A stretch of DNA of 64,000 nt from Solibacillus sp. FSL R7-0682 (GTDB lineage: Bacteria > Bacillota > Bacilli > Bacillales_A > Planococcaceae): the NCBI RefSeq assembly GCF_038005985.1, contig NZ_JBBOUI010000001.1, positions 3,182,001 to 3,246,000 of the forward strand, in the 5' to 3' direction. Under the pieces are notes generated by a model that was given only the letters and a program-made list of their open reading frames with translations, had not been told where the DNA came from and searched no databases. The number at the start of each line of letters is the position of its first letter. The stretch's first letter is position 1. Below, one piece after another: positions 1-64,000 of the stretch. The position numbers were made by a program, and so were the translations under genes.

Positions 1-1
1 T

Positions 2-922
2 CCGGTATATATTTTGGCAACTACTGGGGCAACGGACAGTTTTGCAACCGAGGACGTCTCTTTAATTAAGGAAATTGCAACGAAAATCGAGCAACAATAT
101 GATTTAAAACCGATACATATCCATGCAGACTCTGCTTTAGGTGGCTTTTATGCATTTTTCAATGACTATGACTTTGTGAATAACCCATTGGAGTTTGACA
201 AGGATGTACTTGAAAGTCTGCAACAAATTAAAGGGCGCATGCAACATCTTCACTTAGCAGATACTTTGTGCTTTGATTTCCAAAAGCTTGGACAAACTCC
301 TTATTTAACTAGCCTATTTTTAGTGAAAGATGGCAGTACATTAGGGCTTCTTGATTTAGAAGATTTTGACACACCTTATGTCGGCAACCGTGGATACGGT
401 TCATACCATACAGGCTATACACTTGAATGCTCACGTATGGGAAGCTCTATTGCAATTTATGCAGCATTAACCGCTTTCGGGAAAGAGGGCTACCAGACGC
501 TTTTAGCGAACTATGTAAAAGTAAACTTAGCTTTCCGAAAACAGTTAGAGAAGGCAAACTTAGGGCTACAAGTAGTCAATCCTCACAATATCGGGCCAAT
601 TACTGTATTTCGCTATTATCCAGATGGATCAACTTGGCAACAAGAACAAGCAGGCTATAAGACAGCTGCGCAAATTAATGCGATTAATAAAGTGAATAGT
701 CAGTTATTTGAAATACTAGGTCAAAAACGATATGAAGTATTTTTTGGCGATACAACAAGGGTTTGCACGGTATTGGCTAGTGATACACAACAACTTGTAC
801 CGATTGCAGCAGCTAAATTATTTACCATCTCACCTTATACTGAAGTACAGCATATTGAAGGAATTATGAATTCTCTAAAAGAATCGATAGCATTATTAGA
901 AGGAAATTTTGTTCAAGTTTAA
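2..922 (+). CDS. PLP-dependent group II decarboxylase (5' truncated by window edge)
   Basis: The reading frame is open from the first bases, so the start codon lies upstream of the window. The visible 306 residues are the middle and C-terminal part of a fold-type I, pyridoxal-phosphate amino-acid decarboxylase of the glutamate/tyrosine/diaminobutyrate group. The family signals are HADSALGG, where the Asp contacts the PLP pyridine nitrogen, and FQKLGQTPY, where the Lys that carries PLP lies in the usual decarboxylase context (family knowledge). The substrate cannot be read from this fragment. Expected to be cytosolic. A strong hairpin follows at 992-1027, so the gene ends its transcription unit. 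An aminotransferase is less likely because of the K-L-G-Q-T-P-Y context. Confidence 0.8.
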   Translation, partial: PVYILATTGATDSFATEDVSLIKEIATKIEQQYDLKPIHIHADSALGGFYAFFNDYDFVNNPLEFDKDVLESLQQIKGRMQHLHLADTLCFDFQKLGQTPYLTSLFLVKDGSTLGLLDLEDFDTPYVGNRGYGSYHTGYTLECSRMGSSIAIYAALTAFGKEGYQTLLANYVKVNLAFRKQLEKANLGLQVVNPHNIGPITVFRYYPDGSTWQQEQAGYKTAAQINAINKVNSQLFEILGQKRYEVFFGDTTRVCTVLASDTQQLVPIAAAKLFTISPYTEVQHIEGIMNSLKESIALLEGNFVQV

Positions 923-991
923 TAATTAGTTTGTCTTACACGATTTAAATTTCATTAATCGTTAATAAAATAACAGAAAATTAGTTAATAA

Positions 992-1038
992 GGTAGCGTG
1001 ATAAGTAAGTTAATTTATCACGCTACCTACTGTAAAAT
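992..1038 (+). terminator. Rho-independent terminator after the decarboxylase
   Basis: A perfect 13-bp stem (GGTAGCGTGATAA at 992-1004, complement at 1015-1027) with a 10-nt loop is followed by an A/T-rich tract with a T run at 1040-1046. It probably also serves the convergent holin gene on the minus strand. Confidence 0.8.
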
Positions 1039-1054
1039 ATTTTTTATTTCTCTT

Positions 1055-1468
1055 CTATTTCTCCTCTTTTTTCTCATCATTATCTTCTTGTAATTTTGAA
1101 AAAGCATTCACTATAAACATCGGTACCGGTACTCCAAGCTTGCCTAAGTTTTCAACTATACTAATCCCTTCCATACCTATTAGAAATAAAATCATCGAAT
1201 TTCTCATGAAATTACCACTGTTTGTTACTAAATCTACTTGAACTGCAACAATAATCATTAAAATCATCGCTGTTTTTTTCAATAACCCTTTAAAAGTTTT
1301 ATGTGAATCGACTTCTCCATTTGAAAAAGCCACCATTACGCCTAATAAAATATCAATTGTCATAAAAATAGTTAATGACCTAATCAGCTCATCAACCCCA
1401 CCAAGTAAGTAAACCAAACCTGCACAAAAAAAACCGATAATCATTGCCCAAGGTGTATTTGTATCCAT
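1055..1468 (-). CDS. Phage-type holin family protein
   Basis: A 137-aa protein with several hydrophobic segments (about residues 7-25, 30-50, 66-82 and 92-110) and a charged tail ending in EEK. The layout and sequence feel match the holin family 4 (TcdE/Cph1-like, phage_holin_4_1), small membrane proteins that form lysis or export pores. It lies outside the 4.7-15.1 kb prophage and has no endolysin beside it, so it may be a domesticated or stranded holin. An AGGTGAGA ribosome site precedes the ATG. It converges with the decarboxylase across a shared terminator. Function is inferred from family only. Confidence 0.65.
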   Translation of the reverse strand: MDTNTPWAMIIGFFCAGLVYLLGGVDELIRSLTIFMTIDILLGVMVAFSNGEVDSHKTFKGLLKKTAMILMIIVAVQVDLVTNSGNFMRNSMILFLIGMEGISIVENLGKLGVPVPMFIVNAFSKLQEDNDEKKEEK

Positions 1469-1946
1469 TTATCCATTCTCACCTACCCCTTTACTTATAT
1501 GGCTTTCTAAAATAATCAAATATCCGTTCATTTTTAATATATTAATTATAGAAACAATGGCCTCTGACAAATATACAGAAAAACTATATTTTTTTTATTC
1601 ATATAGATAGATATCTATTTACACTTTTCATTAACAATTTAATAAAAAAATAAGTAAGTTACATATATAAGAAATAAAGCAATAGAGGTTGGAAATATAA
1701 ATAACTTTTCCTCGAATTGCACAAAGGTTCATTATTATTAACAAACTTTTTAACTCCAGTACTTTTCCAAACAAAACTAAATTCAGTATTAGCTAACCAT
1801 TTTCTTTAAACAATCGAAAAAATCGTAACATTACACAAATAAGTAAATATTTCCTCATGAAATTTATGCATAGATCCATCATGATTAATCAAAATAAAAA
1901 AACCTACTTCAAGGAAAGGATAAGTTCGAAAAAATATGGTGTACTT
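1469..1946. other. AT-rich intergenic stretch
   Basis: About 480 bases between the divergent holin and deacetylase genes. It is very A/T rich with several T and A tracts. I see no convincing gene, RNA structure or repeat; it presumably holds both promoters. Confidence 0.5.
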
Positions 1947-2774
1947 ATGAAAAAGATAATAATTGTGGCTATTTTTTGCTTTTTTATCATTTCCAAATTC
2001 ACCCCAATTCACGGACAACAAGAAAAAATTCCAGTTTTAATGTATCACCATTTAGAAAATAATCTAAATAGTAATGTAGTAATTTCACCGGAAAATTTTG
2101 AGGATCAAATAAGAACACTGAAAGAAGAAGGGTACAATTCAATATCGTCCCAACAGTTGTATGATTTTTTAAATTACAATATTAAGTTGCCCGAAAATCC
2201 AGTGTTAATAACGTTTTATGATGGGTACTTAAGTAATTATGAGTTAGCTTATCCAATCTTAAAAAAGTACGGAATGCATGCCGAAATTTTCGTTATAACT
2301 AGCCGAATTTTGGAGAAAAATGAAAAAAACTCTTATTTAAATGAAATCCCTAAAATGAATTGGAATCAATTAAGAGCGATGCAAGATTTTATTACTATTC
2401 AAAGTCATACATGGGACTCACATTATAAACTAGTTTCAAACAATGGAGTAAAAAATGCTGCTCTTTATGGTCCTGGATACATTAATAATAATTTTGAAGA
2501 ACAGCTCCAATATGAAGAACGTGTAAAAAATGATTTAATTCTTTCTAGAAAATTGATTAAAGAGAAATTAGGATACGAACCAATCGCAATTAGTTACCCA
2601 TTCGGAATCAAATCGGAGGATACAATAGAGTTATCAAAAGTTGCAGGCTTTAAAATGGGTTATGTTATAGAAAATAAAAAAATTATAAAGGGAGATAATT
2701 TATTTTCTTTAAGTAGAATAACGGTTAACGGAAATGAAACGGGTGATGAATTAATCAAAAGGCTAAAATCGTGA
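1947..2774 (+). CDS. Secreted polysaccharide deacetylase (NodB fold) with altered catalytic motif
   Basis: A 275-aa protein starting at the ATG that opens a clear signal peptide (MKKIIIVAIFCFFII). The frame extends 90 bases upstream, but that part does not look like a signal sequence. The PVLMYHHLE start of the domain, motif 2 HTWDSH (about residues 154-159) and motif 3 SYPFG mark the NodB/CE4 polysaccharide deacetylase family, which removes acetyl groups from cell-wall or exopolysaccharide sugars. Motif 1 normally reads TFDDGY but is TFYDGY here (residues 89-94): the Asp that acts as general base is Tyr, while the metal-binding Asp is kept. The enzyme may be inactive or use another mechanism. 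A hairpin terminator follows at 2856. Confidence 0.8.
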   Translation: MKKIIIVAIFCFFIISKFTPIHGQQEKIPVLMYHHLENNLNSNVVISPENFEDQIRTLKEEGYNSISSQQLYDFLNYNIKLPENPVLITFYDGYLSNYELAYPILKKYGMHAEIFVITSRILEKNEKNSYLNEIPKMNWNQLRAMQDFITIQSHTWDSHYKLVSNNGVKNAALYGPGYINNNFEEQLQYEERVKNDLILSRKLIKEKLGYEPIAISYPFGIKSEDTIELSKVAGFKMGYVIENKKIIKGDNLFSLSRITVNGNETGDELIKRLKS

Positions 2775-2855
2775 GTGTAGAAAATCAATACTCTTCATGC
2801 TAACACCGAAAAAGGAGACTAGTAAATACTCCCCTATTTTTGAAAAAAGGGATTC

Positions 2856-2886
2856 AACGTAGTGCTTTTATTGCTACGTTTTTTAT
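2856..2886 (+). terminator. Terminator after the deacetylase
   Basis: The stem AACGTAG (2856-2862) pairs with CTACGTT (2874-2880) and runs directly into a T tract. Confidence 0.7.
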
Positions 2887-3008
2887 ATGCTCTTAATAGA
2901 AATCGGACATATAAGTTATAATTTCCCAATCGATTTCCTCATGTTCTCTTCTTAACTACATATGATTAAGTTAAGGGAGTTCATAATTTGTTGGCAGGAG
3001 GGGAAATT

Positions 3009-3275
3009 GTGAGTAATAAAAACAACAAATCAAAAGATACTAAAGTTTCGTTTGATATACAACTCGCTCGACTTGTATATATAGGCTCAACAATCTCAAC
3101 ATTAGGTGGTGGTTTACAAACTCTTGCAGCAGCACTTGCTCTAAATGCATTGGAAAAGGCAAGTTCCCAAAATTCCCAAAACCAGTTTGATCAATCAAAA
3201 CAGTCCGAAGATTTGGAAATGCAAATAGATTCTATAATAAAAGAACTTAAAGAAATAAAAAAAATAATTAGTTAA
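3009..3275 (+). CDS. Small membrane-associated protein of unknown function
   Basis: An 88-aa protein. GTG at 3009 is chosen because GGAGGGG lies just upstream; an earlier TTG at 2988 would place the ribosome site inside the gene. A lysine-rich N-terminus is followed by a long apolar, Ala/Leu/Gly-rich helix (about residues 18-50), a Gln/Ser-rich stretch, and a charged C-terminal heptad-like helix (DLEMQIDSIIKELKEIKK) that could form a coiled coil. I do not recognise the family. Its natural terminator has been split by the IS3 element that starts at 3329. Confidence 0.55.
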   Translation: MSNKNNKSKDTKVSFDIQLARLVYIGSTISTLGGGLQTLAAALALNALEKASSQNSQNQFDQSKQSEDLEMQIDSIIKELKEIKKIIS

Positions 3276-3369
3276 CAATTATTATGTAAATAATTTTTAA
3301 TCAAGAAGGGAACAAAAAAGCAATCGGTTGAACTGACCTAGTCATTTGAGACACACATAAAACACCTAA

Positions 3370-4203
3370 TTAAGCTACTTGCTTTCCATATTCAAGGGGA
3401 GTTAAGTAGCCTAATTTTTCTTGTATACGTTCTTGATTATACTCGAACATGTATGCTGCTACACGTAATTTCGTTTCATCGTTCGTTAGTGAATGAGCTT
3501 TCACACGTAAAAATGCTTCGCTTTTAATATGTGAATGAAATGACTCAATCACCGCATTATCCCAACAGTTTCCTCGTCGTGACATACTTGCTCGACAATT
3601 CATTTCCTCTAAAAAATTTTGATAGGCATACGATGTATACACACTTCCTTGGTCTGAATGGACAAGGATTCCTTTTGGATAATTTCTTTCTTCTAAAGCC
3701 GCCTTTAACACATCCATCACAAGTGGTGTTTGTTGATGGTCATATAATTTATATGCGACAATCTCATTGTTAAACAAATCTAAAATCGTTGCCAAATACA
3801 TCGTTGTAGAACCATATTGAATGTACGTTATATCTGTTACCCACTTTTCATTGGGTGCCGTAGCTGTAAAACAGCGTGCTAATAAATTAGGGGCAATGAT
3901 TTCTGGCCCTTGGTCTATTTTAAATTTTCGTTTCTTTTTCACCCGACATTGTAGGTTGTGCTTTTGCATCAGCTTTTGTACCGTATTGCGATTCAATTGA
4001 TAACCATATTCTTTTTGAAGTAAATATCTTATCTTACGATGACCGTAACGATATTTCGTTTTTTTACATAGCTCAATCAGTACTGTTTCAATGGCTGAAA
4101 ATCCTCGGATTCCTTCTTTCATCCAACGATAATAGGTTGCACGAGGAATCCCTAGCACCTTTAAAATACATGTGACTGTATATTTCTTACGCAGATTCTC
4201 CAC
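3370..4203 (-). CDS. IS3-family transposase OrfB (DDE integrase domain)
   Basis: A 277-aa catalytic part: an HTH_21-like start (RKKYTVTCILKVLGIPRATYY) followed by the rve integrase core. The DDE residues lie in WVTDITYI, LVHSDQGSVY and NAVIESFHSHIKSE, with the following Lys. The frame starts with GTG but is open upstream in the -1 frame relative to orfA, so it is probably made mainly as an OrfAB fusion by ribosomal frameshifting. No stops or indels were seen. Confidence 0.92.
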   Translation of the reverse strand: MENLRKKYTVTCILKVLGIPRATYYRWMKEGIRGFSAIETVLIELCKKTKYRYGHRKIRYLLQKEYGYQLNRNTVQKLMQKHNLQCRVKKKRKFKIDQGPEIIAPNLLARCFTATAPNEKWVTDITYIQYGSTTMYLATILDLFNNEIVAYKLYDHQQTPLVMDVLKAALEERNYPKGILVHSDQGSVYTSYAYQNFLEEMNCRASMSRRGNCWDNAVIESFHSHIKSEAFLRVKAHSLTNDETKLRVAAYMFEYNQERIQEKLGYLTPLEYGKQVA

Positions 4204-4214
4204 AGTTTGTAAAA

Positions 4215-4532
4215 CTACTTGCCGTTCAACTCCTTTTTGATGGCCAAAAACTTTTTTAGGATTTCATTTTCCATTTCTAGATGCATCATTTTGCGGTCTT
4301 TCATTTCTTGTTCGCTTTTCCCTTCAGGCCCTTGTCCATAACTATACTGCTTGCCTACAGGTTGATCGAATCGGTAAAGTTCATTATTTTTGTACCACCG
4401 CATCCATGTATTAATTTGAGAGCGATGTTTAATGTTATATTTCGCCAAAATTTCTTTTGTCGTTAATTTACCTGCTAATTTATCTTTTATAACCGACCAT
4501 TTAATATCTGAAGAATAACTTACTCTTGTCAT
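4215..4532 (-). CDS. IS3-family transposase OrfA (DNA-binding subunit)
   Basis: A 105-aa protein with an N-terminal helix-turn-helix (SDIKWSVIKDKLAGKLTTKEI...) and a C-terminal leucine-zipper-like helix (EMENEILKKFLAIKKEL), as in IS3 OrfA proteins, which bind the terminal inverted repeats. Near its end the minus-strand heptamer A AAA AAG (plus 4251-4257) sits in the zero frame. Slipping back one base opens a continuous frame into OrfB, giving the OrfAB fusion that is the active transposase in this family. Confidence 0.9.
   Translation of the reverse strand: MTRVSYSSDIKWSVIKDKLAGKLTTKEILAKYNIKHRSQINTWMRWYKNNELYRFDQPVGKQYSYGQGPEGKSEQEMKDRKMMHLEMENEILKKFLAIKKELNGK
4251..4257 (-). promoter_or_regulatory. 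Programmed -1 frameshift site in the IS3 transposase
   Basis: On the minus strand the heptamer A AAA AAG lies in the orfA frame. Reading one base back from it gives V-F-G-H-Q-K-G-V-E-R and continues without a stop into orfB, which is the expected arrangement for OrfAB synthesis. Confidence 0.75.
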
Positions 4533-4698
4533 AAAAAAACACCTCCAAAATGATTAAGCATGTATTACATACATACCCATTTTAGTGGTGTTTTATGTTG
4601 TCTTATAAAATTAGGTTAGTCCTGGTTAACTATTCTCCGATTGCATTTTTTAGTCTATAAAATTTTTAAAATTAATTCGCTCTATTTATTTAATTACA

Positions 4699-4726
4699 CT
4701 TTCAAATCTACCCAATAATTATACGC
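4699..4726. other. attL, left attachment site of the prophage
   Basis: These 28 bases (beginning CTTTCAAATC, ending AATTATACGC) are identical to 15103-15130, which cover the last codons and stop of ktrB. The left copy is an orphan fragment of the ktrB 3' end. Only element DNA lies between the copies, with the integrase beside the right one. Confidence 0.9.
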
Positions 4727-4832
4727 ATTAAAGTGTGCTTTTTTTATGAGATTTTAAATGGTTTTCTTCTATATATAATGTGGATTTTTAATTTTTGATT
4801 TTTAATGTTTTTTCTATTTGTATTTACTTAAG

Positions 4833-4856
4833 GGGTCAATTCAGGGGTCGATGATA
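4833..4856. promoter_or_regulatory. Candidate integrase arm-site repeats near attL
   Basis: AAGGGGTCAA followed by CAGGGGTCGA lies about 110 bp inside attL. The same AGGGGTCAA word occurs at 15040-15050, just inside attR. Paired short repeats near both ends of a tyrosine-recombinase element are typical of arm-type sites; the assignment is inference. Confidence 0.4.
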
Positions 4857-4929
4857 AATTATTTAATGTCGAATGACTTTTATTGTAGAAAGATGTAAAA
4901 TTTAACCATACAACATAAGGAGTGAAGAA

Positions 4930-5607
4930 ATGAATACACTATTTTTACTTTTGCTACTAGCAAGCATGGTAGCATTATTCGCACTAATACCTATGGTGAT
5001 TATTAATATCGTACGTAAAAGGAAATCACAAACTTTATACAGAAATACAGGTATCGCTATTGTAGTTACTTTTATCTCGATTGTTGGGTTTACCATTACG
5101 ATAGAAGAAACTGAAGTTGCTGATGAACCATTAGAAGTAAAAGCAAACGAAGAAATAGCACCAACTAAAAAAGTTGAAATCGATATGAATTATGCTAACG
5201 ATACAACTATTCCCTTAGGTGACCGTATTAAAAAAATTGCTACGGATTTATATAGTGATAAAACTATACAAGATTCTGATCGCAATATCGCTGTTGAAAG
5301 TATGGGGGATTTGTATTATTTGAATTTGATGATTGACGATGGCGTAACAATGAAAAATACATTGTCATTAGCGCAAAAGAATACTGTTGATTTATTAAAA
5401 GTATTACAGAACGTTGAGGACTTTCAGCAAATTAATATAAACTGGCAAGGGAATTTCAAAGATAGTTCAGGTAATTCGAATGTAGGTTCTGCTATGACAG
5501 TTATGATTAAAAAAGAAGGAATTGCAAATGTAGATTTCGAAGGTTTTAATGCAAAAAAATTAAAAGACATCTCTGTAAATTACGGGACTCATAACTCATT
5601 CAAATAA
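4930..5607 (+). CDS. Membrane-anchored protein of unknown function (prophage cargo)
   Basis: A 225-aa protein behind AAGGAGTGAAG. Two N-terminal membrane segments (about residues 4-27 and 39-57) separated by a basic loop are followed by an extracytoplasmic or cytoplasmic domain of about 165 residues with no motif I recognise. As the first gene inside attL and transcribed as a single unit with a very strong terminator, it looks like a lysogeny-expressed cargo gene. It may affect the cell surface or phage exclusion, but nothing in the sequence proves either. Confidence 0.6.
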   Translation: MNTLFLLLLLASMVALFALIPMVIINIVRKRKSQTLYRNTGIAIVVTFISIVGFTITIEETEVADEPLEVKANEEIAPTKKVEIDMNYANDTTIPLGDRIKKIATDLYSDKTIQDSDRNIAVESMGDLYYLNLMIDDGVTMKNTLSLAQKNTVDLLKVLQNVEDFQQININWQGNFKDSSGNSNVGSAMTVMIKKEGIANVDFEGFNAKKLKDISVNYGTHNSFK

Positions 5608-5655
5608 AGGATAAAGCCATCCACAGATTTCTTCGTGGATGGCTTTATCCTTTAT
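5606..5655 (+). terminator. Strong terminator after the 225-aa gene
   Basis: A 19-bp perfect stem (5606-5624 with 5635-5653) and a 10-nt loop. The left arm begins inside the stop codon and the right arm ends in CTTT. The A's and T's at both ends allow termination in both directions. Confidence 0.85.
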
Positions 5656-5721
5656 GACTGAACATAGTTGTAATGCTCTCCTGTAATAAAATTTGAACTG
5701 CATTTTACCCAAAGTTTTTCA

Positions 5722-5844
5722 CTATAGCGATGAGCGTTTCTTCCGATGTTTAACAAACTCTTCTTCGTTTTTTAACATCAAGTTGTCAACGCCCAGTTCA
5801 ACTTCTTCACCACTTTTATGTAAAAACACGATTGGTATCAACAT
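5722..5844 (-). CDS. Small hypothetical prophage protein
   Basis: A 40-aa frame starting at ATG (5844) with TAGGAGTG about 8 bases upstream. The predicted product begins MLIPIVFLHKSGEEVELG and ends with a basic KHRKKRSSL tail. The good ribosome site and the sensible composition suggest that it is a real small gene. Function unknown; no family recognised. Confidence 0.45.
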   Translation of the reverse strand: MLIPIVFLHKSGEEVELGVDNLMLKNEEEFVKHRKKRSSL

Positions 5845-6100
5845 TATTATCACTCCTAACATTAAAATACATTATTTGGTGGTGAATTCGAGTAAAATGT
5901 TTGGAAATTTCTATTTAGTGCTTTGTTAAAGCTCATTATCTGGATAAATTATATTTTATTCCTAGTATGAAAAAACATTGTTTTTTTTACTTCTATTTCC
6001 ATAATATAAGTCAAATTTTCATTAAATTACTCAAATTTATAATATTTAAAAACCAAAAATGTTAATATTAAATTAAATTTGAAAAGAGAGGAAATAAAGA

Positions 6101-6928
6101 ATGAAGAATTTTAAACTATTTAGTATTATTTTATCACTTGTTTTATTTATCAATACTGTAAGCTTACCTGTAAGCAGCTTTGCTTCAACTATTGAACCTA
6201 GCGATGCAAATTTCAAAGACGAACCAGAAACATCAGATATACAAATCATTTTTGAAAATGAATCTGAAAAGAAATATAAAATTGGCGCAAATGATTATAT
6301 TTATCATGAGCTTAAAACAATCAAAAATGGAAAAAATGTTATACAAGTAACTATTTATACATCAGATGAGAAAAGTATCATAGATTCTTATGATCAAGAG
6401 CTAAACATTGTTAACGAAAATTCAATTCAACCCTTATGTGGTCCTCCTTGCGGATGGATTGCTGTAATTGCAATTAGAACAATACTTCCTAGTATAATAA
6501 AATATGATCTAAGAAAATCTGCTTCTAGTGCTACGTTGAAATCAATTTTACATGCTCCACCCTCTAGAATACAAGGTGTCTTAGCAAACTATACACAACA
6601 TGAATTTAAAGCAGGTGGAATTAATTTCAAAGTTAGAAAAAGCGATATGGAACACTATTTAGAAAGACATCATGGTAATTATTTCAATATTCTCAAAGAG
6701 AAACCAGATGTAACACAGAGTTTCTTTGTTGATACTATGGATCCACGTGTATTAAATCATATCGCAACTCAGGCAACGCAAAAAAATATTGCAAAACTAA
6801 CAGAAAATAAATTCACACAAGTAGAATATACTTATAACGGGATAACTTATAAGGTTGGAGTTGACCGAAGATTTTCATTAAATGCAGTAACTCAAATCTA
6901 TCCTAAAATAACATACATAAAGCCTTAA
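6101..6928 (+). CDS. Secreted toxin-like protein (putative effector)
   Basis: A 275-aa protein with a Sec signal peptide (about residues 1-29, cleavage near SFA-ST), a variable middle, a short CGPPCGW segment, and a C-terminal domain of about 110 residues containing MEHYLERHHGNYF, then TQSFFVDTM, then YTYNGITYKVGV. The order of a HxxxRHH block, a T/K-Q-S/T-F-F block and a small beta hairpin resembles the C-terminal domains of bacterial toxins annotated as the SAR2788 family and of nuclease tips in polymorphic toxins. This is recognition by pattern, not a search. The next gene downstream looks like an immunity protein. Its own terminator follows at 6940. Confidence 0.55.
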   Translation: MKNFKLFSIILSLVLFINTVSLPVSSFASTIEPSDANFKDEPETSDIQIIFENESEKKYKIGANDYIYHELKTIKNGKNVIQVTIYTSDEKSIIDSYDQELNIVNENSIQPLCGPPCGWIAVIAIRTILPSIIKYDLRKSASSATLKSILHAPPSRIQGVLANYTQHEFKAGGINFKVRKSDMEHYLERHHGNYFNILKEKPDVTQSFFVDTMDPRVLNHIATQATQKNIAKLTENKFTQVEYTYNGITYKVGVDRRFSLNAVTQIYPKITYIKP

Positions 6929-6939
6929 AATTTTTGTCC

Positions 6940-6986
6940 AGAAGAACTGTTACCTGAGCTTTTCAGGAAACAGTCTTCTTATTTTT
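6940..6986 (+). terminator. Terminator after the toxin-like gene
   Basis: AGAAGAACTGTT...CCTGA pairs with CAGGAAACAGTCTTCTT, with one or two mismatches, and is followed by ATTTTT. Confidence 0.65.
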
Positions 6987-7068
6987 AGATTTCAATAAAA
7001 CTAATAATCTCGATAATAAAGAAGACCCATTCAATGGGTTTGTAACAGCATTTATATAATATCAAACC

Positions 7069-7092
7069 ACTACCTACCATATTGGAGGTAGT
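7069..7092 (+). promoter_or_regulatory. Inverted repeat upstream of the putative immunity gene
   Basis: ACTACCT (7069-7075) and AGGTAGT (7086-7092) flank a 10-base loop about 50 bp before the gene start. It could be an operator or a leader hairpin; there is no T tract, so it is not a clear terminator. Confidence 0.35.
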
Positions 7093-7139
7093 AATTGTAG
7101 AATAAAAAAGACTATATTAAATAGAATGGTGGGTTATTT

Positions 7140-7619
7140 ATGATTTTACAAAATGGTGTTACAGGTTTTACAGGAGGTAATATACTACTTGATAGAAATT
7201 GGATCGAGGTTCGAACTCTGTTTAAAAAAAAATGTTATGAGATTATTAGCAAGGTCGGTGGGGAGATAATTGAATGGTATGAGCCATCAATAGATAATGG
7301 GTACCTGCATTCTTTATGTAAGATAGATGGTAAAGAACTGTATATTTTCTTTAATAGTAATTATGATTATGTGGCTTTCGCTAAAAATAATAATATAACT
7401 GATCTAATGTTTATTGATAATGATCAATTAGCTATCGCATTTTGTGATTCTTATCGCGTCTTAACTTTAGCCGAATTATCTGAACCATTGGTCTTCTCTA
7501 AGACTGGAAATAAGAATACACTTCAAAATCCAAATGAATTAAATTCAGTTGAATTAGAATACACAAAACATTTCAATGCCCAAACTGTTGGAGATTTAGT
7601 ATTTAATTATTGGGATTAA
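7140..7619 (+). CDS. Putative immunity protein for the adjacent secreted toxin
   Basis: A 159-aa cytosolic protein without signal peptide or membrane segment, behind GGTGGG. It is acidic and has the alternating short-strand, aromatic-rich make-up common in immunity proteins, ending in GDLVFNYWD, a type of C-terminus often seen in SMI1/KNR4-like or Imm families. The position directly downstream of a secreted toxin-like gene, separated by a terminator so that it can be expressed independently, fits an immunity role. I cannot name the family from sequence alone. Confidence 0.45.
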   Translation: MILQNGVTGFTGGNILLDRNWIEVRTLFKKKCYEIISKVGGEIIEWYEPSIDNGYLHSLCKIDGKELYIFFNSNYDYVAFAKNNNITDLMFIDNDQLAIAFCDSYRVLTLAELSEPLVFSKTGNKNTLQNPNELNSVELEYTKHFNAQTVGDLVFNYWD

Positions 7620-7836
7620 GTTAATAATATCGTTACTTGGTATTAAATAATTACTTGGATTATGATGAAATCAAATGAAAAAATGAATGAGAAAAGTCTT
7701 CGAAAGTACGACTTTCCATGTTCACAATTCCATAGGAAGAATATGAAGAGAGTTTCTTTCGGTGCAGTTGTATCGAAAGATTCGAGTCGGTCCCTCAGAA
7801 AAGCATCCTTCCGAACGGAGAACTACGGTCTTATAA

Positions 7837-7872
7837 AACAAAACAGGCAATCATGATTGCCTGTTTTGTTCA
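7837..7872. terminator. Bidirectional terminator ending the lysis operon
   Basis: A 34-nt perfect palindrome with 17-bp arms meeting at TCATGA and A/T tracts on both sides. On the minus strand it ends the amidase-holin operon. The 210 bases to its left hold no convincing gene. Confidence 0.75.
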
Positions 7873-7906
7873 TCTAGACTTTTGTCCTAGCATCTTTAAA
7901 TTATTT

Positions 7907-8638
7907 TTACTTCTGAGATTTATAAATCATCGTAATCACTTCTTCACGTGTAGCTGGGCGTTTTAGATACGTGCCATCTGACACACCGTTTTCCTTTGCC
8001 CACTCCACAGCATCTTCTGCCCAGGTTGCTGGTGCTGCATCTTTTTCGTATGTTTCTTTCGTCACTGGTGATTCCTCCTTTGTTTTTCCCTCTACTTTCG
8101 TAGATATAGTTTTACCAACAGCCTTTGCCAATTGCTCTGCAATCGCTTGGCATATCTTTTCAAAATCCCTAAGATAAATAGCTACATCCACCGAATCATT
8201 TACAAAGCATACTTCAATTAAATAGCATGGTTTGTTTGTGCCTTTTAACAATCCTAAGTCTGGGCGAATTTTAACGCCACGGTTTTTAAGCCCACTCACT
8301 TTACTGATTGCATCCGTAATCGCTGTTGCAGTATCAATATTTTTCCCGTTGTGAATTAAGGTTTCTGTACCGATACCTCTAGAATGCGTACCGGCCGTTG
8401 AATTAAAGTGAATCGATACGTCAATTTGACGATTAGTCTTATTATGTTGAGCAATCAACCAAGGAATATTTTGAGACTGCGATTTACTTACATTATCCTC
8501 GATGTAATTCGTTGTAATACCTGCAGCACGTAAAATGGATGTTACGCGTTTTGTTACCTTAATAGCTTCCGTTACTTCATCAATTAATCCTTGAGCGCCT
8601 GTTTTCGGACCATAATGTCCTGGAGAAGCAGTAATCAT
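7907..8638 (-). CDS. N-acetylmuramoyl-L-alanine amidase (phage endolysin)
   Basis: 243 aa. The N-terminal amidase_3 domain (about residues 1-175) shows SPGHYG, a Glu shortly after it, SIHFNS and YLIEVCF, the Zn-binding and catalytic positions of the family that cleaves the bond between MurNAc and L-Ala. After a Lys/Glu-rich linker the last 40 residues (WAEDAVEWAKENGVSDGTYLKRPATREEV) form one SLH-like repeat, a plausible wall-binding module. The start overlaps the holin stop by ATGA, so the two are translationally coupled. This completes the XhlA-holin-amidase lysis cassette. Confidence 0.9.
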   Translation of the reverse strand: MITASPGHYGPKTGAQGLIDEVTEAIKVTKRVTSILRAAGITTNYIEDNVSKSQSQNIPWLIAQHNKTNRQIDVSIHFNSTAGTHSRGIGTETLIHNGKNIDTATAITDAISKVSGLKNRGVKIRPDLGLLKGTNKPCYLIEVCFVNDSVDVAIYLRDFEKICQAIAEQLAKAVGKTISTKVEGKTKEESPVTKETYEKDAAPATWAEDAVEWAKENGVSDGTYLKRPATREEVITMIYKSQK

Positions 8639-8895
8639 TATTCATCACCCTTTGGCTTATCATATCGCAAGGCTTGTGAGCTATCAGAAGCGCCAGAAGT
8701 TGTTGGGTCCACTATAATACCCATTAACGCTAAAATCATAAGAATGGTTTCTGATATGCCTGTAACTTGATCGCTGTAAATCGTAATATCGACATTAAAA
8801 ATGCCCGCTATCTGATTAGCGAGCACGATGAGTAATGCGATTAATGATACCCAAAATTGTTTATGTTGCATGCGTACTTTCCAATTGATTTTCAT
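8638..8895 (-). CDS. Phage holin, phi-LC3 family
   Basis: An 85-aa protein starting MKINWKVRMQHKQFWVSLIALL. Two membrane helices (about residues 13-32 and 48-62) with a short loop and a hydrophilic tail match the phi-LC3/class II holin family, which makes the membrane lesion that lets the amidase reach the wall. It lies between the XhlA-like gene and the amidase and overlaps the latter by 1 base of coding sequence. Confidence 0.9.
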   Translation of the reverse strand: MKINWKVRMQHKQFWVSLIALLIVLANQIAGIFNVDITIYSDQVTGISETILMILALMGIIVDPTTSGASDSSQALRYDKPKGDE

Positions 8896-8910
8896 GTGAT
8901 TTCCCCCAAT

Positions 8911-9315
8911 TTAATTTGATAAAAAATGTTGTGCAACTAAATAAATCAGGCCTCCAGCTGAACCCAAAGCACCGATAGCCCCCGCAAACTTTAAAAAGAC
9001 TGTTGACCATGTATTGAGCTTTAACATTTTTAATTCGTGGTCTTGAGTTGATTTACTGTTTTGATATCCCATTGCATTTTCGACAAGAGCGAACATTTTT
9101 TCTGCTTGATCTTTCATCGTTTGGCGCGTGTCACGATTATCATTTAAGAGCGTATTTTCTAACTTTGTATTTTGGCTTTCCAAGGTCAAAATTTGATTGG
9201 AGAGCTTATTGAAATTCTCCTTTAGTTCCTTGTCATTTTTTTCTAAAATGGTTATGCGCTCTTCGTGATTTTTAACTGTTTCAAACATTGATGCACTTCC
9301 TTCATTTTCTGGCAT
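8911..9315 (-). CDS. XhlA-type lysis accessory protein
   Basis: 134 aa from the ATG at 9315, which has GGGGGTTAGGG upstream; the frame extends 26 codons further but without a ribosome site. It has a long coiled coil (about residues 12-85, ENFNKLSNQILTLESQNTKLE) and one C-terminal membrane helix (about 108-130). This is the build of hemolysin XhlA of Bacillus phage PBSX, which works with the holin and amidase in lysis. It is the first gene of the lysis cassette. Confidence 0.82.
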   Translation of the reverse strand: MPENEGSASMFETVKNHEERITILEKNDKELKENFNKLSNQILTLESQNTKLENTLLNDNRDTRQTMKDQAEKMFALVENAMGYQNSKSTQDHELKMLKLNTWSTVFLKFAGAIGALGSAGGLIYLVAQHFLSN

Positions 9316-9416
9316 TGCCCTAACCCCCAATTCATGTGCAAAATAGCACTGTGATACGAATCGAAATACTTTGTGGATAATTACTCGTTCCAAAAAGCTC
9401 TAAAGCGTTGTAAACA

Positions 9417-9446
9417 TATAAAAAAGCACCCTCGGTTGAGAGTGCT
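9417..9446 (-). terminator. Terminator after the SLH protein gene
   Basis: On the minus strand AGCACTCTC...GAGGGTGCT forms a 9-bp stem followed by a run of T's. Confidence 0.8.
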
Positions 9447-9535
9447 GGTGAATTCTGCTATTTAATCAAATTTTGAGTTACCCCACATTTTGAAACTTTG
9501 ATGTAGCATGTTAACATATCCAAAACTCTTAATGG

Positions 9536-11467
9536 TTATTGCACCGTAAAATAAACAATTGTATCCGGATAACCTATTGCTTGAATAGTTACTTTCCAGG
9601 CTCCCGAGAAATAAATTTCTTTAGTTAAGCTAATTATTTCTATTTTGCCTTCCGTAATTTTTAATCCAGCCTTATCAAAATAAGTAGCACTATTGTTTAT
9701 TGTAGTAGTATTTACGAGTGATAATTTATTTATTGAATTCCTCCATTGCTCATCATCTGTGAAATAAAACTTAGTAGGTTGATGAAAAGTTGGCAAAACA
9801 TATCCACTGTTAACACTATTACCAATTACAATATCCATTGGTATATCCTCTAAAAGAATATTTAATGTTTCTTGAGATTTCACCTCAACCCCCGTATCTT
9901 TATTATTATTCGGTATTACTCCAAATGTTATTATTTTTCCTACGTCACTAGTTGTTAATAAATAATTTTGTGAAGTAGCTCCTGGTATCGCCAGTCCATC
10001 TGCATACCATTGATATGATGATCCGTACTCCATATCACCATTTACATCCTCATAAATGTAACTACCGCTTAAAGTACTATTCACTATTGGAATTCCCACT
10101 ATTTTTACATTACTTGCTGTTGGAGGTATGTCATGATTTACTGTAATTACTTGATTTGTTGTTTGACCGTTGACAGTAATAAAAACCTCTGTATCTGCTG
10201 GTGATAATGTTGCACCGTCCGATGGATTTACTGAAATTCCTTTTGATGTGAAATCTACTAATGCTACATCTTCTGTAGTTCTGTCAGACTTAGTTAAAGT
10301 TACCACTAAACCGGTTAAATCTAAACTATCCCCATCATTATAAGTAACTTTTAACGGCGATGTTTTTACTGTTACCCCTGTTACTACTGGGTTTACTGTT
10401 ATCATTTGGTTTGTCGTTTTGCCATTTACTGAAACCTCTACTGTGGTATTCGATGTTGTCAATGACACTCCATTTGTCGGGCTTACTGTGATGCCCTTAG
10501 AACTGAAATTCGCATAGGCCACTTCCTCTGTTGTGCCATTTGATTTCGTTAACGTAACTACCATGCCTGTTAAATTTAACGTGTCACCTTCAAAATATGC
10601 CACTTTGGCTGGAGCAGTTTTTACTGCTACACCTGTTACCGAAACAGTTTTCGGCGGTGTCGGAACCGATGTTGGCTCTGGTGTCGGCTCTGGTGTTGGT
10701 TCTGGTGTTGGCTCTGGTGTTGGTTCTGGTGTTGGTTCTGGTGTTGGTTCTGGTGTTGGTTCTGGTGTTGGTTCTGGTGTTGGTTCTGGTGTTGGTTCTG
10801 GTGTTGGTTCTGGTGTTGGCTCTGATGTCGGTATTAATTTATCAATCTGCTTTAGAAATCTAGAAGCCACAAGAGCAACTTGTTGACGTTCAGCCACTCC
10901 TTGAGGGTTGAAACGATTAGACTCATTACCAATCATTAAATTAATATTAACTGCAAAACCTACCGCATCTCTTGCCCAAGCAGAAATAGTATGCTGATCT
11001 GCAAAAGTAAGCTGTTCTCCAAAGCCCGTTGTATCTCTAGCTAATGCTCTAGCAAATAAAGTAGCCATTTCCTCACGTGTTAAACTTGTGTTTAAACCAA
11101 ACTTTCCGTCACCTCTTCCATTTATTAATCCCGCTTTCACTGCAGCTTCAATAGCGGGATAAGAATAATGGTTAGTTGGGATGTCAGTAAACATTGGTGT
11201 ACTTGGCGAGTTAGAACTTTCTATACCAAGTGCTTTTACTAATATTATCGCAAAGTCTTGTCTTAATATTTCTCCATTCGGTCTAAATGTCCCCTCTGGA
11301 TAACCATTTATAATTCCTAAATTAACTAACTCTTCAATAGCATCCTTAGCATATGAACCTTCAATGTCAGATAATTCAACAGCTGCATTTGCTGGAATTG
11401 TTTTTAATGATAGAAAAGATAAAAACATTAACAATAAGAATCCTGATTTAATCAAATTTTTCTTCAA
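9536..11467 (-). CDS. SLH-domain surface protein with EPTP repeat linker and Ig-like domains
   Basis: 643 aa from the TTG at 11467, preceded by AAGGAGG and opening a signal peptide (KKNLIKSGFLLLMFLSFLSL). Three SLH repeats (about residues 28-200) bind pyruvylated secondary wall polymer. They are followed by a Thr/Pro/Glu linker of about 13 EPTP units, two bacterial Ig-like repeats (VTGVAVKTAPAKVAYFEGD and VTGVTVKTSPLKVTYNDGD), another Ig-like segment and a C-terminal domain. The protein would sit on the cell surface. It lies between the phage genes XkdX and XhlA, so it looks like a lysogenic-conversion cargo gene or a surface gene captured by the phage. Its exact role is unknown. Confidence 0.85.
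   Translation of the reverse strand: MKKNLIKSGFLLLMFLSFLSLKTIPANAAVELSDIEGSYAKDAIEELVNLGIINGYPEGTFRPNGEILRQDFAIILVKALGIESSNSPSTPMFTDIPTNHYSYPAIEAAVKAGLINGRGDGKFGLNTSLTREEMATLFARALARDTTGFGEQLTFADQHTISAWARDAVGFAVNINLMIGNESNRFNPQGVAERQQVALVASRFLKQIDKLIPTSEPTPEPTPEPTPEPTPEPTPEPTPEPTPEPTPEPTPEPTPEPTPEPTPEPTSVPTPPKTVSVTGVAVKTAPAKVAYFEGDTLNLTGMVVTLTKSNGTTEEVAYANFSSKGITVSPTNGVSLTTSNTTVEVSVNGKTTNQMITVNPVVTGVTVKTSPLKVTYNDGDSLDLTGLVVTLTKSDRTTEDVALVDFTSKGISVNPSDGATLSPADTEVFITVNGQTTNQVITVNHDIPPTASNVKIVGIPIVNSTLSGSYIYEDVNGDMEYGSSYQWYADGLAIPGATSQNYLLTTSDVGKIITFGVIPNNNKDTGVEVKSQETLNILLEDIPMDIVIGNSVNSGYVLPTFHQPTKFYFTDDEQWRNSINKLSLVNTTTINNSATYFDKAGLKITEGKIEIISLTKEIYFSGAWKVTIQAIGYPDTIVYFTVQ
10671..10826. repeat. 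12-bp tandem repeat encoding (EPTP)n
   Basis: About 13 head-to-tail copies of GGTGTTGGTTCT with third-base variation at the edges. They encode the Pro/Thr/Glu linker of the SLH protein on the minus strand. Near-identical central copies suggest slippage, so the copy number may vary between strains. Confidence 0.92.
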
Positions 11468-11547
11468 ACTAGTGCCTCCTTGATTCATCCTAAAATATGG
11501 AACCTTCGCCTCCAACCTTTTAATTTTATAACTAGTTCGATAGATAT

Positions 11548-11569
11548 ACTATTAACAAATGTTAATAGT
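11548..11569. promoter_or_regulatory. Perfect inverted repeat upstream of the SLH gene
   Basis: ACTATTAACA and TGTTAATAGT (10-bp arms) around AA, about 80 bp upstream of the SLH start and about 40 bp downstream of xkdX. No T tract follows on either strand, so it looks more like an operator than a terminator. Confidence 0.35.
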
Positions 11570-11611
11570 ATTGTTAATTGTTAAATAATATCATTCGAAA
11601 TTAGCAGGTGT

Positions 11612-11743
11612 TTAGAACTCCTGTTTTGTAATATCTTTATATTCCTCAGGTGTAATTTCACCAAATGGATTGCTTTCAGTGACCACCGCTATGCGTAATT
11701 GCTCAGATGTTACCCATTTTAAAGCCATTTTCCAAAATGCCAT
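11612..11743 (-). CDS. XkdX family phage protein
   Basis: A 43-aa protein (MAFWKMALKWVTSEQLRIAV... ending GEITPEEYKDITKQEF). The W-K-M-A-L-K-W start and the GEITPEEYKEIT core identify the XkdX family, small proteins encoded between tail-fibre and lysis genes of Bacillus phages. Function unknown. Its ATG overlaps the final stop of the preceding small gene (TAATG), which suggests translational coupling. Confidence 0.82.
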   Translation of the reverse strand: MAFWKMALKWVTSEQLRIAVVTESNPFGEITPEEYKDITKQEF

Positions 11744-11960
11744 TAAGAAGCACCCCCTTTCAGTTGCATGATTTCAAGTTTCATAGAAGCTACTTGTGCG
11801 AACCTAGTCCATTAATAACAGCATCTTTTTGCATGCTATTTATTTTTTCTTGTGCCAATTGCATACCAAGAGCTACTACCTGTTGATCTGTAGTTGGTTT
11901 TGTTCCGATGTTTTCAAGCTCACTCAATGTGCCATCTGGTAATGGTTTACGACGTTCCAT
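11743..11960 (-). pseudogene. Frameshifted small phage tail-region gene
   Basis: The frame starts MERRKPLPDGTLSELENIG and runs 56 codons to a TAG at 11790-11792. Another frame then continues as QVASMKLEIMQLKGGAS and stops exactly at TAATG, overlapping the XkdX start, the expected native junction. A 1- or 2-base indel near 11795-11805 best explains this. The intact gene would be about 70 aa with a C-terminal helix, as in small proteins preceding XkdX in related phages. Function unknown. Confidence 0.6.
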
Positions 11961-11962
11961 TA

Positions 11963-13261
11963 TTAAAGCACCCCCGAAATTAAATGGATTTTATCGCTTA
12001 CTTCTGTTGATGCACGTGTCATGTCAATTTGAAGGATAATGTTGTCTTTTGGAACATCTACTTCATAGTAAAATTCATCTTCCAGAATCACATTGTCAAT
12101 CGGTGCCGTATTAGAAGCTGCAACAGGAACAAATGATTCTGCTTCGCCAATCATCGTCATATTAAGAGCTACGTCAATTACTAAGTTTTCATTTCGCTGA
12201 ATCCATAATAAAACCGCCTTAGCTGAACCAGTTGGTGGGTTAATTTTGTAACGAGCAGTAGACTTTAATAATGGCGTTTCGACTGCAACCTTATTTAATT
12301 TTTGTGTTTTGCTTACTTTAGCACCATAACTATCCACGGCTTCAATTACTATATGATTTTCACCGATTATTAACTGACCAAATGACACTTCAAATTCAAA
12401 CTGGCCACTTACACCTTCAGCAATTTGTACACTAGTGGAACCATTAATTCGATAGGATACAGTCGTTGTGTTTCCATCTGAATCTTCAAATGTACCATTA
12501 ACTGTGAATTTATCTGAATCTATCACACCGTTAATGACTGGTGAATTGACAGCTAATAATTGCGCTCTGTTTGGTACTACATAGAAAGGAATTTCTTTTA
12601 TAGTGGATGAACCACCTTGGTCATCAGTCGCCCACACTTTCAACGTATGTGCTACACCATCAGCTAGGTTTTCAGCAATTAAAGTTGTGCCATCGTAAAG
12701 ACTTCCACCTTTGAACGTTAGAGATTTACTAAAGGATTCCAGCGTTGAACCATCACTTAAAAAGGCTTTGATTGCACGTGCCGTGGTTGCATTGATTTGG
12801 TAGCGTACAGTTACTGTATTACCGTTGTCTGTGTCTGAAGCAGTACCAGCAATATTGAATACATCATTTTCATAAAGCGTACCGTTATTTGATGGTGACG
12901 TAATAGTTACTATTGGTTCAGAATTGACTACATTTACCGTGATAGTGGTAGATGCATTCGCCGTACCGTCGCTTACTATTATAGAAATACTTGCCGAGCC
13001 AATTTGCTTACCTGTGATTATCAATGTGTTACCAGATAAAGCAAATTTAGCGTTTGACTGATCTAATACATCATTTGTGCTGAAAATAAGTGCATTGCCA
13101 TCAGAATCACTTGCGAAGTTTGCAAGGTTAATTGTGATAGATCCGTTTTTCTTTACTTGTTGAATTGGTATTGACGACCAAACAGGCGCGCTATTAGTTA
13201 CAGCGCCTCGTATATACCAATACCCATCGGTGTGTCGACCGTTGACAGGGTACGTCCCGTC
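11963..13261 (-). pseudogene. Phage tail/fibre protein remnant lacking its N-terminus
   Basis: An open frame of 432 codons ends normally at 11963 but has no start: upstream it reads DGTYPVNGRHTDGYWYIRG and hits a stop at 13262-13264, exactly where the sequence changes to repressor-like DNA. The only internal start is a TTG at 13024 without a ribosome site. The product has three or four Ig/cadherin-like repeats (for example TVNVVNSEPIVTITSPS) and a C-terminal baseplate-type domain. It was probably a receptor-binding or tail-associated protein, now decapitated by the internal deletion. Confidence 0.75.
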
Positions 13262-13262
13262 C

Positions 13263-13400
13263 TACGGATTAGCCTTTGACGGTGAGCCAATGAGTGACGA
13301 GGCAAAAGAATCACTTTTGGAATCAATGGAATTGTTATTTAGACAAACGCAACGTATCAACAAGAAATACACACCTAAGAAATATCGCGAAGAAGAATAA
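13263..13400 (+). pseudogene. C-terminal fragment of a phage XRE-type repressor
   Basis: The last 45 codons of a protein ending YGLAFDGEPMSDEAKES...KKYREEE. This acidic-then-basic tail is typical of helix-turn-helix repressors encoded directly before ImmA in Gram-positive phages. The DNA-binding domain is gone, cut at the same junction that truncates the tail gene. Confidence 0.6.
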
Positions 13401-13428
13401 CTAAATTATGGTGAAGTGAAGTGATTGC

Positions 13429-13878
13429 ATGTGGATTAAACAAAAAACCAATCAGTTAAAAGAGAGATATAAAACTGACTGTCCATATCAGTTAGCTAAA
13501 TGTTTAAATGTACACGTCGTATTTCATAATTTACACCCAGAGATAAACGGTTACTACAAATACGATCGTCGTAACAAATATATCGTTATTAATAGCAATT
13601 TGGATGATAAGGATAAAAAATCTACATGCGCTCATGAGTTGGGACACGTATCGCTACACCCTAGGGTGAACACTCCCCTCATGCGTCGAGATACATTTTT
13701 ATCTGTCAGCAAAATTGAACGCGAAGCAAATCAATTCGCTGCCGAATTACTCATTTCTGACGAAAGTTTGCTAAAATGCCAAAACGAACAAATGACAATG
13801 CAAGATATAGCTTTATTACATAATGTGCCACTCGAATTAGTTGAACTGAAATGTAAAAAGCTTTTTTTTGTAAATTAA
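13429..13878 (+). CDS. ImmA/IrrE-family metallopeptidase
   Basis: A 149-aa protein with the zinc motif HELGH (about residues 70-74) in CAHELGHVSLHP and a downstream E-REANQFAAELL helix supplying the third ligand. In ICEBs1 and phages, ImmA cleaves the adjacent repressor (ImmR) upon DNA damage or quorum signals and so induces the element. Here the repressor is a fragment, so the peptidase has lost its natural target. It lies 40 bp before the integrase. Confidence 0.88.
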   Translation: MWIKQKTNQLKERYKTDCPYQLAKCLNVHVVFHNLHPEINGYYKYDRRNKYIVINSNLDDKDKKSTCAHELGHVSLHPRVNTPLMRRDTFLSVSKIEREANQFAAELLISDESLLKCQNEQMTMQDIALLHNVPLELVELKCKKLFFVN

Positions 13879-13918
13879 AAAGAACATATATTCTCATTTT
13901 TATAGAAGAGGTGATATT

Positions 13919-15025
13919 GTGGCATACTTCCGAAAACGTGGAGATGTATGGGAATACAGAATAAAATACAATGATCTTGGAAAGCAAAAGACTCTTTCTA
14001 AAAGTGGATTTTCGACCAAAGCAGCCGCAAGAGCTGCATCTGTACTTGTAGAGGAAAAGTTATTTAAAGGTGGTATCGATGAATTTCGGAAAGGTGAAAT
14101 ACTTTTTGAGGATTGGGTACAAAAATATAAACTCATTTACGAATCACAACGGCGCGACTCAAGTAATACCGCAGCGGCTAATGGACAAAAAAAGTTATTA
14201 GAGCGCTTTAGTGGTTATAATTTAAAAAACATCACTCGCGCAGATTACCAAATTTTCATTAACGAATTACTTTTTGATAAAGATTACAGTAAAAACACAG
14301 TGGATCGTATACACGGTGAAATGATGGTCATTATTAATAGCGCAGTCGAACATGACCAGCTCGAAAAAAACAAATTACGATCAATTTCTATAAAGAAAGA
14401 TGAAACAAAAGACAAAATTACTTTTTTAACTCTTGATGAATCTAAACGATTGTTAGATGTAATGGAGTCTCAAGTAATATTCAAAAAAGTAATGGTCCAC
14501 TTATTAATAAATACTGGAATCAGAAGTGGTGAATTATTAGGCTTAATGTGGATTGATATTGATTTCGAGGAAAAAACCCTTACAATTAATAGACAACGTA
14601 CTCGCGATGGATTAGGTCCACCTAAAACGAGCTCTTCTTATCGAACATTACTGCTAGACGATGAATTAATTGAACTATTGATTGAATTTAAAAACTGGCA
14701 AGAAAAAAATGAATTGGAAATCGCAGACTATATTAAATCAGATTATGTAATGGTAGATGAAACAGGTAAAGAATTTTATCATACAAAACCTCAAGATATG
14801 ATGAAAAACTTTTTACGTTACGCTGGAATACCAGAAAGAAAGTCTACCCATTTGTTAAGACATACTCATGCTGTCCTATCTCTCGAATCAGGGGTCGACA
14901 TAAAAACTGTAAGCACTAGATTGGGTCACAAAAACATTAACATTACAGCAAATACGTATTTGCATGTTACACAAAATCACGAGCGAAATTCACTCGAAAA
15001 ATTTATAAATTACCTCAAAAAATAG
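13919..15025 (+). CDS. Phage tyrosine integrase
   Basis: 368 aa from GTG behind GAGGTGATATT. It has an N-terminal AP2-like arm-binding domain (residues 1-50), a SAM-like core-binding domain (about 60-155) and a catalytic domain with R202 (NTGIRSGELL), K236 (PPKTSSS), H311/R314 (HLLRHTH), H337 (LGHKN) and nucleophile Y347 (NTYLHV), so all catalytic residues are present. The gene ends 77 bp from attR, the usual layout for site-specific integration. The target is the 3' end of ktrB rather than a tRNA gene. Confidence 0.94.
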   Translation: MAYFRKRGDVWEYRIKYNDLGKQKTLSKSGFSTKAAARAASVLVEEKLFKGGIDEFRKGEILFEDWVQKYKLIYESQRRDSSNTAAANGQKKLLERFSGYNLKNITRADYQIFINELLFDKDYSKNTVDRIHGEMMVIINSAVEHDQLEKNKLRSISIKKDETKDKITFLTLDESKRLLDVMESQVIFKKVMVHLLINTGIRSGELLGLMWIDIDFEEKTLTINRQRTRDGLGPPKTSSSYRTLLLDDELIELLIEFKNWQEKNELEIADYIKSDYVMVDETGKEFYHTKPQDMMKNFLRYAGIPERKSTHLLRHTHAVLSLESGVDIKTVSTRLGHKNINITANTYLHVTQNHERNSLEKFINYLKK

Positions 15026-15102
15026 AGCTTAGGGGGCAAAAAGGGGTCAAATGACTTCTTAACCCCTCATAAACCTTTGCAAACCCCTTGTTTTAAGCCA
15101 TT

Positions 15103-15130
15103 CTTTCAAATCTACCCAATAATTATACGC
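15103..15130. other. attR, right attachment site within the ktrB 3' end
   Basis: 28 bases identical to 4699-4726. They include the last ktrB codons (ERIIIG) and its stop, so integration restores a full-length ktrB, as usual for phages that target gene ends. Confidence 0.9.
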
Positions 15131-16461
15131 TCTTTAGGGTAATGATACTTCTTCTTATTACCCCTTCCACCAATCGAATACAGGAATGAAATTAACCCTA
15201 CTCGTCCAATAAACATAAGTGCCATAATTACAACTTTACCAACAGTAGATAAATTTCCAGTAATGCCGAGCGACATTCCACATGTTCCGAAGGCAGAGGT
15301 TATTTCGAAAATGATTTGTGTCATTGTTGCATGTTGCTCTGTAATTAGTAAAATCATTGTTGCACCAAGCACCATGAAAATCGCAAAAATTACTACAACA
15401 AATGAACGAAATACGTCAATTAAATGAATTTCTCGCTTAAAAATGTGAACATCTGAATGTCCTTGGGAATATGCAATTAAAAATAAAATGACGATGGCAA
15501 AAGTCGTCGTTCGTATTCCCCCACCGACAGAGCTTGGAGATGCCCCAATAAACATGAGTGCACTCATAAAAAGACTTGTTGCTTCACTAAACGTTGTCAC
15601 ATCATATGTCGTTAAACCCGCTGATCTTGTTGAAACCGAGTGAAACATCGCAGAAAATAGAGCTTCATGCCAAGACATTCCTCTAAACGATTGAAACACT
15701 TCAATAATTAAAATAACAATTGATCCTACTGCAAATAATGCACCATAAGTTAACGTTGTTATTTTAGTAAATAAGCTAAAACGGAATGTTGGATCTTTTC
15801 TCAATAAATACGTCTTCACTTCAATTAATACAGGAAAACCAATCGCCCCTAAAAAAATTAAAATCATACAGACGAATTGGATAAAATAATCATGATGAAA
15901 CGGCAATAGGCTCATCCCCGTAATATCGAAGCCACCATTGGTAGTAGCTGATATAGAAGCAAAAACTCCATTAATTGCAGCATCTTCCCATGTATCGAAA
16001 TAGCGCTTAAAATGCACGGTTAAAATTATTGCACCAATTGATTCGATTAGTATTAATAGCGTTGCAATTTGCTTAATCAATGCGACTACACCAGATAAAT
16101 TGTATTGATTGTGGTCAATCATAATCAATTGACGCTCACGCATCCCTATTTTTTTCCCAAAAATCATCCATAAAAACGTACCGATTGACATAATTCCAAT
16201 TGCTCCAAATTGCAAAATAAGTAGAATCACCGCTAAACCTAATCCACTATAAGTTTCAGATACAGTTACTGTTGTTAAACCGGTTACACTTACAGCACTG
16301 ACAGCCGTAAATAGACTGTCTAAATGAGAAACTTCTACCCCTTCTTTATGTACCCCTGGAATGCGAAGAAGTAAATAAGAAATTAATATCGCAAAGAAAT
16401 AAAAGATAAGCAAAATTTGAAAAGGTGTGATTTTTCGTGTTGCTAATTGTCTAAAAGGCAT
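15112..16461 (-). CDS. ktrB: Potassium uptake protein, Ktr/Trk family membrane subunit
   Basis: 449 aa, the length of KtrB/KtrD. It is the K+-translocating subunit of a sodium-dependent Ktr system, which works with a cytosolic RCK protein (KtrA/KtrC) that is not in the window. Four M1-P-M2 units are visible with their filter glycines (for example SVTGLTTV, TTNGGFD and TRSAGLTTY). The last codons lie in attR, so the gene survived prophage insertion, but its former terminator is now 10.4 kb away and itself split by the IS. Whether it is KtrB or KtrD cannot be decided from sequence alone. Confidence 0.88.
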   Translation of the reverse strand: MPFRQLATRKITPFQILLIFYFFAILISYLLLRIPGVHKEGVEVSHLDSLFTAVSAVSVTGLTTVTVSETYSGLGLAVILLILQFGAIGIMSIGTFLWMIFGKKIGMRERQLIMIDHNQYNLSGVVALIKQIATLLILIESIGAIILTVHFKRYFDTWEDAAINGVFASISATTNGGFDITGMSLLPFHHDYFIQFVCMILIFLGAIGFPVLIEVKTYLLRKDPTFRFSLFTKITTLTYGALFAVGSIVILIIEVFQSFRGMSWHEALFSAMFHSVSTRSAGLTTYDVTTFSEATSLFMSALMFIGASPSSVGGGIRTTTFAIVILFLIAYSQGHSDVHIFKREIHLIDVFRSFVVVIFAIFMVLGATMILLITEQHATMTQIIFEITSAFGTCGMSLGITGNLSTVGKVVIMALMFIGRVGLISFLYSIGGRGNKKKYHYPKERIIIG

Positions 16462-16519
16462 CAGATTGCCTCCCTTAAATATTCATTACATTTTTTCCTA
16501 GTATAATGAATTATGCTCC

Positions 16520-16558
16520 AAAAGAAAAGGAACTGCCACAATACTATGGCAATTCCTT
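16520..16558 (-). terminator. Terminator after terC
   Basis: On the minus strand AAGGAATTGCCAT...GGCAGTTCCTT forms a stem with one mismatch, followed by TTCTTTT. Confidence 0.75.
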
Positions 16559-16576
16559 CGCAACGTAGCTTTCTAC

Positions 16577-17341
16577 TTAATTTTGTTGTTGCTTTTTATT
16601 TTTATAGACACTTACGACATAACCGCCAATTGCTAAACCTAATAATACAACCCAGAATATAATCTTCCATGTTGTAGAATGTGGGAAGTGTGGATCGATG
16701 ATCGCTAAATTTTCGTGACCTAAAGCTAACACCGCAAGCTTAACCCCAACCCACCCTACAATTAAAAAGGCCGCTGTTTCTAAAGTTGGGTAATCATTTA
16801 ATAATTTAACAAACATTTGTGCAGCAAATCGCATAATAACAAGTCCGACAAATCCACCTAAGAACATAACAGTGAACGGACCAGCATTAATACCACCGAT
16901 ATCAAAATCACCAATATGTGGTAATGTCATTGCAATCGCTACTGCTGCAAGCATAGAGTCAATCGCAAATGCGATATCCGCAAGCTCAACCTTTAATACA
17001 GTCATCCAGAAGCCAGAGCCTTTTTTAGCTTTAACTTCATCTTCTTCATCTTCTTTCTTAAAGTGATTATCATATAAATGTTTTATGGAGATGAATAATA
17101 AGTAAGCTGCTCCTAACGCCTGAATTTCCCAATATTTTGCTAAGAACGTAATAAGGAATAGCGCGATGAAACGAAATACGAACGCTCCAAATAATCCATA
17201 AAATAAAGCTTTTTTCTGTTGCTCCTTCGGTAAATGTTTTACCATTACAGCCATTACAACAGCATTATCCGCTGCTAAAAGCCCCTCAAGAAACACAAGC
17301 ACAAGTAAGACCCATGCGTATTCTAACAAAATCGTTTCCAA
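16577..17341 (-). CDS. TerC family membrane protein, putative Mn2+ exporter
   Basis: 254 aa from the TTG at 17341 behind AAAGGAGGAA; the longer frame upstream has no ribosome site. About seven membrane segments, with the family signatures EGLLAADNAVVMAV and VELADIAFAIDSMLA, whose Asp/Glu residues are thought to bind metal. TerC proteins such as Bacillus YceF and YkoY (MeeF, MeeY) export Mn2+ that metallates secreted enzymes. The leader at 17421-17606 is a yybP-ykoY Mn2+ riboswitch, which supports a Mn2+ role. It is transcribed alone. Confidence 0.88.
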   Translation of the reverse strand: METILLEYAWVLLVLVFLEGLLAADNAVVMAVMVKHLPKEQQKKALFYGLFGAFVFRFIALFLITFLAKYWEIQALGAAYLLFISIKHLYDNHFKKEDEEDEVKAKKGSGFWMTVLKVELADIAFAIDSMLAAVAIAMTLPHIGDFDIGGINAGPFTVMFLGGFVGLVIMRFAAQMFVKLLNDYPTLETAAFLIVGWVGVKLAVLALGHENLAIIDPHFPHSTTWKIIFWVVLLGLAIGGYVVSVYKNKKQQQN

Positions 17342-17420
17342 GAGTAATTCCTCCTTTAAATATCCGTTTACCCAATTTAGAGGGCAAATATATATTATAG
17401 TTGAAAAAATATCCAATTAA

Positions 17421-17606
17421 GGCAAAAAAGAAAAGACCTCTACCTATAAAATATAGGCAAAGGTCTTGCTAAGCATACATATATGCTATCACACCCGATG
17501 GCTCCTAACCATGTAATGACGAATGTGAAGTAAGTTCATTGTATGTGTAGTAGTTGCTTTTTTTCGACAATCTACTCCCAAATCCCTTATAGCTACTCCC
17601 CTTTGA
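17421..17606 (-). promoter_or_regulatory. yybP-ykoY (Mn2+) riboswitch with terminator, controlling terC
   Basis: Reading the minus strand, CAAAGGGGAGTAGCT (17591-17605) is the conserved first loop of the yybP-ykoY class. AGCAAGACCTTTG near 17455-17470 is the matching 3' side of the P1 helix. The P1 3' strand is shared with a terminator hairpin (17433-17467, AAGACCT...AGGTCTT) followed by a T-rich tract (CTTTTCTTTTTTG). This class senses Mn2+ and usually switches expression on when Mn2+ is high, which suits a Mn2+ exporter about 80 nt downstream. Confidence 0.85.
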
Positions 17607-17827
17607 CAAAATGTCATCGGATATTCAATTCAATTATAAATTTAGTTTAACGATATTATAGAAAAAAATCAAACAAATCTTCTCTTATTTTTACTAATTT
17701 TTTCAAAATACATTACTGATACTTATTTTGTTGACAATGCCAAACAAAAACCGGCAAGTTTCTCGCTTATTTTAGAGGACTAGATTATGATAGTACCTTT
17801 CGATCACTTCATCTATCTCAAAAATTT

Positions 17828-20800
17828 TTACCTTTCTTTTTCAATAAAACTATAAATTAACGGTACGATGAATAATGTCAATATAGTTGAACTAACAAGG
17901 CCACCTATAACTACAATAGCCATAGGTTGATTCATTTCGGTACCCTCACCAATTCCTAATGCGAGAGGAATTAGCCCAAGAATTGTCGTTAAAGCAGTCA
18001 TTAAAATTGGTCGTATCCTATCTTGTGTTCCAATTAAAATCGCATCCTTTACCCCATATCCTTGCTGACGTTTTTGATTTATATAATCAACTAAGACAAT
18101 TCCGTTATTTACAACAATCCCTACTAATATTAATATCCCGATTATAGCGGTTACACCAAGTAATGTATTGGTAATAAACAATGAAATCGCCACTCCAATA
18201 ACCATTAATGGTACACTAAAAATCATAACAAACGGTAGCTTAAATGATTCAAATTGAGCTGCCATTACTAGATAAATTAGAACTACGGATAAAAGAATTG
18301 CCAATATCATGTCTTGCTTGGCACTATCAAACAACTCCCGGTCACCACCAAAAATAATCTTCGTAGAGCTTGGGATATTCGCTTGATCAATTACCTCATC
18401 AACCTTTTTGGATATACCACTTAATGACTCTGTTGTTTTATATTTGACGAAAAATGCCACTGCCATTGCTTGATCTGACCGACGTATTGCTGTTTGGGTT
18501 TGTTTAATTTGAATATCTGCTAATTGCTGTAGCTCCACAAAAACCCCTGCATTTGTTCTCAGCTTCATTGTCTTAATTGCCTCAATGTTATTTTTATAAG
18601 TCTGTCCAAAACCAGTATAAACAACGAGGACTTCTCCATCTTCGGCAATCATTTGTGTTGTAAATGCGCCTCTTGTCATCGTATTAATTGTTTGAGCAAT
18701 TTGTGCAGGTAGCATTCCATACTGCTGTGCAGTATCTCGCTTCACTTCTATTTGAATTTCTTCTTTTGTCGTATCCAAATCAGTTGTTACTTCTGTAATT
18801 GAATCAACTTTAGTTAACTGCTTTTGAATAATGGATACTGTTTCATTTAATCGGGCTTCATCACTATCTGTCGCTCGGAAAGATAATGTATTCGGTGTGG
18901 TACCAGAAGAGGAGGATAATGAAAAGTCAACTTCTGCACGCTCTCCAATCGTCTCCTTCACTTGCTGCTCCAATTTCTCAACGAAGTCAAAAATTGAACG
19001 GTCTCTGTCTGCTAACGGCACTAACTTAATTGATACCTCTGCTTCGTTAGGGCTACTTGTCCCCCGAGAAAGGGATTGCTGATTCCCTCCAATTAAACTG
19101 ACGACCACATCTACCTCGCCAAATTGCTCTGCCATTTGCTCTATTTCTGCTACGACTTCTTCGGTTTTTACAACGGAAGCGCTACGTGGTAATTTTACAG
19201 AAAGAGTTACAAACCCTTCATCCGTTGCAGGTAGAAATTCTGTTCCCGTTTTATATAAAGTAAACCCTGATGCCACCAATAATATAAGCGTCACACTTAT
19301 TACAATCAGACGATTTTTAAGGGTCCACTTCAACATTTTTGTATAACGACTATATAGTAATGATTGCTGCCGCTTTTCAATTAAATTTCCTTTTTTCGTT
19401 TTTAATAATCGACTTGCTAACATTGGAACAACGGTTAACGCTACTATAAGTGACGCAATTAAACTAAAGGAAATCGTTAATGCAAACTCAGTAAAAATTT
19501 TACCGATCAAACCACTAATAAACAGCACTGGCACGAAAACGGCAATCGTCGTCACCGTAGAGGCGGTAATTGCTAGCGCTACTTCCTTTGTTCCACTGAT
19601 GGCAGCTTCCGTTGGAGACTCTCCTAACTCTAAATGACGCTCAATATTTTCAATAACAACAATCGCGTTATCGACGAGCATACCAATGCCTAATGCAAGT
19701 GCGCCAAGTGTCATAATGTTCAACGAAAAGTCCGCAAAAAACATTAATACAAATGTAACAATAACCGAATATGGAATGGCAATTCCGATAATGAGTGGAC
19801 TTTTTACACCTGATAAAAAGAAGAATAGTACAAGCATGGCAAACAGCCCACCAAAGATTAATGAAGAACTAATATTACTAATCGCAAGTCTTACATAATT
19901 TCCTTGATCAAATAAAATTGTCGCCTCTACACCTTCATATTGTGGATCCGTTAAAAGTTGCTCGAGCTCCTGTTGAAATGTTTCGGACACACTTGCCGTA
20001 TTTGCGCCAGATTCTTGTAATACAGAAATTAACACTGCAGGTTGATCATTCGCTCGCGTAATTGTATTTGATTGTTGCTCTTTTCGTTCGACTGTTGCAA
20101 TGTCACTTACTTTTAATGCTTGGCCAGTTAACGGATTAACAGAAAGTACTAGTTCGGAAATTTGTTCAGGTGAAGTAAATAGACTCACTACTCTTGTTGT
20201 TAATAATTGACCTTCGTTTGTATTAATTTCTGATCCAGGTAACGAAATATTACTTGCCTGAACCATTTGAATGACATCGGCTTGTATTAAACTATTTTGC
20301 TCTAATTTTTGAGGGTCTAATTCAATTTGTACTTCTTCTACTATTTTTCCTGACACCGTTACACTGGCTACCCCTTCTGTTCGTTGTAATTCTTGCTCTA
20401 ATGATTCAGCAATTTCACGAACATCAACGTTTTCCTGATTAGCAGCGAGGGCAAGTTGAATAACAGGAAACTGAGACGGATCAAATTTTAAAAAGGTTGG
20501 TCGGCCAGCATCCTCGGGTAAGGGAACCATATCTATTCGCTGCAATACATCATTTTGGACTTTATCCATATCGGTAGACCAATCAAATTCTAGAACAATT
20601 AAATTGGAGCTTTCAAGGGACGTTGCCTGTATCTTTTTAATGCCTGGTAACGTAGCAAGTGTCGATTCTAATGGCTTTGTCACCTTTTCATTTACCTCTG
20701 TTGGACTTGCTCCTGGATAGCTCGTTACAACGACCCCAATTGGTGGATTTAAATCAGGAATTAATGTGACTGGTATTTTAAAAAGTGACACAATGCCTAA

Positions 20801-20869
20801 GATTAAAACGAACAACATCGATACAATTGTGAATACCGGTCGTTTAATTGAAAATTTACTAATATTCAT
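17828..20869 (-). CDS. RND family efflux transporter (AcrB/SwrC-like)
   Basis: 1013 aa from the ATG at 20869 (MNISKFSIKRPVFTIVSMLF) behind GAAAGGATT; an upstream ATG lacks a ribosome site. It has the classic RND fold: TM1, a large periplasm-type loop, TM2-6, a second loop and TM8-12. The proton-relay Asp lies in GIGMLVDNAIVVIENIERH, and the C-terminal half has VGIVVNNGIVLVDYINQ. Gram-positive members such as Bacillus SwrC (YerP) export surfactants or lipids. No membrane-fusion partner is adjacent, so the pump may work alone or with distant genes. Substrate unknown. Confidence 0.9.
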   Translation of the reverse strand: MNISKFSIKRPVFTIVSMLFVLILGIVSLFKIPVTLIPDLNPPIGVVVTSYPGASPTEVNEKVTKPLESTLATLPGIKKIQATSLESSNLIVLEFDWSTDMDKVQNDVLQRIDMVPLPEDAGRPTFLKFDPSQFPVIQLALAANQENVDVREIAESLEQELQRTEGVASVTVSGKIVEEVQIELDPQKLEQNSLIQADVIQMVQASNISLPGSEINTNEGQLLTTRVVSLFTSPEQISELVLSVNPLTGQALKVSDIATVERKEQQSNTITRANDQPAVLISVLQESGANTASVSETFQQELEQLLTDPQYEGVEATILFDQGNYVRLAISNISSSLIFGGLFAMLVLFFFLSGVKSPLIIGIAIPYSVIVTFVLMFFADFSLNIMTLGALALGIGMLVDNAIVVIENIERHLELGESPTEAAISGTKEVALAITASTVTTIAVFVPVLFISGLIGKIFTEFALTISFSLIASLIVALTVVPMLASRLLKTKKGNLIEKRQQSLLYSRYTKMLKWTLKNRLIVISVTLILLVASGFTLYKTGTEFLPATDEGFVTLSVKLPRSASVVKTEEVVAEIEQMAEQFGEVDVVVSLIGGNQQSLSRGTSSPNEAEVSIKLVPLADRDRSIFDFVEKLEQQVKETIGERAEVDFSLSSSSGTTPNTLSFRATDSDEARLNETVSIIQKQLTKVDSITEVTTDLDTTKEEIQIEVKRDTAQQYGMLPAQIAQTINTMTRGAFTTQMIAEDGEVLVVYTGFGQTYKNNIEAIKTMKLRTNAGVFVELQQLADIQIKQTQTAIRRSDQAMAVAFFVKYKTTESLSGISKKVDEVIDQANIPSSTKIIFGGDRELFDSAKQDMILAILLSVVLIYLVMAAQFESFKLPFVMIFSVPLMVIGVAISLFITNTLLGVTAIIGILILVGIVVNNGIVLVDYINQKRQQGYGVKDAILIGTQDRIRPILMTALTTILGLIPLALGIGEGTEMNQPMAIVVIGGLVSSTILTLFIVPLIYSFIEKER

Positions 20870-21013
20870 GGATTTAAAATCCTTTCTATTTCTGATTATT
20901 CTCATTACAATTCATGTATAGCGTTTATTTTTCCTTTTTGCCTATCAGTAACTACAGGCTTCATCTTAGAATTAACTACATCAACAAATTAAAGTTAATA
21001 TGGAGGAATTTAT

Positions 21014-21781
21014 ATGTGTTTAATAACATTTGCATTCCAAATGCATCCTGAATATCCCCTTATCGTTATTGCTAATCGAGATGAATTTTATGATCGTCCG
21101 ACTGCGCCTGCTCAATTTTGGGCAGATGCTCCTGAAATACTAGCCGGACGAGATTTATTACAGGGGGGGAGCTGGCTGGGTGTCTCTTCAAAAAATCGAT
21201 TTGCCGCGATTACGAATTATCGTGATCCACGATTACCAGAAAGCGGTCTTTATTCACGTGGCGATATTGTACGTCAATTTTTAGAGCAGCCTGTTAGCAT
21301 CGAAGCATTCATTGCGCATTTACGTAACACAAAGGATGACTATGGTGGCTACAATGTACTTCTATATGATGGTCATAAAATGTATCATTTTAACAATATT
21401 TTTGATGACTATACGATTATTGAAGCCGGTGTACATAGTTTAAGTAATGCTACATTAAATTCTAATTGGCCAAAAACACGATTAGGAAAAGATGATTTGA
21501 CTGAAGTTTTAAAAGTGAAACAACCCCTTCAGATTGAAAATTTATTGTCACTTTTAACAAATAAGACAATTGCTTCTGATAATAAATTACCAGATACTGG
21601 TGTAGGTATCCATTTAGAACGCTTATTGTCTCCTCAATTTATTAAAATGGGAAATTACGGTACGCGTTGTTCAACTGCTATTCTTTTTCAGCAAGATGGC
21701 AACATCCAATTTGCTGAACGGACATATGAACAAGGAGAAAAGGAATATGATCGTTTGTTTATAATAGAAAAAAACCGTTGA
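21014..21781 (+). CDS. NRDE family (TANGO2-like) protein
   Basis: 255 aa. It starts MCLITFAF, with the near-invariant Cys2 that may become N-terminal after processing (Ntn-hydrolase-like fold), then IANRDEFYDRPTAPAQFW, the NRDE signature that names the family. Eukaryotic TANGO2 has been linked to haem or lipid handling; the bacterial role is unsettled. Monocistronic behind GGAGGAATT, ending in a terminator whose stem includes the last codons. Confidence 0.88.
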   Translation: MCLITFAFQMHPEYPLIVIANRDEFYDRPTAPAQFWADAPEILAGRDLLQGGSWLGVSSKNRFAAITNYRDPRLPESGLYSRGDIVRQFLEQPVSIEAFIAHLRNTKDDYGGYNVLLYDGHKMYHFNNIFDDYTIIEAGVHSLSNATLNSNWPKTRLGKDDLTEVLKVKQPLQIENLLSLLTNKTIASDNKLPDTGVGIHLERLLSPQFIKMGNYGTRCSTAILFQQDGNIQFAERTYEQGEKEYDRLFIIEKNR

Positions 21782-21808
21782 GCAATATGTGTTTGCCCAA
21801 CGGTTTTT
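21771..21808. terminator. Terminator between NRDE gene and prfC
   Basis: AAAACCGTTG (21771-21780) pairs with CAACGGTTTT (21798-21807) and has A and T tracts on both sides, so it can serve both convergent genes. The left arm overlaps the stop codon of the NRDE gene. Confidence 0.8.
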
Positions 21809-21816
21809 CCCCTTAC

Positions 21817-23388
21817 TTACAGTAAGCTATATAATTTTATATGTTCATTTTTCTCTGAGAACCAACGCGTTGCAAATTCGTTTTCAAATAAAAATACTTT
21901 ATTATCAAAGCGGTCTTTTACTAGCATTGAACGTTGTGAATGCATAGAATCTTTCACTTCTTCTTCATTTTCGATCCAACGGGCAATTTTACTACCAATT
22001 GGTTCCATTTTCACTTCAACATTATATTCATTGTTCATACGGTGCTGGAACACTTCGAATTGTAATTGACCAACGGCACCAAGTATCACTTCTTCTGTGT
22101 GTAACGTTTTGAAGTATTGAATGGCCCCTTCTTGTACTAATTGAAGGACACCTTTTTGGAATTGCTTCCCTTTCATTACGTTTTTCGCAGATACACGCAT
22201 GAAAAGTTCTGGTGTGAATTGTGGTAGCTTTTCAAAGGTGAATGTTTTTTTACCACCAACAAGTGTATCACCAATTTGGTACGTGCCTGAATCATATAAA
22301 CCGATAATATCTCCCGCAACGGCTGTATTCACTGTTTCACGGTCATCTGCTAAAAATTGTGTCGATTGAGATACTTTAAATGACTTCCCTGTACGAGCTA
22401 ATGTCATATTCATTCCGCGATCAAATTGACCAGATACAATACGTACAAAGGCAATACGGTCACGGTGCGCTGGGTTCATGTTCGCTTGAATTTTGAAAAT
22501 GAAACCCGAAAACTCTGGAAACTCTACTGGATCTATAAATTGCTCATCCTCTGTAATACGAGGTTGTGGTACAGGTGCAAATTTTAAATATGTGTCAAGG
22601 AATGTTTGAACACCGAAATTTGTTAAAGCTGAACCGAAGAAGACAGGTGTTAATTCACCTCGGCGAATTTTTTCTTCCGAATAGGCATTTCCTGCTTCAT
22701 TTAACAACTCGATATCATCCATTGCTTGTGTATAGTAAGAAGTGACCTTCATCGGGTGGTCGATTGCTAAGCCACCTTCTTCATCTAGTGGTAAATAACG
22801 CTCATCTTCCCCCGTACGGAACTGTTCAATTCGCTTGTTGTAGCGGTCATAAATCCCTAAAAATTCTTTTCCCATACCGATTGGCCAGTTCATTGGATAA
22901 GCTGAAATACCAAGAACCTCTTCTAATTCTTCAATTAGCTCTAATGGTTCTTTCCCTTGACGATCCAATTTGTTAATAAATGTAAAAATAGGAATACCAC
23001 GCATTTTACATACTTTAAATAGCTTTAACGTTTGTGCCTCAATCCCTTTGGCAGCATCAACGACCATGACAGCAGAGTCTACCGCCATTAATGTACGGTA
23101 CGTATCCTCTGAGAAGTCTTGGTGTCCAGGCGTATCTAAAATGTTTACACGACAACCTGAATAATCAAATTGCATAACAGATGATGTTACAGAGATTCCG
23201 CGTTGTTTTTCGATTTCCATCCAGTCAGATGTAGCGAACTTCCCTGTTTTCTTTCCTTTAACGGTACCTGCGTCACGTATCGCACCACCGAATAATAGTA
23301 ATTTTTCTGTAATCGTCGTTTTACCAGCATCCGGGTGAGAGATGATAGCAAAGGTACGACGTGATAATATATCTTGTTCTAAAGTCAT
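21817..23388 (-). CDS. prfC: Peptide chain release factor 3
   Basis: 523 aa from the ATG at 23388 ([20 protein letters not shown]) behind AAAGGAG; an upstream ATG in the frame would swallow that site. GTPase motifs: SHPDAGKTT (G1), DTPGHQDF (G3) and NKLDRQG (G4), followed by EF-Tu-like domain 2 and an RF3-specific C-terminal domain. RF3 uses GTP to remove RF1/RF2 from the ribosome after termination. Cytosolic and apparently monocistronic. Many Bacillus lack prfC, while Planococcaceae and Staphylococcaceae often keep it. Confidence 0.95.
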
Positions 23389-23456
23389 TTTTAGTTCGTC
23401 TCCTTTTTTCATACTTTCTTATTTTAAAAGACATCGATACTCTGTTACAACCTTTT

Positions 23457-24017
23457 TTACTCATTGCTATTTAAAATACGCGGGTGTCTTAATATCTTGT
23501 AGAAAATAAAACCAATGACAATGGCAATCGCGTTTAATAATACATCATCTACATCTATGCTACGTCCAATAAAATATTGCGTGCATTCAATAAAGAGTGG
23601 AATTAAAAAAGCGAACACGTGAATTTGGACCCATCCTCTAAACTTCGACCATAATAGTGGTATAAAGAAACCAAACGGAATAAATAACACAATATTTCCT
23701 GCTAAATTGTAAAATGCAACCGAGGCCAATGGTCCGCTTAATTGATCATAATATAGATGAATTGTTCGTAACGGAGTAAAGTTACTTCTTAAATAGGCAG
23801 ACGAAGTATCAAAAATAATATGGCCTTCTGTGATATAAAAATTGGGGATAATTGTTTGCGAAAATATGCTGACACAATAGAGAAAAAATAGTAGCATAAC
23901 CATTTCACGAGGCCAATTTTTCTTCTTATTTCTCATATACAATACACGTAATAACAAATAAAAAGGAAGGCAAATAAGACAATACAAAAGCATACTGATT
24001 AAAAAAGAACGTATCAC
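23457..24017 (-). CDS. VanZ-like family membrane protein
   Basis: 186 aa with about five membrane helices and the VanZ family features: a conserved NFTPLRTI segment, then NLAGNIVLFIPFGFFIPLL, ECTQYFIGRSIDVDDVLLNAIA. VanZ of Enterococcus gives low-level teicoplanin resistance; homologues are widespread with unclear roles at the envelope. It sits between murE and prfC, all on the minus strand but separated by a terminator from murE. Confidence 0.85.
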   Translation of the reverse strand: MIRSFLISMLLYCLICLPFYLLLRVLYMRNKKKNWPREMVMLLFFLYCVSIFSQTIIPNFYITEGHIIFDTSSAYLRSNFTPLRTIHLYYDQLSGPLASVAFYNLAGNIVLFIPFGFFIPLLWSKFRGWVQIHVFAFLIPLFIECTQYFIGRSIDVDDVLLNAIAIVIGFIFYKILRHPRILNSNE

Positions 24018-24045
24018 TAAGTCTAACTCCTCCCTCTCAATAAAT

Positions 24046-24085
24046 AAAAACCACTGTCATGCGTGATTCGCTCTAACAGTGGATT
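24046..24085 (-). terminator. Terminator after murE
   Basis: On the minus strand CCACTGT and ACAGTGG are followed by TTTTTATTTATT. Confidence 0.75.
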
Positions 24086-24102
24086 TGAAATTAATGATTC
24101 AA

Positions 24103-25572
24103 TTATACAAACTTTAACTTCCCAGCTTCAATAGCAATTTTTGCATCACTATGTGGGTATTTTGTATTTTCAATAATTTGATAATCCTCATGTCCTTTAC
24201 CAGCAAAAATAATAATATCTCCTGGGTTTGCCACACTTACAGCATGTCGAACCGCTTCTGCACGATCTCCGATGCATGCATAATTTTTATGCAGCATACC
24301 TTTTGCTAAATCTCCAGTAATGCTATCAAACTCCTCGTAGCGTGGGTCATCTGTCGTTAAAACAACATAATCCGCTACTGAAGCTTTTTCAGCCATCGTC
24401 GGACGTTTTGATTTATCACGCCCCCCGCCTGTTCCGACTAAGAAAATTAATTTATTTTCAGGCTTCTTATATGGTAATGCGGCATTAATTGCTTTTTCAA
24501 TGGCATCTGGCGTATGTGCATAATCAATAAAAATTTGAATTGGTAAATCTGTTTCTACCTTTTCCATACGACCTTTTACAGGTAGCAACATTTCAATTTG
24601 CTCAATGATTGCCTCTAATGGGAAACTACGTGCATAAAACATTGCGGTTGCAGCAAGTACGTTATAAATATTAAATTCACCAAGTAAATGCATTGTTACT
24701 GGGAAGGTTCCTTCTGGTGTGGCCATATCAAAATGGGTCATTCCATTTTCAAATCGGCAATTTTCTGCACGGAAAATGGCATCATTTTTCAACCCATATG
24801 TCCAAATCGGGAATGGTGTCATTTCCGCATATTTTTTGGACCATGGATCATCGGCATTTAAAACAACATGTTTATTTTTCTCTAAATCTTGACCAAGTTG
24901 AGAGAACAGCAGTCCTTTCGCCTGTCCATAATCTTCCATTGTCCCATGGAAATCAAGATGATCATGCGTTAAATTCGTAAAAATTGCGACATCATAGTCT
25001 ACACCTGCTAAACGACCTAATGCTAAACCATGAGATGAGACTTCCATCACCATTGCACGGCAGCCTTCCATTTTTGCACGGAAAATCATTTGCTGTGTAT
25101 TTAATGCGTCACTTGTCGTATTTGCTGATTCATATAAAACACCATTTAAATTAAACCCAATTGTTCCTGATAATGCAGATTTTTCTCCAAGACCAATTAA
25201 AATATTATGAATAATCCCTGATACACTCGTTTTACCGTTTGTACCTGTTACACCAATCATAGTAAGATCCTTTGAAGGATAATCAAAAAACTTGGCTGCT
25301 AAAATTCCAAGCGTACGATTTGTGTTTTTCACAATAACTTGAGCAACATTTCCTTGAAGCTCTAATTGACGCTCCGTTACGACTACTGTAGCACCTGCAT
25401 CTACTGCATTTTGTGCGTAATCATGTCCATCTACTGTATACCCTCTTAAGCAAATAAATAGGCTGCTCGGTTGTACACTTCTAGAATCGATTGCGATATC
25501 TTTAATTAATTTTGGTAATTGTCCTACCACTTTTTTTTGCATAAGTGTACTAAATAACTCTTCTGCATACAT
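24103..25572 (-). CDS. murE: UDP-MurNAc-tripeptide synthetase (MurE)
   Basis: 489 aa from the ATG at 25572 behind GGGGGA. Mur ligase layout: N-terminal UDP-binding domain (IDSRSVQPSSLFICLRG), ATP loop GVTGTNGKTS (about residues 107-116), central ligase domain, and C-terminal domain with GTGGGRDKSKRP and the amino-acid specificity motif DDPRYEEF (about 408-415). It adds the third residue of the peptidoglycan stem peptide. An Arg in D-x-P-R usually marks meso-diaminopimelate enzymes, yet vegetative Lysinibacillus-type walls contain L-Lys, so the substrate is open. It lies away from any dcw cluster and is monocistronic. Confidence 0.93.
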   Translation of the reverse strand: MYAEELFSTLMQKKVVGQLPKLIKDIAIDSRSVQPSSLFICLRGYTVDGHDYAQNAVDAGATVVVTERQLELQGNVAQVIVKNTNRTLGILAAKFFDYPSKDLTMIGVTGTNGKTSVSGIIHNILIGLGEKSALSGTIGFNLNGVLYESANTTSDALNTQQMIFRAKMEGCRAMVMEVSSHGLALGRLAGVDYDVAIFTNLTHDHLDFHGTMEDYGQAKGLLFSQLGQDLEKNKHVVLNADDPWSKKYAEMTPFPIWTYGLKNDAIFRAENCRFENGMTHFDMATPEGTFPVTMHLLGEFNIYNVLAATAMFYARSFPLEAIIEQIEMLLPVKGRMEKVETDLPIQIFIDYAHTPDAIEKAINAALPYKKPENKLIFLVGTGGGRDKSKRPTMAEKASVADYVVLTTDDPRYEEFDSITGDLAKGMLHKNYACIGDRAEAVRHAVSVANPGDIIIFAGKGHEDYQIIENTKYPHSDAKIAIEAGKLKFV

Positions 25573-25851
25573 AATTCGTTCCCCCAACTGCAATGTACTT
25601 GCTAATGCAAATATTTCATGTACTACAAGTTCACTTTATCTATTACTATTCATCATACTGCTCATGATTCGAAATTTCCATCGTTTCAGTATGACATTAT
25701 TAGAAAAACATTTTATTTTCTCTATGAAAGCCTTTTCAAAACAAAACTTTCTCATTCATTTTTTGAATAACTCTATTTTATCAAAAATCGTCATTTATCG
25801 ACACAGTGAATTACTGTATGATAATAGTAATAATACTTTGAGAGGTATATC

Positions 25852-27429
25852 ATGCAAGAACCTGATATTTTACAAAAACGCAATATTTTAATAGCCGTTA
25901 CTTTTGTACTCACCGTAAGCATTCATATCATTACCATTGTTTCAGATCTATTTTATTACTCTAAATACAATTTAATCTATTGTGTAGTAATAATCATCAT
26001 CATCATCTTATTTATGTATAAATTATCAATACATCCAAAAGTATTCCAAGCAACGCTTATCATTAATTGGCACTTTTTGGTTATATTAATGAATTTGCAA
26101 AGTTCGAATTATATTACAATCTATGTGTTTATTTATATGATTGCGTTACTAGCACTTTATCGCTCAATGCGTATTAATGTCTTAAATATACTGGCCGTAT
26201 TAGTGGAAATATTCATCGTCTATAGACTCTCGCCCATTCCATTTAAACCAATAGAACAAAGTGGAAATTATTATCTATTTTTTTTATTAATTGTTTGTAT
26301 TATTAGTTTACTTCAAACATTTTATGTAAAACTAATCTGGAACAAAGTTGAAAAAGCAACGTTAGATCGAGAATACAACTTAACTTCGGAAGAAGCTTAT
26401 TTACGTTTATTTTTTGAGCAAGCAGAAGATTCCATTGCTGTATTTGACTTAGAAAATCGTGTTATTGCAGTAAATCCTGCCTTTGAAAAGTTATATGGTT
26501 GGACAAAAGAAGAAGCTTTAGGTCATTCATTGCCATTAATTCCTCCTGAAAACATGGACAGTGCGATAGAACGTACAGAAAACTTAAAAAAGGGACATAG
26601 CTACCATTTATTCGAAACACATGATATGCGAAAAGACGGGACGCTTTTTCACGCACAAATTTCATTATCACCTCTTTGGAATCCACATGGTGAAATGATT
26701 GGTGTCTCAGCAATTTCACGAGATATTTCATACATTAAAGAAAATGAAAGTTTAATTTTACAGTCTGAAAAATTAAAGCTCGTAGGTGAACTTGCAGCTG
26801 GTGTTGCCCATGAAATTCGTAATCCAATGACGGTCATCTCTGGATTTGTACAAATGATGAATGAAGATCCTAATTCTCCGTACTATGAGTATACAAAGCT
26901 TATTCAAAAAGAAACGGAACGAATTGATTTAATTTTATCTGAATTCCTTGTATTATCTCGCCCGCAACTTAAACAATTAGTTCCGATCTCGTTAGGAGAA
27001 ACGATTACTGAAATTGTGCAATTCTTCCAATTTGAGTTACAGCAAAAATCAATCGAGTTAGAGGTCGTCAATACTATTCAAAAACTTTTCATCATAGGCA
27101 ATGAAAATCAAATTAAGCAAGTTTTTATTAATTTAATAAAAAACGCGATTGAAGCAATAGGTGAAGACGGGACGATAACGATTAATATGAAATTAAGCAG
27201 TGACGAAAAAGAAATATTTATTGCGATAGAAGATAATGGTTGTGGCATTCCCCCTAATGTTTTAGAACGAGTATTTGAACCGTTTTATACAACAAAAACA
27301 AAAGGAGCAGGTCTTGGAATGATGATTATTAAAAAGATTATCGTAGATCATAATGGAAAAATCACAATTACTAGTATAGAAGAGATTGGAACAGAAGTTT
27401 TAATTAGCTTCCCTGTCGAAAATAATTAG
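25852..27429 (+). CDS. Membrane sensor histidine kinase with PAS domain (orphan, sporulation-kinase type)
   Basis: 525 aa. About five or six membrane helices (residues 10-165), a PAS domain (about 180-295, EQAEDSIAVFDLENRVIAVNPAF) with PAC tail, a HisKA dimerisation domain with the phospho-accepting H320 in GVAHEIRNPMTVISGF, and a HATPase domain with N box (NLIKNAIEA), G1 (EDNGCGIP) and G2 (GAGLGM). There is no response regulator nearby, which is typical of the KinA-KinE kinases that feed the Spo0F/Spo0A phosphorelay. The signal sensed is unknown. A strong terminator follows. Confidence 0.88.
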   Translation: MQEPDILQKRNILIAVTFVLTVSIHIITIVSDLFYYSKYNLIYCVVIIIIIILFMYKLSIHPKVFQATLIINWHFLVILMNLQSSNYITIYVFIYMIALLALYRSMRINVLNILAVLVEIFIVYRLSPIPFKPIEQSGNYYLFFLLIVCIISLLQTFYVKLIWNKVEKATLDREYNLTSEEAYLRLFFEQAEDSIAVFDLENRVIAVNPAFEKLYGWTKEEALGHSLPLIPPENMDSAIERTENLKKGHSYHLFETHDMRKDGTLFHAQISLSPLWNPHGEMIGVSAISRDISYIKENESLILQSEKLKLVGELAAGVAHEIRNPMTVISGFVQMMNEDPNSPYYEYTKLIQKETERIDLILSEFLVLSRPQLKQLVPISLGETITEIVQFFQFELQQKSIELEVVNTIQKLFIIGNENQIKQVFINLIKNAIEAIGEDGTITINMKLSSDEKEIFIAIEDNGCGIPPNVLERVFEPFYTTKTKGAGLGMMIIKKIIVDHNGKITITSIEEIGTEVLISFPVENN

Positions 27430-27485
27430 TTTATTTAGACAAATCCCATCGTGAGTTACTCTAAAATAGCCTAAGCAACTAGTTG

Positions 27486-27524
27486 AAGCTGCTGTCTGTA
27501 ATTTGCAGACAGCAGCTTTTTAAA
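27486..27524 (+). terminator. Terminator after the kinase, copy 1 of a duplicated unit
   Basis: A 13-bp stem (AAGCTGCTGTCTG with CAGACAGCAGCTT), 7-nt loop, then TTT. A diverged copy with the same 5' flank (AGCCTA) lies at 28205-28244. Confidence 0.85.
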
Positions 27525-27541
27525 ATTATTTTAACTTAGAT

Positions 27542-28159
27542 CATGCCTACCAAAATCATTCGCCGCATTTGTGGGAAACTAAAAATCCAGAATTTCTCGG
27601 TTATAATTGTAGAATTACTTCCTATGACTTAATGAAAGATTCAATTTCTATTGGTAAACTTAACACGAAAAATTCCAGTTGGTTAATTTTTGATGAGAAT
27701 GCAATGGAATATGGTCCTGAAAAGCTTTTTAACGAAGTCGTACAAGAAGAATTTAAAACATTATTTTCTTTTATCCCAACAAAAAATACAAAAGATGTCT
27801 CCGTACATATTAAAAAGGTAAAAGAATACTGGGAAAGTAAAGATATAAACTTTTTTAAATTAAGATAAGAGTTCACTTATTTCTGTTTTCTTCCACGATG
27901 AGGAAGGTTATCTATTTATCGGTCATATGGGTGTCTTAATTCAAAGTGAAGATGGGAAACTTTTATTCCTTGAAAAGCTATCATTGAGCCATATCAAGCA
28001 GTAAAGTTTGATAGTCGTATTGAATTAAATGGTTATTTAATGAATAAGTACGATATTTCTTGGAACCAGCCAACTGCTAAGCCTTTTATTATGGAAAATG
28101 ATGAGCTTTTAGAACGATACAGAGAAAATCCAAATAATTCCGAAAGTAACATAAAATAA
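27542..28159 (+). pseudogene. DUF4300 family protein, 5'-truncated and frameshifted
   Basis: Three consecutive frames join into one recognisable C-terminal DUF4300 domain: NHSPHLWETKNPEFLGYNCR...VHIKKVKEYWES (to 27868), then ISVFFHDEEGYLFIGHMGVL...LLFLEKL, then EPYQAVKFDSRIELN...AKPFIMENDEL. No start codon or signal peptide precedes it, and at least two indels break it. In other Bacillales this family is a secreted lipoprotein of unknown role. The remnant lies between two copies of the same terminator. The family name is from memory of its sequence pattern. Confidence 0.7.
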
Positions 28160-28571
28160 GTCCCCTTTGTAAAAGAGCTTTCAATAAAGCCTAGGTAACT
28201 TTTTGGAGCTGCTGTCTGTATTTTGCAGACGGTAGCTTCTTTTATTCCATGCACTTCCAATTTTTTATCACACTTCCTTAGTGTAAACTCTACATTACAA
28301 AAAATTCTACAATAAATATATATTTTCTATTATTATCAGAGAATCTCTTCAATATTAGCATCTACTACATACAAAATAATTCAAGTTTGCTAAAGTTGTA
28401 CCATAACAGTTTCCCTTTGTATTATAATAGTTGCATGCAAAAGCGATTATGTTACATATCAATAATTTTACATATATTTAACGCGACTTCTTTTATCAAA
28501 AAATTAATATAATTATAAATATTGTGTTTATTATTACTTTATGTTTATAATTTACTTCGGAGGGGATTATT
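28160..28571. other. Intergenic region with second terminator copy and promoter for the TAXI-TRAP operon
   Basis: It contains a hairpin at 28205-28244 (GAGCTGCTGTCTG with CAGACGGTAGCTTC) that is a diverged copy of 27486-27524. The rest is A/T rich and I see no gene. The promoter of the downstream transporter operon must lie here; TTCGGAGGGG at 28556-28565 is its ribosome site. Confidence 0.5.
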
Positions 28572-29549
28572 ATGAAAATCAAAAAATATGGAATAATTTC
28601 AAGCTTATTATTAACAGGGGCAATATTAGCTGCATGTGGTGATGACAATTCATCTTCTACTGACGGAAATTCTGAAAGCGCTTTATCTGCGAATATTGTG
28701 ACAATTGCCACTGGTGGTTCTTCTGGTCCATACAACATTATTGGTACAACGTTGGCAAATGAGTACTCTTCTATTTATGATGTAAACTCTAAGCCACAGG
28801 CGACTGGTGCATCAGTTGAAAATATCAATTTAATTAAAGAAGGCAAAGTAGAAATGGCATTCGTAATGAGTGATGTTTTAACGGAGGCCGTTACAGGTAC
28901 TGGTAATTTTAGCGGGAAAATTGATTCAGTACAACAAGTCGCATCTCTATATCCTAACTTTGTTCAAATTGTAACTACCAAAAATTCAGGAATCAAAACG
29001 TTAGAAGATTTAAAAGGTAAGCGAGTAGCTGTTGGAGATCAAAATTCAGGCGTTGAAGTAAATGCACGTAATCTATTAAATGGGCATGGTATTACATACG
29101 ACGATATTAAAGTGGATTACTTGGGCTATGCTGAAGCTGCTGATGGATTAAAATCAGGTGCAATTGATGCTGCCTTCTTAACTTCAGGTTTACCCAACTC
29201 AAGTGTATTAGAATTAGCAAATAGCATTGATTTATCTTTAGTTTCTGTAGATCCTGCAAAAATTGAGGAAATTGCAAAAGATCAACCGTACTTTATCTCA
29301 ATGGAAATCCCAGCTAATACTTACGGAAATGCAGAGGCAATTCCAACCGCAGCAATTATGAATGCTTTAGTCGTTTCTTCTGAATTAAGTGAAGATGATG
29401 TATATAAATTAACAAAAACTTTCTTTGATAGTTTAGAGAAATTAACGACTTCTCATCAAGCTGCAGCAGAAATCTCTCTAGAAGGTGCACAAAAGGGGAT
29501 GGTAGCCCCAGTCCATCCTGGAGCACAAAAATTCTACGATGAGCAATAA
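28572..29549 (+). CDS. TAXI family TRAP transporter solute-binding lipoprotein
   Basis: 325 aa. A lipoprotein signal with lipobox LAAC (Cys about residue 22) is followed by the TAXI domain starting IVTIATGGSSGPYNIIGTTLANEY, with later PQATGASVENINLI and VGDQNSGVEVNARNLL. It captures a carboxylate-type solute outside the membrane and delivers it to the fused TRAP permease. First gene of a three-gene operon with overlapping reading frames. The substrate cannot be predicted (glutamate and similar compounds are known for some TAXI proteins). Confidence 0.93.
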   Translation: MKIKKYGIISSLLLTGAILAACGDDNSSSTDGNSESALSANIVTIATGGSSGPYNIIGTTLANEYSSIYDVNSKPQATGASVENINLIKEGKVEMAFVMSDVLTEAVTGTGNFSGKIDSVQQVASLYPNFVQIVTTKNSGIKTLEDLKGKRVAVGDQNSGVEVNARNLLNGHGITYDDIKVDYLGYAEAADGLKSGAIDAAFLTSGLPNSSVLELANSIDLSLVSVDPAKIEEIAKDQPYFISMEIPANTYGNAEAIPTAAIMNALVVSSELSEDDVYKLTKTFFDSLEKLTTSHQAAAEISLEGAQKGMVAPVHPGAQKFYDEQ

Positions 29550-30006
29550 GATTTATTGGTCGATAAGCATACTCTTTGTATTGCTATCACTACTATTTCT
29601 TATACGAAAAGAAGTTGTCCTTGTCGAACATGAACAAGGACATCTTTTCATTACGAGTGACTTTACACTAGGTTGGATTCATTCCGTTGAAAAAGAGCCT
29701 TGGTATGAAGAATATGCTATTGAAAACCATCAGCTCATTTTAAAAGAGACTTACTTTAAAACATACGGAGCGGGTACACCAAATTCTGGAACGTTAATTG
29801 AAACAAATGATGGTTACATACATTATGCAATTAATGAATTTATAGAAGAAGTTAATATGATTGTATCAGACAATATTAAAACAACGATTTATTCAAATAA
29901 CCATTCAATTGATTTAAGTAAAATCGTTGAAAATTATACGAATGTGTCCATTAGTGTTCAAAAAGTAACACTATGGCAATATTTAAGAGGTGAAAAATTT
30001 GACTAA
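29539..30006 (+). CDS. DUF1850 family protein
   Basis: 155 aa with an N-terminal membrane anchor (about residues 6-22) and a short extracytoplasmic domain starting LVEHEQGHLFITSDFTLGWIHSVEKEPWYEEYAIE, the usual DUF1850 pattern. The family is nearly always found between the TAXI binding protein and the TRAP permease, so it is likely an accessory subunit. It overlaps the previous gene by 11 bases and the next by a few codons. Confidence 0.85.
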   Translation: MSNKIYWSISILFVLLSLLFLIRKEVVLVEHEQGHLFITSDFTLGWIHSVEKEPWYEEYAIENHQLILKETYFKTYGAGTPNSGTLIETNDGYIHYAINEFIEEVNMIVSDNIKTTIYSNNHSIDLSKIVENYTNVSISVQKVTLWQYLRGEKFD

Positions 30007-32005
30007 AGAAACAAGTAAGATTGAAGCGCAAGCATTATCAGAGGAACAACAACAAGAAATACTAGAAAAATTTGATACTGAATCAAATGTAAGAAAAATA
30101 GTTAACAAAAAAGTTTTATTATTTATTTCTATTGTTGCTATTTTTTATTCTTTATACCACTTATACGTAACGTTTAATCCACTTCCAGCTTTGCAGCAAA
30201 GGTCTTTGCATGTGTCAATTGGTTTAGCGTTAATTTTCTTAATCTATCCAACATTCAAAAAGCAAGATCGAACAAAGGTCGCTATATATGATTGGTTCCT
30301 TTTCATCTTAGCGTTTGCATCTTCTGGTTATTTAATTGTTCAGTATGAAGCAATTATGACTGAACGTGGTGGTATTCCAAATACAACCGATATATTATTC
30401 TCTATTTTAACAGTAATACTTGTATTAGAGGCTGCTAGACGTGTAACAGGTTGGATATTACCTATCTTAGCACTAGTATTCTTAGCATATCCTTTCATAA
30501 GTCATTTATCATGGGTTCCTAGACAAATGATGACCCGACAATATGATTTAGGAGATATTTTTGGTCAAATGTATTTAAAAACAGAAGGACTTTTCTCTAC
30601 AGCAATTGGCTCTTCTGTACAATTTATTTTCCTATTTATTTTATTCGGTGCTTTTTTAGCTAAGTCAGGTATGGGTCAATTGTTTAACGATTTAGCGCTT
30701 GCTTTAGCTGGTCATAGTCAAGGTGGTCCTGCAAAAGTATCTGTTATTTCAAGTGGTTTTATGGGAAGTATTAATGGTGCTGCAGTTGCCAATGTTGTCG
30801 GTACTGGTGCCTTTACAATTCCATTAATGAAAAAGGTTGGTTATTCTAAAAATTTTGCGGGCGCAGTTGAGGCATCGGCTTCCATTGGCGGGCAAATTCT
30901 CCCACCAATTATGGGTGCCGCAGCATTTATTATGGCTGAAACGACTGGCGTTGCGTATGGTACAATCGCTCTTGCTGCACTAATTCCCGCTGTACTTTAT
31001 TTCTTAGGCGTTATTATGCAAGTACACTTCCGAGCAGGCCGTGATAACTTACGTGGTATCCCGAAAGCAGATTTACCTGCCGTAAAAGAAGTACTAAAAG
31101 CCCGTGGACATTTGTTATTTCCAATAGCGTTTTTAGTGTATCTTTTATATGCTGGTGTACCTATTGGTCAAACTGCATTTTATACAATCGTTGCAACAGT
31201 AATAGTTGCTGCACTTCGCAAAGAAACACGTATGGGATTCAAAGATATTTTAGCTGCATTTGATAGTGGGGCGCGCCAATCTTTATCGGTAATGGTTGCC
31301 TGTGCGGTTGTAGGGATTATTATAGGCGTTGTAAGCTTGACTTCATTTGGTAACGTTATGACTTCATCCATCGCAAGCTTAGGTGCTGGATCTTTATTCT
31401 TAACGTTATTCTTTACGATGATTGCTTCAATGATTTTAGGTATGGGGCTACCTTCAATCCCTGCTTATATTATTACGGCAACTATGGCTGCCCCAGCTTT
31501 AGCTGAATTTGGTGTCCCAATCCTGGTAGCTCATATGTTTGTATTCTATTTCGGGATTTTTGCTAATATCACGCCTCCAGTAGCACTTGCAGCATTTGCT
31601 GGTGCTGGTATCGCAGGTGGAGATCCAATGAAAACAGGCTTTGCTGCTTTAAAATTAGCTTTAGCAGGATTCATTATTCCTTACCTATTTGTTTATAATC
31701 CTGCTATGCTCATGATAGATACAACGAACATTGCTGTAAATGCAAAAGAGTTCCCAATGGCACCGATCTCTTCAATTATTATGATTACAATTACTGCAAT
31801 CATTGGTATCATAGCGTTAAGTGCTGCTGCTGAAGGTTTCTTTAAATCTAAGTTAAATTGGATCTTAAGAATCATTTTAGGTGCAGGGGCACTTTGTTTA
31901 ATTATTCCTGAAGCCTACACAGATATTATTGGAATTATAATTGTAGGTTTAATTTTAAGTTACGATTACATGAGGTCTAAACGAAATAGTTTAACAACAG
32001 CTTAA
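29999..32005 (+). CDS. TRAP transporter permease, fused small and large subunits (4TM/12TM)
   Basis: 668 aa from the TTG at 29999, which has AAGAGGTG 6 bases before it; an upstream GTG at 29990 lies inside that site. The N-terminal four-helix DctQ-like part and the C-terminal DctM part (GGPAKVSVISSGFMGSINGAAVANV, then GMGLPSIPAYIITATMAAPA) are fused, as in TAXI-TRAP systems. It moves the bound solute inward using a Na+ or H+ gradient. It closes the operon before a strong terminator. Confidence 0.93.
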   Translation: MTKETSKIEAQALSEEQQQEILEKFDTESNVRKIVNKKVLLFISIVAIFYSLYHLYVTFNPLPALQQRSLHVSIGLALIFLIYPTFKKQDRTKVAIYDWFLFILAFASSGYLIVQYEAIMTERGGIPNTTDILFSILTVILVLEAARRVTGWILPILALVFLAYPFISHLSWVPRQMMTRQYDLGDIFGQMYLKTEGLFSTAIGSSVQFIFLFILFGAFLAKSGMGQLFNDLALALAGHSQGGPAKVSVISSGFMGSINGAAVANVVGTGAFTIPLMKKVGYSKNFAGAVEASASIGGQILPPIMGAAAFIMAETTGVAYGTIALAALIPAVLYFLGVIMQVHFRAGRDNLRGIPKADLPAVKEVLKARGHLLFPIAFLVYLLYAGVPIGQTAFYTIVATVIVAALRKETRMGFKDILAAFDSGARQSLSVMVACAVVGIIIGVVSLTSFGNVMTSSIASLGAGSLFLTLFFTMIASMILGMGLPSIPAYIITATMAAPALAEFGVPILVAHMFVFYFGIFANITPPVALAAFAGAGIAGGDPMKTGFAALKLALAGFIIPYLFVYNPAMLMIDTTNIAVNAKEFPMAPISSIIMITITAIIGIIALSAAAEGFFKSKLNWILRIILGAGALCLIIPEAYTDIIGIIIVGLILSYDYMRSKRNSLTTA

Positions 32006-32042
32006 CATTTGTGACCTTTAGGCTTCGACGTAGTATAAAAAG

Positions 32043-32088
32043 AGCATTTCAAATTTACACATTGTAAAATTTGAAATGCTTTTATTTT
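32043..32088 (+). terminator. Terminator of the TAXI-TRAP operon
   Basis: AGCATTTCAAATTT pairs with AAATTTGAAATGCT and is followed by TTTATTTTT. Confidence 0.85.
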
Positions 32089-32167
32089 TGAGCTGAGCTT
32101 TGTCATTCCCTCTTTTACGATAGAAGAAATTGACTCCCCTCTACTCTCTTATTAATATTCCAGTTTT

Positions 32168-33556
32168 TTATTTCATAATTGTTCGAACTAACTTCACCTT
32201 CTGCTTATATGGCGGATACAATAAACTATTTGCTAGCTTATTTGAACGTTGCATAATCGATTTCGCGTGGGTAAAATTCTCAAAACTTGCTTTCCCATGA
32301 TACGAATTCACACCCGATGGTCCTACCCCTCCAAATGGTAAATACGTATTGCCCACATGTGTTATTACATCATTTATGCACCCACCACCGAATGGTAGTT
32401 CTTGCAAGAAATAAGCAATTGCTTTTTCATTTTCTGAAAATAAGTAGGCACTTAATGGTTTTGGTAATTTACGAATTTCATGAATAGCTTGAGGCAACTC
32501 CTTGAATGTCAAGATTGGTAAAATTGGACCGAACAACTCATCTTCCATTGACGGACTATTCCATGTTATATTTTCTAAGATCGTCGGCTCAATATATAAA
32601 TCCTCACGGTCTGTGCTTCCACCAAATGTTACTGTTTGGCGTTCTTGATCAATCAATTTTTGTAAGCGATCAAATTGCCGTTCATTAATAATGCGCCCAT
32701 AATCCGCGCTTTTCTGTGCATCTACACCAAAAAACTCACGAATCGTCTTTTTCATGATTTTGCTAAATTTCTTCGCTACTGACTCATGTACTAATACATA
32801 ATCTGGCGCTACACAAGTTTGGCCTGTATTATTAAATTTCCCCCATGCAATTCGTTTTGCCGCCACATCTAAATTAGCTGTTTGGTCAACGATTACTGGA
32901 CTTTTTCCACCAAGTTCTAATGTAATCGGTGTTAAACGCTCAGCCGCTGCCTTTGCGACTACCTTCCCTACTGCAACACTTCCTGTAAAGAAAATATAAT
33001 CAAATGGTGCATGAATTAATGCTGTTACTTCATCTTTTTCTCCTTCAACAACACGTACATAATTTGCAGGGAAAGTTTCTTCAATTATTTTTTTTATCAT
33101 AATAGCCGTATGCACAGCGGACTCAGATGGTTTAATAATTGCTGTATTTCCGCCGATAATCGCCCCAATCAGCGGTTCAATAACTAATTGAAACGGATAA
33201 TTAAATGGTCCAATAATACATGTAACACCATATGGTTCACGTACAATAAAGCTTTTTGCAGGTTGGAAATGTAATGGTGTTTTTATAGACTGTGGCTTCA
33301 TCCACTCATCTAAATTTTTTAAAAAATAAGAAATGCTATCATATACAATTCCTATCTCATTTGAGTAGGCTTCAAATTCGCTTTTTCTTAAATCCAATGC
33401 AAGTGCCTCTATCACTTGTGCTTCATATTTTTTTATCGTTTCTTTTAATAACACGAGCTGTTGCTTACGAAATTCTATATCTTTAGTTGCGCCAGTAAAA
33501 TAAAATGAGCGCTGAGATTCAATCATTTGATCTAGTTCTTGTGCAGTAAAATTCAT
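32168..33556 (-). CDS. Aldehyde dehydrogenase (class 3-like, non-phosphorylating)
   Basis: 462 aa from the ATG at 33556; AAAGGATGAG lies 9 bases upstream, whereas the frame's first ATG overlaps that site. NAD(P)-binding GPFNYPFQL and FFTGSVAVGK, general-base Glu in ELGGKSPV, catalytic Cys in GQTCVAPDY. The short length and lack of the N-terminal extension fit the class 3 group (Bacillus YwdH, fatty-aldehyde enzymes), which oxidises medium or long-chain aldehydes to acids. Monocistronic. The exact substrate is not evident. Confidence 0.92.
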   Translation of the reverse strand: MNFTAQELDQMIESQRSFYFTGATKDIEFRKQQLVLLKETIKKYEAQVIEALALDLRKSEFEAYSNEIGIVYDSISYFLKNLDEWMKPQSIKTPLHFQPAKSFIVREPYGVTCIIGPFNYPFQLVIEPLIGAIIGGNTAIIKPSESAVHTAIMIKKIIEETFPANYVRVVEGEKDEVTALIHAPFDYIFFTGSVAVGKVVAKAAAERLTPITLELGGKSPVIVDQTANLDVAAKRIAWGKFNNTGQTCVAPDYVLVHESVAKKFSKIMKKTIREFFGVDAQKSADYGRIINERQFDRLQKLIDQERQTVTFGGSTDREDLYIEPTILENITWNSPSMEDELFGPILPILTFKELPQAIHEIRKLPKPLSAYLFSENEKAIAYFLQELPFGGGCINDVITHVGNTYLPFGGVGPSGVNSYHGKASFENFTHAKSIMQRSNKLANSLLYPPYKQKVKLVRTIMK

Positions 33557-33790
33557 TTTTCTCATCCTTTCTTAGAAAAACTATGCATAAATTATAACCG
33601 TTCACACATATTAACTATAGTATTAACTACTACTTTTTTCTAGCGAATTCCTGCTTGAAAGGAGGACCCTTTTTCAAAAGTGATCAACGCAATTAATACG
33701 TTTACAAATTTAAAAGTATGGGAAATCAATTATTAACAAGAATTCAAAGAAATTAGTCAAGCATTAAAATCGTACAAGGGGGCTATATTA

Positions 33791-33943
33791 ATGATTACAA
33801 CTGAAACTTGGTGGGGAGAAATTTTTTCTGGACCATTATCAATTGGACTTAATGAACAAAAGTTACAACAATTAGAGGATGAATCATTTTTATACTTCGA
33901 CGAATTTGCAGCTACTCTTCATAATGATGAACAAAATACTTAA
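33791..33943 (+). CDS. Small acidic protein, possibly the tail of a longer broken gene
   Basis: 50 aa (MITTETWWGEIFSGPLSIGL...) behind AAGGGGG. Upstream in the same frame, a GTG at 33680 with AAAGGAGG before it reads INAINTFTNLKVWEINY, hits TAA at 33734-33736, and continues as QEFKEISQALKSYKGAIL into this gene. It may be one gene of about 87 aa with a nonsense mutation, or two small coupled genes. I do not recognise either part. A hairpin terminator follows. Confidence 0.45.
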   Translation: MITTETWWGEIFSGPLSIGLNEQKLQQLEDESFLYFDEFAATLHNDEQNT

Positions 33944-33948
33944 CTTAT

Positions 33949-33986
33949 TAAGGACTGTCTCAATTGGCGGTCCTTTTTGTTTTTTA
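33949..33986 (+). terminator. Terminator after the 50-aa gene
   Basis: AAGGAC and GTCCTT with a loop of about 14 nt, then TTTTGTTTTTT. Confidence 0.65.
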
Positions 33987-34046
33987 GTCAATGTCTTAGT
34001 AATTTATTGAGAACATAATTCAACCTAGAAGGAGGTTAACCTCAAT

Positions 34047-34547
34047 TTGAATAAATTACTAAAAGTACTGCTCATTTTATTTACTATTTTTATTAGTATT
34101 GTCTCAGTTCAATTTATTATTAAAACCATTAATTCCAATGAAAAAAAGGAAATTAAAGAAACACATATGACATCTGAGCAAATGGAAGTTCAAACGATGA
34201 CAACCATTTCAGATATTGTACTCAATCAGTTACTAGAAAATGTAATTTTAAATATAGATCTTTCTCAAAATAAGAAGGGCTTTGATGTTGTACTATATTT
34301 ACAAGCAAATGAATTTATTTCAGAAGATACTTTACTAAAAGATAGCTACAATTTATTAATACCTATTCAACAAGTTAAAACAATTCATGATTTCACTATT
34401 AAATGGCATATGCTTGTAAAAAATAAAAATACGGAAGTACTCATATTATCTTTTAATGAAGACACAATAGCTACAATAGAAAAATACTCCTATATGGATT
34501 TAACACAATTGGCAACGACGTATGTAAGACATAAAAGCCTTCACTAA
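34047..34547 (+). CDS. Single-pass membrane protein of unknown function
   Basis: 166 aa from a TTG behind AAGGAGG (11-base spacing). It has one N-terminal membrane helix (about residues 5-26), then a 140-residue outer domain without recognisable motifs and few cysteines. Preceded and followed by terminators, so it is expressed alone. Family not recognised. Confidence 0.6.
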   Translation: MNKLLKVLLILFTIFISIVSVQFIIKTINSNEKKEIKETHMTSEQMEVQTMTTISDIVLNQLLENVILNIDLSQNKKGFDVVLYLQANEFISEDTLLKDSYNLLIPIQQVKTIHDFTIKWHMLVKNKNTEVLILSFNEDTIATIEKYSYMDLTQLATTYVRHKSLH

Positions 34548-34692
34548 TAAAATGGCATAAATCACAATTTTCATGAGTCATTACAAGCACTTTTTCTAAA
34601 TTATGCTTATTTGATTTTTTATTTCCTATGTTATGAACGATGCTCCTCCAATATATGTTTTCTCGTTTTAAAAAGGTTCTAAGTCAAATGTT

Positions 34693-34737
34693 GGGGTAGT
34701 GTCATATTGATTCTTCAATTGGCACTGCCTCTTTTTG
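34693..34737 (+). terminator. Terminator after the 166-aa gene
   Basis: GGGGTAGTGTCATATTGA and TCAATTGGCACTGCC form an imperfect stem around TTCT, followed by TCTTTTT. Confidence 0.6.
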
Positions 34738-34756
34738 TTGTTTCTAATATAGTCCG

Positions 34757-34861
34757 TTGATTTCCATTACGGGCGGACGCTTTCCGCGGGCACGGCCTGA
34801 GCCTGTAGTCTCAGGCGTCGTGCTGTTCCCGCTGGAGTCTGCCGCCCTCCATTCCAATCAA
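34757..34861. repeat. GC-rich palindromic dispersed repeat (REP/BIME-like)
   Basis: 105 bp with TTGA...TCAA ends and nested inverted repeats: ATTACGGGCGG against CCGCCCTCCATT, and GGCCTGAG against CTCAGGCG. It is far richer in G+C than its surroundings. Elements with this appearance recur many times in Bacillaceae/Planococcaceae genomes (from memory, not verified). It ends about 15 bp from the ISL3 remnant. It encodes no protein. Confidence 0.7.
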
Positions 34862-34868
34862 CTCTCTA

Positions 34869-36078
34869 TTAACCAAGGTGAATCCCTACATTTTTATATA
34901 CATGATTTAGTAATATCTTTGCTTTATAGTGTTCAAATTTACGGAATCCATAGGCATTCCTTTTTAATACTTTGGAGGTATTTTTAATCCCTTCTAAAAA
35001 TCCATTAGAATAACCAAATGCATAGCTATTTAGAATTTCTTTTTGCCAGTTCTTAAACGTTTTTATTGCTTTTAAAAAGGCTGGATTTTTTGTTTCTTCA
35101 ACCTTTCGGTAGAAGTCATATAATTTCACTTTCACTTCTGATACACTTTCTTTTTTCGATTCTCGTTGCCACTTCTTATAAAGTTCTTTTAATTCATGTG
35201 CTTCCTTCAATTCAGTGGACATATTGATATAACGATTTAAGTACCAACGTTCTTTTTCGGTTAATTTGTGTTCATCCTTATGCAAGACATAGCGCATTCG
35301 CTTCGCCTTTTTACGGTCATAAGAATTCCATTCATTTGGACTTTCCGACGTACTTCATCCACAGCCCAATGAATATAGCGACAGTAATGAAAACGGTCAG
35401 CCACAATAACAGGACGATTTAAAGCCTTCTTTACTGCTGCTTTAAAGCTAGGATTCATATCCATCACAACGATTTCGACATCTGCCCCATTTTCTTGAAG
35501 ATAGTGTTTAATTGTTTCTTTTCTACGATTTGGCAAAATATCAATAGGTTCATGTGTATCTGCGTTTGCGATTATCAGTTGATAAGTTCCAGCATCTGTA
35601 TCTGCTTTAATTCATCGATCGCAATCGCTTTTGGTAAACGTACCTTTTCTGGTAATTGATGAACAAGCTGTTTAAAGCGTCGAATCACTGTTGATGAAGA
35701 TGTACCAAGTACATCTGCTGCTTCTTTAAAAGTTTTCGCTTTAACCGAACGAATACGAACAACCTGATTCCATTCCTTTGAAAAGCGTTGGTAACGCTCG
35801 ACAAAAGGGGAATCTTCACTAAATCTTTTGCCACAAGAACAGCGGTAACGGCGTCTTTTATAAAAGAGAACGGTTAAACGTTCAAACCACTTTAAATGTT
35901 TGATTTTTTGAATACGATAATCGTGAACTTTATCTGTTAATTGACCACAATCTGGGCAAGTATGTTCTTTTTGAGGCATCGAAACATGAAGAACAATTAG
36001 ATTCTTCTGTTCCGTCATTTCATTGATGATTACTTCTTTTAATCCTGGGATGTTCATGGTAAAATTCATAGAGCACAA
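34869..36078 (-). pseudogene. ISL3-family transposase with two frameshifts
   Basis: The N-terminal zinc-finger region (CPDCGQLTDKVHDY...YRCSCGKRF) and HTH (36078-35575) end after AIAIDELKQ, where a lost base shifts the frame. The product resumes as DAGTYQLIIANADTHEPIDILPNRRKE to about 35300, where a second shift occurs near EVRRKVQ. It ends as MRYVLHKDEHKLTEKERWYLN...GIHLG. DDE residues are still readable (AIDE, VMDMNPSF, NGFLEGIKN). The element cannot make its own transposase but could be moved in trans. Confidence 0.85.
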
Positions 36079-36187
36079 ATCACCTTTCTATATCTTGTTT
36101 CTAGTCAATTCAAGTATATAAAAAAGTGTGATTTTGTGCTTTTTTTATGTGAATTTGTATGAACACACCAACAAATATTGTAGAACC
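34877..36187 (-). mobile_element. ISL3-family insertion sequence, inactivated
   Basis: About 1.3 kb with one transposase gene broken by two frameshifts. The tentative ends share GGT and CTACA words (GGTGAATCCCTACA on the left, GGTTCTACAATA on the right read inward). No clear 8-bp target duplication is visible, so the boundaries are approximate. Confidence 0.65.
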
Positions 36188-36214
36188 TTTAAAAATAAAA
36201 AATATACTGCCAAT

Positions 36215-36260
36215 GTAAAAAGGGATTTAGTATAAAACATTACTTATACCAAATCCCTTA
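36215..36260 (-). terminator. Terminator of the Isd-like operon
   Basis: On the minus strand AAGGGATTTGGTATAA pairs with TTATACTAAATCCCTT (one mismatch) and is followed by TTTTAC. Confidence 0.8.
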
Positions 36261-36266
36261 TATTAG

Positions 36267-37091
36267 TTATTTCAATGTATCATTCATTTTTTCTAAAGCT
36301 GTCTGAGCATCTTTAATTGCTGTACTTAACTCTTCTTTTTGTTTCGTTGTAAAGAAGCTATAGTTTACATAATCTTCTTTTCCTACTTCATAGTAAGCGA
36401 TTACTTCTTCGAGTATTGCTAATTTTTCTGTTGCATTTGCAGCACTATTTGCCTCAACACGCGGCATGAAAATTTTAACGATTTCCTGTGCAGCCTCTGT
36501 TTGAGCCTTAACAGCGTATACTTCGTTATTAGCAATGCTTGATGTTGTCAAGCGATCTTTTAGCATTGTATCAAACATTAAACTTGCTGATACTAATACA
36601 TTATTTTTAGTCACATCTAAAGATGATAACGCTTCTTGAAGTGCCTTTACATCACTTGCTAACTTCGATGCAATTTCCTCATATCCAGACGTTTGCTTTT
36701 CTGTAAATAAGCCATACGCTAATCGCTGAAATCCAGTCACTTCATTTTCTTTCCCTTTCGTTATTACCCCATTCACCGCTACATCCAACTCTTCAAAATT
36801 TGAAGCAATTGGCTGCATTCGCTCATAATACATCGTTACTAACGGATATAGCTTTTGCGCTTCCTCAAGCTTCCCTTCCTTTACGAGTGATGCAAGTAGT
36901 TGTGTATCTGTCACAAAATCATCCATTTGCGATGACACAAATTCTTTAAATTTATCTGCCTCAATGGCAACCTCAATCTCAACTTCTTGATGTTGTTCAG
37001 GTTGCTCTACAGTGTCCTCTTCTTTTTGTCCACAGGCTGCTAGCACACTCGTTGCTACTAAAATGGCCATTAACGTTTTAGAATATTTCAT
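36267..37091 (-). CDS. EfeO/imelysin-like lipoprotein in the haem-iron operon
   Basis: 274 aa. Lipobox LAAC (Cys about 20) and an all-helical domain with YPLVTMYYERMQPIASNFEELD and a late YSFFTTKQKEELS segment, resembling the M75/EfeO peptidase-like iron-binding proteins. The family's metal motif GxHxxE reads GFQRLAYG here, so the His and Glu are missing and binding may differ. It is the last gene of the operon after sortase B and the haem ABC transporter, so it probably helps to capture iron or haem at the membrane surface. Anchored outside the membrane. Confidence 0.7.
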   Translation of the reverse strand: MKYSKTLMAILVATSVLAACGQKEEDTVEQPEQHQEVEIEVAIEADKFKEFVSSQMDDFVTDTQLLASLVKEGKLEEAQKLYPLVTMYYERMQPIASNFEELDVAVNGVITKGKENEVTGFQRLAYGLFTEKQTSGYEEIASKLASDVKALQEALSSLDVTKNNVLVSASLMFDTMLKDRLTTSSIANNEVYAVKAQTEAAQEIVKIFMPRVEANSAANATEKLAILEEVIAYYEVGKEDYVNYSFFTTKQKEELSTAIKDAQTALEKMNDTLK

Positions 37092-37103
37092 CCTCTCACC
37101 TCT

Positions 37104-37781
37104 TCATTGTTCAATTACTTTTGCGTGTACGACAAAGCGCTCTGTTTCATCCTGCGATGTTGTGCAAGTCGATAACGTCACAATTTTATCATTTTCAGTT
37201 ACATCAACCGGCATTTGAATAACAGAACGAATAGAAATTTCCTGCAAAAATTGCTTATAGGATTCATCCGTAAAATCTGTTTCAATATAATAATAATCCG
37301 TCGTCGTCTCATAGGCGGCAAAGACTTCTAATTTATACTTACGATTATTTGTTTCAAAATGAAATACAGGATGTTCATCCGCATACTGTTGATCAGCAAA
37401 CTTTGCAAGCTCGCCAAACATTGTTCCATTCCGCAAAACATGCCCATAAAAAATGGTATGGCGATCATTCATTCGTTCATTTCGGAAATCTACAAAAATG
37501 CTGCCCCCTCGACTTTTTTCTCGCAAATAGTTATGGGTTAAATAAAATTCATTATTTGTCGTTTGGAGTACAGGATTATTTAGTCTACTCTTTTCTAATG
37601 ATAACCACCCGATAATTTCATCATTTTGTCGTTGAAGAGCTGTTATATCATTCTCTAGAACCGTTTTTTGAGCTTCTTCAAGTCCTTCATTCACTTGCCA
37701 ATAACTCCACACATATTGGATTAGCTGCATAGCGCAAACGATCATCACAACAACACTAAAAAGTCTTAGCCATTTTCTCAT
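37104..37781 (-). CDS. srtB: Class B sortase
   Basis: 225 aa. One N-terminal membrane anchor (about residues 5-27) and a sortase barrel with His114 (FYGHVL), Cys206 (LSTCTTS) and Arg215 (ERFVVH), the catalytic triad. The long segment between His and Cys fits class B. Class B sortases attach NEAT haem proteins to peptidoglycan, usually at NPQTN/NPKTG-type signals. The likely substrate is the NPETS-tailed NEAT protein at the head of the same operon. Confidence 0.93.
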   Translation of the reverse strand: MRKWLRLFSVVVMIVCAMQLIQYVWSYWQVNEGLEEAQKTVLENDITALQRQNDEIIGWLSLEKSRLNNPVLQTTNNEFYLTHNYLREKSRGGSIFVDFRNERMNDRHTIFYGHVLRNGTMFGELAKFADQQYADEHPVFHFETNNRKYKLEVFAAYETTTDYYYIETDFTDESYKQFLQEISIRSVIQMPVDVTENDKIVTLSTCTTSQDETERFVVHAKVIEQ

Positions 37782-37782
37782 T

Positions 37783-38565
37783 TTAAATACTTAATGGCAT
37801 CATATACAGCCCTAGTTGCTCATCTTCGTGAAACACTGAATGTACACCATATACTTCCTTTATAACTTCCTTCGTAATAACATCCCGTGGGGCACCTTCT
37901 GCAATAATTTGTCCAGCCTTCATTAAAATAATATGATTGCTATAGCGAATTGCCTGGTTAATATCATGCAGTACCATTACGATCGTTAAACCAAACTGCT
38001 CATTTAACTGTTTCACTAGCTCTAAAAGTTCGAGCTGATAATAAATATCTAAATAGGTTGTTGGTTCATCCAAACAAAGCATTTCAGATTTTTGGGCCAA
38101 TGCCATTGCGATCCATACACGCTGACGCTCTCCACCTGAAAGCGCTAATAAATTGTTTTGTCGTTTACTTAATAAGTTTGTACACGTTAATGCCCATGTC
38201 ACAGCTTCTTCGTCTTCGGTTGAACTCTTTTTAAAAAAAGAAGTATGAGGCATACGTCCATACATGACCAATTTTTCAACAGTCAAGTCATTTGGTATGT
38301 CATTTTGCTGATAGACAATAGCAAATTTCTTTGCAAATTCTTTCGGTTTATATTCCACTAAGTCACGATTTTCAAGATGTACCTGTCCTTCTAGCGGCTT
38401 ATTATTACGGGACATAACACTTAATAACGTCGATTTCCCACAGCCATTTGGTCCGATGATTGTCGTAATTTTACCTTTTGGAATCATTGTCGAAACACCC
38501 TTTAAATGGCTTGTCTTCCCATCATGTGAAACAACTACTTGTTTAATATCCATCTTATTTGTCAC
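37783..38565 (-). CDS. Haem/iron ABC transporter ATP-binding protein (FecE-like)
   Basis: 260 aa. Walker A GPNGCGKST, Q loop YQQND, signature LSGGERQRV, Walker B MLCLDEPTTYLD and H loop VLHDINQA: a complete FecE/FhuC-type ATPase that powers import of haem or siderophore. Its first codon (GTG) overlaps the permease stop as GTGA; an ATG four codons later is a possible alternative start. It is followed after 1 base by srtB. Confidence 0.93.
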   Translation of the reverse strand: MTNKMDIKQVVVSHDGKTSHLKGVSTMIPKGKITTIIGPNGCGKSTLLSVMSRNNKPLEGQVHLENRDLVEYKPKEFAKKFAIVYQQNDIPNDLTVEKLVMYGRMPHTSFFKKSSTEDEEAVTWALTCTNLLSKRQNNLLALSGGERQRVWIAMALAQKSEMLCLDEPTTYLDIYYQLELLELVKQLNEQFGLTIVMVLHDINQAIRYSNHIILMKAGQIIAEGAPRDVITKEVIKEVYGVHSVFHEDEQLGLYMMPLSI

Positions 38566-39515
38566 TCTTTTCTAAGTAAAAATATTAAGAACGGTCCACC
38601 GATAATTGCCATTATTGTAGAGGCCGGGATTTCCATTGGCGCAAACATTGTACGTCCTAACGTATCCGCTAATAAGATGATAAAGGCACCAAGAAGTGCT
38701 GTAAAAGGAATTAACACCTTATGATCATAACCAACTAAACGGCGTGCAATATGCGGCACTAAAATACCAACAAATGAAATTACTCCCGCTACGACCACTG
38801 AAGAAGCCGCAAGCATAACAGCAACAACAGCAATAAAAATACGTGCACCAGTAACATTAAAACCAATGCTTTTTGCTGTTTTATCCGAAAGTACTAACAC
38901 ATTACACCATGCATATAAAACAAATGATAAAATAAGCCCAATTGAACCGTAAATTGCAATGAGTGAAACATCATCCCAAGTTTTTAATGTTAAGATTGAT
39001 GTAATCGAACCAGCCGTTGATGCCCCGAAGCTAATCATCGCTTCTGTTAAGCCCGAGAACATTGCATTAATAGCAATCCCGACTAGGATTAATTTCAATG
39101 GATTTAAACCTGATTTCCAAGATAATAGGAACACGAAGAAGCATGCTAGTGCCCCACCAATAAATGCCGCGAATGGTGAGAAGAAGAATAGTGTCGGAAC
39201 AAATGACACAATAAATAATTTTGTAAATGCTGCACCAGCTGAAATCCCAATAAAACCAGCATCTGCTAATGGATTACGCATAATCGCCTGCAGTAATACC
39301 CCTGCTACCGAAAGTGCCGCCCCTGCAAACAGTGCGACTATAATTCGAGGAAAACGTAAATCTTTAATAGCAGCCATTTTCTCATTATTTGCATCAAACA
39401 TTCCCGTTAAAAAGTCCATAAATGACATTTGAATACTACCTGTTGTAGCAGAATAGACAATTGTAACGAATAGTAAAATAGTAATTGCCACAAAGCTTAT
39501 CAATTTTTTTGTCAC
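38562..39515 (-). CDS. isdF: Haem ABC transporter permease (IsdF/FecCD family)
   Basis: 317 aa from the GTG at 39515, which has AAAGGA 8 bases upstream; the first ATG of the frame overlaps that site. About ten membrane helices with the FecCD landmarks LRFPRIIVALFAGAALSVAGVLLQAIMRNPLADAGFIGISAGA, FVGILVPHIARRLVGYDH and MEIPASTIMAIIGGPFLIFLL. It forms the channel with the ATPase downstream and the binding protein upstream. Between it and isdE lies a hairpin at 39590-39612. Confidence 0.92.
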   Translation of the reverse strand: MTKKLISFVAITILLFVTIVYSATTGSIQMSFMDFLTGMFDANNEKMAAIKDLRFPRIIVALFAGAALSVAGVLLQAIMRNPLADAGFIGISAGAAFTKLFIVSFVPTLFFFSPFAAFIGGALACFFVFLLSWKSGLNPLKLILVGIAINAMFSGLTEAMISFGASTAGSITSILTLKTWDDVSLIAIYGSIGLILSFVLYAWCNVLVLSDKTAKSIGFNVTGARIFIAVVAVMLAASSVVVAGVISFVGILVPHIARRLVGYDHKVLIPFTALLGAFIILLADTLGRTMFAPMEIPASTIMAIIGGPFLIFLLRKE

Positions 39516-39589
39516 AGCAAACATCCTTTACTTACAGTAGATTTAACAGAAAAACAATCCCCCCTCAAGATTTTGTTTTTCGTTGTTTG

Positions 39590-39612
39590 TCATCCCGCTT
39601 TAGCGGGGATGA
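39590..39612 (-). promoter_or_regulatory. Intercistronic hairpin between isdE and isdF
   Basis: TCATCCCGC and GCGGGGATGA form a GC-rich stem around TTTA in a 123-base gap inside the operon. No T tract follows on the minus strand, so it is more likely an mRNA-stabilising or processing hairpin, or weak attenuator, than a full terminator. Confidence 0.5.
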
Positions 39613-39638
39613 ACTTCCACTGATTGAAGTTTTACCTA

Positions 39639-40541
39639 TTAATTATAGAAGATTTCAACTAATTTATTTAAGGCTTCTGGTACATTTAAGGCAGCGGTTG
39701 TACCGAATAATTCCTCTTCTAAATCATATACCTCGCCATTTTTAACTGCGTTGAAGTGCTTCCATACATCGTTCGTTACAAATTCCTCATCAAACATTTT
39801 AATTACTTCATCCGGCATTCCATGTGCTAATCGTAAAATAATATCTGGATTGGATTCATATAAATATTCCGTATTTGACGGTAAATATTCCGCCTTTTGT
39901 CCGGCCATTACATTTTCGCCACCAGCAAGACGAACTAAGTCTCCTGCATAGGAATTTTCTGTTGCTACTAAATAACTACCTGGAACACCAAGTAAAATTA
40001 AAACACGTGGTTTTTCCTTGGAACTAGCTGTCGTTTCAACTGCTTCAATTTGCTGTTGCAGCTCTGCGTTAAGTGCTTTTGCTTCCTCAACACGATTATA
40101 ACGCTCGCCAATTACAGATATTTCATCCATCATCGATTCAATACCTGTTAGATCGACAAAATCAGTTGGAATTTTTAATTGTTCAAATTTATCCTTTAAA
40201 TCGTACTCTAACGTGGATACGGACAATACTTCGGTCGGATTCAATGATTTTATAATTTCTGCATCCGGATCCATCGCATTCCCGATGTTTGGTAAGTCAT
40301 CAAAGCGAGATGGTAATTCCTTTACAGTGTCTGGAATCGCAATCGCATCTAAGTTCAATCTGTCTAAAATTTGTGCAATGACAACCGTCCCAGCTATAAT
40401 ACGATGCTCTTCCTCCTGTGCAGTCGCTGACGTATGTTCACCTGTTGTCTTGTTAGCAGGTGTTTCAGCTTCAGATGAATCATCACCACAGCCAGTAAGA
40501 ACAGCAATACTTAACGCTAATCCTGTAAGCCATTTTTTCAT
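39639..40541 (-). CDS. isdE: Haem-binding lipoprotein of the ABC transporter (IsdE-like)
   Basis: 300 aa behind AAGGAGG. Lipobox LTGC (Cys about 18) and the class III periplasmic-binding fold of FecB/BtuF type, with RIIAGTVVIAQILDRLNLDAIAI, NPTEVLSVS and ILLGVPGSYLVATENSYAGDLVRLAGG. It receives haem from the wall NEAT proteins and hands it to the IsdF-like permease. The haem ligands (Met and His in Staphylococcus IsdE) cannot be assigned with certainty by eye. Confidence 0.88.
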   Translation of the reverse strand: MKKWLTGLALSIAVLTGCGDDSSEAETPANKTTGEHTSATAQEEEHRIIAGTVVIAQILDRLNLDAIAIPDTVKELPSRFDDLPNIGNAMDPDAEIIKSLNPTEVLSVSTLEYDLKDKFEQLKIPTDFVDLTGIESMMDEISVIGERYNRVEEAKALNAELQQQIEAVETTASSKEKPRVLILLGVPGSYLVATENSYAGDLVRLAGGENVMAGQKAEYLPSNTEYLYESNPDIILRLAHGMPDEVIKMFDEEFVTNDVWKHFNAVKNGEVYDLEEELFGTTAALNVPEALNKLVEIFYN

Positions 40542-40568
40542 AATACTTCCTCCTTAAGCGAATTAAAC

Positions 40569-40606
40569 TGAAGTAAAATTTCATCCATTCGAGATGGAAT
40601 TTTACT
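40569..40606 (-). promoter_or_regulatory. Long intercistronic hairpin between the SLH-NEAT gene and isdE
   Basis: GAAGTAAAATT...AATTTTACTTC plus CATC/GATG inside, a stem of about 16 bp with one mismatch around TTCGA. There is no T run on the minus strand. In a 160-base gap within the operon it could lower readthrough from the abundant surface-protein message into the transporter genes. Confidence 0.55.
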
Positions 40607-40702
40607 TCAACTTAATAAACGTATCGTTCTCTTCTAAATTACCTTTCTTGAAAAAAGGCAGTGACTCCCGCTTACGCGAAAGTCCTGCACTTCAAAGTCT
40701 AC

Positions 40703-42511
40703 TTATTTTAAACCTTCAAGAACGTTTAATGAGTTATTAACAATTTTAGCCATTTGAGAGCGAGTTAATACAGCATTTGGTGTAACTTTACCTTGGTAGC
40801 CAGTCATAATACCTAAGTGGTTTAACTCTGCGATTGCTTTTACTGCTTCAGCATCCTTTGGTAAGTCAGTGAAGTTTGCAGTAGCACCTGTTGGTTCATA
40901 ACCGTTTTTCACTAATAAACGGTAGATCATTAATGCAGCGTGTTGACGTTTAATGCCGTCCCCAGCACCAAAAGTTGTTGCAGTTGTACCGTTAATAATG
41001 CCGTATGCGTTTAATGCTTTTACTGCATCTTGCGTTTCTGCATCTAACTTCGCGATATCAGTGAAGTTCGTTGTAGCTGGAACATCTAAATCTAAAGCAC
41101 GATTTAACATTAATGCAAATTGATAGCGTTTTAATGGATCTTTCGGATTAAACTTATCTGCTTCTTTGAAAATATCAGCAGAATATAAGTTTACAATGTA
41201 ACCATAGTGCCCATCTTTTACAATATCAGTGAATGGGTTTTGCTTACCGCCAAACTGTAATTGTAAAGCATGCTTCGTTTCATATAAAGTTGCACCATTT
41301 ACAACTACCTTTAAGTCAGCTGTAGCATTGTAAATTGTAGATAAATCACCTACTGATACAGTGTAGATTTTTACAGTGTTTGCCCCTTCAACCTCTTCTG
41401 ATTTTAATGCCACTGTAGCACCTTCCACTTTGAAGTCGATTAAATGTTGGCCTTCTGGGAAAGTTACATCTACATCATAACCTGCAGCAGTTTCTGTAAT
41501 TGTTACTTCATCGTCTAAATATTTGTTATGCATAATTGATAATTCGTTTGTGCCATCTTTATATACATAAACTGGTGCAGTTGTAGCTGTTGGCTCTTCT
41601 GGCTTCACTTCTGGAGTTGTACCTACTTCTGGTAATACAAGATTAGCTGTTTCGATTGCAAAACCAAAGTCGTGTGACATCATACGGCCACCACCAACAT
41701 TCAAATCAATTTTAGCAGCATGTAAGTCACCAATTGAATCGATTTCAAAGCTGAATACACGAACATCTCCTTCATTAGCTGTTCCTGAAATTACTTCTGC
41801 TTCTTTACCTTCTACTGTAATCGCAGTGATCATATGATTCGATTTTGCAATCGTAGAAATCTCAACAAAATATTTACCTTCTTTAACTACTAATTTTGCA
41901 TTAGGAGATAGTTGTCCTGTAATAGAAGTGTAATTACCAACATTCCCTTTGTATGCATCCCATTTTACATCGTATGAACCATTTGCAACTGACTTGTATT
42001 CTTTAGGAGTGAATAACTTTTCTTCTTTTGGCTCTTCTGGCTTTGTTTCTGTTTCTCCACCAGTAATTGTAGATTTATCTGGCGTTAATGTCGCTGTAGA
42101 TTTTAATGGGTTACCCATAAGTAGAACTTCTAATTCAATTGTTACAGGTGCATATTCTTCAGTAACAGGTACATAAATATGTTTTTTTCCACTGTGTTCA
42201 ATGATAATTGATTTCCCATCAACCGTCGCTGAAGTAATCATTGCTAAAAGAGCGTCAGATGCAGCAATTTCAATGTACTTTTTACCGCTCATTTCGACTA
42301 ATTTACCTGGACCCTTAATATAATTTCCTAAATGTCCTGTTGCATCCTCTACTTTAAAATCGATTGTTTGAGTTGCTGCAGTTGTAGTTGTATCTGTAGA
42401 TTTTGTTACTGTACCGCCTACCTCAGCAGATACCGCCATAGCTGGCACGATGGCAGAAGTCGCTAATAATGAAGCGATTACTACTTTTGTTGCTTTTGAT
42501 TGTTTAGCCAT
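40703..42511 (-). CDS. SLH-anchored NEAT-repeat surface protein
   Basis: 602 aa from the ATG at 42511 behind GGGGAGGA; the frame extends 20 codons upstream without support. Signal peptide (VVIASLLATSAIVPAMAVSAE), three NEAT-like domains (about residues 30-130, 165-275 and 310-420) and three SLH repeats (about 425-602, FTDIVKDGHYGYIVNLY...). The design matches BslK of Bacillus anthracis, an S-layer-anchored haem protein. None of the three NEAT domains shows the YxxxY haem-ligand pair; the second has a GGGRMMSHDFGF segment instead. They may bind other ligands or bind haem differently. Confidence 0.85.
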   Translation of the reverse strand: MAKQSKATKVVIASLLATSAIVPAMAVSAEVGGTVTKSTDTTTTAATQTIDFKVEDATGHLGNYIKGPGKLVEMSGKKYIEIAASDALLAMITSATVDGKSIIIEHSGKKHIYVPVTEEYAPVTIELEVLLMGNPLKSTATLTPDKSTITGGETETKPEEPKEEKLFTPKEYKSVANGSYDVKWDAYKGNVGNYTSITGQLSPNAKLVVKEGKYFVEISTIAKSNHMITAITVEGKEAEVISGTANEGDVRVFSFEIDSIGDLHAAKIDLNVGGGRMMSHDFGFAIETANLVLPEVGTTPEVKPEEPTATTAPVYVYKDGTNELSIMHNKYLDDEVTITETAAGYDVDVTFPEGQHLIDFKVEGATVALKSEEVEGANTVKIYTVSVGDLSTIYNATADLKVVVNGATLYETKHALQLQFGGKQNPFTDIVKDGHYGYIVNLYSADIFKEADKFNPKDPLKRYQFALMLNRALDLDVPATTNFTDIAKLDAETQDAVKALNAYGIINGTTATTFGAGDGIKRQHAALMIYRLLVKNGYEPTGATANFTDLPKDAEAVKAIAELNHLGIMTGYQGKVTPNAVLTRSQMAKIVNNSLNVLEGLK

Positions 42512-42530
42512 TGCTAATTTCCTCCCCGTA

Positions 42531-43316
42531 TTACCCAATAGTTTTTGATTTTTTTGTGCGAATAAATACAATCAATGCCGCCGCGAAAAGTAACATAGCA
42601 AAGATTGGTAAATTATCGCTCGTCTCTGGATTTTCTACTACCTCAGATTGTTCAGCTTGCTCGTTTTCAGAAGAAGCAACCTGCTCCTCTGACTTAGAGG
42701 AATCATCATTTTCTGTTGAAGTACTCGACTGCTCATTTGATGACCCAGTTTGTTCTTTTTCTTTTGATGTTGCTGGTGTATTTGAAGAAGTATTACTTCC
42801 TGACGACTGATTTGTTGACCCTGCGTTCGTCGCTGGTGATGTTGTTGCAGGCGTCGTTTGTTTTGGCTCCTGTTTTGGTTCCTCTTGTTTTGCTTGAGGT
42901 AGTGCACTGCTATCAAAAACGAAATCAACACTATAAGCATGATGATAATCTATATCATCAATATCAATTTTCATTCCGATTGTTACTAAATTTGCATTAG
43001 ATAATGAAAACTGTACAACGCGCTGATCGGCAGCTTCATTTGTACTAATTAACTTAGCACCGCCTGGGGGATTAAATTCTGTCACCCATGCGCTTTTCTT
43101 AATTGTTAGCTGCATTGTCATTTTACCGTTATTAACAGTTAATTTTGCAGGCTTTAAAAAATAGTCGTTCGCCATTGAGGCAGAGTTACTACCTGGCTTG
43201 TTTACTTGATAATTCACGCTATAAGTACCGTCAGCTATGGCCGCATTCCCAATTGCAGGTAATTGTAGGCCTACAATTAAAATAGCAATCAATACGGTTA
43301 AGAGATATTTTTTCAT
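42531..43316 (-). CDS. NEAT-domain haem-binding wall protein with sortase B signal (IsdC-like)
   Basis: 261 aa from the ATG at 43316 behind GGGAGGGGACTGG. Signal peptide, one NEAT domain (about residues 25-140) containing YHHAY (Tyr124 and Tyr128), the YxxxY motif that binds haem iron, a long Ser/Thr/Gln/Glu-rich wall-spanning linker, then NPETS (about 229-233), a hydrophobic helix and a basic tail (RTKKSKTIG). NPETS resembles the NPQTN/NPKTG signals of sortase B substrates. First gene of the operon, 43-67 bases downstream of a candidate Fur box. Confidence 0.9.
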   Translation of the reverse strand: MKKYLLTVLIAILIVGLQLPAIGNAAIADGTYSVNYQVNKPGSNSASMANDYFLKPAKLTVNNGKMTMQLTIKKSAWVTEFNPPGGAKLISTNEAADQRVVQFSLSNANLVTIGMKIDIDDIDYHHAYSVDFVFDSSALPQAKQEEPKQEPKQTTPATTSPATNAGSTNQSSGSNTSSNTPATSKEKEQTGSSNEQSSTSTENDDSSKSEEQVASSENEQAEQSEVVENPETSDNLPIFAMLLFAAALIVFIRTKKSKTIG

Positions 43317-43358
43317 GCCAGTCCCCTCCCTTTCCTTCAAATTCTCAATTGTCTAATA

Positions 43359-43383
43359 GAGAACATTTCTCATTACCATTCTC
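43359..43383 (-). promoter_or_regulatory. Candidate Fur box upstream of the Isd-like operon
   Basis: On the minus strand the bases read GAGAAT-GGTAAT-GAGAAA-TG-TTCTC: three hexamers similar to GATAAT followed by an inverted one, as in the classical Fur site. It lies 43-67 bases before the start of the first gene, where a repressor would block the promoter. Iron repression of the operon is inferred. Confidence 0.6.
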
Positions 43384-43503
43384 TAGCATGCCATAAATTT
43401 TTCAGATTCACAAATGTCAACACGAGAAAATTTACTATTTCATTTCAATTTTTGAATAAGATTCATGAATTTGTCAGAAACTCTTGTTGATTTTTATTAA
43501 AAC

Positions 43504-43546
43504 AAAAAAAGATATAGCTACATTATTTGTAGATATATCCTTTTTT
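43504..43546 (-). terminator. Terminator after the nuclease gene
   Basis: On the minus strand AAAAAAGGATATATCTACA pairs with TGTAGCTATATCTTTTTTT, ending in a T run. Confidence 0.8.
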
Positions 43547-43550
43547 AGGA

Positions 43551-44198
43551 TTACTTATTCACTTTTTCTGGGTGAAAGCCATCTCGTTGTAAATAGTTTT
43601 CGTGTGCCCAAATATTTAATTTCTCTTTTTCAGCAAGTTGTTGAATTTCTAGTAATTCCTTTTCAAGCGTATCATTCGGCTTGTTCACATAACGAACAGC
43701 TGCTAATCCTTCACTTAACAAAATTTCATGCAAGCTCACACCATCTACGAATACATATGCTAACAAACGATCATATTTATCCGTTTCAGGTCCTTTATCA
43801 AATATCAGTTGTACTGTTTCTGCCTGCTTTAATAATTGTATAGTTAAGCTTTTTGCCTCTTCGGCGTAGGGCATTGGCTCCCCTTTATCGTAATTCATTT
43901 CTGGCGTATCAATCATTAACAATCGTACGCGCTCCTTTTTACCATCCAATTCAATACTGAATGTATCTCCGTCATTTGCCGATAGATATTTTACGTCTAT
44001 TAATTCATTTCCTGTTTTGTCCATTGCAAACTCAGGCGTAATTACGTAATCTCTTGACTCATCTATAGAGATATTTCCCTCTGGTGCAGGTGTTAAAGTA
44101 GTTGCCTCATCTTTTGGCTCACTAAAAACTAAATATAAGCCGACTGCTAAAATAATTGTTCCACTCGTAATAAGTGTTTTTATATCTTTTAACTTCAT
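43551..44198 (-). CDS. Membrane-anchored thermonuclease family protein (SNase fold)
   Basis: 215 aa. It has an N-terminal membrane anchor (about residues 8-25), then an OB-fold SNase domain with DGDTFSIELDGKKERVRLLMIDTPEMN, DKGPETDKYDRLLAYVFVDG and LSEGLAAVRYV. The Arg, Glu and Arg of the active site and the Ca2+-binding Asp are in place. It degrades DNA and RNA outside the cell, like Bacillus YncB/YokF. It stands alone behind AAAGGATT and is separated from the operon to its left by a terminator. Confidence 0.9.
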   Translation of the reverse strand: MKLKDIKTLITSGTIILAVGLYLVFSEPKDEATTLTPAPEGNISIDESRDYVITPEFAMDKTGNELIDVKYLSANDGDTFSIELDGKKERVRLLMIDTPEMNYDKGEPMPYAEEAKSLTIQLLKQAETVQLIFDKGPETDKYDRLLAYVFVDGVSLHEILLSEGLAAVRYVNKPNDTLEKELLEIQQLAEKEKLNIWAHENYLQRDGFHPEKVNK

Positions 44199-44225
44199 TT
44201 TCTAATCCTTTCAGTTTCAAAAAAA

Positions 44226-44807
44226 TTAACTATCTGACTTTGTTTTTGATGATGGTCCTAAATCGTCAGGAGGAATATCCGCAAATGTTTCGCCTTCTTC
44301 CTCTAAATCACGCATACGATGCGCTAAACGGGATGCTGCACTAGCGGCAATACTTCCGACTAGGTCGTCTAAAAACGTATTAACAGTGCCGCCTGCCTTC
44401 GTGTCTAATTTCTCAATGATCCCTACTTTTTGTTTATCTAAATGACCAAATGTCGTAACGGCGATGCTTCCATACGTAAATACTGCACCTAACGCTAATG
44501 TTTCGTCTACTCCAAATAAACCTTCGTCTGATTCAATAATTGCTTGTAATGGGGCAGAAAGTAGTTTCTTTTCTGCTAATTCATCCAGTTCGATTCCAAC
44601 TAATATTGCATGCTGTACTTCACGTTTATTTAACACGCGCTCTACAGATTGTATACAGTGCTCAATTGTAAGTCCCTCATTATAAGGTGACTGCATTGTA
44701 AAAACGATTTCTGCGATATCTTCAATCATTACATGACGGCGTAATAAAGCATCTTTTGCCGCTTTTTTCACTTCATCTGAGTGCACACGAATTCTTTTAT
44801 TATGCAT
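44226..44807 (-). CDS. pgpA: Phosphatidylglycerophosphatase A family protein (YutG-like)
   Basis: 193 aa with the PgpA/YutG pattern: ALLRRHVMIEDIAEIVFTMQSPY at the N-terminus and ALGAVFTYGSIAVTTFGHLDKQKVG...KAGGTVNTFLDDLVGSIAASAASRLAHR in the core, with acidic residues used for catalysis. It removes phosphate from phosphatidylglycerol-phosphate to make phosphatidylglycerol, or acts on a similar lipid. Unlike E. coli PgpA, the Gram-positive version lacks long membrane helices. It is divergent from yjcH. Confidence 0.85.
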   Translation of the reverse strand: MHNKRIRVHSDEVKKAAKDALLRRHVMIEDIAEIVFTMQSPYNEGLTIEHCIQSVERVLNKREVQHAILVGIELDELAEKKLLSAPLQAIIESDEGLFGVDETLALGAVFTYGSIAVTTFGHLDKQKVGIIEKLDTKAGGTVNTFLDDLVGSIAASAASRLAHRMRDLEEEGETFADIPPDDLGPSSKTKSDS

Positions 44808-44923
44808 AGATATAGCCTCACTTTATTTAATTTATCTCTACTTTTGTTTCCCTTTCTCTATATTACACCTTTATTTTTCTTTATGATACAATTTCGGTAC
44901 AAACATAGACAGGAGTGACAACT

Positions 44924-45643
44924 TTGGAGAAGGGCACAGTAAAAGAGGTTACTTTTTTTAGTAACGCTCTAAATGAGGAATTCGAGCTGTTAATTTACAT
45001 CCCGGCGAACTATTCCCCACTATACGAATATAACATTTTAATCGCATCGGATGGTAGAGATTACTTCCAGTTAGGCGGGCTTCCTCGCCTAGCAGATCAG
45101 CTCATTGATGACTATATTATCGAAAATGTTATTATTGTCGGTGTTCCTTATATTAATGCAGCGGATCGTCGTCGTAAATACATTCCAACTGGCGATCAAT
45201 TTGAAGCTTACATGCGGTTTTTAGCACACGAGCTTGTACCTTATTTAGATGAAGAATTTTCAACTCCTCAATTAGGCTCATCACGCGTATTAATGGGTGA
45301 CTCAATGGCGGCAACTATTTCGCTTATGACCGCTATTCATTATCCTCATATTTTTGGGAAAACAATTTTACAATCTCCCTTTGTAGATGAACCTGTTCTA
45401 CAGGCCGTACGTAATGCTAAAAACGTTGATTTACTATCGATGTATCACATTATCGGCCTACGTGAAAAGGAAATTATATTCAAGGATGACCGTGTAGAAG
45501 ACTTTTTAACACCTAACCGTGCATTACATAAATTAATTGTTGAACGCGGTATAGATACATTTTACGAGGAGATTGATGGTGATCACACATGGCGATCATG
45601 GAAGCCAGATTTAAAGCGCGCATTAATTGAAATTTTCGGATAA
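44924..45643 (+). CDS. yjcH: Esterase/alpha-beta hydrolase (YjcH-like)
   Basis: 239 aa from the TTG at 44924, 8 bases after AGGAG; a GTG at 44915 overlaps that site. Esterase-D/enterochelin-esterase type hydrolase with the nucleophile elbow GDSMAA (Ser about residue 126) and catalytic His in IDGDHTWRSWK. In Bacillus the same gene neighbours yjcG and yjcF, as here. A role in cutting siderophore esters is possible, given the haem-iron operon nearby, but is not shown. Confidence 0.85.
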   Translation: MEKGTVKEVTFFSNALNEEFELLIYIPANYSPLYEYNILIASDGRDYFQLGGLPRLADQLIDDYIIENVIIVGVPYINAADRRRKYIPTGDQFEAYMRFLAHELVPYLDEEFSTPQLGSSRVLMGDSMAATISLMTAIHYPHIFGKTILQSPFVDEPVLQAVRNAKNVDLLSMYHIIGLREKEIIFKDDRVEDFLTPNRALHKLIVERGIDTFYEEIDGDHTWRSWKPDLKRALIEIFG

Positions 45644-45726
45644 TACGCGACGTTAGAAATGTTTATTCCCATTATTATCTGTTATACTTAAATAAAATTT
45701 GATTAATTCTTCAGGGGGTAATGAAT

Positions 45727-46242
45727 TTGAAATATGGTATTGTTGCATTTCCATCAAAGAAAATACAAGATTTGGCAAACACTTATCGAAAACGCTATGA
45801 CCCGCACTATGCATTAATTACGCCACACATTACATTAAAGGATGCATTTGATGCAGGCGAGTCAGAAATCGATGAAATTTCTAAAAAGTTACAAGAAATT
45901 TCAACTCAATTTGCACCGTTACAAATTCATGCTTCACGAGTTAGTTCATTTTATCCTGTAACAAACGCAATTTATTTCCGCATCGAACCAACACCACAAT
46001 TAGAAAATTTACAAAAAACAATTCAACAACACATTAATGTTGGAGCACCTAAGCATGTATTCGTCCCGCATATTACGATAGCTCAAAAAATGTCAGCTTC
46101 TGAACATGATGATATTTTTGGGCAGTTACGTATGACAGGTGTAAATGAACAAGATGCGATTAATCGTATTCACTTACTATATCAATTAGAAGACGGCTCT
46201 TGGACAACATATGAAACATACAAATTGACTGGAGCTGAGTAA
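45727..46242 (+). CDS. yjcG: 2H phosphoesterase family protein (YjcG)
   Basis: 171 aa from the TTG at 45727, giving MKYGIVAFPSKKIQDLANTYRKRYDPHY. The ATG at 45721 is too close to CAGGGGG. Two HxT motifs (PHITLK near residue 38 and PHITIA near residue 116) define the 2H phosphoesterase/RNA-ligase-like superfamily, which acts on cyclic phosphate or 2'-5' linkages. The physiological substrate of YjcG is unknown. The next gene starts 3 bases after its stop, indicating an operon. Confidence 0.9.
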   Translation: MKYGIVAFPSKKIQDLANTYRKRYDPHYALITPHITLKDAFDAGESEIDEISKKLQEISTQFAPLQIHASRVSSFYPVTNAIYFRIEPTPQLENLQKTIQQHINVGAPKHVFVPHITIAQKMSASEHDDIFGQLRMTGVNEQDAINRIHLLYQLEDGSWTTYETYKLTGAE

Positions 46243-46245
46243 GAA

Positions 46246-46674
46246 GTGTTTGATGTTAAATTAGTAACAACTGACGAAGATCGTGAGCGCGCCTTTGCAT
46301 TGCGAAAAGAAGTGTTCGTCAAAGAACAAGGGGTACCATTAAGTTTAGAATTAGACGAATACGACGCAACAGCAATTCATTTTATCGTAAATGATGGCAA
46401 TGCAACGATTGCTACTGCCCGATTACGAGAAATCGAACCGAAAGTCGGAAAAGTTGAACGCGTATGTGTGTTAAATAGCTATCGCGGAAAACGTCTAGGT
46501 GCCTTAATTATGGAAACCGTCGAGCAATATGCAAAAGAAATTAATTTTCAAAAATTAAAGTTAAATGCACAATCGTATGCGGTTCCGTTTTATGAAAAAT
46601 TGCATTATATCGTAACATCACCTGAATTCATGGATGCAGGCATTCCACACCGTGCCATGGAAAAGAAATTATAA
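46246..46674 (+). CDS. yjcF: GNAT family acetyltransferase (YjcF)
   Basis: 142 aa, GTG start. GNAT fold with the acetyl-CoA loop VLNSYRGKRLGALIMETVEQYA and the N-terminal FALRKEVFVKEQGVPLSLELDEYD typical of the ElaA/YjcF branch. Substrate unknown. Co-transcribed with yjcG, followed by a strong bidirectional terminator. Confidence 0.88.
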   Translation: MFDVKLVTTDEDRERAFALRKEVFVKEQGVPLSLELDEYDATAIHFIVNDGNATIATARLREIEPKVGKVERVCVLNSYRGKRLGALIMETVEQYAKEINFQKLKLNAQSYAVPFYEKLHYIVTSPEFMDAGIPHRAMEKKL

Positions 46675-46701
46675 CTTTAATCCACCTTAGTAATGTAAGT
46701 T

Positions 46702-46746
46702 AAAAGGATGTTTAATGAGCGAGTAGCTTCATTAAACATCCTTTTT
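46702..46746. terminator. Bidirectional terminator between yjcF and spoVIF
   Basis: A 17-bp stem AAAAGGATGTTTAATGA with its complement, a 10-nt loop and T/A tracts on both sides. Confidence 0.88.
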
Positions 46747-46747
46747 C

Positions 46748-46996
46748 TTATCTCATCATTTTTTCAATTTTACTAAAATCAAGCGACTGCCCATCTTGCA
46801 AAATCGATTGAACAATTTTATTTTCTAACTCTGGTGAAACAGGTTTTTTAGCAAGTTGACTTACTCTTTTTACGATTTTACGAACCTGTTTCTCATCTGA
46901 AAAATTAGCATGTGATAATGCGTTAGCAAGTGCCATAATTTCGTCGAAATCTACACCCGTTTTGCGCTCCACTTGCTTAAAAAATGATCCGTCCAT
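46748..46996 (-). CDS. spoVIF: Stage VI sporulation protein F
   Basis: 82 aa (MDGSFFKQVERKTGVDFDEIMALANALSHANFSDEKQVRKIV...). This matches SpoVIF (YjcC) of Bacillus, needed late in spore coat assembly under GerR/SigK control. It lies in a run of sporulation genes, just after yjcZ. Confidence 0.88.
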   Translation of the reverse strand: MDGSFFKQVERKTGVDFDEIMALANALSHANFSDEKQVRKIVKRVSQLAKKPVSPELENKIVQSILQDGQSLDFSKIEKMMR

Positions 46997-47011
46997 TTCA
47001 TAAGCTCCTTT

Positions 47012-47182
47012 CTAAATAAGTGCACTACCAACGATGATTAATAAAATGAATAATACTACTATTAATACGAAAGTACTGCCGTTGTTGCCACCGCCATAGC
47101 CATAGTTATTGCAATTGTCATAACTTGGAGAACCATAATTGTAACCTTGTTGGTATCCTTGTTGCCAGCCGTATCCTGACAT
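47012..47182 (-). CDS. yjcZ: YjcZ family sporulation protein
   Basis: 56 aa from the ATG at 47182 behind AAAGGGGGG. A Gly/Tyr/Asn-rich head (MSGYGWQQGYQQGYNYG...) and one C-terminal membrane helix (TFVLIVVLFILLIIVGSAL) are the YjcZ/YczI-type small sporulation proteins found in spores. The exact role is unknown. Confidence 0.88.
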   Translation of the reverse strand: MSGYGWQQGYQQGYNYGSPSYDNCNNYGYGGGNNGSTFVLIVVLFILLIIVGSALI

Positions 47183-47245
47183 AAAAAATCCCCCCTTTCT
47201 ATCTTTTAGTGTATGCACACCAAAATTTAGAAAGAGGGTATTGGT

Positions 47246-47611
47246 CTAGTCTACTTTTCCTTTTGGTTTAAAGAAAATAGCTGCAATAAATCCAAACAAA
47301 ATAGCCGCACTTATGCCCGAGCTTGTTACTTCAAACATACCGGTTAATACACCAATCCAACCATGTTTTTCAGCTTCTAACATCGCGCCATGGGTTAATG
47401 AATTTCCAAAGGAGGTAATCGGAATCGTTGCACCTGCACCAGCAAAATTAATTAATGGTTCATATAATCCAAAACCATCAAGTATTGCTCCAGCGACTAC
47501 AAGAATAGATAATGTATGTCCTGGCGTCAGCTTTCCTACATCCATTATTAATTGTCCAATAACACATATAATGCCTCCTACAACAAAGGCCATTAAAAAT
47601 GAAAATCCCAA
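47246..47611 (-). CDS. spoVAE: Stage V sporulation protein AE (SpoVAEb)
   Basis: 121 aa from the TTG at 47611, 4 bases after the spoVAD stop, using GGGGTGA as ribosome site. Four hydrophobic segments with [16 protein letters not shown] and [21 protein letters not shown], shared with SpoVAC. It is part of the inner-membrane SpoVA channel that moves dipicolinic acid into the forespore and out at germination. Operon spoVAC-spoVAD-spoVAE. Confidence 0.92.
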
Positions 47612-47615
47612 AAAA

Positions 47616-48611
47616 TCACCCCATTCCAATTTCAATCGCATGTGCAGTACATGGAATTGTTTCACCTTGTTGAAAAGTTAAAGGAGAAAGTAACGCGCCT
47701 GTTGCAACGAGTAACGCTTTTTTATAGCGCCCTGATTTAAATTGATCAATCATATAGCTACAATAAATAGATGCTGAACAGCCTGCACCACTTGCTCCCG
47801 CCTGGAATGCCGTATCCTCACCGAAGAACTCTGCGCCTGCATCACGAAATCTTGCTAAGTCTTCTTTAGATGTACCACTTTGTGCAAACATTGCCTTTAA
47901 AATTTTTAGGCCGACTTTCCCTAAATCACCTGTCATAATGACATCATAGTCTTGAATTTTTTGTTGACGTTTTGATAAATGGGCTTGAATCGTATCAAAT
48001 GCCGCCGGTGCCATCGCCCCGCCCATATGAAATGGATCTGTCGCACCATAATCAATTACTTTGCCAACTGTTGCTGCTTCAATCACAGGAGACTGTGTAT
48101 TATGCTTCCCAACAAGAGCAAAACCAGCTGCTGTCACTGTCCATTGAGCTGTAGCAGGCTTTTGTGCACCGTAATCGACGGGATAGCGGAATTGCCTTTC
48201 AACCGAGTTATGCTGACTCGATGCACCAGCAATTGCAAACTCACTTGCACCAAGCTCTGTTAAAAGTGCTGCAACAATAATCGAAGAAACCGAAGTAGCG
48301 CATGCGGAAAACATTCCAATAAAAGAAATCGCTAGTTCTTTCGCAGCAAAATTAGTAGGGGTCATTTGATTAATTAAATCGCCCCCTAAAAAATAATCAA
48401 TATCTAAGTTATTTAAGTTCGATTTTTTTAAAATGGCATGACAAGCTTCGGAAATTAGCATTGCATTTCCTTCTTCATTAGTTGATTTATTTAGACGCTC
48501 ATCATCTAACACTTTATCAAAGTAAGTATGAAAGACGCTCCTTTTTTCAAGCGGCCCTACAACGGCTGCAGCTGCCAGTAACGAAGGTTTTGATTGAAAA
48601 ACAATCACCAT
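47616..48611 (-). CDS. spoVAD: Stage V sporulation protein AD
   Basis: 331 aa with a thiolase-like fold: [19 protein letters not shown] around the site corresponding to the ketosynthase Cys, [20 protein letters not shown] and [19 protein letters not shown]. SpoVAD binds dipicolinic acid on the outer face of the spore inner membrane. The first codons overlap the end of spoVAC by 7 bases. Confidence 0.94.
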
Positions 48612-49060
48612 GACGCTACACCTACCGATACTAATATTAGCTTAATCAATGCGACAAAAAATGCAGAAACGACGCCAAACAAAATAACAGAGCCTGCAAG
48701 CTTAAACATATTACCGCCAACCCCTAAAACAAAGCCTTCGGATTTGTGCTCTATCGCTGCAGATATTACTGCATTACCAAAACCAGTAACAGGAACAGCA
48801 CTACCTGCCCCTGCAAATTGACCAAGTTTTTTATACTGTCCGAAGCCCGTTAACAGCATTGCAATGAAAACCATTGTTGCCACAGTTGGGTTGCCAACCG
48901 TCTGCTCTGTAAAATCAAAAAAGATCATGAAAAAGAATGAAATTGCTTGTCCTACACAACAAATAATTCCCCCTACAACAAAGGCCTTCAGAATATTTAA
49001 TCCATAGGGCGTTTGGGGAGTTAACTGTTCCTTTAACTTGTTATATTGTTGTTCATTCAT
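48605..49060 (-). CDS. spoVAC: Stage V sporulation protein AC
   Basis: 151 aa from the ATG at 49060 behind AAGGAGG. Membrane protein with [22 protein letters not shown] and FAGAGSAVPVTGFGNAVISAAIEHKSEG. SpoVAC acts as the mechanosensitive pore of the DPA channel. First of the three spoVA genes and preceded with no gap by a lipoprotein gene, suggesting one forespore operon (SigG control inferred). Confidence 0.94.
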   Translation of the reverse strand: MNEQQYNKLKEQLTPQTPYGLNILKAFVVGGIICCVGQAISFFFMIFFDFTEQTVGNPTVATMVFIAMLLTGFGQYKKLGQFAGAGSAVPVTGFGNAVISAAIEHKSEGFVLGVGGNMFKLAGSVILFGVVSAFFVALIKLILVSVGVASW

Positions 49061-49061
49061 G

Positions 49062-49469
49062 CTATGTTTCCTCCTTGGCAAGCTTTTTCAATTGTTGTAT
49101 TTTATCGAGTACTTTTTCAGTATCCTTTTCCTCCATTAACTTCGATGACTCCCAAAATAATTTAAAGTCTGTCGAAACATGGACGGTTTGATTTGTATAC
49201 TGTGATTCAAGCTTTTCCTTCCACTGATTTTCAATTTTTTGCTTATTCCATTTTTTCAGTGGTTTCAATTGTAATGCAACAAATAACTCATTATGCATAA
49301 ATACAACATTGGCTTCTTCAACTTGATCTGATTTTTCTATGAGCCGTTTAATTTCCTGTGCTTGCTGTTCATCATCAGTAGACGTAGACGGGTAAATCGT
49401 TACTTTTTCTCGATCATTACACCCCACTAATAAAAGCATTAAACAAACAAACCATATTCCCTTTTGCAC
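49062..49469 (-). CDS. YhcN/YlaJ-type sporulation lipoprotein
   Basis: 135 aa from GTG behind AAGGGGGG. Lipobox LVGC (Cys about 17), then a short alpha/beta domain with EIKRLIEKSDQVEEANVVFMHNELFVALQLKPL, like the YhcN/YlaJ forespore lipoproteins that influence germination. It ends 1 base before the spoVAC start codon, so it heads the spoVA operon. Confidence 0.75.
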   Translation of the reverse strand: MQKGIWFVCLMLLLVGCNDREKVTIYPSTSTDDEQQAQEIKRLIEKSDQVEEANVVFMHNELFVALQLKPLKKWNKQKIENQWKEKLESQYTNQTVHVSTDFKLFWESSKLMEEKDTEKVLDKIQQLKKLAKEET

Positions 49470-49629
49470 ATGAGCCCCCCTTATTCAAATTTGCTCAAAG
49501 TATAGCCCTCGTTAAATGGAATTATTCAATGGCGAGATAAGTTCTTGAATGCCCCACCATTCGCCCGATTATATATTTCGTTTGGTCATATTGTAGAAAG
49601 AGTTTAAATACTGATAGGAGGTGAACTTC

Positions 49630-50145
49630 ATGGGTTGTGGAAAAGGAAACGATGTAGGAGGTCAATCTTCAAGCCGTGGCTGTGTATGTGAAGTCGTACG
49701 TTCAATTTTAGAAATTCAAAACGCTGCTGTTCAGGATGAATGTTCTAGCTGTACAACAAACTGTTTCTTAGAGCCACTAGGGGGTATTGTAAGTCCTTCA
49801 CGTTCTTCTGCTGATACACGTGTTTTCACATTACTAACAAAAAATGGATCTCCATTCTTTGCAACATTTAGTACAAGCGACAATAACTGTGAACCATGTA
49901 TTTCGATTTATTTCCGCGTAGAAGATGTATTTGATGGCTGTTGTGCAACGTTACGTGTACTTGTTCCTTTAGATGAAAGTGGCGATATTGTTGATTTATT
50001 AAATGATGACGGAACAAAAGTATCATTAAGGGAAGTATGTAAAGTAACACAATTCGCTGCATCTGATAGCTGTATCACAGTAGACCTAGATTGCTTCTGT
50101 GCTGTTCAATGTATCGACGACGTGGATCTTGGAATTTGCAACTAA
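49630..50145 (+). CDS. Cysteine-rich spore coat/exosporium protein (CotY/CotZ family)
   Basis: 171 aa from the ATG behind AGGAGGTGA. Rich in Cys, beginning MGCGKGND and containing CVCEVVRSILEIQNAAV, CSSCTTNCFLEPLGG, CCATLRVLVP and CFCAVQCIDDVDLG, the CotY/CotZ pattern. These proteins form disulfide-linked outer coat or exosporium layers in the mother cell. Monocistronic with a strong terminator. Confidence 0.9.
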   Translation: MGCGKGNDVGGQSSSRGCVCEVVRSILEIQNAAVQDECSSCTTNCFLEPLGGIVSPSRSSADTRVFTLLTKNGSPFFATFSTSDNNCEPCISIYFRVEDVFDGCCATLRVLVPLDESGDIVDLLNDDGTKVSLREVCKVTQFAASDSCITVDLDCFCAVQCIDDVDLGICN

Positions 50146-50148
50146 AAA

Positions 50149-50181
50149 AATGGGGAGCTCGTTATTCGAGCTCCCCTTTTC
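50149..50181. terminator. Terminator between the coat genes
   Basis: GGGGAGCTCG and CGAGCTCCCC with a 5-nt loop, T's on the right and A's on the left; it serves both convergent genes. Confidence 0.88.
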
Positions 50182-50187
50182 TTATGG

Positions 50188-50499
50188 TCAATATATTGCG
50201 ATAATGTCATTGGCATGAATCATTCGCTTCGTATCATAACAGTTTAATTTCACTTCACAACCATCGACACTTTCAATTGACCCCAAAATTTTTTCACCAC
50301 TTGCTAACATAAACATCAATTGTCTAGGCTCTTTCAACGGTTTTGAAAAAAATTGTAGCTGCCGCGCAATTAATGTATTTTGAATTTTTTCAATTGGAGG
50401 TCGTTCATAAATTGACGTACTTTCCTCTTTTAATTCCATATTCAAATCCACTTCAAAATAGCTAGGTGAAGAAATAAAAAGTAGCGGATGAATTTCCAT
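50188..50499 (-). CDS. Probable spore coat protein (CotO-like, tentative)
   Basis: 103 aa from the ATG at 50499, 8 bases after AAAGGA. Starts MEIHPLLFISSPSYFEVDLNMELK and has a C-terminal domain of about 60 residues (FMLASGEKILGSIESVDGCEVKLN) with a small beta-barrel look. The position opposite a CotY/CotZ gene and the P-LL-I-S-P start resemble CotO family coat proteins, but I am not certain. Confidence 0.5.
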   Translation of the reverse strand: MEIHPLLFISSPSYFEVDLNMELKEESTSIYERPPIEKIQNTLIARQLQFFSKPLKEPRQLMFMLASGEKILGSIESVDGCEVKLNCYDTKRMIHANDIIAIY

Positions 50500-50548
50500 T
50501 ACGCACATCCTTTTTCATACGATATGCAAAACCGTGACAACTCGTTAC

Positions 50549-51922
50549 TTACATTATATTACCAATAAATGTAGAGGCTAGCCCTAAGTATATAATAATA
50601 CTTGTTACGTCATTTAATGTCGTAATAAATGGTCCTGAAGCAACAGCAGGGTCTACACCTAATTTGTGCATTAAAATCGGAATAAATGAACCAGCAAGAG
50701 TAGCCACAATAATTGAGCAACAAATTGCCGCGCCTACTAATAGACCAATCATTAACGTACCTTTCCAAAAGAAAATAATTCCTACAACAATCGCACCACT
50801 TACGAGCCCCATGATCATTCCTGTACTTAACTCTCGAAGAACTAGCTTAAATTTACTTTTCCCTCCAATATCACCTGTGGCAATACCTCGAATAGCTACA
50901 GCTAGCGCCTGTGTACCACTATTTCCTGATGTACCTGATATTAACGGAATAAAGGTAGCAAGGAGTGCTACCTTATCTAAAGTTGCTTCAAAAATACCCA
51001 TTAGCCCGGAAGTTATCATCCCTAAAAATAATAAAATAATAAGCCATGGCAAACGCTTTGCTGCTGCTCGAATCGGGCCTGCGTCATTATCATCCATATC
51101 CGCAATACCCGCTAATTTAGAGTAATCGTCTTCTGCTTCTTCATCGATAACGTCAATAATATCATCGACCGTAATAATCCCTTGCAATTCACGTTCTTCA
51201 TTAATTACAGGAATGGCTAAAAAGTTATAATCCTTTATAATACGTGCTACATCTTCTTGATCATCCGTTACCTTAGCAGATACTACACGTTCACTCATAA
51301 CTTCGTGAATCAGTGTATCTCCTTCAGCAATAATCAAATCACGTAATGAAATAACGCCAGTTAGTTTTTGCATGTCATCTACTACGAAAATATAATAGAT
51401 TGTTTCAGCTGTTGGCGCCTCTTGTCGTAGCGTACGCATTGCTTCGCGCACCGTATAGCTCTCCAAAATCGAAACGAACTCCGTAGTCATTATGGCCCCA
51501 GCAGTATATTCTTCATAGCTAAGTAGCTCATTTATTTCTTCGACAGTTTCGTCGTCCATCATTTCTAAATAATTTTCACGTTGTTCATTATCTAATTCAT
51601 TTAAAATGTCTACAGCATCGTCGGTATACATATAGCTTAGCATTGCCGCGCCGTAGGATGTATCCATTTCATTTAAATACTTTTCATATTCATCATCTTC
51701 AAGTTCAATGACCTCAAAAATGAATGACATTTCCTGAGGAGACAAGAAGCGATAAATGATCTGTCGTATGTCAGGTCCCACCTCTTCATAAAACTGTGCC
51801 TGATCATAAGGGTGTAATGCTAAATAATGCTCTCGAAATGCTTCAATATTTTCTTCTGCTAAAAGCAATTCTAAAAAATCCTTATCATAATGAACTTCGT
51901 TTATATCCTTATCCTCTATCAC
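50549..51922 (-). CDS. mgtE: Magnesium transporter MgtE
   Basis: 457 aa behind AAAGGAGGGG. The N-terminal superhelical domain (about residues 20-130), two CBS domains (about 140-265, AGAIMTTEFVSI and VSAKVTDDQEDVARIIKDYNFLAIPV) that sense Mg2+, a plug helix and five membrane helices with the pore Asp in GVDPAVASGPFITTLNDVTSI. It imports Mg2+ and closes when cytosolic Mg2+ is high. I saw no M-box riboswitch in the 230 bases upstream, unlike Bacillus subtilis mgtE. Confidence 0.95.
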   Translation of the reverse strand: MIEDKDINEVHYDKDFLELLLAEENIEAFREHYLALHPYDQAQFYEEVGPDIRQIIYRFLSPQEMSFIFEVIELEDDEYEKYLNEMDTSYGAAMLSYMYTDDAVDILNELDNEQRENYLEMMDDETVEEINELLSYEEYTAGAIMTTEFVSILESYTVREAMRTLRQEAPTAETIYYIFVVDDMQKLTGVISLRDLIIAEGDTLIHEVMSERVVSAKVTDDQEDVARIIKDYNFLAIPVINEERELQGIITVDDIIDVIDEEAEDDYSKLAGIADMDDNDAGPIRAAAKRLPWLIILLFLGMITSGLMGIFEATLDKVALLATFIPLISGTSGNSGTQALAVAIRGIATGDIGGKSKFKLVLRELSTGMIMGLVSGAIVVGIIFFWKGTLMIGLLVGAAICCSIIVATLAGSFIPILMHKLGVDPAVASGPFITTLNDVTSIIIYLGLASTFIGNIM

Positions 51923-52114
51923 ATTTGTCCCCTCCTTTCATTTTTCTAAGACGAACTATTCTAGTATGCAAATTCATATAAAGTCAAGTAGTAATGAATT
52001 GATAAAACCATTGCACACTACTAAAGTAACATGAATTTCTATAGCTTTGTATATTACTTCCTATACAACTTTTCCCTAACTTTTAGAAATTAGACATCTT
52101 ATCTTATTTTATAA

Positions 52115-52150
52115 AATTAAAAAAGGTGCCTCTTTCAGGCACCTTTTATT
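52115..52150 (-). terminator. Terminator after the yjbO-type gene
   Basis: AAAAGGTGCCT and AGGCACCTTTT, 5-nt loop, with A/T tracts on both sides. Confidence 0.85.
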
Positions 52151-52152
52151 CA

Positions 52153-53034
52153 TCAAAGTAATTTGCTAAATTCATTAGGAAATGCACTTTCAAATTGCAA
52201 TATTTGCCCTGTTAACGGGTGTTGGAATTGAACAAAACGACAATGTAACGCTTGGCGATCTAATAACTTACGACTTCCACCGTATAATTCATCCCCGACT
52301 AATGGATGACCGATGGATGCCATGTGCACGCGAATTTGATGCGTTCTTCCCGTGTGTAATTTTAATCGTACATGCGAAATATTGTCGCCATTAGCTAAAA
52401 CTTTCACATCAGTATGAGCAAACTGTCCATCTTCACGAACCTCTCGCTCGATAATACTCGTTTCTTTCCGACCAATTGGTGCAATAATGGATTGTAGTTG
52501 TTGTTTTATGACCCCTTCAACAAGTGCTTCATATTCGCGATGAACAAGCCCCTTTTTTTGCTGCTCACTCATTAAATGATGAATATGGCGGTGCTTCGCG
52601 ATGACCATTAATCCAGATGTATCACGGTCCAATCGCGTCACAATATGCACGGTTGATGCAATCCCTTGCTGTTTAAAATAGCCACAAAGGAAATTTGCTA
52701 CACTTCCTGTTGGATGCTCTCGTGATGGAATTGTGCTCATATATGCTGGCTTATCCACGACTAAAACAGCTTCGTCTTCATACACGATTGGAAGCGGACC
52801 ATATTCTGGCATGAGTCCTCCACTTACTTCCTCAGGTGGAAAAATGATCGTCACAACATCACCAATTTGAAGTGGATGGCGTACATTTTTTTCTTCTCCA
52901 TTTACTAGAAGATTACCGCCATTAAATTTTATGGCCGTTAAAGTACGCTTGGATATACCCCAGATAGCTATTGCTTCACGTAGTATTTGACTTTCTTTGT
53001 TTACTGTAAATTGTAACTGATATCTTTTATCCAT
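52153..53034 (-). CDS. yjbO: RluA/RluD-family pseudouridine synthase (YjbO)
   Basis: 293 aa. An N-terminal S4-like RNA-binding part (about residues 10-65, KRTLTAIKFNGGNLLVNGEEKNVRHPL) and a catalytic domain with the active-site Asp in HIVTRLDRDTSGLMV, plus LHTGRTHQIRVHM and HPLVGDELYGG. It converts specific uridines in rRNA or tRNA to pseudouridine. Third gene of yjbM-nadK-yjbO, as in Bacillus subtilis; 11 bases after nadK. Confidence 0.93.
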   Translation of the reverse strand: MDKRYQLQFTVNKESQILREAIAIWGISKRTLTAIKFNGGNLLVNGEEKNVRHPLQIGDVVTIIFPPEEVSGGLMPEYGPLPIVYEDEAVLVVDKPAYMSTIPSREHPTGSVANFLCGYFKQQGIASTVHIVTRLDRDTSGLMVIAKHRHIHHLMSEQQKKGLVHREYEALVEGVIKQQLQSIIAPIGRKETSIIEREVREDGQFAHTDVKVLANGDNISHVRLKLHTGRTHQIRVHMASIGHPLVGDELYGGSRKLLDRQALHCRFVQFQHPLTGQILQFESAFPNEFSKLL

Positions 53035-53045
53035 AAGTCCTCATC

Positions 53046-53840
53046 TTATTCATTCGCAATGAATGAATCATGTACTCGCTCCCAAAACGGAAATGGTCGG
53101 AAACGGGCAAAACGAACACGCTCATTTGCCACATTAAACATAATCGACTTTACATCGGTTTCGGTCATACTAATATGGTCTACCGTCATGTTAAACTGCT
53201 GCTCATTCACCGGCTTTAAAGCACAGTTGTGATGCGCTGGTAATACGAGCGAAGAACCAACCGTACGGAATACCCGATTATTAATGGAAGCCATCTCTGT
53301 AATTTGAAACGCCTGTAATGTCGGGTGAATAATAGCTCCACCAAGTGCTTTATTGTAGGCCGTACTGCCAGATGGTGTTGAAATACATAACCCATCACCA
53401 CGGAAACGTTCAAAATGTTCACCGTTCAACTCAACATCCATTACAAGCGTAACATCAGGTGATTTAATCGTTGCTTCATTGAGAGCTAAATATGTGCTTG
53501 ATTCTGAATGATGACGATGGACTTGTATTTCTAGAAGAGGATACTCTACTACATTGAATTCCCTTTTGGCAATAGATAAAACTAGCTTTTCAAGTTCAGA
53601 AGGTTTCCAATCTGCGTAAAATCCTAAATGTCCTGTATGAATTCCTACGAACGATGTTTTATCCAAACGATTCAAATAGCGATGGAAAGCGTGCAATAGC
53701 GTTCCGTCCCCACCGATTGATAGGACAATTTCAGGCTCTTCTTCATCGAATTGAAGGCCAAAATCCAGTAAATACGATTTAGCAAGCTCCATCAATTCAT
53801 TCGATTGGTCATCTCTGCGTGATTGAATTGCAAATTTCAT
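53046..53840 (-). CDS. nadK: NAD kinase
   Basis: 264 aa. GGDGTLLHA (ATP/NAD phosphate loop), NEATI, and the [21 protein letters not shown] block define NAD kinase, which makes NADP+ from NAD+. Its start overlaps the yjbM stop by 4 bases (ATGA), so the two are translationally coupled. This mirrors yjbM-nadF of Bacillus. Confidence 0.95.
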
Positions 53841-54517
53841 GACTTTTCACGCTCCTTTTCGTCAGTTGATGCATGAATAGCTGGATTTGATGCTTCTTTA
53901 AACTCATTAAAATATGCTTGTGCTTCTTGTATTTCACTACGAATGGATGACATTTCCTCATCTAATCGAAATGCCGCTTCAGCAGCACTTTGTAGTCGAT
54001 TTTTAATTTCTTCAGGGAAAACCCCTTTGTATTTATAATTAAGCGAATGTTCAATGGACGCCCAGAAATTCATCGCTAAAGTACGGATTTGAATTTCTGC
54101 CACCACAACGATGCGCCCTTGAATTGTTTCCACTGGATATTCAACAATTATATGATGCGATCGATAGCCACTTGGTTTGCTATTTGAAATATAATCTTTT
54201 TCTTCAATTACCTTCATATCATTGCGTTGACGAATAAGTTCAGTCACTGTCGCGATGTCATCCACAAATTGACACATAATGCGAACGCCCGCAATATCCT
54301 GTAGTTCATTTCCTAAACGCGCAGTTGGTTCGAATGGTATGCATTTATCACGTGACTTATCATAAATACTTGCTAAAGGCTTAACCCTTCCTGTGACAAA
54401 TTCAATGGGCGAATTCGCATTTCTAATTCCAAATTGCGAACGCATGCCCTTTAGTTTAATTTTTAATTCGTCCACTGCTTGTTTATATGGACTTAAAAAG
54501 ATTTCCCATTGTCCCAT
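53837..54517 (-). CDS. yjbM: Small alarmone synthetase (YjbM/RelQ type)
   Basis: 226 aa, only a RelA/SpoT synthetase domain. [16 protein letters not shown], the G-loop region [16 protein letters not shown] and [23 protein letters not shown] bind GTP/ATP. A C-terminal helical segment is used for tetramer formation. It makes (p)ppGpp/pGpp without a hydrolase domain. Upstream, on its own strand, lies one of two related potentially structured elements (54561-54660), the other being before mecA. Confidence 0.94.
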
Positions 54518-54560
54518 CTACAAAACCTCCCAACATGAAATAGAAGGTATACCTTACTAT

Positions 54561-54660
54561 TCCTTAGAAAGACATTTATTACGCTTAGATGGCGCACTTA
54601 ATGTCCTTACTGGCAGTCGATTAAAAAATTGTCTTATTATCGACTAAAACATGTTGTCTC
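54561..54660 (-). ncRNA. Candidate structured leader element A (upstream of yjbM)
   Basis: On the minus strand the order is a hairpin AGTCGAT...ATCGACT (54649-54655 with 54615-54621), GTAAGGACATTA, a small inner stem TGCGC/GCGTA, and CTTTCTAAGGA. AAGGACATT can pair with AATGTCTTT (9 bp). A related element with the same order lies at 62379-62488 before mecA. The hairpin arms differ between copies while remaining complementary (AGTCGAT/ATCGACT versus GTCTATA/TATAGAC), which suggests conserved RNA structure. No known motif recognised. Confidence 0.45.
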
Positions 54661-54665
54661 ATTTA

Positions 54666-55058
54666 TTATACTTCATTACGTGCAAAAAAATCGGCAAACA
54701 CATGCTCAACAGAAGTCACAAAAGATTCTCCGTAATTTCCATTCCCTTCTATATTGAACAATAAAGCTATTAATTCTTCTACAAAATTATTTAATTCAAT
54801 TCGCCCATCTTCTACGCGTAAAAAGGGTATTTGATGCTCTAATACCATATGCACTAATTGTGGCCATATTGCTTTTGAAAATTGGAGGTAACTATAGGCA
54901 TTGTTTTCTTCAATAATATAGAGAAATGCTTCATTATCTGAGTCGACGATGACTTGCCCTGTCGATTGTATTTGAATTAATTGTTTCTTTTCATTTAAAA
55001 TAAAGTGACATTCATTATGTACTGTCTCGAATTGATCGATGTTATATACGTTTCGCAC
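54666..55058 (-). CDS. yjbL: YjbL family protein (UPF0738)
   Basis: 130 aa, acidic and cytosolic, with no membrane segment. The position between yjbK and yjbM and the size match YjbL of Bacillus. Function unknown. It could be read together with yjbM, though element A and a possible second promoter lie in between. Confidence 0.75.
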   Translation of the reverse strand: MRNVYNIDQFETVHNECHFILNEKKQLIQIQSTGQVIVDSDNEAFLYIIEENNAYSYLQFSKAIWPQLVHMVLEHQIPFLRVEDGRIELNNFVEELIALLFNIEGNGNYGESFVTSVEHVFADFFARNEV

Positions 55059-55236
55059 AGAACCGAACTCCTTCTTATCAATTACTTAAAATCGCATTTA
55101 ACTTACCACCCATTACGATGGGCTGCTTTTACTAAAAGATGTTAAAATATTCTCTTCATATTTTACCATACGGAAGTTGTTTGGTGCAGAACCGTTTTTT
55201 GATTGAAGCAACAATAATTTACAAAGGATGATATAC

Positions 55237-55824
55237 GTGAATCAACACATTGAAATTGAATTCAAAAATACTTTAACAAAGCAACAATATGAAAATTTAC
55301 TCGAAGCATTTTCGGTGCAACCTTCTCAAATTCATCGGCAAACAAATCATTATTTTGACACACCTGAACAACATTTAAAAAAATTATCAAGCGCACTACG
55401 TATTCGTGAAATGGATGACATGATTGAATGTACATTAAAGGAAAAACGAGGACAGCATCAACACCTAGAAACAACGGATATTATTTCTCCAGTTGATGCT
55501 CAAAATATGCTTGCCGGTACAGAAATAAATGCGCCTTCTGTTAAAGCTCGTTTACAACAATTTAATGTGTCTTTAGCCGACTTATATTGCTTCGGAACAT
55601 TAACGACAGATCGTGTAGAAATCCCTTATGAAGGAGGATTACTCGTGTTTGATCATTCTTTTTATTTGCAGTGTGACGATTATGAGGTAGAATATGAAAC
55701 AAATGATGAAACTTTTGGAAAAAAAGTTTTCGAACAGTTTTTACATAAATATAATATTGAGCCGCAGCCTGCACAGAAAAAAATCGTGCGTTTTATGACG
55801 GCATTAAATAATCAGAAAGGTTAG
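55237..55824 (+). CDS. yjbK: CYTH-domain protein (YjbK)
   Basis: 195 aa from the GTG at 55237, 8 bases after AAAGGA. The ExExK signature reads EIEFKNTL, followed by HQTNHYFDTPEQHL-type strands and CTLKEKRG: a triphosphate tunnel metalloenzyme barrel that binds triphosphates or hydrolyses tri- and polyphosphate. In Bacillus it sits beside the alarmone synthetase YjbM, divergently, as here. The exact substrate is unknown. Confidence 0.9.
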   Translation: MNQHIEIEFKNTLTKQQYENLLEAFSVQPSQIHRQTNHYFDTPEQHLKKLSSALRIREMDDMIECTLKEKRGQHQHLETTDIISPVDAQNMLAGTEINAPSVKARLQQFNVSLADLYCFGTLTTDRVEIPYEGGLLVFDHSFYLQCDDYEVEYETNDETFGKKVFEQFLHKYNIEPQPAQKKIVRFMTALNNQKG

Positions 55825-55832
55825 GCCGAATC

Positions 55833-56600
55833 ATGGACATTACATCAATGAAGACATTATTAGAGTTACAAGCGTTACAAAACTTAAACATGTCGAACGA
55901 TTCAAATTCAAACACACTTTCATCTAATTCAACATTATTTTCTGAGCTAATGAACGACCTATTAAATGGGGAGTCTTTAAATTCATCCAATTCACTTAAT
56001 GACTTAGGTGACGTTGGCACATTACAGCAATTACTTGAAACAATGCAAACAAGCGGTTCAAACTTAGCTTCGTCTAATAGTTACATTGCTTCATTTATGC
56101 TAAATAATTCAACAAATATGAATATAGATACTTCAAGTGCACTTCAATCTGTGACATCTAAATTGCAACAATATACAACTGACTACACAGGGAAAGAAGC
56201 CTTTGAAAACTTCTTAACTGGTGCTGAGCAATACCAAGCCGAAATTTCAAAAGCAGCACAAACCTATAATATACCTGAAAAATTGATTGCTGCTGTAATG
56301 AAACAGGAATCAAACTTTAATTCAACTGCGGTAAGCTCTGCTGGCGCATCCGGCTTAATGCAATTAATGCCTTCTACCGCAAAGTTTTTAGGGGTGAGTG
56401 ACCGGTTAGACCCTGAGCAAAACATTATGGGTGGCGCAAAATATTTACGCCAAATGTTAAATCAATTTGATAATGATATTTCTACTGCCCTTGCCGCTTA
56501 CAATGCAGGTCCTGGGAACGTTAAGAAGTATAACGGCATCCCGCCATTTAAAGAAACACAAAACTATGTAAAGAACGTTTTAAACTATTTTAATGCATAA
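55833..56600 (+). CDS. yjbJ: Lytic transglycosylase (YjbJ/CwlQ)
   Basis: 255 aa. A Ser/Asn-rich N-terminal region (about residues 1-125) without a clear signal peptide precedes a C-terminal SLT domain (about 140-255), with the catalytic Glu in VMKQESNFNSTAVSSAGASGLMQLMPSTAKFLG and NPEQ/AYNAGPGNVKKY motifs. It cleaves peptidoglycan glycan strands. Bacillus YjbJ (CwlQ) has both transglycosylase and muramidase activity. It starts 8 bases after yjbK, probably one operon. Confidence 0.9.
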   Translation: MDITSMKTLLELQALQNLNMSNDSNSNTLSSNSTLFSELMNDLLNGESLNSSNSLNDLGDVGTLQQLLETMQTSGSNLASSNSYIASFMLNNSTNMNIDTSSALQSVTSKLQQYTTDYTGKEAFENFLTGAEQYQAEISKAAQTYNIPEKLIAAVMKQESNFNSTAVSSAGASGLMQLMPSTAKFLGVSDRLDPEQNIMGGAKYLRQMLNQFDNDISTALAAYNAGPGNVKKYNGIPPFKETQNYVKNVLNYFNA

Positions 56601-56755
56601 GTAATATGCCCTCTTAATTTTTAGTAGGGCACTTTATTTGTGAAAAACTTTAGACGTTGCTAGAATAATTGTATCGTCTTATTAAAGTTTTTCATTACAT
56701 ATATAGAAAAACGATTGTTTTAATGGACGAAGTAAGGCACAAAGGAGTATAACGA

Positions 56756-57154
56756 ATGAATCGAAAATATACGGTTCCATATGAGGAAATCGGTGCTGAG
56801 AAGCTTTCTGAATTAATTAACGCGTTCTACTCTAGAGTGGCGAAGCACCCTTTATTAATTCCTATTTTCCCAAAAGATTTAACGGAAACGATTCGCAAAC
56901 AAATTCAATTCCAAACACAGTATCTTGGCGGGCCAAATTTGTTTACAGAGGAACATGGTCACCCGATGATGCGTGCTAGACATATGCATTTTAAAATTAC
57001 ACCCGATCGTGCACAGGCATGGCTAGAATGTATGGCTGAGGCAATGGACGAAGTAAACTTAGATGAAAAGTTCCGCAAAGTTTACTATCAACGTCTTGTA
57101 CTTACTGCTCACCATATGGTTAATGCTGCGAATGATGAGGAGGGATTTGCGTGA
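56756..57154 (+). CDS. yjbI: Truncated haemoglobin (YjbI, group II)
   Basis: 132 aa. PYEEIGAEKLSELINAFYSRVAKHPLLIPIFP, YLGGPNLFTEEHGHPMMRARHMHF with the proximal His, and a Trp at the G8 position (QAWLECM) fit group II truncated globins. It binds O2 or NO; in Bacillus and Staphylococcus it partners with the adjacent spxH. The stop overlaps the spxH start by 4 bases. Confidence 0.93.
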   Translation: MNRKYTVPYEEIGAEKLSELINAFYSRVAKHPLLIPIFPKDLTETIRKQIQFQTQYLGGPNLFTEEHGHPMMRARHMHFKITPDRAQAWLECMAEAMDEVNLDEKFRKVYYQRLVLTAHHMVNAANDEEGFA

Positions 57155-57957
57155 ATAATATCCAACTTTTACAGCAACCAATAACACCATCTACATGTAA
57201 TAAGCCAATTGAATTATATATTTTTATCGACCCGCTTTGCCCAGAAGCGTATGCAATGCAAACAACGCTTCGTAAGTTACAAGTCGAATATGATCATTAC
57301 TTTACATGTCGGTATGTACTAAGTACGGAATTGTCTACGCTGAATTGCATGACAAGTCGTATGAAAGGCTGTGTTACAGGGGCAGAATTGGATATTACCC
57401 ATCCAGCATTACCTTCCATTGCAATTAAAGCCGCAGAATTACAAGGAAAGCGTGCAGGATTCCGCTATTTAAATAAAGTGCAGGAAGTAACGGCTCTTAA
57501 AACACGCAACATTCATTCACATGCAACACTTTTAGAAATTGCCCAGCAAGTCAACTTAGATATGAATGAATTTACAACGGATTTTGGTTCTAAAGAGGCC
57601 GCTCGTGCGTTCCAATGTGATTTATACTTAACGCGGGAAATGGAAGTTGATGAAATTCCAAGCATCGTATTTTTTAATGAGCGGATAGAGGATGAGGGCT
57701 TAAAGGTAAGCGGATCTTATAATTACGAAGTTTATGAACATATTTTAATGGAATTATTAGACGAACAATTAATTCGTCAACCAGTTCCAGCTCTTGATGA
57801 CTTATTTGACCGTTTCAGTACATTAACAACTGCGGAAGTGGCAGAAATTTATTCCATTAACGAAGCCACAGCAGAGCGTGAATTAAAGAAACGTATGCTA
57901 CTCCAAAAAGTAGAACGTATTATGACAGAAGATCTTACAATGTGGCGCGCAAAATAA
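57151..57957 (+). CDS. spxH: SpxH (YjbH), ClpXP adaptor for Spx
   Basis: 268 aa, GTG start overlapping yjbI. DsbA-like fold with FIDPLCPEAYAMQTTLRKL in place of a CxxC and a His/Cys-rich N-terminal segment typical of YjbH. It binds Spx and presents it to ClpXP; stress makes it aggregate and frees Spx. The target gene spx lies 5 kb to the right in this window. A terminator follows. Confidence 0.92.
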   Translation: MNNIQLLQQPITPSTCNKPIELYIFIDPLCPEAYAMQTTLRKLQVEYDHYFTCRYVLSTELSTLNCMTSRMKGCVTGAELDITHPALPSIAIKAAELQGKRAGFRYLNKVQEVTALKTRNIHSHATLLEIAQQVNLDMNEFTTDFGSKEAARAFQCDLYLTREMEVDEIPSIVFFNERIEDEGLKVSGSYNYEVYEHILMELLDEQLIRQPVPALDDLFDRFSTLTTAEVAEIYSINEATAERELKKRMLLQKVERIMTEDLTMWRAK

Positions 57958-57997
57958 CAACTATTCATTGATTTTTGGTATTATATTTATTTTATCC

Positions 57998-58024
57998 AGC
58001 CCCTTTTAAAAGGGGCTTTTTTTT
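57998..58024 (+). terminator. Terminator after spxH
   Basis: AGCCCCTTTTAAAAGGGGCT followed by seven T's. Confidence 0.88.
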
Positions 58025-58027
58025 GAA

Positions 58028-58142
58028 CAACAAAAGAGGCGTCTCTATCCTCGACAGATAGGACGCCTCTTTTTCACAAAGGGGATGGGAGAAATGTTCA
58101 CGTTCAAACAAAGGGGTGTATGTTTGTTATGTGATTTATTTC
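58028..58142 (-). ncRNA. roxS: RoxS (RsaE) regulatory small RNA
   Basis: Read on the minus strand: GAAATAAATCACATAACAAAC, then C-rich stretches ACACCCCTTTG and CTCCCATCCCCTTTGTG, then a 3' terminator (AGAGGCGTC...GACGCCTCT, plus 58032-58074) with a T tract. The sequence and its place between spxH and pepF agree with RsaE of Staphylococcus and RoxS of Bacillus, a redox/NO-linked sRNA whose C-rich loops base-pair with ribosome sites of central-metabolism mRNAs. The 5' end is set by comparison with memory of RsaE. Confidence 0.9.
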
Positions 58143-58145
58143 ACA
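58130..58145. promoter_or_regulatory. Rex-type operator at the roxS start
   Basis: TGTGATTTATTTCACA is an almost perfect inverted repeat matching the Rex consensus TTGTGAA-N4-TTCACAA. It straddles the predicted roxS 5' end. In Bacillus subtilis roxS is repressed by the NADH sensor Rex (established), so this site supports the identification. Confidence 0.7.
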
Positions 58146-58213
58146 TTTACAACTTTATCATGGAATAATAATTGTTGCAACGAATCAAGCATAGTTTCAC
58201 AAATTCGCCATAT

Positions 58214-58247
58214 AGTAAGCGTTTGCATACAATTGTAAGCGTTTTAA
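58214..58247. promoter_or_regulatory. Two adjacent cre-like sites upstream of roxS
   Basis: AGTAAGCGTTTGCA (58214-58227) and TGTAAGCGTTTTAA (58234-58247) each match the CcpA cre consensus TGNAANCGNWWNCA at all but one position. They lie about 70-105 bases upstream of the roxS start. Direct CcpA control is inference. Confidence 0.5.
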
Positions 58248-58398
58248 TTGGGTTTATTTTTCTATAAAAATGAAAAAATCGTGCGTAAATGCTGTTATCA
58301 ATAGCTTCTTACTTAACTTAAAATTTCCCTCTACAATAAAAGTCACTAAAAAGTCGACGGGTTAATTCATTACGAAAACGTCATTTTTTATGAAAAAT

Positions 58399-58432
58399 TC
58401 AAAAAAACGCATCTAAAAAATGATGCGTTTTC
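58399..58432 (-). terminator. Terminator after pepF
   Basis: On the minus strand AAACGCATC and GATGCGTTT are followed by TTTT. Confidence 0.8.
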
Positions 58433-58439
58433 ACGTAAA

Positions 58440-60248
58440 TTAATTATTTAATAATAACTTTTCAAGCTCATTTAATTTTTCTTCAAATACTTTACATGCT
58501 AGTGCAATCGGTTCTGGTGATTCCATATCAACACCAGCTGCTTTTAATACTTCAATTGGGAAGTCCGAGCACCCTGCTTTTAAGAAGTTATTAATATAAC
58601 GTTCAACTGCTGGTTGGCCTTCTTCTAAAATTTGCTTACTTAAAGCTGTTGCTGCTGATTGACCAGTAGCATATTGGTAAACGTAATAATTGTAGTAGAA
58701 GTGCGGAATACGTGCCCATTCAAGACCAATCTCTTCATCTACTGTCATAGCCTCACCAAAGTATTGCTTATTTAAGTCATAGTAAATAGATGTTAGCTTA
58801 TCTGCTGTAATCGCTTCGCCTTTACGGTCCATTTCATGAATGATGTGTTCGAATTCTGCAAACATTGTTTGACGGAATACCGTACCACGGAAACCATCTA
58901 ACCATTGATTTAATAAGTAAATCTTTTGTTTGTCATCTTCTAATGTATTCATTAAATAATCAAACAATAGCTCCTCATTACATGTAGAGGCAACTTCTGC
59001 AACGAAAATTGAGTACCCAGAGTATTGGTATGGTTGATTTTCACGTGAATAATAGCTGTGCATTGAGTGACCAAACTCATGGGCTAATGTGTAAAGGTTA
59101 TTTACGTTATCTTGCCAGTTCATTAATACGTATGGGTTAGTACCAAACGTACCTGAAGAATAGGCACCACTGCGCTTACCTTTGTTTTCAAGCACATCTA
59201 CCCAACGACTATCTAAACCTTTTTGTACAATCTCCTGATATTCACTACCGAGTGGTGCAAAGCTATCTACCATGATTTTCTTAGCTTCTTCATACTTTAC
59301 TTCCATTTTCACTTCTTTTACAAGTGGCGTAAATAAGTCATACATATGCAGTTCATCCAAACCTAATACTTGTTTGCGAAGTGCTACATAGCGATGTAAG
59401 ACAGGTAAAAAATCATGCACTGTAGAAATAAGCTGATCATATACTTTTTCTGGAATAAAGTTATTACTTAAAGCAGCATGACGTGCTGATGAGTAATTTC
59501 GAATTTTTGCATTCGCATTTTGCGCTTTTACATTTCCAGCTAATGTAGAGGCGAACGTATTTTTAAACTGGCCATATGTTTTGTAAATCGCTTTAAATGC
59601 CGACTCGCGTACTTCACGGTTATCACTTTCTAGCATTAAAATAAAGTTACCATGCGTTAATTGCACTTCTTCGCCATTTTCATTCATAATTTTTGGGAAC
59701 TCTAAGTCTGCATTGTTTAATGCACTAAATGTTGCACCCGATGAAGAAGATACTTCAGCCATTTGAGCAAGTAGCTCTTCTTTATCTGCTGATAATACGT
59801 GTGGACGCCCTATGTTAATTTCTTTTAAGCTTTGTTTATATAGTTGTAAAGGCTCGTAATTTTCTACATAGCTATTTAATGTCTCTTCATCTAAGCTTAA
59901 AATTTCTGGTGTAATAAATGACCAAGTAGCACCAACTTTTGCCGCGACTGATTTAACACGTCCATCTAAGTCTTGGTACTTACTATTTGCCGTATCTTGA
60001 TCATGCTTTAAGTGCGAATAAACATATAGTTTATGTAATCGCTCCATTAGTGTATCTGAAAAATGTAAGACACTGTATAAACTTTCCGCGCTTTCCGCTA
60101 CTTTTCCTTTAAATTGAGACGCTTGCTCAGATAATTTTTCTACATCCTTTAACTCTGCTTCCCACGCTTCATCTGATTCAAAAATTGGTGTTAAGTCCCA
60201 CGTTAATTGCTCTGGTACTTCTTCACGCGTCAAAATTGATTTTGCCAT
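58440..60248 (-). CDS. pepF: Oligoendopeptidase F
   Basis: 602 aa, full length for the M3B family. Zinc motif HEFGHSMHSYYS and a later Glu supply the active site; the N-terminal helical half forms the substrate channel. A cytosolic endopeptidase that cleaves short peptides. In Bacillus, YjbG is this gene and lies between coiA and roxS/spxH, exactly as here. Confidence 0.95.
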   Translation of the reverse strand: MAKSILTREEVPEQLTWDLTPIFESDEAWEAELKDVEKLSEQASQFKGKVAESAESLYSVLHFSDTLMERLHKLYVYSHLKHDQDTANSKYQDLDGRVKSVAAKVGATWSFITPEILSLDEETLNSYVENYEPLQLYKQSLKEINIGRPHVLSADKEELLAQMAEVSSSSGATFSALNNADLEFPKIMNENGEEVQLTHGNFILMLESDNREVRESAFKAIYKTYGQFKNTFASTLAGNVKAQNANAKIRNYSSARHAALSNNFIPEKVYDQLISTVHDFLPVLHRYVALRKQVLGLDELHMYDLFTPLVKEVKMEVKYEEAKKIMVDSFAPLGSEYQEIVQKGLDSRWVDVLENKGKRSGAYSSGTFGTNPYVLMNWQDNVNNLYTLAHEFGHSMHSYYSRENQPYQYSGYSIFVAEVASTCNEELLFDYLMNTLEDDKQKIYLLNQWLDGFRGTVFRQTMFAEFEHIIHEMDRKGEAITADKLTSIYYDLNKQYFGEAMTVDEEIGLEWARIPHFYYNYYVYQYATGQSAATALSKQILEEGQPAVERYINNFLKAGCSDFPIEVLKAAGVDMESPEPIALACKVFEEKLNELEKLLLNN

Positions 60249-60311
60249 TGATCATTTCCTCCATCCTACTATTCCGAAATTCGAAATTATAAGTCTATTT
60301 AAACAATTTAG

Positions 60312-61439
60312 CTATCCAAATGCAACCAATTCGTTGTATAAGAATTGAAATAATTGCACTCGTGAAACTTCATCCGTCACATTTTCAATTTCAAGCTTTT
60401 TTAAAAGCGCTAAATAATAAGTAACTGCTTTTTTACTATTCCCCTGGCCTTTAATTTTTGCCCATTGCATGAAATATGTTATAGCCTGTACATTCATCTT
60501 TTGTGGCGTCAACTTGTGGCAGTGCATGAAATAAAAAAGCTGTACTTGCCATTCCACACAAAACACCTCAAAATCTTGCGCAAATGAAACAGGAATCCCA
60601 ATAAAATCCGGCATCCTTAATGGTGTTAATTGCAGTTCATAAACCGCTCGTAAAAAGTCATCATTGACCCCTTTTTTGCTTAACAATAACCGTGAATGTA
60701 CATATTGATTACGATACGCAATAAAGCGTAACATTAGGGCATTAAAGATTTGCACGGACATAACTTTCGGTAGAAAAAAAGGGAAGCTTTGTTGCATAAG
60801 TGGAAGCGCTTGAATGACCCCATAGTATTGTAGACGGTGTATTGGAATTAAATTGCTTACATAGTAAAACATTTCACTATGTACATCATACGTTATTAAA
60901 TAACGCTGCTTTTTATACATTTGAATGTATTGAGAATTTGTATAATTTATCGATAGTTTCGTTAATCCTAACGCTTTAAATCGAGCATTAGGTGTTTGGA
61001 TAAGCCATATCGGGTGAATGTCGATTTCTGTGTAGCCTTTTGAACGTCGTTGAACTACTTCAGGAGGAATTTTACTACACTGAAATTCAATTGCAAATTG
61101 TTGGTCATTATGTGAGATAAGAAGATCTGGTCTTTGCTGAATTTCAGATAAAAATGGTTCTAATTCTGTCTGTACATTACGTTTTGAAAAGAAGGTAAAT
61201 AATTGCTGTTTCCCCATCAGATGCGCTAGAGTCTCCCCTTCTGAAAAGAAAGAATCACATTCGCTACTTTTTCGATGCGCAAAATGCGGTATTTTTATTT
61301 GGCCTGCCTTTAAAAGTAGTTGCTCTTTACATTGTGGGCAAAAAAATTTCTCCTTATACTTTCGTTCTAGTAGCATTTCTCTAGATAGATCTTTCGTAAT
61401 CTGAAAAAGCTCTTGATGTTCAGTTAATGCAACGAGCAT
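60312..61439 (-). CDS. coiA: Competence protein CoiA
   Basis: 375 aa from the ATG at 61439 behind AGAGGTGG. An N-terminal zinc-finger-like region (FFCPQCKEQLLLKAGQIKIPHFAHRK) and a nuclease-like domain (ERPDLLISHNDQQFAIEFQCSKIPPEVVQRRSKGY), as in CoiA (Bacillus YjbF). It is induced with the competence genes and acts in processing of incoming DNA. Divergent family sequences are normal for the C-terminal half. Confidence 0.9.
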   Translation of the reverse strand: MLVALTEHQELFQITKDLSREMLLERKYKEKFFCPQCKEQLLLKAGQIKIPHFAHRKSSECDSFFSEGETLAHLMGKQQLFTFFSKRNVQTELEPFLSEIQQRPDLLISHNDQQFAIEFQCSKIPPEVVQRRSKGYTEIDIHPIWLIQTPNARFKALGLTKLSINYTNSQYIQMYKKQRYLITYDVHSEMFYYVSNLIPIHRLQYYGVIQALPLMQQSFPFFLPKVMSVQIFNALMLRFIAYRNQYVHSRLLLSKKGVNDDFLRAVYELQLTPLRMPDFIGIPVSFAQDFEVFCVEWQVQLFYFMHCHKLTPQKMNVQAITYFMQWAKIKGQGNSKKAVTYYLALLKKLEIENVTDEVSRVQLFQFLYNELVAFG

Positions 61440-61623
61440 ATACACCACCTCTTTTTACTTATCGTACCGGCAGATAACAAAGGTTTCAACTTATTAAAAA
61501 TAACTATTGGCAATATTTTTTTTTTGCGCTTTTTTGAAGAGTAATAGAATTGAGGTAACATTGATTTTTCGATTGACACTCCCACATATTGTCGTTCCTA
61601 ATTAAGTCCACTAGTATAGAATC

Positions 61624-61656
61624 CCAAAAAAGACCGCCCTTTATTGGACGGTCTCT
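61624..61656 (-). terminator. Terminator after mecA
   Basis: On the minus strand AGACCGTCC and GGGCGGTCT are followed by TTTTTT. Confidence 0.85.
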
Positions 61657-61667
61657 ACCTTGTTCTT

Positions 61668-62315
61668 TTAAAAGAAGTTATTAATTGTTTCAAAGCACTT
61701 TTCTGGAATAATTGCTTCTGCGTATTCTTCTAGACGATGAATCGTCAACTTCGAAGATGCTAAATATTCGCTACATAGAGCAACGATATCTTTTGCTTCT
61801 TGTAACTCTATATCTTGTAAATCTACAAATAAATAAAAATTGTCTTCCCATTTATAAAGCGCCGATTTCACACCAAATTGTGCGGCACGTGCTGCTAACG
61901 GTACTAACTCATCTATATCTTTAAAACGGAAACGTGCATTTTCAATTTGCTCTGCCTCTTTAGCTGACTTCCCTAACGAATTAAATAGCGATTCTTCCAT
62001 TTCATTTAATTGATCTGTTATATGAAGGTCATCCTCGAAAGAACCTGCCATCGATGAAGTATCGGAATCATTATTGACAGATGCACGTGTGACAACGACC
62101 TCTAACCCAATCTCAGATGCATTAATATGAATCCAAATGGGACCATCTAAATCGAAGTAATCGTCAGTGTTTACTTCGCCAATAACATCCCAGAAAAGCT
62201 CTTCACCTTTCGCGCGATTGTACCAAATTTCTTCACGGCTATAACCGCGGTCCTCTATATCACTATACGTAATAAAAAGTTTTAACGTATTTTCATTAAT
62301 GCGTTCGATGTCCAT
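61668..62315 (-). CDS. mecA: Adaptor protein MecA
   Basis: 215 aa. MDIERINENTLKLFITYSDIEDRGYSREEIWYNR is the substrate-recognition domain; the C-terminal half (FRFKDIDELVPLAARA...LYKWEDNFYLFVDL) binds ClpC. MecA targets ComK and, in some species, ComS or Spo0A for ClpCP. An acidic linker separates the domains. A potentially structured element (62379-62488) precedes it. Confidence 0.95.
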   Translation of the reverse strand: MDIERINENTLKLFITYSDIEDRGYSREEIWYNRAKGEELFWDVIGEVNTDDYFDLDGPIWIHINASEIGLEVVVTRASVNNDSDTSSMAGSFEDDLHITDQLNEMEESLFNSLGKSAKEAEQIENARFRFKDIDELVPLAARAAQFGVKSALYKWEDNFYLFVDLQDIELQEAKDIVALCSEYLASSKLTIHRLEEYAEAIIPEKCFETINNFF

Positions 62316-62378
62316 TAGACCTCAACTCCCTTCACAGTCATTCATAGAACTCCATGTCACTTCAAAAAACCATTATTT

Positions 62379-62488
62379 CTCTTTAGAAAGGCATATGTTA
62401 TGCGTTAAAGCATCAAATAATGTCCTTACCCATGTCTATATAAAGTTACTTCCCTATAGACTAAATAGTTTAAACAGCATGTCGCTCT
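62379..62488 (-). ncRNA. Candidate structured leader element B (upstream of mecA)
   Basis: Same order as element A: hairpin GTCTATA...TATAGAC (62434-62440 with 62455-62461), GTAAGGACATTA, small inner stem ATGC/GCAT, CTTTCTAAAGA. About two thirds of the 50-nt core matches element A, with the blocks GTAAGGACATTA and CTTTCTAA invariant. It lies 64 bases upstream of the mecA start. It could be a 5' UTR regulator or two copies of a small mobile repeat. Confidence 0.45.
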
Positions 62489-62764
62489 ATAACATCGGCA
62501 CCAAGTACTTTATAAAACTGTCATAAAGTATCTATAACTCTATTGTATGATGTCTTGCACTAAAATGAAAAGGAAAAACGTTGGGGAAATAAAATTATTT
62601 GAATTATTGAAATTGTATTGTACCTTCTCCTCGAAATCAAGCGTAAAATAAACAGAGCGAGGAAGATGGAATAAAGAAAATGCCAAAGAAGGCGCATAAT
62701 AAGTGCAAATCAGCTGATTCAAAAACATAGCTTATAAAAATAAATATGTTACATCCTATTCTAA

Positions 62765-62811
62765 AAAAGAAAAAAAAGATGTTACAACCGCATATTTGCA
62801 CCCGTAACATC
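62765..62811 (-). terminator. Terminator after spx
   Basis: On the minus strand GATGTTAC and GTAACATC flank an 18-nt loop and are followed by a long T-rich tract. Confidence 0.8.
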
Positions 62812-62825
62812 ATACATACTAATAT

Positions 62826-63224
62826 TTAGTTGACCATACGCTGTGCTTCTTGTAACTGGTAGGCACGAACTTTACGAGGTAGGAATCGACGAATTTCATC
62901 TTCGTTATAGCCTACTTGCAAACGTTTTTCATCCAAAATAATTGGACGACGTAATAACCCTGGGTATTCTTGGATTAATTCATATAAACGTTGTAATGGT
63001 AAAGTCTCAACATCGACGTTTAATTTTTGGAAAATTTTAGATCGAGTAGAAATAATCTCATCCGTACCGTCTTCTGTCATACGTAAAATCTCTTTAATTT
63101 CACTAATTGTTAGAGGTTCAGAAAAAATGTTACGCTCTGTATATGGAATGTCATGCTCCTCTAGCCATGCTTTTGCTTTTCGACATGAAGTACAACTTGG
63201 TGAAGTAAATAATGTAACTAACAT
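62826..63224 (-). CDS. spx: Transcriptional regulator Spx
   Basis: 132 aa. Redox switch C10-x-x-C13 ([17 protein letters not shown]), RNA-polymerase-binding surface with [26 protein letters not shown]. Spx binds the alpha subunit and, when oxidised, turns on thiol-stress genes; it is degraded by ClpXP with SpxH, encoded 5 kb away. An inverted repeat sits 65-85 bases upstream. Confidence 0.95.
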
Positions 63225-63690
63225 TGCCTCACTTCCTCTCTAATTGATTTCAATTGTTACACGGTCTCATCTTGTCTGGAGACTATAATATCATTCAAAT
63301 TGAATGATAAAAATTCACTCATATGAAGTAAAATGTAAACATTAAAATACTTAATTTAGAATTAATTTAATTTAAGATTCTGTACTTATTATACATGAAT
63401 CCCTCACATTTGGATATAGATTGTCAATAAAAAAATGACGATTCTATATACTTTTTATGCGCTGATTATCTCGGAATCACATAATTTTAATAACTCCAGT
63501 CACTTGATTAAATTTACCCTAAAAACCTACATGATAAACGTCCACTAATTTAAAAGTGATTCTCATTTAATAAAATCAATTGATAAAATAGTTTGATAAT
63601 ATTATTGCTATTCATATGATCATTGAATTACTACATCTAATATGACCTATTAACTTGTCTTTTATACTTTTTCAAACTTTTTTTTCGAAA
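63225..63690. other. Intergenic region between spx and the T-box leader
   Basis: It contains a 21-base perfect palindrome at 63289-63309 (arms TATCATTCAA and TTGAATGATA) upstream of spx. The rest is A/T rich without a recognisable gene. In Bacillus this region holds spx promoters and the divergent trpS promoter. Confidence 0.5.
63289..63309. promoter_or_regulatory. Palindromic candidate operator upstream of spx
   Basis: 10-base arms TATCATTCAA/TTGAATGATA around one central base, 65-85 bases before the spx start. It does not clearly fit the PerR or YodB sites known at Bacillus spx. Confidence 0.4.
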
Positions 63691-63693
63691 AGA

Positions 63694-63723
63694 TTGCATT
63701 TATTTCTCGCAATGCGTTATAAT
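63694..63723 (+). promoter_or_regulatory. SigA-type promoter of the T-box transcript
   Basis: TTGCAT (63694-63699), 18-bp spacer, TATAAT (63718-63723). Transcription would start about 63730, just before stem I of the T-box leader. Confidence 0.65.
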
Positions 63724-63729
63724 CACTCA

Positions 63730-63988
63730 CAAGATTATGAAAAACTATGACGAAGAGTAGTACATTTAACGCGAATGTTTAGAGAGTCTGTGGTTGGTGC
63801 AAACAGATCATTCATTAAATGGAATGGACTTCCGAGTTAGCTTTATGAACGTTTTCCTAGTAGTAAAGCTCGTCCCTTCACGTTACGAAGAAGAGTGGCC
63901 TTTACGGGCAAGCTGGGTGGTACCGCGGATTCAACATCATTCGTCCCTTCTATAGTTATATAGAGGACGCATGATGTTTTTTGTTTTT
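63730..63988 (+). promoter_or_regulatory. T-box leader, Trp specifier (gene downstream of window, probably trpS)
   Basis: Stem I contains AGTA (63757-63760) and, on the 3' side, GGAATGGACTTC with TGG at 63825-63827 in the specifier position (followed by a purine and then the stem). The AGAGAG and GGTGCAAACAG blocks match conserved stem I loops. The T-box itself is AGCTGGGTGGTACCGCGG (63911-63928), followed by a terminator stem (CATCATTCGTCC/GGACGCATGATG, about 63935-63976) and T's. The order trpS - spx - mecA in Bacillus supports trpS. The base meant to pair with the tRNA discriminator is T, not the C expected for G73 of tRNA-Trp. Confidence 0.88.
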
Positions 63989-64000
63989 AATGAAGAATTC

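Follow-up and report, generated by a model that had tools for sequence, protein, structure and literature searches.

Two hairpin elements in the relQ and mecA leaders of a Solibacillus genome are copies of a dispersed repeat, most likely mobile as single-stranded DNA

The two structured stretches upstream of relQ (yjbM) and mecA in Solibacillus sp. FSL R7-0682 belong to a dispersed repeat family and not to a leader class, and their placement in the leaders of these two genes is insertional. We regard the repeat, with considerable confidence, as non-autonomous and mobile, its most likely route being movement as single-stranded DNA in an IS200/IS605-like manner; two apparent regulatory leaders become copies of one repeat family. 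The window discussed here is the whole stretch of 64,000 nucleotides that was analysed, and its relevant features are collected in Table 1.

Structure of the two elements

Both elements are homologous two-hairpin units of 84–86 nt on the minus strand, which is the sense strand of relQ and mecA. A preliminary description of this DNA had noted two related elements in the same order and orientation upstream of yjbM and mecA, with differing yet complementary hairpin arms (AGTCGAT/ATCGACT versus GTCTATA/TATAGAC); both elements are present, and the arms read as stated. Their 47-nt cores, GTAAGGACATTA...CTTTCTAA, are identical at 34 of 47 positions, and the best ungapped match of the first core elsewhere in the window, on either strand, reaches 28/47; the window contains exactly two occurrences of GTAAGGACATTA, and the genome exactly two of the gapped core pattern. 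Downstream of the P1 arms comes a second hairpin (AAGGACA.../...TGTCTTT), so that each window copy runs from a T-rich start through P1, a short linker and P2 to the end CTTTCTAA. Across the family, whose units measure about 80–96 bp, the layout consists of a T-run, P1 (GTNGAT...ATCNAC), the linker ACATAAG, P2 with a bulged base that is kept in the covariance model, and a TCTAA end. A typical full unit from genome G015, given as a composite, is TTTTAGTAGATAAGAAAGTATAACTTTCTTATCTACATAAGTAAGGACATCATCTCGCCCTATTTTGGGCGAGATGTGTCTTTCTAA; the flanks differ among copies. Compared with shuffled sequences, the fold of the relQ leader (copy 1) is unusual (z -3.2) and that of the mecA leader (copy 2) is not (z -1.3, with 22 of 200 shuffles equally stable).

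Table 1. Features of the relQ and mecA leader regions, in window coordinates.
Feature	Position	Strand	Evidence
relQ/yjbM, small alarmone synthetase	53837..54517	-	NCBIfam NF053588, 325.6 bits, over cut-off
Repeat copy 1, 86 nt, relQ/yjbM 5' leader	54564..54649	-	R1 58.6 bits (copy itself in model); alignment
P2 hairpin, copy 1 (AAGGACATT...AATGTCTTT)	54568..54608	-	Fold, pair counts
P1 hairpin, copy 1 (AGTCGAT...ATCGACT)	54615..54645	-	Sequence, fold, alignment
Presumed relQ -10 (TATAAT)	54665..54670	-	Read from sequence; 15-nt spacer to element
mecA, ClpC adaptor	61668..62315	-	NCBIfam NF002644, 225.7 bits, over cut-off
Repeat copy 2, 84 nt, mecA 5' leader	62383..62466	-	R1 68.4 bits (copy itself in model); alignment
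P2 region, copy 2 (AAGGACAT...ATGCCTTT, one A-C mismatch)	62387..62427	-	Sequence, alignment
P1 hairpin, copy 2 (GTCTATA...TATAGAC)	62434..62461	-	Sequence, fold, alignment
Promoter-like mecA site (TTTTCA, 18 nt, TACAAT), about 75 nt upstream of element	62542..62571	-	Consensus scan

A search of the whole window against Rfam 15 returned nothing notable over either stretch, in agreement with the preliminary description, which could assign no known riboswitch or leader class. With E-values up to 3 admitted, the sole listing for the two stretches was a miRNA at 14.8 bits (gathering score 90), and the only match among the further copies scanned was to a miRNA at 23.9 bits (gathering score 85). As a separate matter, the end CTTTCTAA, which we take to resemble the 3' end of 16S rRNA, was considered as a mimic of that end; the idea was dropped, as TTTTTCTAA, with compensated stems, stands in its place in many other Solibacillus copies.

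The stems themselves are well compensated. In a MAFFT alignment of 17 copies, scored on a hand-drawn structure, 13 of 30 pairs showed two-sided changes; the covariation score was reached by none of 500 shuffles and the number of pair types by 7 of 500, and slid pairings performed far worse than the structure as drawn. Among 51 rows from seven genera, in an alignment that is fitted to the covariance model and that includes one weak opposite-strand match in L013 as a row, 28 of 30 pairs showed two-sided changes (0/500 shuffles). The covariation suspected from the two sets of arms, for which a covariance model had been suggested as the check, is therefore strong. Compensated stems imply either that folding is important or that the fold is re-established through hairpin-templated repair; they are not proof of a regulatory RNA, and covariation, often taken as such proof, is here carried by a mobile repeat.

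Copy number and distribution

The covariance model, R1, was built from 15 copies of G015 and the two window copies, so that matches to those 17 arise by construction; L018, which is without P1, and L004 were left out. Its E-values are rough, and the weakest matches may be due to chance. At E <= 0.1, R1 finds 13 matches in the genome of the window (5 at E <= 1e-4) and matches in 16 of 16 Solibacillus genomes, this one included, with 2–32 in each congener; G015 yields at least 150, a few of them possibly opposite-strand matches of one copy. Instead of staying upstream of mecA and yjbM orthologues, a behavior that the preliminary description had named as a check, the matches are scattered. Searches with stricter filters found the repeat in 26 of 261 genomes of the order (5 of 19 genera; R1, E <= 1e-4) and, in a thinned draw of genomes, in 6 of 398 genomes of the class (4 of 146 genera), the genome of the window being counted each time. 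Among 250 genomes of the family, three contain the pattern GTAAGGACAT...CTTTCTAA: the genome of the window has two matches, the congener G032 has one, and G015 has 57. With the pattern reversed as a control, G015 and one other genome each showed a single match.

Carriers include Solibacillus palustris MA9 (locus L069, G120) and a Lysinibacillus MAG (L142, G053). Versions of 87–96 bp occur in two other families of the class (G427 and G368; G489, G575, and G591), where P1, the linker ATAAG, and similar ends are kept around a different P2; the P1-linker stretch GTAGATAAGAAAGTATAACTTTCTTATCTACATAAG is identical between copies of G015 and G427. Plasmid records contained no match to three repeat copies or to one 3.1-kb locus, phage records none to one repeat copy, and viral contigs none to two repeat patterns.

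Insertion sites

One insertion can be read directly. Two IS200 paralogues of G015, 97% identical, differ in that L081 contains the repeat and L078 does not; TTTT-ATC in L078 corresponds to TTTT-(82 bp)-ATC in L081, with no duplication and no loss, and this single clean empty site places the insertion 3' of a short T-rich target without target-site duplication (TSD). Siting in general was analysed in tiles of G015, the first 20 placed around known copies and the other 40 mostly consecutive, in which 110 of 112 matches were used (two opposite-strand overlaps were removed), 105 of them with flanks and neighbours. A same-strand ORF precedes 81 of these 105 copies, the distance from its stop codon being most commonly (30/81) 30–50 nt. 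For the 38 nt to the left of the copy, the minimum free energy (MFE) is below -8 kcal/mol in 59% of the 105; the corresponding shares are 8.7% for random intergenic positions (n = 1255) and 19.5% for intergenic TTTT sites (n = 7850). Many left flanks of the copies are terminator-like stems running into T-runs, and the strong hairpins directly left of the copies are read as putative intrinsic terminators. A separate neighbour analysis used 63 of 92 matches, after removal of the two window matches, of opposite-strand overlaps, and of matches scoring less than about 47 bits; 60 had both neighbours.

The left stem is found in other carriers as well, in varying proportion. It falls below -8 kcal/mol in 8 of 11 copies of G427, a figure that stands without control sites from that genome, and at 9 of 26 congener sites (35%); 7 of the 10 copies tested in the genome of the window are without such a stem and 3 pass, and the two window copies have none (MFE 0.0 and -3.0). 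The flank and start-site samples comprised 10 of these 13 copies and 26 congener loci; L004, L042, L045, and L048 were left out of the congener sample, as were L060, L061, L071, L072, L074, and L075, which were judged by eye to represent same sites.

Some insertions of mobile origin might have been retained as structured parts of a 5' leader that modulate translation or the stability of the mRNA, a reading that we consider rather unlikely. In its favor, 20 of the 36 sampled Solibacillus copies are followed within 100 nt by a start on the same strand that has a Shine-Dalgarno sequence, compared to 34 of 110 in G015 (p = 0.010; 18/33, p = 0.022, after three shared-site rows were removed). The difference becomes marginal, however, when the comparison is with random, leading-oriented intergenic positions from G015 (242/657; p = 0.033, or 0.044 without shared sites), and the Solibacillus sample consists of the best-scoring few copies per genome, with a control drawn from another genome. 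The start-site excess is thus a hint of co-option, which the biased sample could also produce. A mobile repeat of this kind offers a testable case of a small element with terminators as landing sites and with replication polarity.

Orientation and mode of movement

In G015, the terminus was placed by eye at 1.87 Mb, the point at which both GC skew and orientation change over. On this basis, 94 of 110 copies run with replication, a larger share than among ORFs (773 of 1038; p = 0.004). A copy occupies 37 of 236 predicted terminators in the leading orientation and 2 of 95 in the lagging one (p = 2.3e-4); as a caveat, the copy's own T-run can help its terminator be called, on either strand. For other genomes, orientation was judged by a proxy, plus in the first half of the contig and minus in the second, among the matches listed (13/13 in the genome of the window, 24/27 in G083, 24/28 in G114, 16/17 in G144). 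The proxy agreed for 13 of 13 copies in the genome of the window and 23 of 24 in G083, and more weakly in G114 (17/24) and G144 (11/16); for the genome of the window, GC skew at the loci examined points the same way as the proxy, apart from one locus near zero. The repeat displays the lagging-template orientation bias of palindrome-associated, ends-only IS200/IS605 derivatives (PATEs).

In the mechanism that we propose, the strand carrying T-run, P1, P2, and TCTAA would be handled as single-stranded DNA on the lagging-strand template, its two hairpins would mark the ends for a trans-acting HUH transposase (Y1, IS200/IS605-like), and terminators would act as harmless, exposed T-run targets; in the genome of the window, two insertions would have fallen between the presumed promoter and the ribosome-binding site (RBS) of relQ and mecA. 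IS200/IS605 elements are characterized, in part of PMC7290912, by the lack of terminal inverted repeats (TIRs) and TSDs, by hairpin ends, by insertion 3' of a tetra- or pentanucleotide, and by lagging-template bias; the same part of that source mentions one genome in which 22 IS605 copies have no strand preference.

Y1_Tnp was detected in none of G000, G114, G083, G120, and G032 (five of the seven genomes tested), as one RAYT-like gene in G144, and as four matches in G015. Repeat motifs were not found at the Y1 loci L078, L079, L080, and L082, and at L081 only as the inserted copy; the ends of three IS200 elements were read and differ from those of the repeat. Textbook IS200/IS605 left ends are likewise unlike the repeat, in which the foot of P1 lies one base after the T-run. 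TnpB occurs only in G144 and G015 among nine genomes and tracks the repeat no better; G144 carries Y1, RVT_1, and TnpB. An autonomous Y1 element with the same ends, as accompanies PATEs, was not found. Half-element searches in 1.2 Mb of G015 yielded mostly weak solo matches, 50 to the left half and 36 to the right; those at E <= 0.01 (14 left, 21 right) included no same-strand left-right pair 150–5000 nt apart, and at E <= 10 there were two such pairs, one between matches that each adjoin their own decayed partner, the other joining two matches with E-values of 2.9 and 6.5. Among the half-matches listed (10 left, 6 right), four left ones run into a second repeat. For this 1.2 Mb, an autonomous copy with the same ends was rejected on the basis of these searches.

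Alternatively, the repeat could have spread by reverse transcription of its own RNA through the reverse transcriptase of a group IIC-like intron, with stem-loop targets and lagging-strand priming, which we consider improbable. Part of PMC10190682 describes group IIC introns as making use of lagging strands and as binding a 5' DNA stem-loop at the insertion target, and the siting behind hairpins and the lack of TSDs would fit. The copy-rich genomes G015, G114, and G120 all lack the reverse transcriptase domain RVT_1, which is present in G000, G083, G144, G032, G159, and G125. The 82-nt RNA is moreover too small for a group II ribozyme, which does not fit in such a length. No mobiliser was found in these searches, G114 and G120 being without both Y1 transposase and reverse transcriptase; since G015, the genome richest in copies, has Y1 without RVT_1, the DNA route is slightly favored. 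The mobiliser is a concrete question raised by the family.

A classical MITE of a DDE transposase would match the size, copy number, and intergenic location of the repeat (across 1.2 Mb of G015, only 2 of 110 copies overlap ORFs of 80 aa or longer), but it is very improbable, as the TIRs and TSDs of DDE-type MITEs are missing from the alignment ends and from the one clean empty site, respectively. Of the small mobile repeat that the preliminary description had offered as its main alternative, the mobility is supported and the terminal repeats are not seen. Movement as single-stranded DNA may, tentatively, be part of a fuller picture, in which small single-strand elements of Bacilli home to terminators with replication polarity, keep P1 and linker with P2 swapped across families, depend on a mobiliser yet to be described, and in some cases are co-opted as 5' leaders, as in relQ and mecA; we would hold this whole to be possible, with more doubt than belief.

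The relQ and mecA loci

The preliminary gene calls, an alarmone synthetase and the ClpC adaptor, are corroborated by the NCBIfam equivalogs YjbM and MecA above cut-off. At relQ, the presumed -10 was not among the sites called by the promoter scan; AGTATAAT is seen by eye in the relQ leaders of 13 of 15 congeners. The consensus scan at mecA called 5 promoter sites versus 2.5 expected, and TACAAT is seen by eye in the mecA leaders of 13 of 15 congeners. Both elements, placed from the outset in the 5' region of these genes, lie between presumed promoter and RBS, and the relQ and mecA mRNAs should therefore carry the hairpins.

The orthologous sites are largely empty or differently occupied. None of 15 congener mecA loci holds the element (R1, E <= 1), only the genome of the window carrying a copy, and the mecA leader of G083 aligns across the empty insertion point. 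At relQ, the copy in the genome of the window lies just downstream of the presumed -10, and G083 has a degenerate copy in the same place; in seven other congeners R1 matches weakly, at E 0.0027 to 0.56, on the upstream side of the promoter, L107 and L113 show by eye the same sequence upstream of the promoter without a model match, and five congeners (L104, L105, L111, L116, L118) have no copy. The hairpin alignments used the relQ set without L109 and the mecA set without L140 and L141.

A dedicated cis-regulatory RNA leader (riboswitch or protein-binding) of stress and competence genes, as the preliminary description had envisaged, could draw on the position of both copies between presumed promoter and RBS and on the strong covariation, but it is largely refuted and scarcely credible, since most copies lie elsewhere and the conserved tie to orthologous genes expected of a leader class is lacking (mecA 0/15; relQ inconsistent); it was rejected on copy number and empty orthologous sites. 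Later co-option of the two mobile-repeat insertions as 5' leaders is possible.

Comparison with known repeats and mobile elements

A description of this repeat family was found neither in Rfam 15, for the copies scanned, nor in the open-access literature by title or start of abstract, with subscription journals and ISfinder outside the scope of the search; its kin are REP- and PATE-like repeats. Group IIC introns resemble it in site choice behind stem-loops and in lagging-strand use (part of PMC10190682); the repeat differs in its length of about 80–96 bp, in having no ribozyme, and in the three copy-rich genomes without reverse transcriptase, and no intron family of Rfam matched the copies scanned, so that the combination of ribozyme and reverse transcriptase that characterizes group IIC is not seen.

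REP (GTAG) and CGTC repeats are, like the present family, intergenic palindromes with compensated stems, and CGTC repeats also seem to be without a dedicated transposase (PMC3733652, in part). In contrast to these, the repeat consists of two different hairpins in fixed order as one unit, and its GTRG is paired inside a stem and is not an unpaired 5' tag. GTAG repeats are listed for Proteobacteria, Cyanobacteria, Chloroflexi, and the PVC group, and the text of PMC3733652 does not contain the word Firmicutes. The single RAYT-like gene, in G144, has no repeat copy in its 3.3-kb locus by motif search; the repeat shows neither the single hairpin with unpaired 5' GTAG nor the RAYT link of REP elements. 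BOX/RUP-type repeats of Streptococcus pneumoniae, likened here by description only, are also small interspersed repeats of Firmicutes (PMC3049150, in part).

Compared to PATEs, the repeat occurs without an autonomous IS bearing the same ends, is also found in genomes without Y1, and has a P1 that starts one base after the T-run. It shares with them the short length, the reduction to hairpin ends, and the lack of TIRs and TSDs, together with the T-rich target 5' of the left end and the lagging-template bias, which are features of the IS200/IS605 family as given in part of PMC7290912.

Candidate hairpins in the relQ and mecA leaders

The candidate hairpin before relQ (GAAATAGT...ACTATTTC) was mostly conserved across 15 aligned leaders (the window and the congeners' loci L104-L118, with L109 left out), and its changes were either absent or one-sided only. 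The predicted hairpins of the mecA leader comprise GATACTT/AAGTATC and another one spanning the SD region; when the congeners' mecA leaders were included, two-sided changes occurred in only two of 27 pairs.

Predicted hairpins, known RNAs and copies of the second palindromic repeat
Feature	Location	Strand	Remark
Candidate hairpin, relQ leader	54537-54563	-	directly 5' of the relQ SD
Predicted hairpins, mecA leader	62320-62550	-	common to 13 congeners (L127-L139)
RsaE/RoxS small RNA	58030-58144	-	Rfam, 81.8 bits
T-box leader	63738-63951	+	Rfam, 139.3 bits
Second G015 repeat	L188:2740-2994
Second G015 repeat	L101:18543-18641
Second G015 repeat	L174:5232-5393
Second G015 repeat	L085:13109-13264

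Repeats and IS200 elements in other genomes

At loci L024 and L066 of two Solibacillus genomes, the end of the two-hairpin repeat copy, judged by eye, lies exactly at the SD of a purM-like gene, which we take to be purM from the start of its protein; the stems of these copies have diverged yet retain pairing, and their left flanks are, by eye, dissimilar.

G015, the relative with the most copies of the two-hairpin repeat, carries a second palindromic repeat of roughly 165 bp that is longer and GC-richer, with 27 nhmmer matches (query included) in 1.2 Mb of this genome. Several copies have in common the left end TTTTAGTGGATAAGAAAGTATAACTTT, whole or partial, and continue from it as GTCTAGGCATTCGCGCC...GGCGCGAATGC or a variant thereof; the three loci scanned gave no Rfam match at gathering scores.

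Two of the three IS200 copies read in G015 (L080 and L081) lie, by eye, directly behind terminator-like stems with T-runs, a placement that resembles that of the two-hairpin repeat.
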